This document shows, one piece after another, positions 1 to 26,006 of a DNA stretch of 26,006 nt; the first letter of the stretch is position 1; every line of letters starts with the position of its first letter. Source of the DNA: a virus. The position numbers and the translations under genes are program-made. The notes under the pieces are model-generated. The model saw only the letters and a program-made list of their open reading frames with translations, was not told the origin of the DNA and did not search any database. Location: positions 1-26,006 of IMG/VR virus record IMGVR_UViG_3300023219_000157. One strand, 5' to 3'.

Positions 1-223
1 AGGTCGTAGGGCGCTTTAATTCAATATAGAGATTTTTCAGGGCCCCGTCATTCCATACGAATATTAAATCGCTAACCCCGGGAAGCATTCCCATAGCCTT
101 TAATGCCGACATATGTTGAGGCTTGGCTTTCCGCTCATTTGATGTTGCCCAATAAAGAACATCTTTTTTTAATCTAAAGTTGCACCATTGGATAATGGAT
201 TTTTGTAGAGCCGATTCTTTCAC
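1..223 (-). CDS. VRR-NUC domain nuclease, N-terminal part (cut by window edge)
   Basis: The reverse strand reads from a GTG at 221-223 to the window edge without a stop, giving 74 residues. A Shine-Dalgarno GAGGTG lies 5 nt upstream (229-234). The translation has the hallmarks of the VRR-NUC family of PD-(D/E)XK nucleases: an N-terminal helix with ESALQKSIIQW, a PGVSDLIFVW segment that supplies the catalytic Asp, and YIELKRP that supplies the Glu and Lys (E-x-K). In phages, stand-alone VRR-NUC proteins are short (about 90-130 residues) and are thought to cut branched or Holliday-junction DNA. The GTG overlaps the TGA of the preceding 31-residue ORF, so the two are translationally coupled. The C-terminus is missing only because the window ends. 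Family assignment is from motif recognition. Confidence 0.85.
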   Translation of the reverse strand, partial: MKESALQKSIIQWCNFRLKKDVLYWATSNERKAKPQHMSALKAMGMLPGVSDLIFVWNDGALKNLYIELKRPTT

Positions 224-315
224 GTTATCACCTCAATGATTGCCCACCAGGATAGGATTAAATACGCACCCAACACTATGGGCCGGGCATACGGGCTATT
301 ATATATCCATGACAT
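220..315 (-). CDS. 31-residue single-span membrane peptide
   Basis: A short reverse-strand ORF starts at ATG 313-315 with GGAG 7 nt upstream (323-326) and ends at TGA 220-222, which overlaps the GTG of the VRR-NUC gene (GTGA). The peptide begins MSWIYNSPYARP and continues with a hydrophobic stretch (VLGAYLILSWWAII) that is long enough for one membrane span. The good ribosome site and the stop/start coupling argue that it is translated, perhaps mainly to feed ribosomes to the nuclease gene. Function is unknown. It lies between the tRNA block and the nuclease. Confidence 0.6.
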   Translation of the reverse strand: MSWIYNSPYARPIVLGAYLILSWWAIIEVIT

Positions 316-340
316 TTTTGTTCTCCGTTCTTTAAGTTGC

Positions 341-422
341 AGCCCACTACAGGATTCGAACCTGTACTTCCCATCTCAGAACGTTCTTCCAAGGGGTGCG
401 ACCCTCATTAAACTAAGCGGAC
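341..422 (-). tRNA. tRNA-like gene with abnormal central part
   Basis: The reverse strand has a 7-bp acceptor stem (GTCCGCT with AGTGGGC, two G-U pairs) and a perfect T arm (ACAGG, TTCGAAT, CCTGT). The 82-nt body cannot be folded into a normal D arm plus anticodon arm: T33 with a 5-bp anticodon stem is not found in the usual place. One possible arm (TGAGG, GTCGCAC, CCCTT; anticodon would be CGC) leaves no room for a D arm. Unlike its three neighbours it does not encode CCA (GCA follows the discriminator). It is either a decayed tRNA, one with an insertion, or a tRNA mimic. Identity is not assigned. Confidence 0.45.
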
Positions 423-432
423 ATTATTTATT

Positions 433-519
433 TGGCGGAAGATAGAGGAATTGAACCTCTGTCACCTTTCGGTGGCCACGGGTTAGCAACCCGGCACATT
501 ACCACTCTGTCAATCTTCC
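433..519 (-). tRNA. tRNA-Ser (GCU)
   Basis: Reverse-strand cloverleaf with acceptor GGAAGAT/ATCTTCC, anticodon loop TTGCTAA (anticodon GCT, reads AGC/AGU), and a long class-II variable arm containing the hairpin CACC-GAAA-GGTG, as expected for serine. The T arm is AGAGG-TTCAATT-CCTCT, the discriminator is G and CCA is encoded. The anticodon stem has one end mismatch. It is one nucleotide from the next tRNA gene, so the block is probably cut from one transcript. Confidence 0.92.
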
Positions 520-520
520 T

Positions 521-611
521 TGGCGGATAGGGAGGGGATCGAACCCTCAAGGCCGTTAGGCTCGTCGCTTTTCAAGAGCGGTGCAGTCGCCAGCCATCTG
601 CTTGTCTATCC
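521..611 (-). tRNA. tRNA-Ser (UGA)
   Basis: Reverse-strand cloverleaf with acceptor GGATAGA/CCTATCC (last pair A-C mismatched), anticodon loop CTTGAAA (anticodon TGA, reads UCN), a class-II variable arm with GCC-TAAC-GGC, T arm GAGGG-TTCGATC-CCCTC, G discriminator and encoded CCA. It directly abuts the Leu gene on one side and the Ser-GCU gene on the other. With the GCU gene it covers both serine codon boxes. Confidence 0.9.
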
Positions 612-688
612 TGGTACCCGTGATCAGATTTGAACTGATACTTGAGAGGGCTTAAGCCTCTTGCCTCTGCCAATTGGGCTACACGGGC
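612..688 (-). tRNA. tRNA-Leu-like (UAA), short variable arm
   Basis: Reverse-strand cloverleaf: acceptor GCCCGTG/CACGGGT with A73 and encoded CCA; D arm GCCC...AGGC; anticodon stem AGAGG/CCTCT with loop CTTAAGC, so the anticodon is TAA (reads UUA); T arm ATCAG-TTCAAAT-CTGAT. The variable region is only 5 nt (CAAGT), a class-I shape, whereas bacterial tRNA-Leu normally has a long class-II arm. The fold is otherwise canonical. The 5' end lies 7 nt after the T-tract of a strong hairpin terminator. Confidence 0.88.
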
Positions 689-695
689 GGTAATC

Positions 696-765
696 AAAAA
701 AAAGGGCGGCCCCAGCAATATAAATAAGTTAAACAGGGAAATTTATATTACCTTAAGGAGCCGCC
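696..765 (-). terminator. Long hairpin with T-tract (rho-independent terminator)
   Basis: On the reverse strand GGCGGCTCC (757-765) pairs with GGGGCCGCC (705-713, one G-U), and an inner stem AATATAAAT (741-749) pairs perfectly with ATTTATATT (717-725), separated by an internal loop. The outer stem is followed at once by eight Ts (696-703). This fits an intrinsic terminator closing the repressor/membrane-protein transcript. It sits just upstream of the tRNA-Leu 5' end, so the tRNAs need readthrough, their own promoter, or the hairpin is a processing signal. Confidence 0.75.
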
Positions 766-796
766 AGTTGCCTTCTAACTTTAATAGGCGCTTAAG

Positions 797-1009
797 TTAA
801 ACTTTCTTTTTCAGGACAACGGTTTTAAATTGCTTATGTTTTTTACCGTGTATGCCCCAACCCATCACCCAAGCCCCAGGGCCGCACAACCCAACAAACA
901 ACATAAACCCTATGTCTCCTAAAGTTAAATCATAATCGCGAGTCCACCACCAAATAAACCCACAGACTCCTGACGAGTACCATAACGCTGCTATTATGTA
1001 AGATTCCAT
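797..1009 (-). CDS. Small two-span membrane protein
   Basis: A 70-residue reverse-strand ORF beginning MESYIIAALWYSS. The start at 1007-1009 is chosen because AAAGGAG lies just upstream; a longer reading from a TTG at 1061-1063 lacks such a site. Two hydrophobic segments are visible: about residues 4-22 (ending FIWWW) and about residues 30-52 (IGFMLFVGLCGPGAWVMGW), followed by a basic tail rich in lysine. It is the second gene after the HTH regulator and ends shortly before the long terminator. Function is unknown; a superinfection-exclusion or membrane-modifying role would be a guess from position. Confidence 0.6.
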   Translation of the reverse strand: MESYIIAALWYSSGVCGFIWWWTRDYDLTLGDIGFMLFVGLCGPGAWVMGWGIHGKKHKQFKTVVLKKKV

Positions 1010-1057
1010 TTCTCTCTCCTTTGCCCCAACGGGCGTTAAATTTGTGGCGGCTCCATA

Positions 1058-1084
1058 ACACAAAGAAGGGGAAGGACTTTGTGT
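1058..1084. repeat. 8-bp inverted repeat between HTH gene and membrane gene
   Basis: ACACAAAG (1058-1065) and CTTTGTGT (1077-1084) form a perfect 8-bp stem with an 11-nt purine-rich loop. No T-tract follows on either strand, so it is not a simple terminator. It lies in the transcript leader of the 70-residue membrane protein gene and could be an RNA hairpin or a protein-binding site. Confidence 0.5.
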
Positions 1085-1109
1085 AATCGTACATGGAACC
1101 GCCTATCTG

Positions 1110-1304
1110 CTACAATGCAGAATCTTTATGGTTCATAATGTCTTCAGGGTTCATGTTTAATATTTTAGCTAGTCGATTGGCCAGGGCCCAACCTGGGCGC
1201 CTCTCACCCGTATTGATTTTACTTAAATGGACCTGGCTGACTCCGGCTTCTTCAGCAACATCTTTTAAAGTCTTCCCCAGTGATTGAGCTATAGTTTTAA
1301 ACAT
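1110..1304 (-). CDS. Cro/cI-like HTH transcriptional regulator
   Basis: 64 residues beginning MFKTIAQSLGKT. The HTH_3/XRE fold is clear: helix 1 about 2-11, the helix-turn-helix about 13-37 (LKDVAEEAGVSQVHLSKINT), then a segment GERRPGWALANRLAKILNM typical of Xre-family DNA-binding proteins. It has only the DNA-binding domain, so it resembles Cro or a minimal repressor. An AAGGA lies upstream of ATG 1302-1304. It is transcribed away from the early operon across a divergent control region, which is the expected place for a lysis/lysogeny or early switch. The cognate operators are probably in 1305-1570. Confidence 0.88.
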   Translation of the reverse strand: MFKTIAQSLGKTLKDVAEEAGVSQVHLSKINTGERRPGWALANRLAKILNMNPEDIMNHKDSAL

Positions 1305-1570
1305 TTTAATCCTTATCGTTAAATTAGTTGGTGGGATTACCCGCCCACCTCGGGCCGCCTGACTGCGGTACTCTACTGTGACATAACTAGCAAGCTATCG
1401 TAATCGTTAGTTTTTGCTGTATTCAGGACTAGCCGTAATGCGCTATATATCGCCGCCGTGTCTTTACTGTTGTAATCTTTCCGGATTAATAAGTCAACAT
1501 CTTTTTTATACAAATTAACTTGACATGTTGATTTAAAGATGTATGGTTCTTCAAATGAAAGGATTAAATT
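1305..1570. promoter_or_regulatory. Divergent control region between regulator and early operon
   Basis: No gene is seen in this stretch. It holds a hairpin GGTGGG (1330-1335)/CCCACC (1344-1349) in the regulator's leader, a small palindrome TAGC-AA-GCTA near 1391-1400, a rightward promoter, and an inverted repeat around that promoter's -35 box: ACATCTTT near 1498-1505 against AAAGATGT at 1535-1542, and TCAACAT near 1494-1500 against ATGTTGA at 1525-1531. Such symmetry is typical of operators. I see no convincing leftward promoter. Confidence 0.55.
1520..1547 (+). promoter_or_regulatory. Predicted sigma70 promoter of the early operon
   Basis: A perfect -35 box TTGACA (1520-1525) is followed after 16 nt by TATGGT (1542-1547, four of six consensus bases). 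Transcription would begin about 1554, leaving a very short leader before the ATG at 1571 and its AAAGGA ribosome site (1558-1563). The promoter lies inside inverted repeats, so repression by the divergent HTH protein is plausible. Confidence 0.65.
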
Positions 1571-1861
1571 ATGGAATTATTTTCAGCAAAACAATCTGAT
1601 TTAATGGCCGATCTTACCGCAAGAGACACGGCTCTAAACAATGCTCGGCGCGATGGCAAAGCCATTGTCGATGCCTGGGCCGGTTATTATCTCACATTGA
1701 TTGTTGATGATGATCGTGAGGAGGGTTTAAAGAAAAACTTTTATGACATTATCGATCTTCAAGGGAAAACTCATATGGTGTCCGGCTTTACATATCAGCA
1801 AATTGATAATGATCAGTTTCGGACCCTTGTTGAAAAACTTATGGCAGGGAAAGAATTATGA
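1571..1861 (+). CDS. Hypothetical early protein (96 residues)
   Basis: First gene of the rightward operon, beginning MELFSAKQSDLMADL, with AAAGGA 7 nt upstream. The sequence is soluble and mixed charge; it has no signal peptide or membrane span. I do not recognise a family. Predicted helices at the N-terminus precede a strand-rich middle (GYYLTLIVDDD) and a C-terminal helix. Its stop overlaps the next ATG (ATGA), so it is translationally coupled to the following gene. Being immediately downstream of the promoter, it may act early against the host or in regulation, but that is only position-based. Confidence 0.65.
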   Translation: MELFSAKQSDLMADLTARDTALNNARRDGKAIVDAWAGYYLTLIVDDDREEGLKKNFYDIIDLQGKTHMVSGFTYQQIDNDQFRTLVEKLMAGKEL

Positions 1862-2049
1862 TCAAATTTATAAAACAAGTTGCCAATCTCTGGCGGATGC
1901 GGAAAAATCCCACAGCTTATGAAAAGGGGCTTTTGCGACATCTGAGTATTAAACCAAGTGTTCGGGATGAAGTAGGGAAATTTCATGCAATATCTTTTAA
2001 TGATTTTGCACGTTTGTGTGCACTCAGAAATTCTAAGGTAAAAAAATGA
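1858..2049 (+). CDS. Hypothetical basic early protein (63 residues)
   Basis: Starts at an ATG that overlaps the previous stop and ends with a stop that overlaps the next ATG, so it is embedded in a coupled chain. The protein is strongly basic (many Lys/Arg, for example MIKFIKQVANLWRMRKN) with no membrane span. A nucleic-acid-binding role would fit its charge but no motif is recognised. Confidence 0.6.
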   Translation: MIKFIKQVANLWRMRKNPTAYEKGLLRHLSIKPSVRDEVGKFHAISFNDFARLCALRNSKVKK

Positions 2050-2165
2050 AAAAATGGAACGAAACAACCCGGATGATTGTCGCCTGGGTTTGGCTGGGGG
2101 CCGTGATTGGGATAGTTGCCATTATTACCGGGCATTATTTTATAAAATTTGCGATTGTGCAATGA
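2046..2165 (+). CDS. 39-residue single-span membrane peptide
   Basis: ATG 2046-2048 overlaps the upstream TGA (ATGA) and the ORF ends at TGA 2163-2165. The peptide starts MKKWNETTRMIVAWVWLG and carries one clear hydrophobic span (about residues 10-28, ending IVAIITG) with a basic N-terminus. It is short but sits exactly in a gap of the coupled chain. Function unknown; small phage inner-membrane peptides often affect host envelope or superinfection. Confidence 0.65.
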   Translation: MKKWNETTRMIVAWVWLGAVIGIVAIITGHYFIKFAIVQ

Positions 2166-2185
2166 CAAAAATTGAGGATAAAAAA

Positions 2186-2893
2186 ATGAATGAGACGCTA
2201 GTGATTGGTGGAAATAATCCGCCGGATGAATTCATTATGATCTCTGAAAAGATCAAAGACCTTTATCAAAGTGCGAAAGACTTTCTTGACGGTGATCCTA
2301 TCGCCACGCAAGGTCAGGCGGATTCGATTGAGAAGATTCTTGTCATGATCAAGGCTGCTGAAAAAGAGGCTGATGAACACCGCAAATATGAGAACACACC
2401 TTTTGATCTGGGCAAGGCGGCTATTCAGAAAAAATATGCCTCATTGATTGGCAAGACCAAAGAAACAACCGGGTTCACTGTGCTTGCCAAGAAAGCCTGC
2501 CAGGACGCCTTGACCCCATGGAAGCGCAAGCTACAGGCTGCCAAGGATGAAGAGGCCCGGATCAAACGCGAAGAGGCCGACAAGCTGGCCCGTGAAGCTC
2601 AAGAGGCTATTCAGGCCGCAAGCCTTGAGGATCGTGAGGCGGCGGAAAAGCTTCTGAAGGAATCAAACAAGGCCAAGGTGGCAGCAAAGAAAGCCGAAAA
2701 ATCTAATGTTCTGGGCATGAGAACGGTTTGGGATATTGAGGTCGTAAATCCCACTGACTTGCTTAGGCATTATTGGGCCACACGCAAGCCGGCCCTTGAA
2801 CGGTTTGCAATCAATCTTGCTGAACAAGATGTAAAATCAGGAACCCGGAAAATTCCCGGCTGTACAATAACCCCAAGGAAAGTAGCAAAATGA
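2186..2893 (+). CDS. Coiled-coil protein upstream of annealing protein
   Basis: 235 residues from ATG 2186, preferred because GAGG lies 8 nt upstream; an in-frame ATG at 2162 overlaps the preceding stop (ATGA) and would add eight residues, so the true start is not certain. The N-terminal part has NNPPDEF and a helical region; residues about 115-180 form a highly charged, Lys/Glu/Ala-rich helix expected to be a coiled coil; the C-terminal 45 residues (WDIEVVNPTDLLRHYW...) look globular. Proteins of this layout commonly precede RecT/Bet genes in phages of Proteobacteria, and a role as partner in recombination or replication is inferred from that. The stop overlaps the Bet start (ATGA). No exonuclease motif is seen. 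Confidence 0.72.
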   Translation: MNETLVIGGNNPPDEFIMISEKIKDLYQSAKDFLDGDPIATQGQADSIEKILVMIKAAEKEADEHRKYENTPFDLGKAAIQKKYASLIGKTKETTGFTVLAKKACQDALTPWKRKLQAAKDEEARIKREEADKLAREAQEAIQAASLEDREAAEKLLKESNKAKVAAKKAEKSNVLGMRTVWDIEVVNPTDLLRHYWATRKPALERFAINLAEQDVKSGTRKIPGCTITPRKVAK

Positions 2894-3807
2894 CAAACGC
2901 TCTCGCAACAACTGAAGGCACTGCACTGGTAAACTATACCACGGGGCAGGTCGATCTGATCAAACGCACGATCTGCCAAGGGTCTACCGATGACGAATTT
3001 GAATTGTTCATGTACCAGTGTAAAAAAACTGGTCTGGATCCCCTGGCCCGCCAAATATTTGCTATCAAAAGATGGAATAGCACGGCCAAACGTGAAGTTA
3101 TGGCCATTCAGACTAGTATCGATGGCTTTCGTCTGATCGCCGAACGGTCCGGAAAATACTCTGGTCAACTTGGCCCGTTTTGGTGCGGTGAGGATGGAGT
3201 GTGGCGGGATGTTTGGGTCCACTCCGCGCCACCAGCTGCGGCAAAGATTGGAGTGATGCGTCCGGACTTCAGTGAACCTTGTTGGGGCGTTGCCCGGTTT
3301 GATGCCTATGCCGGAAAGACAAGGGACGGGAAATTGACTCACATGTGGGCCAAAATGTCAGATGTTATGATTGCCAAGTGTGCCGAAAGCCTGGCCTTGA
3401 GAAAAGCTTTTCCACTTGAATTGTCGGGTCTGTATACGTCCGATGAAATGCCCCAGGATACCCAAGAGGGGAAGGGGCAAGACCAAGAGCAAGATCGGGG
3501 GCAGGGGAAAGTCACGGCCAAAAAGGGTTGGAATGGCCCTTTGAACAAAACCGTTCTCAAAGAACAGATCGACGCTATTTGTGCCCGGATAAATGAATGC
3601 ACCGAAAAAGACAGCCTAACCCGCATCAAGCAAATTATGCTTGACGATCAAGAGGCAATCAAACAGGCCCGCCTTGATGACAAGGAACTATATGCTGGCG
3701 TTAATGATGCCGCAATAAACGCCAAAGAGCGGATCATAAATGCCAATGGTTTTCCGGGCGATGCAACGGATGACAACCCGTTTGGTTTGCCACCGGTGAA
3801 TCAGTGA
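2890..3807 (+). CDS. bet: Bet / Red-beta family single-strand annealing protein
   Basis: 305 residues. The core (about 20-190) matches the phage Bet family of the RecT/Red-beta superfamily: the segments DEFELFMYQCKKTGLDPLARQ and IFAIKRW, then IQTSIDGFRLIAERSGKY, and the WAKMSDVMIAKCAESLALRKAFP block are family signatures. Such proteins anneal complementary single strands during phage recombination and replication. The C-terminal third is charged, Gln/Asp-rich and low complexity (EGKGQDQEQDRGQ), then a helical tail; it may bind the host SSB or a partner. It is longer than lambda Bet (261). No adjacent lambda Exo/YqaJ or RecE homologue is visible. ATG overlaps the previous stop. Confidence 0.93.
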   Translation: MTNALATTEGTALVNYTTGQVDLIKRTICQGSTDDEFELFMYQCKKTGLDPLARQIFAIKRWNSTAKREVMAIQTSIDGFRLIAERSGKYSGQLGPFWCGEDGVWRDVWVHSAPPAAAKIGVMRPDFSEPCWGVARFDAYAGKTRDGKLTHMWAKMSDVMIAKCAESLALRKAFPLELSGLYTSDEMPQDTQEGKGQDQEQDRGQGKVTAKKGWNGPLNKTVLKEQIDAICARINECTEKDSLTRIKQIMLDDQEAIKQARLDDKELYAGVNDAAINAKERIINANGFPGDATDDNPFGLPPVNQ

Positions 3808-4220
3808 TGAAAATTCATCTCATAAAAACATATGATGGACAATACCGGCCGGCGAATCCAGAAACTGAAAAATGGTCGGCCAAATATAAAGTTGGTGAAG
3901 TTGTTCATGCAAATTTCACCAAAGCCCGGAATTATGAATTTCATAAAAAATACTTTGGGATGCTGAATACGGCATTCCAAAATCAGGAACAATATCCAAC
4001 GATGGAAAATCTTCGGGAAGCTGTTCAGGTTCAAGCCGGATACTGCGAAACCATTTACTATCTGGATGGAACAACAGCCCTCAAGGCCATGAGTATCAGT
4101 TTCGGAAATATGAAACAGGAAGAATTTGAAAAGCTTTATTCCGATGTACTGAATATTATCCTGGCTCACTTTGGTTTCGGTGAGGAATTTGAATTAGAAT
4201 TAATAATGAATTTTGGATAA
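3807..4220 (+). CDS. DUF1367-like protein
   Basis: 137 residues beginning MKIHLIKTYDGQYRPA. The conserved features of the DUF1367 family of phage proteins are visible: an N-terminal strand, then KARNYEFHKKYFGMLNTAF (the RN-x2-FH-x-KYF-x-L signature). Family members are typically found in recombination/replication gene blocks of lambdoid phages; molecular function is not established. The start is either this ATG, sharing the A of the previous TGA, or the GTG three bases earlier. Confidence 0.78.
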   Translation: MKIHLIKTYDGQYRPANPETEKWSAKYKVGEVVHANFTKARNYEFHKKYFGMLNTAFQNQEQYPTMENLREAVQVQAGYCETIYYLDGTTALKAMSISFGNMKQEEFEKLYSDVLNIILAHFGFGEEFELELIMNFG

Positions 4221-4224
4221 TGAA

Positions 4225-4551
4225 ATGACAATCCCTAAATCACCAAAGCATAACCGCATAAGGCCAAAACGCAATATAGCCCCAAACAGCGCACAGAAGG
4301 CCTATCACGACCATGTACGATCATTTGGATGCTTGGTGTGTGGAGGAAACGCTTCCATACACCACATCATCTCTGACGGCCATAAGCGGCTTACTAAAGA
4401 TCATTGGATGGTTGTCCCATTATGTTGGGAACATCATCAGGGGGATAAGGGCTATCATGGATTGGGAAGTTATGATAAATTTGTAGAAATGTATGGGATA
4501 GATTTGTTTGTGAAAGCGAAAGATATTTTGAAAGAATTTAATGATGAATGA
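4225..4551 (+). CDS. Ref-like HNH nuclease
   Basis: 108 residues. Pattern CLVCG (C36, C39) - IHH (H46, H47) - VPLCWEHHQG (C67, H70, H71) is the zinc-supported HNH arrangement seen in Ref/DUF968-type phage nucleases; P1 Ref is a RecA-dependent nuclease that enhances recombination. The N-terminus is basic (PKHNRIRPKR), as in Ref, where it binds DNA. Start at ATG 4225 is chosen over an upstream TTG (4213). Neighbouring Bet supports a recombination role. Biochemical dependence on RecA is family knowledge, not shown here. Confidence 0.82.
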   Translation: MTIPKSPKHNRIRPKRNIAPNSAQKAYHDHVRSFGCLVCGGNASIHHIISDGHKRLTKDHWMVVPLCWEHHQGDKGYHGLGSYDKFVEMYGIDLFVKAKDILKEFNDE

Positions 4552-5041
4552 AATTACCAAGACATACTTAATGGATATCTTGAGTTATGATTCTGAGACT
4601 GGTATTTTTACTTGGAATGTTCCTCGCAACATGAAAAAAGGAGCAGTCGCCGGTTCAATCAGTAAATAGGGGTATTCGCGTATACAGATAGATGGGAAAA
4701 TTCATATGGCCCATAGATTGGCTTTTGTATATATGACTGATGATTTCCCACCTAATCAAATTGATCATATAAATGGCAAAACAGATGATAATAGATGGTC
4801 TAATTTAAGGATATGTACACAATCACAGAATAAAGCAAATTCTGGCAAACATAAAAATAATACATCTGGATATAAAGGAGTATGCTGGCGCAAGGATAAT
4901 AAAAAGTGGACTGCGGGAATATGTCATGAGGGAAAGAGATTTCATCTTGGTTTTTTTGATGATAAAGAAGACGCGGCTATGGCGTACAATAAGGCCGCAG
5001 TGGAGTTGCACGGTGAATTCTATCATACCAATGGAATATGA
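4544..5041 (+). pseudogene. HNH-AP2 homing endonuclease, interrupted by in-frame amber
   Basis: Reading from ATG 4544 gives 41 residues typical of the N-terminal part of HNH_3 homing endonucleases (YDSETGIFTWNV, then GAVAGS), then TAG at 4667-4669, and in the same frame GYSRIQIDGKIHMAHRLAF, the HNH motif QIDHINGKTDDNRWSNLR...QNKAN and an AP2 DNA-binding domain (GYKGVCWRKDNKKWTAGI...LGFFDDKEDAAMAYNKAA). The frame before and after TAG belongs to one protein of 165 residues, so a single base change (for example AAG or CAG to TAG) broke it. A shorter product from ATG 4706 (111 residues) would still contain HNH and AP2. No suppressor tRNA (CUA) is seen. Codon use is more AT-rich than neighbours, fitting a mobile gene inserted in the operon. 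Confidence 0.85.
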
Positions 5042-5138
5042 AACGAACATAAGTTTCAGGAAATATATTCGGTTAATTTTCATGAGGTAGCTAGATTGTT
5101 AGTGCTTGAAAATGATATTATTGATCAGGGATCATAAA

Positions 5139-5375
5139 ATGATTATTGTTAAATTTTATTCACAATATATACCCGGTTCATTAGGAATTGTATCATATTC
5201 TGGAAACATGCCTAAAAAGAAGCTTATCAAAACAAAGATTTTCAAATACAGGGCGATGGCCAATTTAGCCATGTGGTGGTGGAAACTTGGTACGCTGTCT
5301 TCTATTCTGAATAAAATGCCTGGGCGCGGATTTCATATTTATTATTGCCGGGAAGAATTGGAACAAGACAAATGA
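5139..5375 (+). CDS. Hypothetical early protein (78 residues)
   Basis: Start ATG 5139 has AGGG about 8 nt upstream (5127-5130). The protein begins MIIVKFYSQYIPGSLGIVSY and is basic in the middle (PKKKLIKTKIFKYR), with a tryptophan-rich patch AMWWWKLG and ends EELEQDK. No family is recognised. Its 3' end is part of a 25-bp direct repeat shared with the end of the next gene. The stop overlaps the next start (ATGA). Confidence 0.6.
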   Translation: MIIVKFYSQYIPGSLGIVSYSGNMPKKKLIKTKIFKYRAMANLAMWWWKLGTLSSILNKMPGRGFHIYYCREELEQDK

Positions 5376-5545
5376 ATCTTGATTTAGAAAAACTTGAACA
5401 GCGTATGACTGATTTTCAGGTTACGTGGTGTCGGTCACAGAATCCCGATTATCAGTTGAGGATGCTGTCAGATATGGCCCATGTACTTGGACTTCATCCA
5501 CAATTTAAAATGACACCAAAGGAAGAATTGGAGCAAGACTAATGA
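5351..5545 (+). repeat. Two 25-bp direct repeats at consecutive gene junctions
   Basis: Copy 1 is 5351-5375, copy 2 is 5521-5545; they agree at 23 of 25 bases (start GGAAGAATTGGA, end AATGA). Each copy contains the 3' end of one gene (encoding EELEQD), the ribosome-binding site and the start codon of the next gene. The spacing is 170 bp. Confidence 0.75.
5372..5542 (+). CDS. Hypothetical early protein (56 residues)
   Basis: Starts at ATG 5372 overlapping the previous stop; GGAA upstream within the repeat serves as a ribosome site. The peptide is soluble and helical (MNLDLEKLEQRMTDFQV..., ending KEELEQD). It ends in the same six residues, and the same surrounding 25 bp, as the previous gene. 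Function unknown. Confidence 0.6.
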   Translation: MNLDLEKLEQRMTDFQVTWCRSQNPDYQLRMLSDMAHVLGLHPQFKMTPKEELEQD

Positions 5546-5628
5546 ACACAATAAACTGGTTTAAAAGATGGTTCCAGCGCAACAAAGATATTGACTTACA
5601 AGGCCGCTATGATTCATTGTGGCCGTGA
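5542..5628 (+). CDS. 28-residue peptide, last gene of the early operon
   Basis: ATG 5542-5544 shares the A of the preceding TAA and has GGAG 8 nt upstream (5530-5533), inside the second repeat copy. The peptide is MNTINWFKRWFQRNKDI followed by DLQGRYDSLWP; the N-terminal half could be a basic amphipathic helix. The stop lies 3 nt from the stop of the convergent spanin gene. Coding status rests on the ribosome site and position only. Confidence 0.45.
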   Translation: MNTINWFKRWFQRNKDIDLQGRYDSLWP

Positions 5629-5643
5629 TTATTAATCATTGCC
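5621..5643. terminator. Hairpin over the convergent operon junction
   Basis: GGCCGTGATT (5621-5630) and AATCATTGCC (5634-5643) pair across a 3-nt loop, with one C-T mismatch and one G-U. It covers both opposing stop codons. Neither side is followed by a T-tract, so intrinsic termination is not assured; it may act in both directions or protect 3' ends. Confidence 0.4.
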
Positions 5644-6270
5644 AGTCATGTCCACTAAATCGTCAATTACTTTGTCCTGACCTTGCTTATAGTGGTTCAA
5701 TTTGACTTGATATTCATCGACTTGGTTGAGCCAATTCAGAAGAGTTAGGGCCCCGTCCTTTGTGAATCCCATAATTGCATAATCGCAATAGTCTCGTTTT
5801 CCTTCTTCACAGAAGATTCTCCAGTCATCGGTTGTTTTTTGAGTGACGGTAACCGTAATGGCGATATCGGGGGAATAGGACTGGCGGGCCTGAATATCAC
5901 AGGTTTCACGCGCACCGGAATGACTACCGGACTGGATGAGGCACATGACGTGAGCAATACGGCGCTCAAAATCGTTGCCGGTATCAAAAGGCTTCTCACG
6001 AAGTTCTTTTTCATAAATCGAGCGGAGAGCATTTATTTCCCTTTCCTTTTCGCTTGTCAAACGCGTGATAGCATTATCTTTCGTAAACATTTCATTTGCG
6101 TGTGTCTGTGACATACTGGCGGTCTTTTCCTGATATTCTCGGGCCAGCTTTTCGGCTTTTGCCGCCACCTCGAAAGCAACACGTAGTTCCACTTGATGTG
6201 TATAGGCATTAAACAGAAAATAGATAGCAATTCCCATCAAGGCCATAGCAACACCAGCAATCTTAATCAT
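5632..6270 (-). CDS. Rz-like i-spanin
   Basis: 212 residues. An N-terminal membrane anchor (MIKIAGVAMALMGIAIYFLF) is followed by a periplasmic helical region about 25-95 rich in Glu/Lys/Ala (coiled coil), the usual layout of inner-membrane spanins, which fuse inner and outer membranes at the end of lysis. A shifted-frame ORF inside it encodes a proline-rich lipoprotein, the diagnostic Rz/Rz1 nesting. It is longer than lambda Rz (153), with a C-terminal extension (about 140-212). GGGAA lies 5 nt before the ATG and the start is 1 nt from the upstream gene. Confidence 0.85.
   Translation of the reverse strand: MIKIAGVAMALMGIAIYFLFNAYTHQVELRVAFEVAAKAEKLAREYQEKTASMSQTHANEMFTKDNAITRLTSEKEREINALRSIYEKELREKPFDTGNDFERRIAHVMCLIQSGSHSGARETCDIQARQSYSPDIAITVTVTQKTTDDWRIFCEEGKRDYCDYAIMGFTKDGALTLLNWLNQVDEYQVKLNHYKQGQDKVIDDLVDMTGND
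5745..6032 (-). CDS. Rz1-like o-spanin lipoprotein, nested in Rz
   Basis: 95 residues entirely inside the i-spanin gene in another frame. A signal peptide runs from the basic MKKNFVRS through ILSAVLLTS to the lipobox LTSC (lipidated Cys at residue 30 from the upstream start). The following 35 residues hold about nine prolines (PVVIPVRVKPVIFRPASP...), as in Rz1, and the chain ends hydrophilic. The start at 6032 has AAGGG 6 nt upstream; a second in-frame ATG at 6012-6014 (MKKNF) would give a more standard signal peptide. It should localise to the outer membrane and pair with the i-spanin. Confidence 0.88.
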   Translation of the reverse strand: MLSARFMKKNFVRSLLIPATILSAVLLTSCASSSPVVIPVRVKPVIFRPASPIPPISPLRLPSLKKQPMTGESSVKKENETIAIMQLWDSQRTGP

Positions 6271-6271
6271 A

Positions 6272-6511
6272 TCAATTCCCGTTCTTCAACTTAATAAGCG
6301 TCTCGTTAAAGCTGGCCGTATCCTTGCTGGACCCATTGATATAAAAAGCAACGATACCACCAGCTAATCCACAGAGAGCATATAGGGCAGCAACATGCGT
6401 CTGGTCAGAGCCACCATTGAAAACGATGTAACTGACATTTGCGGCACAAAATAAAAGTGTCGAGACCATTACCCGGCGCCGTTGTTTTTTCGATGGTTTA
6501 TATGGTTCCAT
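6272..6511 (-). CDS. Holin candidate (two membrane spans)
   Basis: 79 residues, AAGGA upstream of the ATG. A basic N-terminus (KPSKKQRRR) is followed by two hydrophobic segments, about 14-31 (VMVSTLLFCAANVSYIVF) and about 41-58 (ALYALCGLAGGIVAFYI), with a hydrophilic tail. It lies between the endolysin and the spanins, where phages commonly keep the holin. Small-holin assignment is from topology and position; two other small membrane genes upstream are rivals. Confidence 0.6.
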   Translation of the reverse strand: MEPYKPSKKQRRRVMVSTLLFCAANVSYIVFNGGSDQTHVAALYALCGLAGGIVAFYINGSSKDTASFNETLIKLKNGN

Positions 6512-6520
6512 GAATTGTCC

Positions 6521-6964
6521 TTAAAATTTAGTATAAGATTTGCCGTCAAAAATCAGGCATTCACCCCGATTACCTTTCTCGATTACAGAAACATGTACCC
6601 AACCAGAATGCGGTATCTTCGGATCGTGAAATTCCAAAATTATTTGATCAAATTTACAGAAAGTACTTATCCATTCGGCCAGATCCCGATTAGGAATACA
6701 TGGTACTTCAATATCCGCCGCCTGCCCTTTGGTATGTTGTGATGTATCCTTTGATCCCAATAAACGGTTCAATTCGGAACAGCGAAAGCCGCTGGACGGT
6801 ATAAAAGGTATTCCATAGTTCATTCGTACCGGTTCAAGGATTTCAGCAGCCAGCAGCTTTAAATTGGCAATCTCTTCTGTGCTCGGTATATTATCTATTC
6901 CATATCGCAATGCTGTTGCAGAGTGAGTTAATTCTTTCAAAGTAAAATGGGGGGAAAGATTCAT
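6521..6964 (-). CDS. M15 peptidase endolysin
   Basis: 147 residues, single catalytic domain of the peptidase M15A type. Zinc ligands are visible: SQHTKGQAADIEV (H77, D84) and GWVHVS (H124); SSGFRCSELNRLLG precedes the first His as usual. These enzymes cut the peptide part of peptidoglycan (D-Ala-type or L-Ala-D-Glu bonds). No signal peptide is present, so export needs a holin. Its ATG overlaps the stop of the preceding membrane gene (ATGA), and a holin candidate and spanins follow, giving a complete lysis cassette. Confidence 0.93.
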   Translation of the reverse strand: MNLSPHFTLKELTHSATALRYGIDNIPSTEEIANLKLLAAEILEPVRMNYGIPFIPSSGFRCSELNRLLGSKDTSQHTKGQAADIEVPCIPNRDLAEWISTFCKFDQIILEFHDPKIPHSGWVHVSVIEKGNRGECLIFDGKSYTKF

Positions 6965-7185
6965 TTATCTGCCTTTTGATCAAGCCGGGCATTCACCTGA
7001 TCTAGTTTGATTTCAATTCTTTCCAATATTTGATGGGCATAATTCTGGCCCACCTCAACTGCGGTCAATCTATTTTCCACTGACATCGCCCAGGCAACCA
7101 AACTGAAAACCATACAAATTGTTGTTATGATGTGGCCGTATGAGACTTCTTTTTTTATGTGCCAACCCTGATTGTCTTTAGACAT
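6961..7185 (-). CDS. Small membrane protein with coiled-coil tail
   Basis: 74 residues from ATG 7183-7185, chosen for a perfect GGAGG 5 nt upstream and because it shares the A of the preceding TAA. One membrane span about residues 17-36 (HIITTICMVFSLVAWAMS) is followed by a coiled coil (LERIEIKLDQVNARLDQKAD). This span-plus-coil layout resembles haemolysin XhlA-like lysis helpers, but family membership is not certain; it could also be an antiholin. Confidence 0.65.
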   Translation of the reverse strand: MSKDNQGWHIKKEVSYGHIITTICMVFSLVAWAMSVENRLTAVEVGQNYAHQILERIEIKLDQVNARLDQKADK

Positions 7186-7454
7186 TAAATCCTCCATAAA
7201 ATTAAATATAACATAGATACCATTAATGGTGTGATGAAATCAAGAATTTCAAATTGTTCTGGTGGCTTTAGCCGACCGCCCCATTCATTCCGCGCATACC
7301 ATCCAATAGCCAGATATGCTCCGGCATAACCCACGCCAAATAGACTGAAAATCGAGATTAACCAGACTGTAAGTAATCCATGATGCAGTCCCAGGGCCGC
7401 AAACCAACCCTTAGACCACTTGATGATAAGCCATCGTTTTTTAATTGGTCCCAT
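7185..7454 (-). CDS. Three-span membrane protein, holin-like
   Basis: 89 residues beginning MGPIKKRWLIIKW. Hydrophobic stretches lie at about 16-35 and 37-50 (VWLISIFSLFGVGYAGAYLA) and at 70-88 (FITPLMVSMLYLILW). The central GWYARNEWGG recalls a motif common in phage membrane proteins near lysis genes. GGAG precedes the ATG, which shares the A of the upstream TAA. Could be the holin or an accessory protein. Confidence 0.6.
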   Translation of the reverse strand: MGPIKKRWLIIKWSKGWFAALGLHHGLLTVWLISIFSLFGVGYAGAYLAIGWYARNEWGGRLKPPEQFEILDFITPLMVSMLYLILWRI

Positions 7455-7852
7455 TATTTAATCTCCGTAAAATTTTGTGTTAGAGATCCCCAATGATTCA
7501 CCAGCCGGTCCATTTCTTCAATTTTATATTTCTGGTGAACCGTCATTTTACAACATTCTTCAATCATTGCAGAAACTTTTTCTGTGAAATTGATATCGTT
7601 CATAGTTTCCAAAGTAATTGTATGGTTTTTTGAGCAAATATAATAATTACCATCTGCCCTTTTAATAGCCTTGCCCTGGGCGTCACATGCTGATCCGGTA
7701 ATAAGCAAAGCTATTGCCTGAGGATTTGTGATTAAATTATCCCGGTGGATATTTTTACGAACAATCCGAACCTTTACCAATACGCCATCGCAGTCAAACA
7801 CACGATCTATATGATTTATATCTGGAAATTCATCTCTGTTTTTTTCAATCAT
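7454..7852 (-). CDS. Hypothetical protein (132 residues)
   Basis: Begins MIEKNRDEFPDINHIDRVF, with AGGTGA upstream. Soluble; six cysteines are spread along it, with ECC at about 99-101 and others near SACDAQG and YICSKNH. No membrane span or signal peptide. I do not recognise a family. It separates the tail-tip genes from the lysis genes and is coupled to the next gene by TAATG. Confidence 0.6.
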   Translation of the reverse strand: MIEKNRDEFPDINHIDRVFDCDGVLVKVRIVRKNIHRDNLITNPQAIALLITGSACDAQGKAIKRADGNYYICSKNHTITLETMNDINFTEKVSAMIEECCKMTVHQKYKIEEMDRLVNHWGSLTQNFTEIK

Positions 7853-7860
7853 ATTATCAC

Positions 7861-9870
7861 CTAAATTGATATCTCTTCACCACCGCCGCCAGATATTCCA
7901 CCACCGCCACTTCCAGAAGCGGGGGGGGCACCCACATCAGGCGTTGTAATTGTGCCAACATAATGCCTTCCGCTGTCCGCGGATACTTCTCTGATCTGAG
8001 TTGTGGCGATATAAGTGACCGACCCTCCTTCAAAAAGCGGATCATCTGCATAAATATAATGCACTGTGTCCACCAGCAAGCCCGTCACGGATCCGCCATC
8101 AATAAATTGCTGGCCAAACCCATTAATCAAAGTATGCGGGGCAATATTGATTGTTGCCACTCCGGCCGATTCACTGGCTGTCAAATACACCGTGCTGAGA
8201 GGATCCGTTGATACTAAAGATCCGGCCACATTAACGGCCGGGAGATTTCTTTGATCGTTGTGTTTTTCATTTTTAACCGATTTTGCTACAGAGAAAACCG
8301 GCTGTTCATCGGTGGCCGGTTGCCAGCCATATATAGTGTCGTCCTCTTCAAGTAAGGTTTGCTGAATAACAAATCCAACATTATCCTGATCATCCTTGGC
8401 GAATTTAATAGCCCATTCCTGAACAATATATTTTTCGTTGGCAATGTTGAATGGCGTGTAGGTGAAATTTACCGTGTCCATAACTTGGTCCTGAAGGCCG
8501 ACCGCGTTAAAAGTCAAATCAAGCTGTCGCTGGAATCTGTTTCTGAATAGGAAAATCTTTGAAATTCGCTGGGCCCGGACTGCATTTGTAGTGAATGGCA
8601 GATCAAGTTGCAACCATTGTTCGTTACCTCCATCCTCAGTGACAAATACCGTAGGCTGTAGCGGTGTATAATCCCTAATCTGGAAATCCTCATCCTCAGA
8701 AGCAAACACACCCCTGACGCCATTGGATTTTGACGCCAAGCTATTTTGGGCCCGTAAACTGATCCCGCTAATAATATCGTCTGTTGTTCTGGATTTGACG
8801 GCTGCCCGCGGTGCCCCGGCATACACCCGCCACTTACCGGATTGTGGCGCAACATTTCCAGCCATAGAACTTACAAGTATTTGAAGATTTGCTCTATGAT
8901 CATTTTGAGGATCAATAATTCCATCACAGGTATATCTTGTTTGAGTCTGTAATAATGTGGCATCGAACCCCGTATCGAAACCGCTATCGAATCCCGCCGC
9001 CTTTACAGGGATTTGTTCATCACAGATATTCGCTTCTGCTATAATATTGGGCCAGTCAATTCTGGTTTCTGCAAATCCCATTCCGGCAATTAAAATTCCG
9101 TCATATGTTCCTGGTGTATTATTGATCCGGATACCCCGCAAATAATCGACAATACACAAGACCGGATTATTTGAAAACTCCCAGGTTGTTGGATCTTCCC
9201 GGCGATGCGTTCCTGATCCGCCATTGGTATCATCTTTTCGGGGGTCGTATATTTTCCGACCTTTGATAATCTGAATGGGATTTTGAAATCCCTGTTTGAA
9301 TTTTTCCGGATCAAAAGTCAGCTTGAAATGATAATAGGCAATCCCCCGCAGACGGTGCGCGGCTGTCCATTTTAAAGAGTTGGCATCAAGATCAGCATCC
9401 ACCGTCTGATCGTCAGTTCCTAGATGGGTAAATCTCTGCATAACTCCGGCAAATGTGCCGGTTGCATTATCTCCAGAAAATGGAACTTCAACCCCGCCAA
9501 AAATGAATTTTTCAAACGATTCAATTTCATGCCCCGCAACAGCAATAATCAGGGATAAAAATTTATTATTTGTACCATATGCTTCCCGATAAACCAATGA
9601 TCCAGATGTTGCGGCTGTTCCATATATGATCTGTCTTGTGGCTGCTGTGTCAATAGTGAGCCTTAAATTTTGACCTTGTTGCGCTTGTAAAGGTGCTGCC
9701 CTTGCTGAATCACCTGCTAAAATACTCAGCCCTGTTTGTAAGGCACCTGCCAATATTCCAGTTGCAACAAAAGAAGTTAAGGTTGATCCAATAATAGCAG
9801 ACAGTGCAGTGCCAAGACCAGGAACAAACAAGAGGCCGGTTAATGCTACAAGTTTAACTACTTTACCCAA
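7861..9870 (-). CDS. J-like tail tip / host-specificity protein
   Basis: 669 residues. An N-terminal hydrophobic Gly/Ala stretch (about 1-50) is followed by QIIYGTAATSGSLVYREAYG and by a region with YDGILIAGMGFAET, features of lambda gpJ / GTA megatron-type central tail proteins that close the tail tube and contact the host. Residues about 290-303 contain FDSGFDTGFD. The C-terminus ends in a glycine-rich run (SGGGGISGGGG). It is shorter than lambda gpJ (1132), so receptor binding may reside elsewhere. Start is a TTG overlapping the previous stop by 8 nt; no strong ribosome site is visible. Confidence 0.8.
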   Translation of the reverse strand: MGKVVKLVALTGLLFVPGLGTALSAIIGSTLTSFVATGILAGALQTGLSILAGDSARAAPLQAQQGQNLRLTIDTAATRQIIYGTAATSGSLVYREAYGTNNKFLSLIIAVAGHEIESFEKFIFGGVEVPFSGDNATGTFAGVMQRFTHLGTDDQTVDADLDANSLKWTAAHRLRGIAYYHFKLTFDPEKFKQGFQNPIQIIKGRKIYDPRKDDTNGGSGTHRREDPTTWEFSNNPVLCIVDYLRGIRINNTPGTYDGILIAGMGFAETRIDWPNIIAEANICDEQIPVKAAGFDSGFDTGFDATLLQTQTRYTCDGIIDPQNDHRANLQILVSSMAGNVAPQSGKWRVYAGAPRAAVKSRTTDDIISGISLRAQNSLASKSNGVRGVFASEDEDFQIRDYTPLQPTVFVTEDGGNEQWLQLDLPFTTNAVRAQRISKIFLFRNRFQRQLDLTFNAVGLQDQVMDTVNFTYTPFNIANEKYIVQEWAIKFAKDDQDNVGFVIQQTLLEEDDTIYGWQPATDEQPVFSVAKSVKNEKHNDQRNLPAVNVAGSLVSTDPLSTVYLTASESAGVATINIAPHTLINGFGQQFIDGGSVTGLLVDTVHYIYADDPLFEGGSVTYIATTQIREVSADSGRHYVGTITTPDVGAPPASGSGGGGISGGGGEEISI

Positions 9871-10273
9871 TTTTAAATACTTTCATAAGTTCTAAAGTTG
9901 GAATTTCGTCCAATCCCTCATCAGTGACAAAGACGGATTGCTGACCAATACACATTCCTATAACCGGGCCATCATCCCGGACAGTATAAACAACATCTCC
10001 ACGCATGGCGTTGTGGATAGGCAGGGCCGGGCCCAAGACGTTCTTAAGGGTGTCCAATAGGTTACGTTGCCCATGAGCTTTAATGGCCTTCAGGGCGCTT
10101 CTTTTGTTATCATATTTCACAAAGGCTTCAGTAACAGGATTGTGATCAGTCATGGCCCGGACAGCCTCACCACACATCTGGCAGCAATCCCATGAACCCC
10201 ACTGGAAAGGCTTGGTTCGGATACTGTCAATAAACCGTATGAAATCAATTTCCCATGTGGGTCTTTTTGTCAA
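9863..10273 (-). CDS. NlpC/P60-like (DUF6950-type) tail-tip protein
   Basis: 136 residues beginning MTKRPTWEIDFIRFID. The motif FQWGSWDCCQMCGEAVRAM carries the nucleophile-like Cys of NlpC/P60 peptidases, and MRGDVVYTVRDD matches the 'GD' strand of that fold; GTA gp14-type proteins occupy this place. A clear catalytic His is not obvious, so activity is uncertain. Start is TTG with a strong AGGGGGG upstream, overlapping the previous stop as TTGA. Position between hub and J-like protein supports a tail-tip role. Confidence 0.72.
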   Translation of the reverse strand: MTKRPTWEIDFIRFIDSIRTKPFQWGSWDCCQMCGEAVRAMTDHNPVTEAFVKYDNKRSALKAIKAHGQRNLLDTLKNVLGPALPIHNAMRGDVVYTVRDDGPVIGMCIGQQSVFVTDEGLDEIPTLELMKVFKIG

Positions 10274-10908
10274 AATCCCCCCCTAAAATTAAATTCTCCA
10301 CCTCTACCTCCACCTCCACCCCGGCCAACTGTTGACACATCTCCAGAATTTCCCCAGATAATTTGATCATCCAAATCTGTAACGAATTGCAAACCTAAAT
10401 CGCCTGGAAAAATGTTTTGTTGGGCATCATTTGTCAGTCTGACAAAATTACTCCGGGTTAACAGAGCAGTTTCTGTCACAAGATCAATCGTGATTCCGCC
10501 ACTGTCAGCATCTACAGCCAATTGAATTTGGTCGATAAATCCAACGGCAAGAATAACCGTACCAAGGACAACACGATCATCATCGAAAAACACAATCAAA
10601 AATTCGAACGGTCGAAATGTTGTGTCCTGGGTTGTCACTTCATCCACAAGTTCGGGCATTAAACCGGTCATTATATGGGACAGGGTGGCCTTAAGAACCA
10701 CATCGGTTAAATCTGTGACCTCAGTGACCCCCGAGATGCTGCCCATGTCGCCAAGGCCCTGCCAGGTCTTGCTGTTGGCAATAAGTTCACCAGTGCCGGA
10801 CCAGACATTCACAACACCTGAATCGAAACCAAGCTCTAAAAGAAGGGCCCAATTTTGTTTACCGCTTGCGACAACAGTATCTACAGGTCCATCGAGTGGC
10901 CGGGTCAT
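10270..10908 (-). CDS. Tail hub protein (GTA gp13 / DUF2163-like)
   Basis: 212 residues. LLLELGFDSGVVNVWSGTG and KTWQGLGDMGSISGV near the N-terminus resemble the beginning of baseplate-hub proteins in GTA-like tails. Strand-rich throughout, no membrane span. The C-terminus is low complexity, Gly/Arg/Phe-rich (GRGGGGGRGGEFNFRGGF). It sits between the 64-residue protein and the NlpC-like protein, matching GTA order (distal tail, hub, peptidase, megatron) once inserted genes are ignored. Start ATG shares the A of the previous TAA. Confidence 0.68.
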   Translation of the reverse strand: MTRPLDGPVDTVVASGKQNWALLLELGFDSGVVNVWSGTGELIANSKTWQGLGDMGSISGVTEVTDLTDVVLKATLSHIMTGLMPELVDEVTTQDTTFRPFEFLIVFFDDDRVVLGTVILAVGFIDQIQLAVDADSGGITIDLVTETALLTRSNFVRLTNDAQQNIFPGDLGLQFVTDLDDQIIWGNSGDVSTVGRGGGGGRGGEFNFRGGF

Positions 10909-11102
10909 TATTTGCTGTTATCAAGAAACGCCTGAATTTCAACAGGGGTTTCATCTTCTTTGGAAATTACATATCTGTGAAAGCTTTGAGATTTAGTTTC
11001 ATCTGTCAAAGTGTCATAAATTTCATTTGCTTCGCGTACCTGAATAACGCCAGAAGCCAAAACCTCACAACGATTAATTACAGTTCTTTCTTTAAGTGCC
11101 AT
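10908..11102 (-). CDS. Small tail-region protein (64 residues)
   Basis: Begins MALKERTVINRCEVLASG, preceded by AAGGA. Pattern 'VI...EVL.SG.IQVREA' followed by SFHRYVIS resembles a small protein often found among phage tail genes of Proteobacteria; no function is known to me. Two beta strands and a hydrophilic C-terminus are likely. Confidence 0.62.
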   Translation of the reverse strand: MALKERTVINRCEVLASGVIQVREANEIYDTLTDETKSQSFHRYVISKEDETPVEIQAFLDNSK

Positions 11103-11121
11103 TTTATTAATTCCTTATATG

Positions 11122-11742
11122 TTAAGTTTGATATGAGCCAGTCAAGTATATGGTTGCCGCAGTATCAATTGAAAATTCCACCGATGCGCCTCCTGCGGGA
11201 TCTGCTGCGAATAGTAAAGCAAGCGTGGTGTTGGCTGCTACATCAGTCAGTAATTGTTTCCCTGCTCCAAAGACTAAATCTGAGGTGCGTATCGATAATG
11301 CGGCTCTACCCGTTGCCGAACTAGCTGAGGTAAAAGGAAGTCCAGATATCCGCATATTCCCCGTGCCTGTATGTGCAGACCATACTAACCCTATTTGGAA
11401 ATGAACCATGTCTCCTATTTTAGTGAACCGCCCTGATTGTTCTGAATAAGTGCCTACTCCTGTGGTAGTTACACCGATGACTGTTGGCGTGAATGTGCCC
11501 TCTTCATAGTCATCAAGCAGATTGGCTGCCGCCGGTCCGCCAAATTTAACACCTTGTTGTGATTGCGCAATACCTCCGGGCTCATTAACCCAGACTTTCG
11601 CGCCGCCAGCATCATAATCTGTTGCACCAAAAACTTCATCATTATTGTCGTTAATCTTGTCGCCACCAGCCCGAAGATCATCACCCGTGTCGTCGTTGGG
11701 AACGGTGCCCAAGCCAACTGATTGTTGTACATAAAGTGCCAT
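11122..11742 (-). CDS. Fibre-like tail protein
   Basis: 206 residues, with strong AGGAG upstream. N-terminal VPNDDTGDDLRAGGDKIND is a short motif common at the start of phage fibres and structural proteins. The middle has DDYEEGTFTPTVIG, GVGTYSEQSGRFTKIGDMV and a TGTGNMRISGLPF segment, a beta-structured module that recurs in phage tail-fibre and spike tips. No collagen repeats or peptidase motif. It is inserted between the major-tail-like paralogue and the small gene preceding the hub. Likely a surface adhesin or tail decoration. Confidence 0.72.
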   Translation of the reverse strand: MALYVQQSVGLGTVPNDDTGDDLRAGGDKINDNNDEVFGATDYDAGGAKVWVNEPGGIAQSQQGVKFGGPAAANLLDDYEEGTFTPTVIGVTTTGVGTYSEQSGRFTKIGDMVHFQIGLVWSAHTGTGNMRISGLPFTSASSATGRAALSIRTSDLVFGAGKQLLTDVAANTTLALLFAADPAGGASVEFSIDTAATIYLTGSYQT

Positions 11743-11751
11743 TTTCTTCTC

Positions 11752-12243
11752 CTAAATTATTGCATTATCAAATGTGATCATATCATTGTCAAAGGTTATG
11801 TTTGAATTGTCGAATGTAAAAACATCGTTTATTGCTTGCCATCCACCCTGTAGGGTCATGGTGATATCAGCAGTTACCGCCTCTTCCACTGCCCCGGTCT
11901 GGGTTAGGCTTGTCACAAATGCAATGGCTTGTTCTTTATCCGCACCCTTAAATTGTCGCCTTACATAGATTGGCTGTCGCGTTCTAATCCGGTTTTGTAT
12001 TTCTGCAAAAGCTGCATCCGATGGTACAAGAAAATCTGTCAGATTTAAAACAGTCTTTTTCTGTCCAGATATTGGCTGAAAATCCCCCGCATCTCCTTTG
12101 CTCGAAACATCAATTTCCACGCCGGTTTCTTCCCAAGAAACATTTGTTTGACCGCCAAGGGCAGTAAAAACATTTGGCTGTCCATTTCCAGTCCTGATCG
12201 TTACGACAATTGTGGTGCCATTATCAACGGTTGATACTGCCAT
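11752..12243 (-). CDS. Second major-tail-protein-like paralogue with heptad tail
   Basis: 163 residues. The first 130 align by eye with the main tail tube protein at 15985-16401: MA-STV-NGT, VFT, EET-x2-EIDVSSK, AG-FQ-I-GQ-KT in register, so they are paralogues of the TP901-1-type major tail family. A C-terminal extension of 25 residues carries three heptads of the form xTFDNxx (FTFDNSN, ITFDNDM, ITFDNAI). Ribosome site GAGGTGA, start TAATG. Its place after the distal-tail gene suggests a specialised tail-tip ring or tail decoration rather than the main tube. Confidence 0.75.
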   Translation of the reverse strand: MAVSTVDNGTTIVVTIRTGNGQPNVFTALGGQTNVSWEETGVEIDVSSKGDAGDFQPISGQKKTVLNLTDFLVPSDAAFAEIQNRIRTRQPIYVRRQFKGADKEQAIAFVTSLTQTGAVEEAVTADITMTLQGGWQAINDVFTFDNSNITFDNDMITFDNAII

Positions 12244-12935
12244 TAGATCACCTCTTCAAATCCTATAGTTATGGGCAAAAAAACCACCTCTTCTGTTTGA
12301 AAAGGTATTGTGCTGCTTATTCGCCGTGCAATTATTTGAGCCTTTTTGGTTTTAATCACAGCATTGTTTGGGGGACTGGTCCGAATAGTTGGTTCAAATT
12401 GTAACTTAACTTTCCCAAACGCATCGGTTACCGCGTCTTCTGTCAACATATGAGCTTGGGCTTGCTGCTGAAACATGTCCCCTATCTTCATTATGGTGCT
12501 GTTCAAGGGCCAATCACGGGTGTTAAGGCTGTTTCCTGACTGCCCGGCACCGTCCACCGCTCCGAGGCCCGGAAATTCGCCGGCGTCAAATGTGATTATA
12601 TCAGAATCAAATGTGACTGTCGTATCGTCAAAGGTTGGGCCGGGATTTACAATAAATGTTTGGGCAAATTCTCTATCCGGATCGTTAACCAAAAATGTCC
12701 CCTGGCGACCTTTGAGTGAATTAATCCACGCTGTGAGGTCAAGCCAATCTGATTTTTTCAAATTGTTGGTTGAAAGCTCACCGGTGAAACGGTCAGTTGT
12801 TCCGGCACCGTGGGATTGAATGTTGACAATCCTAGAAATATCACTTTCGAAAACTGTGTCATTCACATCAAGGGTGAAAGAAACTTTCGCTGTTTTCAAG
12901 CCGGTCGGTAATTCGCGGGGGAAAGTTATTGTCAA
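12243..12935 (-). CDS. Distal-tail-like minor tail protein
   Basis: 230 residues directly after the tape measure, the usual place of the distal tail protein. The N-terminal half (about 1-100) is a beta-rich domain with KGRQGTFLVNDPDREF; the second half begins GAVDGAGQSGNSLNTRDWPLN (split here), and ends with a strand-rich part (PFQTEEVVFLP). Between them lies TFDDTTVTFDSDIITFD, the same 7-residue repeat seen at the end of the following gene. Start is TTG overlapping the previous stop as TTGA, with GGGAGG upstream. Family assignment by position and domain layout. Confidence 0.65.
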   Translation of the reverse strand: MTITFPRELPTGLKTAKVSFTLDVNDTVFESDISRIVNIQSHGAGTTDRFTGELSTNNLKKSDWLDLTAWINSLKGRQGTFLVNDPDREFAQTFIVNPGPTFDDTTVTFDSDIITFDAGEFPGLGAVDGAGQSGNSLNTRDWPLNSTIMKIGDMFQQQAQAHMLTEDAVTDAFGKVKLQFEPTIRTSPPNNAVIKTKKAQIIARRISSTIPFQTEEVVFLPITIGFEEVI

Positions 12936-15343
12936 ACCCGCCTCCCGTTCAATGCAGCAATGGTTGCTTGCTTGGATGCATTAATAAGAAGCGGGGCCGC
13001 ATTGGCGATTTCTTCTCGAACCGTGGCTCTAACGTCTGGGGTGAAATTATTTATCTGTGTGATCACCACATTGTCATTACTGACACCTTCAGCACTAATC
13101 CCAAGACCACCGCCGGCCACCCGGGTCAAGGGGAATATTGCCTCGTTACCAGCCTCACCAGCCAGCCCCACGCCACCATTAGTCATGGGGAAAGTCGTCC
13201 GTCCGGAAATGAGCCCACCATCAACAAACGGCACCGGTGCGCCTCCACTGAAAACATTACCTTTAGCAGATCCAAACAGACTGCCAAGAAACCCACCGCC
13301 GCCCGGGGCCCCGATGATGCTGGAAATAATTGAACTGATTATCGCATTCGCAACATTGCGCAAGGCATCAAGAGCAGATGTTGCCCCGGTAACCACACCT
13401 GTTATTGAGCTTGAAATCGTCCCGCTCACATCTGTTAAAACTTTTTCAATTGAATCGGCGGTCGATTTGGTTTTACTTTCCAGATTGCCAATTCCGTCTT
13501 GCAACTTCTTCAAAGTTTCATCGAAATTTGAGCTGATTGATTTATTCAGTTCGGCAATTGAATCTTTAAACTTTCCGGCAAGTTCGGGGAATTTATTGGC
13601 CAGGGCATCAAAGCCCGGAATATCAATGGCACCGGCGAGAATATTTTTTATTGCTTCAAAACTGGTCTTTATGCCGGCCCGGATCCCGTCAATGTCAGCG
13701 ACAAATTGATCTTTAGTTGCCCTGAATTCAAGCGCACTGGCAACATTTTCCCTAACTTCTTGAAGGCTTTCATCGGTTGGCGCCTGTATCCGGAATGAAA
13801 TCTCCTCTCTGCCGAAAAACCGCTGTAAACTATTGAACTGTTCAATAATACCATTGATAGTGTTGGCCACAATTCTGGTCAATGGTTCAAAAGCAATTTC
13901 AAAAGTCCCTGAAATTATCGTCCCTATACTCTTGAACACCTCAACAATCGTATCCCGGAAAAGAAATATTGAAGCCGCCGCAATGGCAATTAATCCAGGG
14001 ATCGAGAATATGGCCCCGAGAATTAATCCTATTGACTTCAACGCCACACTACTCAAAATAATAAATCCTGTGGCCACAACCTTTAAGGCCCCGATCACAT
14101 TGATAATTGCGCCAACCATCAAACCAAAGATAATCAATGCCGGGCCAAGGGCTGCCCCCAAGGCCAGGCCAGTTAAGATTGTTTCCTGCATTGCCGGGGC
14201 CAATTCAGCAAAGGCATTCCCGGCCGTAATAATTGCCGCCGTGATTTTCGTGATGACTGGGGCCAATATGGGCAATATAACCTGACCCAATTGTGTTGCA
14301 GCTGTTTGTATCCCGACCATAGCCTGAATAAATTTAAAAGCCCCTGTATCAGCAACCGCCCGGAAAGCAATGTCTAGGTCATCCTCAGTCGTTTCAGAAA
14401 GGCTTTTAAAGATTGCCCGAGTTTGTTCCGCACTGCCGCCCACCAATCCCAAGACACCGGTTAAAGCCCGAACGTTAGGAATGATTTCGGCAAGAGCCGC
14501 GCTATCATCACCAATTTCATCTCTAAGGGTTGTCAGAACAGCAAGCAAACCTTCTTCCCGGAGTTGTCGCCGTAAATCTTCAAAAGATAGCCCCAATTTT
14601 GCCAGAGCTGTTTCCGCTTGGCTACCCGGAGTCAACAATGCCGTAAAGATAGAGCGCAATTGTGTAACTGCCTCGGCCGCACTGACGCCGGTCCTGGTCA
14701 TGGCAGCAATGGCTGCCCCTAACTGATCAAAGCTTATTCCAAGTTCCGCGGCAATCCCGGTGACTTGGCCCAATGATCCGGCGATTTCATCCGCGGCGGC
14801 TTTACCTTCCCTGACCGTCTTGACCAAAATGGCCACGGCTTGGGTTGCAGATAAATTTGATCCGGCGAAGGCATTGGTTGCACTGGTGGCGGCATCGGCC
14901 ACGATGGCTGTTGATCCCAGGCCAGCGGTGGCAGCCTTGGCACTGGCTGTCAAAGTCTCTAAAGCATCGGCGCCACGTTTGCCGGCTGATGTGATAAAGA
15001 ATAATGCTTCGGCCAGTTCTGCCGGTCCACGGCCCACTTGTGGTGCAAGTTGTAAAATTTCATCACCAAACTTTGCAACTTCATCACTGGCCACACCAAC
15101 CAGACCGACAATCTTGGCTAAATTTAACTCAAACGTTCCGGCGACTTTCCCGGATGCAATCCCGGCAGCCAATAAGGGGGCCGTTAATGCAATGGAGAGT
15201 GCTTTCCCCGCCCGGTCGGCACCTCTCTGGATATTGCGAAGACTGCCGGTGATTGACTTTTGAGCACGGGACAAACCCCGCGTTAATGTTGCGGTGTCAA
15301 TTGTGAGTTCAACAAATCCCTCTGCAACTTTGCTATCAACCAT
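12932..15343 (-). CDS. Tail tape measure protein
   Basis: 803 residues. The N-terminal 340 residues match the TP901-type tape-measure core: ELNLAKIVGLVGVASDEV, then AELAEALFFITSAGKRG, and AAMTRTGVSAAEAVTQLRS are family signatures. A hydrophobic central region (about 385-460, e.g. ALIIFGLMVGAIINVIGAL) is followed by coiled coils (about 560-640) and a Gly-rich C-terminus. It sets tail length and may be ejected into the host envelope. At about 800 residues the tail would be of medium length (roughly 100-130 nm by the usual 0.15 nm per residue rule). It overlaps the chaperone ORF by 8 nt. Confidence 0.95.
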   Translation of the reverse strand: MVDSKVAEGFVELTIDTATLTRGLSRAQKSITGSLRNIQRGADRAGKALSIALTAPLLAAGIASGKVAGTFELNLAKIVGLVGVASDEVAKFGDEILQLAPQVGRGPAELAEALFFITSAGKRGADALETLTASAKAATAGLGSTAIVADAATSATNAFAGSNLSATQAVAILVKTVREGKAAADEIAGSLGQVTGIAAELGISFDQLGAAIAAMTRTGVSAAEAVTQLRSIFTALLTPGSQAETALAKLGLSFEDLRRQLREEGLLAVLTTLRDEIGDDSAALAEIIPNVRALTGVLGLVGGSAEQTRAIFKSLSETTEDDLDIAFRAVADTGAFKFIQAMVGIQTAATQLGQVILPILAPVITKITAAIITAGNAFAELAPAMQETILTGLALGAALGPALIIFGLMVGAIINVIGALKVVATGFIILSSVALKSIGLILGAIFSIPGLIAIAAASIFLFRDTIVEVFKSIGTIISGTFEIAFEPLTRIVANTINGIIEQFNSLQRFFGREEISFRIQAPTDESLQEVRENVASALEFRATKDQFVADIDGIRAGIKTSFEAIKNILAGAIDIPGFDALANKFPELAGKFKDSIAELNKSISSNFDETLKKLQDGIGNLESKTKSTADSIEKVLTDVSGTISSSITGVVTGATSALDALRNVANAIISSIISSIIGAPGGGGFLGSLFGSAKGNVFSGGAPVPFVDGGLISGRTTFPMTNGGVGLAGEAGNEAIFPLTRVAGGGLGISAEGVSNDNVVITQINNFTPDVRATVREEIANAAPLLINASKQATIAALNGRRV

Positions 15344-15662
15344 TTTCCGTCATCTTTTTTATTGCTTTCAGCTGTTCTCTTGCATGATCAGACGCACTTT
15401 TCGCCAATTTTTTCGGTTTTACTATGCCTAAGATTTCATGTTTTAAATCAGGCAATTTTTTTACCCTCTGATAATAAGCCGCCATCCATGCACCGGTTGT
15501 CATCTGCACCCGTTCATTTTGTCGCCGATGGTCAGCAGCAAGAAACAATTCACGCGGGGTTAATGCCCAGTATATATCGGGCGTCAAACCAAGTTCGCCT
15601 ATAGCAATGGCAAAACCTTTTTCGTAGGGGAAGAATCGGCCGGCCTCTTCCTCTACTTCGTG
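15336..15662 (-). CDS. Downstream tail assembly chaperone ORF, -1 frame of the first
   Basis: This frame has no ATG or GTG start; the first start-like codon is a TTG at 15585-15587 without a ribosome site. Upstream of it the frame is open and encodes EEEAGRFFPYEKGFAIAIGE followed by LGLTPDIYWALTPRELFLA, which is the conserved part of the tail-chaperone domain (WALTPRE is typical of GTA-type chaperones). So the coding region extends upstream to the stop in this frame at 15675-15677 and is most simply reached by -1 frameshifting from the first chaperone gene. A fusion at the CCCC run (15662-15665) would add 108 residues to the first 108, giving about 216. Confidence 0.75.
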   Translation of the reverse strand, partial: HEVEEEAGRFFPYEKGFAIAIGELGLTPDIYWALTPRELFLAADHRRQNERVQMTTGAWMAAYYQRVKKLPDLKHEILGIVKPKKLAKSASDHAREQLKAIKKMTENG

Positions 15663-15985
15663 GGGTCCACTGCATTATCATCCTGACCTTTTGGGGCGTC
15701 TGGTGAACTTGCAACGAATGCTTTGCCAACTGCTTCTGCAAATTGTTGCATACCTGACAGGTCACCCATAAGTTTGCCCATCTCCTTCATGGTCAATTCT
15801 GGTTTGTCCCAAATCAATCCAGCCCACACCATGGCTCGAATAGCTCCGATAGAACCAGTCTGGACAGCTGCCATAAGTTGGTTTATGTCCTTGTATTGTG
15901 TTGCTTCTTCAAGCTCACAAAGACTGTTCACCGTGTATTTAAAGGCATAAATCTTGCCATTAATTTTAACTTTTGTCGGCTTCAT
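15653..15985 (-). CDS. Tail assembly chaperone, upstream ORF
   Basis: 110 residues from the ATG that shares the A of the major-tail stop (TAATG). Begins MKPTKVKINGKIYAFKYTVN; the LCELEEATQYKDINQL and AIRAMVWAGLIW segments resemble GTA/HK97-like chaperone G proteins that load on the tape measure. The end DDNAVDPTK is reached by TAG 15653-15655. A -1 shift near the end would join it to the following ORF, as in lambda G/GT. Position between tail tube and tape measure is exactly that of such genes. Confidence 0.85.
   Translation of the reverse strand: MKPTKVKINGKIYAFKYTVNSLCELEEATQYKDINQLMAAVQTGSIGAIRAMVWAGLIWDKPELTMKEMGKLMGDLSGMQQFAEAVGKAFVASSPDAPKGQDDNAVDPTK
15662..15668 (-). other. Probable -1 ribosomal frameshift site
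   Basis: GGACCCC lies just before the end of the upstream chaperone ORF. Slipping one base back on the four Cs keeps codon CCC paired and joins the open -1 frame (stops at 15675-15680 on one side, 15336-15338 on the other). Only the stretch 15656-15674 can host the shift. Confidence 0.6.
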
Positions 15986-16401
15986 TATACAACCGCTCCT
16001 GGCTGACCGCATAGAGTACCAGACATTGAATAAGTGGCAGCATCTTCATTGCCGCCCGTCCGGGTGAAAGCGGTGATAATATAATCAAATTGATCAACTT
16101 CAACATCATTTTGGAAACGCCGTGCCCGTCCTGTTCCAGCTCCTCGAATTGCTGTTTCAATTACGGTAATACTTGCATCAGCATCAATGACCAATCCATC
16201 AACTGTAAATGTTGTCTTATATTGACCTGGAATACCTTGAAAGTTTCCTGCTGAACTTTTGCTGGATACATCAATTTCAGCACGAGTTTCTTCAAAACTG
16301 AAATTGGTTTCTTCAGTGAAGAGTGTGAAAACATCAGGACCAGTAGAAGTTCGATTCTTTATCGTAAATTTTGTTCCATTTATAACTGTACTTGTTGCCA
16401 T
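15985..16401 (-). CDS. Major tail (tube) protein
   Basis: 138 residues in the classical place between tail terminator and tail chaperones. Begins MATSTVINGTKFTIKNRT; the segment SFEETRAEIDVSSKSSAG and the strand-rich rest match the TP901-1-type major tail family, which stack as hexamers to form the tube. Strong AGGAG upstream suggests high expression. A divergent paralogue lies 4 kb downstream in the operon. Confidence 0.88.
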   Translation of the reverse strand: MATSTVINGTKFTIKNRTSTGPDVFTLFTEETNFSFEETRAEIDVSSKSSAGNFQGIPGQYKTTFTVDGLVIDADASITVIETAIRGAGTGRARRFQNDVEVDQFDYIITAFTRTGGNEDAATYSMSGTLCGQPGAVV

Positions 16402-16411
16402 TTTATTTCTC

Positions 16412-16834
16412 CTATGGACAGACTTGCATTGTCGCCTGAATTGTTAATATTCTGCCGTAAACATCTTCTTCATCCCTGGCAATGGGACCTGTGACGCTGG
16501 CGATTATAACGCCAAAACCCGTAATTGTGAATGGTTTCCTATGAAAAAGAAACCTCACCCTTTCGGCAATGTCCTCGATCACATCCGTTGATCCCCGGGT
16601 ATTGTCCGAATAACATCGAATATCACGCACAAAATCCCGCCCGTCAGTAGTCTTGGTATCAAAAGCCACATCACTGACTTGACCAGCCGTAACAATATAC
16701 GGTAAATCCGCATCCAGGGGTGCCGGATCCGTTGTAAAGATTGCCGGATCACTATCGAATGTTGATAAAAGTGCAGTCAAAGTCGCATCCCCATTCAAGA
16801 CATTGAAGATTGCTTTGGTAATTTCCCGGCTCAT
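16412..16834 (-). CDS. DUF3168-type tail terminator
   Basis: 140 residues. N-terminal helix with AIFNVLNGDATLTALL, then DLPYIVTAG and a DIRCYSDNTRGSTDV strand-turn-helix segment, as in DUF3168 (GTA gp8-like) proteins, which cap the tail tube as a ring. ATG overlaps the previous stop (ATGA). Located between tail completion and major tail protein as expected. Confidence 0.85.
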   Translation of the reverse strand: MSREITKAIFNVLNGDATLTALLSTFDSDPAIFTTDPAPLDADLPYIVTAGQVSDVAFDTKTTDGRDFVRDIRCYSDNTRGSTDVIEDIAERVRFLFHRKPFTITGFGVIIASVTGPIARDEEDVYGRILTIQATMQVCP

Positions 16835-17226
16835 CCCAGCAAGATCCTTCGAATAGTTGATTTGTTACCAAAAAATACTGGACGTAAAAAGGGCCGTGCC
16901 TTTATTCTGCGGGTGCCAAATTCCAAGGCCAGGGGATAATCTTTTACATTGGTTCCATATCGTCCGAATATTTTCCTGCCAACCTTTTCGACCTGAGTTG
17001 CAATAGAATTTCGCAACCGACCGGTGACACGTTTAGGAAACTCACCAGGTTTGGATGGATCAAGACCAATGAGAGCCTTACCGGATCGGGCGGTCTGTTG
17101 TGTCCGGCTCAAGCCCTTCACCGTCTCATCACGTAGGAAAATTACTGTGCGGCCCATGCGGCGTACAAGGTCATCATCAACTTCTTTCTGAAACTGTGGC
17201 CCACGCCATTTCAAGCCCCGCACCAT
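16831..17226 (-). CDS. HK97 gp10-like tail completion protein
   Basis: 131 residues, basic. The segment YPLALEFGTRRIKARPFLRP is the signature of the HK97 gp10 family (head-tail interface/tail completion), together with GRLRNSIATQVEK. An N-terminal helix (FQKEVDDDLVRRMG) precedes the core. Start shares A with the preceding TAA. Confidence 0.9.
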   Translation of the reverse strand: MVRGLKWRGPQFQKEVDDDLVRRMGRTVIFLRDETVKGLSRTQQTARSGKALIGLDPSKPGEFPKRVTGRLRNSIATQVEKVGRKIFGRYGTNVKDYPLALEFGTRRIKARPFLRPVFFGNKSTIRRILLG

Positions 17227-17807
17227 TAAATAAATTTCCCATCAATTGTCATATTCATTCGCTGAATAGTAATATCATTTAAACCTGATTCATTTGAAAC
17301 AAATAATTCAACAAAATCATCAGATGATAATGTTATATGTCCGGTTACTGTATGCGATCCGACATCAATTCCTTTTTCATGCTTGACTTCTTGAATTGTC
17401 GCAATGCTTTCTGCACCAGTGGTGATACCATTTTTTGCCAGAATAAGAAATAATAATTGATTATCAAAAGCCACAGTCGCCGAAATAGACATAGTGAAGA
17501 TGAAAACTCGATTAGACAATGGCCCGGTATATTGCAGTCGATTATTGGTCGGCATTGTAAACTGTTTGTTTCCTGCAAATGCAACTGTTGTTCCCGCCGC
17601 CTTAACAAATGTGCTGACTGTCGCAATCGTTGTTACTGCGGGAGTAGTAATGTGCAATCCCCCGATTGGCGATTCTATGGATGCAATAATATCCTTAACC
17701 ATATTGCGAACATCTGCCGGAGATATCAAGCCCTGAGTATTATCGACCAGATCAGTATCGGCTTGGGTGCATAAAGCAGTGACAGTTTTTATCGTACCAC
17801 CAGCCAT
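17226..17807 (-). CDS. Beta-structured surface protein inserted in the neck block
   Basis: 193 residues. An N-terminal helix (SPADVRNMVKDIIASIE) resembles the short attachment helix seen in many phage fibre/decoration proteins. The rest (about 60-193) is a strand-rich domain with FTMPTNNRLQYTG, HTVTGHITLSSDDFVELFVS and NDITIQRMNMTID, like a jelly-roll/C1q-type trimeric head. It sits between head-tail joining and gp10-like genes, where no fibre is normally encoded. Likely a neck or head fibre; function inferred. Strong GGAG upstream, start TAATG. Confidence 0.65.
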   Translation of the reverse strand: MAGGTIKTVTALCTQADTDLVDNTQGLISPADVRNMVKDIIASIESPIGGLHITTPAVTTIATVSTFVKAAGTTVAFAGNKQFTMPTNNRLQYTGPLSNRVFIFTMSISATVAFDNQLLFLILAKNGITTGAESIATIQEVKHEKGIDVGSHTVTGHITLSSDDFVELFVSNESGLNDITIQRMNMTIDGKFI

Positions 17808-18121
17808 TAAATTATCTCCATTACAGTTTTGAGATGATCGGGGGAAGATGGCGGCAATAAAGATAAAACCTTAAATTTATTTATTCCTTCAGTTACCACG
17901 TCATCCCGAATTACATCAACACCAGCCTCGAAATATCCCGTATGGGTAACCCGGTCGGCATCGCGGTTGGCAACACTCCTATCCCGCGCGCTGGCTGGAT
18001 CTATCTTTGCCCTCACAGTAGCAATCGTGGTCGGTGTTCTGGTGTTCCCTCCGAAACCGTCCGATGTGGTTGTATCCCGGTCAATGGTCACAGTTTTATT
18101 TAACAGGTGTCGAATGCTCAT
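17807..18121 (-). CDS. Head-tail joining protein (SPP1 gp16-like)
   Basis: 104 residues from ATG 18119-18121, which overlaps the previous stop (ATGA); an upstream in-frame ATG adds only MGKHD. The sequence begins MSIRHLLNKTVTIDR and has DGFGGNTRTPTTIATVRAKI, typical of Phage_H_T_join proteins: a small beta-barrel that stops DNA leakage below the adaptor. Order after the adaptor fits. Confidence 0.85.
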   Translation of the reverse strand: MSIRHLLNKTVTIDRDTTTSDGFGGNTRTPTTIATVRAKIDPASARDRSVANRDADRVTHTGYFEAGVDVIRDDVVTEGINKFKVLSLLPPSSPDHLKTVMEII

Positions 18122-18981
18122 ATCATGCTTGCCCATCTGCTCAAAGACCGCTCAGTGGCCTTCGGAATAACCCCGCCCCCTTCGATATATGTTGTCGAAT
18201 GATCACCAAGTGACTCGGCCTTGATATCCCGTGACCGGGCCCGGGCATCGAAAAGACTGGTTACGATTTCAATGGCCGCATGCTGTAAAGATGCCGGCAA
18301 AGTTTCAACAGTCATATTAATGGCCGGGGTTGCCGCTTCGGTCACCAGGGTTGCTGATACAATGATCTTTGTCGCTGTTCGACTGATAACCGTGAATGTT
18401 CCGTTATTGGCAGGGTCGGTGAAGCCTGATACCTTGATCGCATCACCTGCCACCAATAAAGGAAACACCCTGGAAAAATTGAATGAATTGTCAACCGAGC
18501 TTGCACTGATTGTCGTGTCTCCGATTATATTATCACCGGGCATTAAAAAGCCGCCCGTATAATCAAAAGACCAGTCTGGTAAATCTTGATAGTTGATCGG
18601 CTGGACGGTGAGATCTGCCCGATGCGCCTGGGTGGATTCAAACACTTTATTCCGGGCTACAATACCAGCATCGGCATTGATGATTTTTATGTCGGTGACT
18701 TCAGCAAGAACAAGAGCAGTATCCCTAAGCCTGACTGCCTCGATCACCAATATGGGCGGATAAAATAACAACAACCGCCGCGTCCCCACACTGACCACAT
18801 CATCAGTCACGGCGGCCCGGGCAAAATCCCGGCGTGTAAACTGGACAATTTCATCACTCGCACGTTCGATTAAATTACCGAGAAACACATCATCATCGGT
18901 TCCAGAAATCACCAAAGCCTCTTTGACATTTGCCAAAGTGGTGAAATCAGTATTAAACGGTCGCGTGCGAAATGTGATCAT
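18118..18981 (-). CDS. HK97 gp6-like head-tail adaptor with inserted beta domain
   Basis: 287 residues, against about 110-200 for ordinary adaptors. The first 145 residues (LANVKEALVISGTDDD, IERASDEIVQFTRRDF, YPPILVIEAVRLRD, DYTGGF) and the last 60 (LPASLQHAAIEIVTSLFD, ERSLSRWASM) are the usual helical adaptor. Between them, about 152-226, is a separate beta-rich segment with GDAIKVSGFTDPANNGTFTV, ATKIIVSATLVTEAA, which has the look of a small Ig-like module found in other phage structural proteins. It probably projects from the neck. ATG overlaps the previous stop. Confidence 0.85.
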   Translation of the reverse strand: MITFRTRPFNTDFTTLANVKEALVISGTDDDVFLGNLIERASDEIVQFTRRDFARAAVTDDVVSVGTRRLLLFYPPILVIEAVRLRDTALVLAEVTDIKIINADAGIVARNKVFESTQAHRADLTVQPINYQDLPDWSFDYTGGFLMPGDNIIGDTTISASSVDNSFNFSRVFPLLVAGDAIKVSGFTDPANNGTFTVISRTATKIIVSATLVTEAATPAINMTVETLPASLQHAAIEIVTSLFDARARSRDIKAESLGDHSTTYIEGGGVIPKATERSLSRWASMI

Positions 18982-19241
18982 TTTTCAACAATGTTTTTGA
19001 CTGGTTTGGTTTCACGGTCATTAACCTTTGCCTTTGCCCTTTCGGCTTTTGCTTTGGCTGCTTTGGCTTTTGCTGCCTTGGCTATCTTCTCGGCCTTGGC
19101 CTTGGCCTTGGCTTCAGCCTTGGGATCATAATGTTCAGCAACACCATCTTCGACCAAAGTATCTGCAAATTCATCCGGCCAACCTGCCTTTTCGCCGGCA
19201 CCGTATCCGTTATGATTTGATATGTATTTTACAACTTTCAT
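18978..19241 (-). CDS. Small head-region protein with Lys/Ala-rich tail
   Basis: 87 residues from ATG 19239-19241, chosen for AAGGA upstream; a longer frame starts further back without such a site. The N-terminal half (MKVVKYISNHNGYGAGEKAG, then WPDEFADTLVEDGVAEHY) appears folded; the second half is almost only Ala, Lys and Glu (KAEAKAKAKAEKIAKAAKA) and should be a long helix or disordered basic tail able to touch DNA. Position beside the capsid and adaptor suggests a head component. Function unknown. Confidence 0.65.
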   Translation of the reverse strand: MKVVKYISNHNGYGAGEKAGWPDEFADTLVEDGVAEHYDPKAEAKAKAKAEKIAKAAKAKAAKAKAERAKAKVNDRETKPVKNIVEK

Positions 19242-19293
19242 TGTGGTATCCTTATGGTAAATAGAGGGGAATAATCCCCCCCCCACGTTTATG

Positions 19294-19704
19294 TTAAACA
19301 GGTTCTACCTCAGAGCCACCAAGGGCCAGAGTTGAAGCAACTGGAATCGCGGGCGTTGTACCGCCCGTAAATGCAACCACTGTCACAACGCGAATAAATG
19401 CTTTCGCACCACTCAGATCAACATCTTTTTCAGCGTCACTATCGTCCGCGGTGATCGTCGCAATCGCCGCACCAGCAAGGTCAACAAAAGTCCCGCCACT
19501 GGTCGCGCTATCCTGGATTTTAGAATCCACAGTCTGAGCCGATGGGGCACCGGTGGCCGCACCAGCCGCCGTGTGAAGGACGCAACTGTTAAACCCGGTT
19601 CGATCAATGGCGGCCCCAGTAATGGTTGCGGCTGCACTGTCTTCTGGGTCAATGGCTTTTTGCAGTTTTACAAAATCACCTGCATTTGTTCTACGAGTTG
19701 TCAT
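19294..19704 (-). CDS. Head decoration-like structural protein
   Basis: 136 residues with AAGGAG upstream. Ala/Thr/Gly-rich, strand-forming: CVLHTAAGAATGAPSAQTVD, then VDLSGAKAFIRVVTVVAF and GGTTPAIPVASTLALGG. This pattern is seen in proteins encoded next to HK97-type capsids and suggests a beta-sandwich that decorates the capsid. The assignment to decoration is position-based. No scaffold or protease motif. Confidence 0.65.
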   Translation of the reverse strand: MTTRRTNAGDFVKLQKAIDPEDSAAATITGAAIDRTGFNSCVLHTAAGAATGAPSAQTVDSKIQDSATSGGTFVDLAGAAIATITADDSDAEKDVDLSGAKAFIRVVTVVAFTGGTTPAIPVASTLALGGSEVEPV

Positions 19705-19716
19705 AGTCTTTTCTCC

Positions 19717-20982
19717 TTAATTACCGTAGGTGACAGCGGTCAATGTCGCAATTGCTTCATTGTGCCGAGGGATCATATCATGAGCGGACATCATTTTGAT
19801 GACCGTTTCATCATTGGCAAACGCTGACCGGTCATTACCACCTGAATCTTTATACGTCGCCTCAGTTGACACTCTTAGACGGAATGAATCGATCGCATCA
19901 AAAATGACAATTTCCTTCATATCAACAAAATAGATTTCTGATTCATCGCCGCCGCCACCAAGATTACCCGGAATATTATTGGTTTCCGATACTGGCTTAC
20001 CACGAATATTGCCATTGAGCGCCAGTGTGAACTCGTTGGTTTCACCACCCGCAGTCTTCAGATCTTCCAAGAATCCAGCCGACTGTGTGGTCATCAAGAA
20101 TCTTGGGGCAGTCATTTTGATGTTGGCGTTACCAAGGAAGTCGATAAGTGCCCGAATGTCCGTTCGGACATCAGCAACCGCCGTCGAGGTCTGTGCCTTG
20201 GTATTTGCTGCAAAGTTCAACAAGCCTTTTGGTTCAAACTCAGTACCAGGCCCGCGCAAGAATGCCAAGTCTTCACGTTCCGCCATGGACTCAAGCAAGT
20301 CCTGTTGGGCAATGCGCTGTGATTGCTGATTGGTGAAGTCATTCAATAGATCAGAAATAGCAGTCAGTGATTCCAAGATATGGGGCGTTGGAATGATCTG
20401 ATCATTTGTCAGTTGACTTGCGTTGGTCGTGGTGCCTTCACCTTTATATCGGGAAATTGCGCCAGCCGTTACGCGGGCCTGACGGAACGCACCGGTAGGA
20501 ATTTGGCGACTGCGGGCAAGATTCCGAACAACCGTCAATGGCCTCAATAATTCAATCACATCAGATGCAACTTCTTCAGCAATCAAAACGCCACCACTAA
20601 CCAAGTCAGTAGTGTTCAATGCTTTTTCAAAATAAGGCAGATCCTTATAAACCTTTTCAGCCAATTCCATGGCCTTGCGTTCACTGCCTTTCAGCAATCC
20701 AGCAAATGCCATCAATTTACCAAGTGCAAGATTGTCTTTTTCGGGATTACCGATAAAACGTTTTGCCTGATCTTGGTTCACTTCCTTGATGTGATGGGCG
20801 AACGTATCGAAGGTTTTATCCTCCTTGGATTCGTTTGCTTTTTTATCAGCAGCCAGGGCATCTGCCACAGCTTTGGCCGACTGGTCAGAAATCATTTTCT
20901 TCAGTTCGGTCTGGGTCATAACGATATCGTCATCAGAACCAGCAGCCGCTTTTGCGGGTTTATCTTTATTTTCAATAGTCAT
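19717..20982 (-). CDS. HK97-type major capsid protein
   Basis: 421 residues. N-terminal 105 residues are charged and helical (delta domain, the internal scaffold cleaved during maturation). The mature part starts about 106-120 (FEKALNTTDLVSGGVLIAEE) and shows the family features: the segment LRPLTVVRNLARSRQIPTG, QDLLESMAEREDLAFLRGPG and the C-terminal DMKEIVIFDAIDSFRLRVS followed by DETVIKMMSAHDMIPRH. GGAG lies 8 nt upstream. Forms the icosahedral head with the preceding protease and portal. Confidence 0.96.
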   Translation of the reverse strand: MTIENKDKPAKAAAGSDDDIVMTQTELKKMISDQSAKAVADALAADKKANESKEDKTFDTFAHHIKEVNQDQAKRFIGNPEKDNLALGKLMAFAGLLKGSERKAMELAEKVYKDLPYFEKALNTTDLVSGGVLIAEEVASDVIELLRPLTVVRNLARSRQIPTGAFRQARVTAGAISRYKGEGTTTNASQLTNDQIIPTPHILESLTAISDLLNDFTNQQSQRIAQQDLLESMAEREDLAFLRGPGTEFEPKGLLNFAANTKAQTSTAVADVRTDIRALIDFLGNANIKMTAPRFLMTTQSAGFLEDLKTAGGETNEFTLALNGNIRGKPVSETNNIPGNLGGGGDESEIYFVDMKEIVIFDAIDSFRLRVSTEATYKDSGGNDRSAFANDETVIKMMSAHDMIPRHNEAIATLTAVTYGN

Positions 20983-21033
20983 TAGTTTAGCTCCAAAATT
21001 TGTTTATGTTTAACCTTGTGCAAGGTGTTGCGG

Positions 21034-22218
21034 CTATGCAGTCGCCTTATCAGGAATAATCCGGATCCGTTTCTCGCCATGCAGCGATCGGGACCGGGTT
21101 ATGTCTGATGTTAATTCTTCGATTTGTGCGGATTGTTCTTGAACCGCTTTCCTTAATTCTGCTGTTTCTTTCAACGCAGATTTGAGTTGACCGGTCAAAA
21201 GTTCAAGAGCGTTCTTGATCTGGCCGTCACCGTCCAGCATCAAAGTGGCGTCTTTCAATGTCTGATCTTCAACCGATCTAAACTCTGGTGGCTCTTTATC
21301 AAATTCCCGGTAATGCTTAGCTAGGTGATTATAAACCCCGCGCCGGTCACCATCTGGAATATCAACCCCACCCCGGGCTCCAAGTAAAGCCCCCATGGCC
21401 GCAACAACACCCCGGAAGACAACCGCATGGCTGCCTCGTTCCCGGTGGTGAGGGAGTTTAAAATCACCCTTCTTTCGTTCTTCACCGGTTTGCTCAACAA
21501 ATGTTGCCATGATCTGCAAATCATCAATATCGGCCGCCGCCACTTCTTTTGGGCCGTCCCAAGCTTCCGTTTCTGGTGCAATGGGCGTCCCGTCCGGGTG
21601 GGCTTCGGCAAAGGTGATTGTGTCTTTTTTCTCAGTGCTGATTGCTTTCCGGATAATATCACAAGCATTATTCATCTGGCTTTTTGAGACAATCGCACAA
21701 TCTTTGGTTTTTTCCCAATTATCCAAATAATCTTTGAACCAGTCTTTCACCGGTGACAGATCAAGACCCTTGGCGGTTACCAAAGCTTCAGGATTGGATG
21801 GAATTGGCACAATGGAAAATTCAAGCAATTCCTGTTTGGTAAATTGAATGCCGCCGTCACCCCGTTCAAATTCAACCGGAGCAAAGCCCACGCTTGTCGC
21901 ATTAAGAAAACCAGCCTTGACCATTTGAAAAACGGAATCTGCCAGCTTGTTCATTTCTTTGGTGGCAAACTTTACTGATGCTTTTAAGGCCCCGCCCTCA
22001 AGTCGAATGTTTTCCGCCCGACCAATCGGCAAAGATCGATTGTCATGGCCAAAAAGGACAACAGGATTTTTCAGGAAGTTCGTCAAGATCCAGCCCTTGG
22101 GATCGATAGTATCCCCATCCCGGTCTTTTGTCGCTGTTGAAATGGTAAAATCAACCGTCCGATCATCTTCATGAGACAACTTGATTTCTGTTCTGGTTTT
22201 AAGCCTAACAATTTTCAT
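21034..22218 (-). CDS. HK97 prohead protease with long C-terminal extension
   Basis: 394 residues; typical family members are about 180-250. The catalytic domain (1-150) shows the triad residues: FGHDNRSLPIG (H58), NATSVGF (S109) and LLEFSIVPIPSNPEA (E133). Residues about 240-310 form an extra segment with FKLPHHRERGSHAVVFRG and RRGVYNHLAKHYREF, a piece found fused to some phage proteases or near them. The last 60 residues (LTGQLKSALKETAELRKAV...) are a coiled coil and may act as scaffold. Capsid delta domain plus this tail could assemble the prohead. AAGGA precedes the ATG. Confidence 0.9.
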   Translation of the reverse strand: MKIVRLKTRTEIKLSHEDDRTVDFTISTATKDRDGDTIDPKGWILTNFLKNPVVLFGHDNRSLPIGRAENIRLEGGALKASVKFATKEMNKLADSVFQMVKAGFLNATSVGFAPVEFERGDGGIQFTKQELLEFSIVPIPSNPEALVTAKGLDLSPVKDWFKDYLDNWEKTKDCAIVSKSQMNNACDIIRKAISTEKKDTITFAEAHPDGTPIAPETEAWDGPKEVAAADIDDLQIMATFVEQTGEERKKGDFKLPHHRERGSHAVVFRGVVAAMGALLGARGGVDIPDGDRRGVYNHLAKHYREFDKEPPEFRSVEDQTLKDATLMLDGDGQIKNALELLTGQLKSALKETAELRKAVQEQSAQIEELTSDITRSRSLHGEKRIRIIPDKATA

Positions 22219-22238
22219 GGTTTGTTCCTTGACAAATA

Positions 22239-24242
22239 TTACCTTTTGTTGTCCGAATTTTCAAGGGCTTTGATTATAGCCCGTTCCTGGTCCCGGAAAG
22301 CCCGTTTAAATATCCGGCGCAATATCCGCTCGTGGGGTCGGCGTCTATCATCAAATATCTTGGCAACCTTTAATCTAAAATCAACCGAACTTGCTGCGGC
22401 CCGCGCCTCGGGTGTGACTGCCAATACGGCACATCTGCAATTAATTGAATTTTCTGCCCTAGAGAATAGCCCGGGCCCAGCCCCCGTGTCACCGTCCGGC
22501 GTGGTAAAGTCCTGCCCCACCTTAACAATGTCACCATCAAGGGCGACATGGCTGTCCCGTACTTTGCTGTCAAAGGATGCCAACCACATTTTTTCATTCA
22601 CACCGGCTTGTTTCATAGCCAATTCAGCAGAGAAAGTTGAACCCGCAACTGTTTCTGTTCGGGCAATGGTTTCAGCGGTGGCTATACGAACATCGAAAGC
22701 TTTATTTACTCGTTCGGTCAATTTAATAAACGAATCCCCGGCGGCCACACCCTCGGCTAAGGTGTTTTTTACAGCCCGGCGCGTTGTCTCATCAATTGCT
22801 CGTACCTTATCGGCCCCAAACTCTGACAGAAATACTTGGGAACGGGTATCAGCCAGATTGAAATCAAAAGCCACACCCATCTGATCAAATTGATCTTCCC
22901 CAAAATCCCGTATGACCTCCCGCATGGCTACAGTTGCCTCAGATGCGGCACTATTTCCCACAATAGCGTTTTCAATATTTCGGTCACTGGGAATATCTTG
23001 CTTCACAGAGAATGCTTGCGGCCCCACCAAGCCAGTTTTACGATTAATCACAGTCAAGGATCGTTCGGCTGGTTCGGTAGAGCCATCTATATCACCGATG
23101 GTCAAATTGAACGGAACGGCAAACAAGTCATCCCCGCCGTCGATATCCGGCTCATCAGCAGACCGGCGAATTTCATTTAAGCTAAATGCGTGCGGATGTT
23201 TGCTCATGATTTCGATCTTGTCCGCCTTATCCTCTTTGGTTGGATTGACAAAATCCAAAAAGACATTATCCCCGAACATAGGTGCCAGTGTTTTGTTAAG
23301 GCTGGACTTGATTAGTTCAAGTTTCGGCACAATTACAAACCGTAATGCAATGTTCATAGCCTCTTTCGAGGTGGCCTGATTGCTGTTTTCGACAATGCCG
23401 AAAATCTCCGGGGGAAAGCCGTAAAACTGCAAGATAGCGTCCCTGTTAGATTCACCAACCTCTTTAAGAGCAAGGTCTTTGGGCGATTGGTTCAATTCTT
23501 TAACGGATATCAGGCCCGGCATAAAGAATGGTTTATGCCGATTAAGTGCGCCGGACAACTTCTGGACCCATGATTCCTCAAGTCTATCTTTGACCTCTGG
23601 GCCAATTGGTTTGTCCGCTTCAGCACTGGAAATCAATAAATCTGGTCGCGCTCCGTTCTCAAAGAATGTCTTAGTGAATTTGCGGGCGTTCACATCAGTT
23701 TCAAGGATGTCGCCGAGGCTTTCAGCTACACCAATTGGGGCAAGATATGGGTCAGCAGGGTCGGGTATCTTGATATGGCAAATGTCTTCAGGTTTAAACT
23801 TCAACGTTTTACCTGCACCGGGGCTTATTTCCCATTCCCCCCCACCCAACGCGGGGCGCTCACTAACCCAATTAGGGGGAATAGGCCACAGGTCAGTCAC
23901 GGGTTGTCCCGGCGTCACAGCGCGTTTTAAAAGGATTGCTTCATTTGCTAGGCAAAGGTGTTTGAGGATTAATTGCCGGTTGACCAGACCAGAAAATTCT
24001 TCATTCCCATCATCCATCAGTTTTTCAAGAGGGTGATCAAGAATCCGTGCGCCGTCTTTATCAACCACGATCCAATCAATCGCCGCGCCGATTTCAGCAA
24101 TCTTATCCACGACCTGTCGTATCAGACGCCATTTGCCGTAATCTTCAAGTATTCTGTTATTCGTAAGACTTCCACCGCCCATTTGTTGCGGCATGAAAAG
24201 ATTAAAAGAACTTCCCTTGGCAGCTTTACTGAAAAACTTCAT
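22239..24242 (-). CDS. Portal protein fused to a Mu F-like head domain
   Basis: 667 residues. Residues 1-390 match the HK97-type portal (WRLIRQVVDKIAEIGAAID, LWPIPPNWV, YGFPPEIFGIVENSNQAT, then FGDNVFLDFVNPT). Residues about 485-610 match the phage Mu gpF-like minor head protein: IARTETVAGSTFSAEL, WLASFDSKVRDSHVALDG, SRAENSINCRCAV. In most phages these are two genes. Mu F-like proteins are injected or bind near the portal. The last 55 residues are basic (RRRPHERILRRIFKRAF). Start overlaps the terminase stop (ATGA). Confidence 0.93.
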   Translation of the reverse strand: MKFFSKAAKGSSFNLFMPQQMGGGSLTNNRILEDYGKWRLIRQVVDKIAEIGAAIDWIVVDKDGARILDHPLEKLMDDGNEEFSGLVNRQLILKHLCLANEAILLKRAVTPGQPVTDLWPIPPNWVSERPALGGGEWEISPGAGKTLKFKPEDICHIKIPDPADPYLAPIGVAESLGDILETDVNARKFTKTFFENGARPDLLISSAEADKPIGPEVKDRLEESWVQKLSGALNRHKPFFMPGLISVKELNQSPKDLALKEVGESNRDAILQFYGFPPEIFGIVENSNQATSKEAMNIALRFVIVPKLELIKSSLNKTLAPMFGDNVFLDFVNPTKEDKADKIEIMSKHPHAFSLNEIRRSADEPDIDGGDDLFAVPFNLTIGDIDGSTEPAERSLTVINRKTGLVGPQAFSVKQDIPSDRNIENAIVGNSAASEATVAMREVIRDFGEDQFDQMGVAFDFNLADTRSQVFLSEFGADKVRAIDETTRRAVKNTLAEGVAAGDSFIKLTERVNKAFDVRIATAETIARTETVAGSTFSAELAMKQAGVNEKMWLASFDSKVRDSHVALDGDIVKVGQDFTTPDGDTGAGPGLFSRAENSINCRCAVLAVTPEARAAASSVDFRLKVAKIFDDRRRPHERILRRIFKRAFRDQERAIIKALENSDNKR

Positions 24243-25522
24243 GTAAGATCATCCCATTTGAAATGGTTGCCGCCACTTAATTCTGTTAAGGCCCATACAT
24301 CTGCATCCATTCTGTCGGGGCTCCCGTCTCGGGTTCTGTTATAATCTAACGTAAATTCTGCCATCTGGTCCTCGAGCGTTGGAAATGAGCCGACATGATG
24401 AACTTGTCCCTTTTCGTAGAGCATGGCGATTGGTTCCGCCCTGATTGTTTTTCCGCGTGTTGCGATGACTTTTTTATAATTAACACTTTTGTCGACATTA
24501 CGCAAGACCGCCTCTATCATATCTCCGCCGTTATTGGCCTCACCTATTACGATATCAGCTTGCCACCGCTCATAGGCCGTTGCGGCGACCCTTGCCCATT
24601 CAGTTGGCCCATATCGGCCAGATAGATCTTCCAGTATAAAATATTCTTCATCCTTACGGGCGGCTACGATGATGCCAGTTTCATCTGACTCCTCACCTGA
24701 TGTTACCGCGGGATCAATGGCCACAACAATCCTATCCAGACTGTTTTTATCAACCGATTTAATCCGGTCCCGGTCAAACCATGCTCTATTCCATAGGGCG
24801 CCGGCGATGTCTTCCAGTATTTCACCATTAAGTTCCTGACGACCAGTTCGCGTTCCTTCATACCGTTTGATGATTTTTTTAAAGAATTTCTTTGGTAGGT
24901 TGGCTTCATTCTCATATGTAGTGCCCCGGGTGATAATAGTGGTAGAATCTGCCATTAATTCCTTAAAGAATTTTATGGGCCGGGGTGTTGTGGTTACACA
25001 TATTTGAGGATTGACCCCAAGCCTTAGGCCAAAGAGAAGATTATCCCAAGTATCTTTAAGGTATTTAAACTTAGCAGGCTCATCAACCCAGGCGTAATGG
25101 TGGGATGGACCTCTAAGCTGACCTGGTTCTTCTGCTGAATACGTTGTGGCTATTGAGCCATTCGGCCATGTAACTTCACGTTTGGATGGTTCATATATAG
25201 GCATATTCCATGGCGCACTTATAGCCAGTAAACCTGCTTCTCCTTCAATCATGACTTTCCTGGCATCGGATACAGTCTCACCCACCAGCGCTATGCGTAG
25301 CTTTTTAGTAGGATTAGTTTCTATAAGCTCTCTAATCCATTCTGACCCGGTACGTGTCTTACCAAACCCACGTCCAGCCAGCAGTAGCCAAATAAACCAA
25401 TCGCCTAAAGGGGTTAATTGCTTATCCCTGGCCCATATATCCCATTTGTAGTTTAGAACGGCCCGTTCGGCTTCAGTTAGGCTTGCCGCTACCTTCTGGA
25501 GTTCGGGAAGCGTAAGCCTCAT
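24239..25522 (-). CDS. terL: Terminase large subunit
   Basis: 427 residues, GTA-like. The ATPase has Walker A LLLAGRGFGKTRTG (K55) and Walker B YAWVDE (D147, E148); TTTPRP follows at about 177-182 as the coupling motif. The RNase-H-type nuclease shows AIDPAV (D270), IGEANNGGDM (E328, D334) and DRMDADVWAL (D403, D406, D408). Packages DNA through the portal. Starts 50 nt inside the small-subunit gene in another frame, with AGGA upstream of the ATG. The length is short for TerL but the motifs are complete. Confidence 0.95.
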   Translation of the reverse strand: MRLTLPELQKVAASLTEAERAVLNYKWDIWARDKQLTPLGDWFIWLLLAGRGFGKTRTGSEWIRELIETNPTKKLRIALVGETVSDARKVMIEGEAGLLAISAPWNMPIYEPSKREVTWPNGSIATTYSAEEPGQLRGPSHHYAWVDEPAKFKYLKDTWDNLLFGLRLGVNPQICVTTTPRPIKFFKELMADSTTIITRGTTYENEANLPKKFFKKIIKRYEGTRTGRQELNGEILEDIAGALWNRAWFDRDRIKSVDKNSLDRIVVAIDPAVTSGEESDETGIIVAARKDEEYFILEDLSGRYGPTEWARVAATAYERWQADIVIGEANNGGDMIEAVLRNVDKSVNYKKVIATRGKTIRAEPIAMLYEKGQVHHVGSFPTLEDQMAEFTLDYNRTRDGSPDRMDADVWALTELSGGNHFKWDDLT

Positions 25523-25886
25523 GTAATTTTTCCTGTAAGGATTCTTGTGCTTGGGTTATCTTGGCAATAAATTCATGTTCATGCTTGACATTGGTCTGAT
25601 CCCGCCATTGATCTGAGCGGCGATTTTTAAGCCAGAATATCATTGCAGTTACATCACCAGAAAGAGCTTTTTGGTATAGGCTTTTAGCCACCTCCATATC
25701 AGCAATTTCTCTACCATTTTTTACGGCACCCGAAAATGCTTCATGTTTGAGTATCCATAAATCAACAGTTGAGGTGGCAACATTCAGGAATTTGGCCAAC
25801 TCTTCATTGGTTGCGCCCATCATACAAAGCTGTGTTACATGCTCCAATTCATCCGGATTATATTTGGTTGGGCGCCCGGCGGTCAT
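25473..25886 (-). CDS. terS: Terminase small subunit
   Basis: 137 residues. GRPTKYNPDELEHVTQLC and the helix-turn-helix about 23-45 (ATNEELAKFLNVATSTVDLW) are typical of phage small terminases that bind the packaging site; AMIFWLKNRRSDQWRD is a widely shared motif in this family. C-terminal part is helical and would oligomerise. No good ribosome site is seen before the ATG (25884-25886); it may be coupled to an upstream gene. Overlaps the large subunit gene by 50 nt. Confidence 0.87.
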   Translation of the reverse strand: MTAGRPTKYNPDELEHVTQLCMMGATNEELAKFLNVATSTVDLWILKHEAFSGAVKNGREIADMEVAKSLYQKALSGDVTAMIFWLKNRRSDQWRDQTNVKHEHEFIAKITQAQESLQEKLHEAYASRTPEGSGKPN

Positions 25887-25913
25887 TTCAATATTTGCCG
25901 GATTGAATTGAAA

Positions 25914-26006
25914 CTAATATACCATTTTCCATATATAGAAAGTTATAACGATAACTATCGCGATAAACCCATTGCTCTTCCGTTCCTCTCGAAGTAATTG
26001 TTTTAT
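25914..26006 (-). CDS. C-terminal end of a small membrane protein (cut by window edge)
   Basis: The reverse strand is open from the window edge to TAG 25914-25916, encoding 30 residues: a basic segment (KQLLREERKSNG) and one hydrophobic span (FIAIVIVITFYIWKMV). The start must lie beyond the window. It resembles in design the other short single-span peptides of this genome, but coding is supported only by the open frame and composition. Confidence 0.4.
   Translation of the reverse strand: MKQLLREERKSNGFIAIVIVITFYIWKMVY

Follow-up and report, generated by a model that had tools for sequence, protein, structure and literature searches.

How is the second half of a phage tail assembly chaperone translated when its reading frame contains no ATG or GTG? 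This question is raised by the window analysed here, a 26,006-base phage record from IMG/VR in which the late genes run along the minus strand in the order terminase, portal, protease, capsid, connectors, tail completion, tail tube, chaperone pair and tape measure. Directly 5' of the chaperone pair is the gene for the tail tube (major tail) protein (15985..16401, minus strand), whose product matches Pfam Phage_tail_2 below the cut-off (E 0.0028) and is 41% identical to the product of 11752-12243, itself a match to PHROG 1407, major tail protein. Directly 3' is the tape measure protein gene (12932..15343, minus strand; Pfam PhageMin_Tail, E 2.6e-23). The pair is thus flanked by the tail tube gene and the tape measure gene, as expected of a two-length chaperone. 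The gene at 11752-12243 (minus strand) is a second tail tube gene lying past the tape measure gene, and may encode a distal tail protein or a tube paralogue. Elsewhere in the window, two nested ORFs in different frames (5632-6270 and 5745-6032, minus strand) resemble an Rz/Rz1 spanin pair; the inner ORF bears LLTSCASSS, which looks like a lipoprotein signal.

The upstream, short chaperone ORF (15653..15985, minus strand; 110 codons, taken as the zero frame) extends from an ATG at 15985 to a TAG at 15655-15653. It matches PHROG 2115 'tail protein' (E 2.6e-19) and Pfam Phage_TAC_11 (PF11836; E 6.6e-5); because the latter score, 23.3 bits, falls under the curated cut-off of 27.8, we refer to it only as Phage_TAC_11-like. 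The downstream coding region (15336..15674, minus strand) occupies the -1 frame, which follows a TAA stop at 15677-15675 and is open from 15674 to a TGA at 15338-15336. It scores above the curated cut-off for Pfam Phage_TAC_6 (PF09550; E 1.4e-7, 32.3 bits against 23.4); the domain starts at about 15614, and the first residue matched is number 21 of this ORF. The two ORFs overlap by 22 nt, and the zero-frame codons at the junction are AAT GCA GTG GAC CCC ACG AAG TAG. Scanning the whole -1 ORF of the window revealed no ATG or GTG, and neither codon overlaps the upstream stop there as the start codons of GTA-type pairs do. The sole standard start-like codon in this frame is a TTG (15585..15587, minus strand), which is residue 30 and lies nine residues inside the Phage_TAC_6 match. 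These results agree with a preliminary description of the locus, which had given the same coordinates and frame relation, noted the missing ATG and GTG, reported a -1 frame open well 5' of the only TTG and confined any shift to the interval between the -1 stop and the zero-frame TAG, both of which we verified. Its designation of EEEAGRFFPYEKG as conserved chaperone residues held in part: the stretch does lie within the domain, but it is conserved only in the window and its two close relatives. In distant relatives the aligned stretch reads xRPWDW or similar, and it is not family-wide.

Programmed -1 frameshifting at a noncanonical heptamer very probably generates a two-length chaperone of the lambda gpG/gpGT type from this sequence. 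Within the 22-nt overlap, G GAC CCC is the only in-frame position that allows the A-site tRNA to re-pair; other slip positions were rejected because A-site re-pairing is impossible there, and GGACCCC is thus left as the only candidate slip stretch, as had been proposed. The putative slip heptamer G_GAC_CCC (15662..15668, minus strand) would be read GGA CCC CAC in the -1 frame and would join the protein as ...VDP-HEVEEE.... It conforms to G_GAY_YYY in the zero frame and is not a standard X_XXY_YYZ heptamer, a point also made earlier: P-site re-pairing is imperfect, and G_GAC_CCC stands in the window where a canonical heptamer would be sought.

Under this mechanism, most ribosomes would translate 15985-15653 and stop at the TAG, yielding the short chaperone. 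We infer that a minority, holding Asp-tRNA on GAC in the P site and Pro-tRNA on CCC in the A site, would be stalled by a hairpin 5 nt further on and slip one base back. Pro-tRNA would re-pair perfectly, CCC to CCC, and Asp-tRNA would re-pair partly, GAC to GGA, through a G-C and a G-U pair followed by a mismatch. The shifted ribosomes would then continue in the -1 frame to 15336, producing a fusion protein of 216 aa in which the Phage_TAC_6 domain follows the short chaperone. By analogy with lambda gpG/gpGT, coating of the tape measure protein would fall to the short form, and recruitment of the tail tube protein to the long form.

Close relatives of the window provided a record of selection across the junction. 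Searches for further members of the window clade recovered only two contigs (L001 and L007), which are 82-87% identical and share the arrangement without indels; the L001 protein is 82% identical and likewise aligns without an indel. Relative to L001, substitutions in the upstream part fall at the zero-frame third codon position in 44 of 66 cases (with 13 and 9 at the remaining positions), and those in the downstream part fall at the -1-frame third position in 32 of 52 (14 and 6 at the others). The third-base peak moves from position 2 to position 1 across the junction, which argues that both frames are translated, and the comparison indicates that purifying selection acts on the appropriate frame on either side. 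Synonymous changes amount to 4/17 in codons 106-123, 40/78 upstream and 24/72 downstream.

The stimulator that we propose is a hairpin, GUAG-A-GGAAGAG / 9-nt loop / UUCUUCC-C-CUAC (15624..15656, minus strand), with 11 bp, one internal A/C mismatch and a folding energy of -13 kcal/mol. A 5-nt spacer, ACGAA (15657..15661, minus strand), separates it from the heptamer, and the zero-frame UAG sits in its 5' arm. The same 11-bp hairpin can be folded in all three genomes of the window clade, and arm substitutions in L001 and L007 keep the pairing; because the clade comprises only three close genomes, this covariation consists of two one-sided changes. Compared with shuffled sequences, the 49-nt hairpin region is unremarkable (z -0.84), and a longer region that includes the heptamer reaches z -2.76. 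Hairpins this stable at such a distance occur at 1.6% of the positions sampled on the window's coding strand. A stronger structure lies 3' of GGACCCT in Sphingomonas sanguinis (L035), at -34 kcal/mol over 60 nt and a mononucleotide-shuffle z of -4.7. We also conjecture that a Shine-Dalgarno-like AGGA 12 nt 5' of the heptamer (15681..15684, minus strand), which reads AAGG in L001 and AGGA in L007, could be a weak stimulator.

Surveying the family with profiles built from both halves of the pair yielded 118 distinct loci carrying both parts. At 107 of these, counted before any filter on frame, the second part lies in the -1 frame. We retained 73 non-redundant, well-scoring phage-type pairs, for which the -1 frame was a selection criterion and from which GTA-type starts were removed. 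No ATG or GTG occurs between the two domains in 71 of the 73. The junctions of 51 contain a strict X_XXY_YYZ heptamer, most often GGGAAAC/G, AAACCCT or GGGCCCT. Of 37 cluster representatives, 27 contain a strict heptamer, where codon shuffling gives 10 on average (P<0.001). The -1 frame, the missing starts and the heptamer enrichment together indicate that -1 frameshifting is the ordinary expression mode of phage-type pairs. Public records of phages Pben1, Psul1, Shpa, Rivra, Kronos, SI1 and PG1 (among loci L006, L123, L124, L125, L126, L127 and L128) present the pair as two ORFs with no slippage join, and in some the second start is set inside the conserved region, as in Pben1 p46. In Agrobacterium phage Rivra (L123, 1195-1865), the two are annotated as hypothetical proteins, the -1 overlap measures 31 nt and C_CGC_CCC, at which the P-site tRNA would re-pair poorly, is the one candidate for slippage.

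Relatives with a separate real start or with fused frames, which the preliminary description had named as counter-evidence, both exist. GTA-type pairs (L040, L081, L082, L083, L091 and L093) have an ATGA overlap that supplies a real start, and their junctions lack a strict heptamer; two expression modes for one domain pair therefore coexist in the family; these relatives form a different branch, however, and the window has no such start. One distant prophage (L065; genome G350, plus strand) has an ORF at 1372-2064 that carries both halves in a single frame, beside a separate short Phage_TAC_11-like gene at 2372-2821 just before the tape measure. This arrangement fits a two-length product, gene duplication having possibly replaced the frameshift.

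The slip site itself recurs across the family. GGACCCC is identical in L001 and L007, and other relatives have GGACCCT or GGGCCCT. An in-frame GGACCCC/T is found in 10 of the 22 pairs that lack a strict heptamer versus 1 of the 51 that have one (Fisher P ~1e-5, a test that ignores kinship). By codon shuffling alone, the excess of GGACCCY is weak (P 0.07 with 60% clusters, 0.02 with 40%), and we therefore base the case for it on the way it substitutes for strict heptamers and on its occurrence at homologous positions. On a tree of the 73 proteins, GGACCCY use requires at least seven gains or losses, and homologous positions read GGACCCT, GGGCCCT, AAACCCT, CAACCCT or CGGCCCT. One clade of phages and prophages, which includes the S. 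sanguinis locus, varies between GGACCCT and GGGCCCT at this point, and in nearly every case TCN comes next in the -1 frame. The preliminary description had doubted so nonstandard a heptamer and pointed to the C-run in related phages as a check; the doubt is answered by the recurrence of GGACCCC/T where a strict heptamer is absent and by its alternation with GGGCCCT at the homologous base.

Codon choice at these junctions is also skewed. Junctions of the CCCY type, selected as CCC or CCT, use CCT in 36 of 41 cases (88%), against 39 of 164 CCC plus CCT codons elsewhere in these genes (24%); we restricted the comparison to these two codons because the choice of junctions already conditions on them. 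Among all proline codons of these genes, CCT is used least (39 of 426). Two junctions (L010 and L014) contain neither a strict heptamer nor CCY, and their best candidate is G_GAA_AAG, another G_GA-type P-site context.

Production of a two-length chaperone by -1 frameshifting is textbook knowledge from lambda gpG/gpGT (Atkins et al. 2016, PMC5009743), and a conserved tail assembly chaperone frameshift in long-tailed phages is credited to Xu, Hendrix and Duda 2004 (cited in PMC3711429, PMC3556154). The window pair resembles lambda gpG/gpGT in lying just before the tape measure gene and in consisting of two overlapping ORFs related by a -1 shift, with a short and an extended product proposed here. 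It differs in its chaperone families, which are Phage_TAC_11-like and Phage_TAC_6, and in a slip site that is not X_XXY_YYZ. GTA-type pairs (Pfam Phage_TAC_11 'GTA-gp10' and Phage_TAC_6) combine the same two families in the same order, but have an ATGA overlap with its own start and mostly no strict heptamer at the overlap.

As for the site, use of G_GA as X_XX is accepted for dianthoviruses, umbraviruses and others (PMC5009743), and GGACCCC may best be read as a C analogue of the G_GAU_UUU of plant umbraviruses. Both combine G_GAY with an A-site YYY, such that only the A-site tRNA re-pairs fully (PMC4737148, PMC5009743), and both have a 5-nt spacer and a zero-frame UAG in or beside a hairpin, which is stimulatory there and proposed to be so here. 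The known sites, from umbraviruses and dianthoviruses, differ in belonging to eukaryotic RNA viruses, in having U rather than C and in serving replicase expression. In Pea enation mosaic virus, where a 5-nt spacer leads to a hairpin at the stop codon, frameshifting was 112% of wild type when GGGUUUU replaced G_GAU_UUU, and it fell to 36-40% when re-pairing in the P site was blocked (PMC4737148). The PRFect motif 'twoonefour' was noted, by inspection rather than experiment, in annotated phage frameshift joins without X_XXY_YYZ (PMC10885494); if the motif's name is taken to mean two, one and four of a kind, GGACCCC would seem to belong to it and GGACCCT would not. In the part of the literature covered, we found no paper in which GGACCCC or GGACCCT is described as a slip site. 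On this basis, and from the comparison with the G_GA parallels, we do not class the pair as a canonical member: production of a two-length chaperone through -1 frameshifting is already known, and the novelty lies in the GGACCCC variant of the slip site.

Could the two frames be connected, or separately expressed, in some other way? The record is a metagenomic contig in single copy, and a sequencing error or decayed gene might break a frame in this manner; this is barely credible, as the identical break recurs without an indel in two other contigs and both frames are under purifying selection. Sequencing error is rejected on the break shared by all three contigs. Transcriptional slippage, with bases added to or lost from the mRNA, would make use of the run of four Cs, but such a run is very short for polymerase slippage, which we reject at this site. 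The C-run case T5C5 requires a special hairpin context (PMC5009743), and most relatives have heptamers without a long run, making this route highly improbable. The downstream protein could instead have a start of its own, using TTG 15587 or some other non-ATG codon translationally coupled to the upstream stop, much as GTA-type relatives (for example, L040, L082 and L083) start at the ATGA that overlaps theirs. We rejected the TTG, present as it is in the -1 frame, as an independent start: it lies inside the domain, and its position is a CTA leucine codon in L001. With none of the three close genomes having an ATG, GTG or TTG ahead of the domain, and with the -1 frame 5' of the TTG conserved as protein, separate initiation is very unlikely. 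The shared break, the frame-specific substitutions and the unconserved TTG thus exclude sequencing error and strongly oppose an independent start.

A variant of the frameshifting mechanism concerns which tRNAs matter. The proline tRNA alone might slip at C-CCC, in which case the signal would be the tetramer C_CCY and the P-site codon would hardly matter. An in-frame NNN CCC/CCT is present in 19 of the 22 pairs without a strict heptamer, and some P-site contexts re-pair poorly, namely CCGCCCC (Agrobacterium phage Rivra), GCGCCCT and CAACCCT, which suggests that the P-site rule is possibly loose in this chaperone family. We nevertheless regard slippage by the proline tRNA alone as rather doubtful: P-site codons are non-random, with GGA, GGG and AAA contexts dominating the junctions; G always precedes GAC before CCC/CCT among the junctions listed; and frameshifting in Pea enation mosaic virus drops by ~60% when P-site re-pairing is prevented (PMC4737148). 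A wider proposal, which we advance tentatively as possible rather than favoured, is that a large phage group with GTA-type chaperones may use a proline-centred -1 signal, C_CCU/C_CCC, that does not need proper P-site re-pairing (GGACCCC, GGACCCT, CAACCCT, GCGCCCT and CCGCCCC).

Programmed -1 frameshifting at GGACCCC remains our preferred reading of the locus. Tail chaperone frameshifts are usually sought through X_XXY_YYZ, and a G_GAC_CCY site would let annotation tools detect a missed set of fusion proteins. If a proline-centred C_CCU/C_CCC signal is real, the two-tRNA rule that is accepted for -1 sites in bacteria would be relaxed in those phages. The recurring G_GAC_CCY, interconverting with G_GGC_CCU at one base, offers a natural mutation series on the importance of P-site re-pairing in bacteria.
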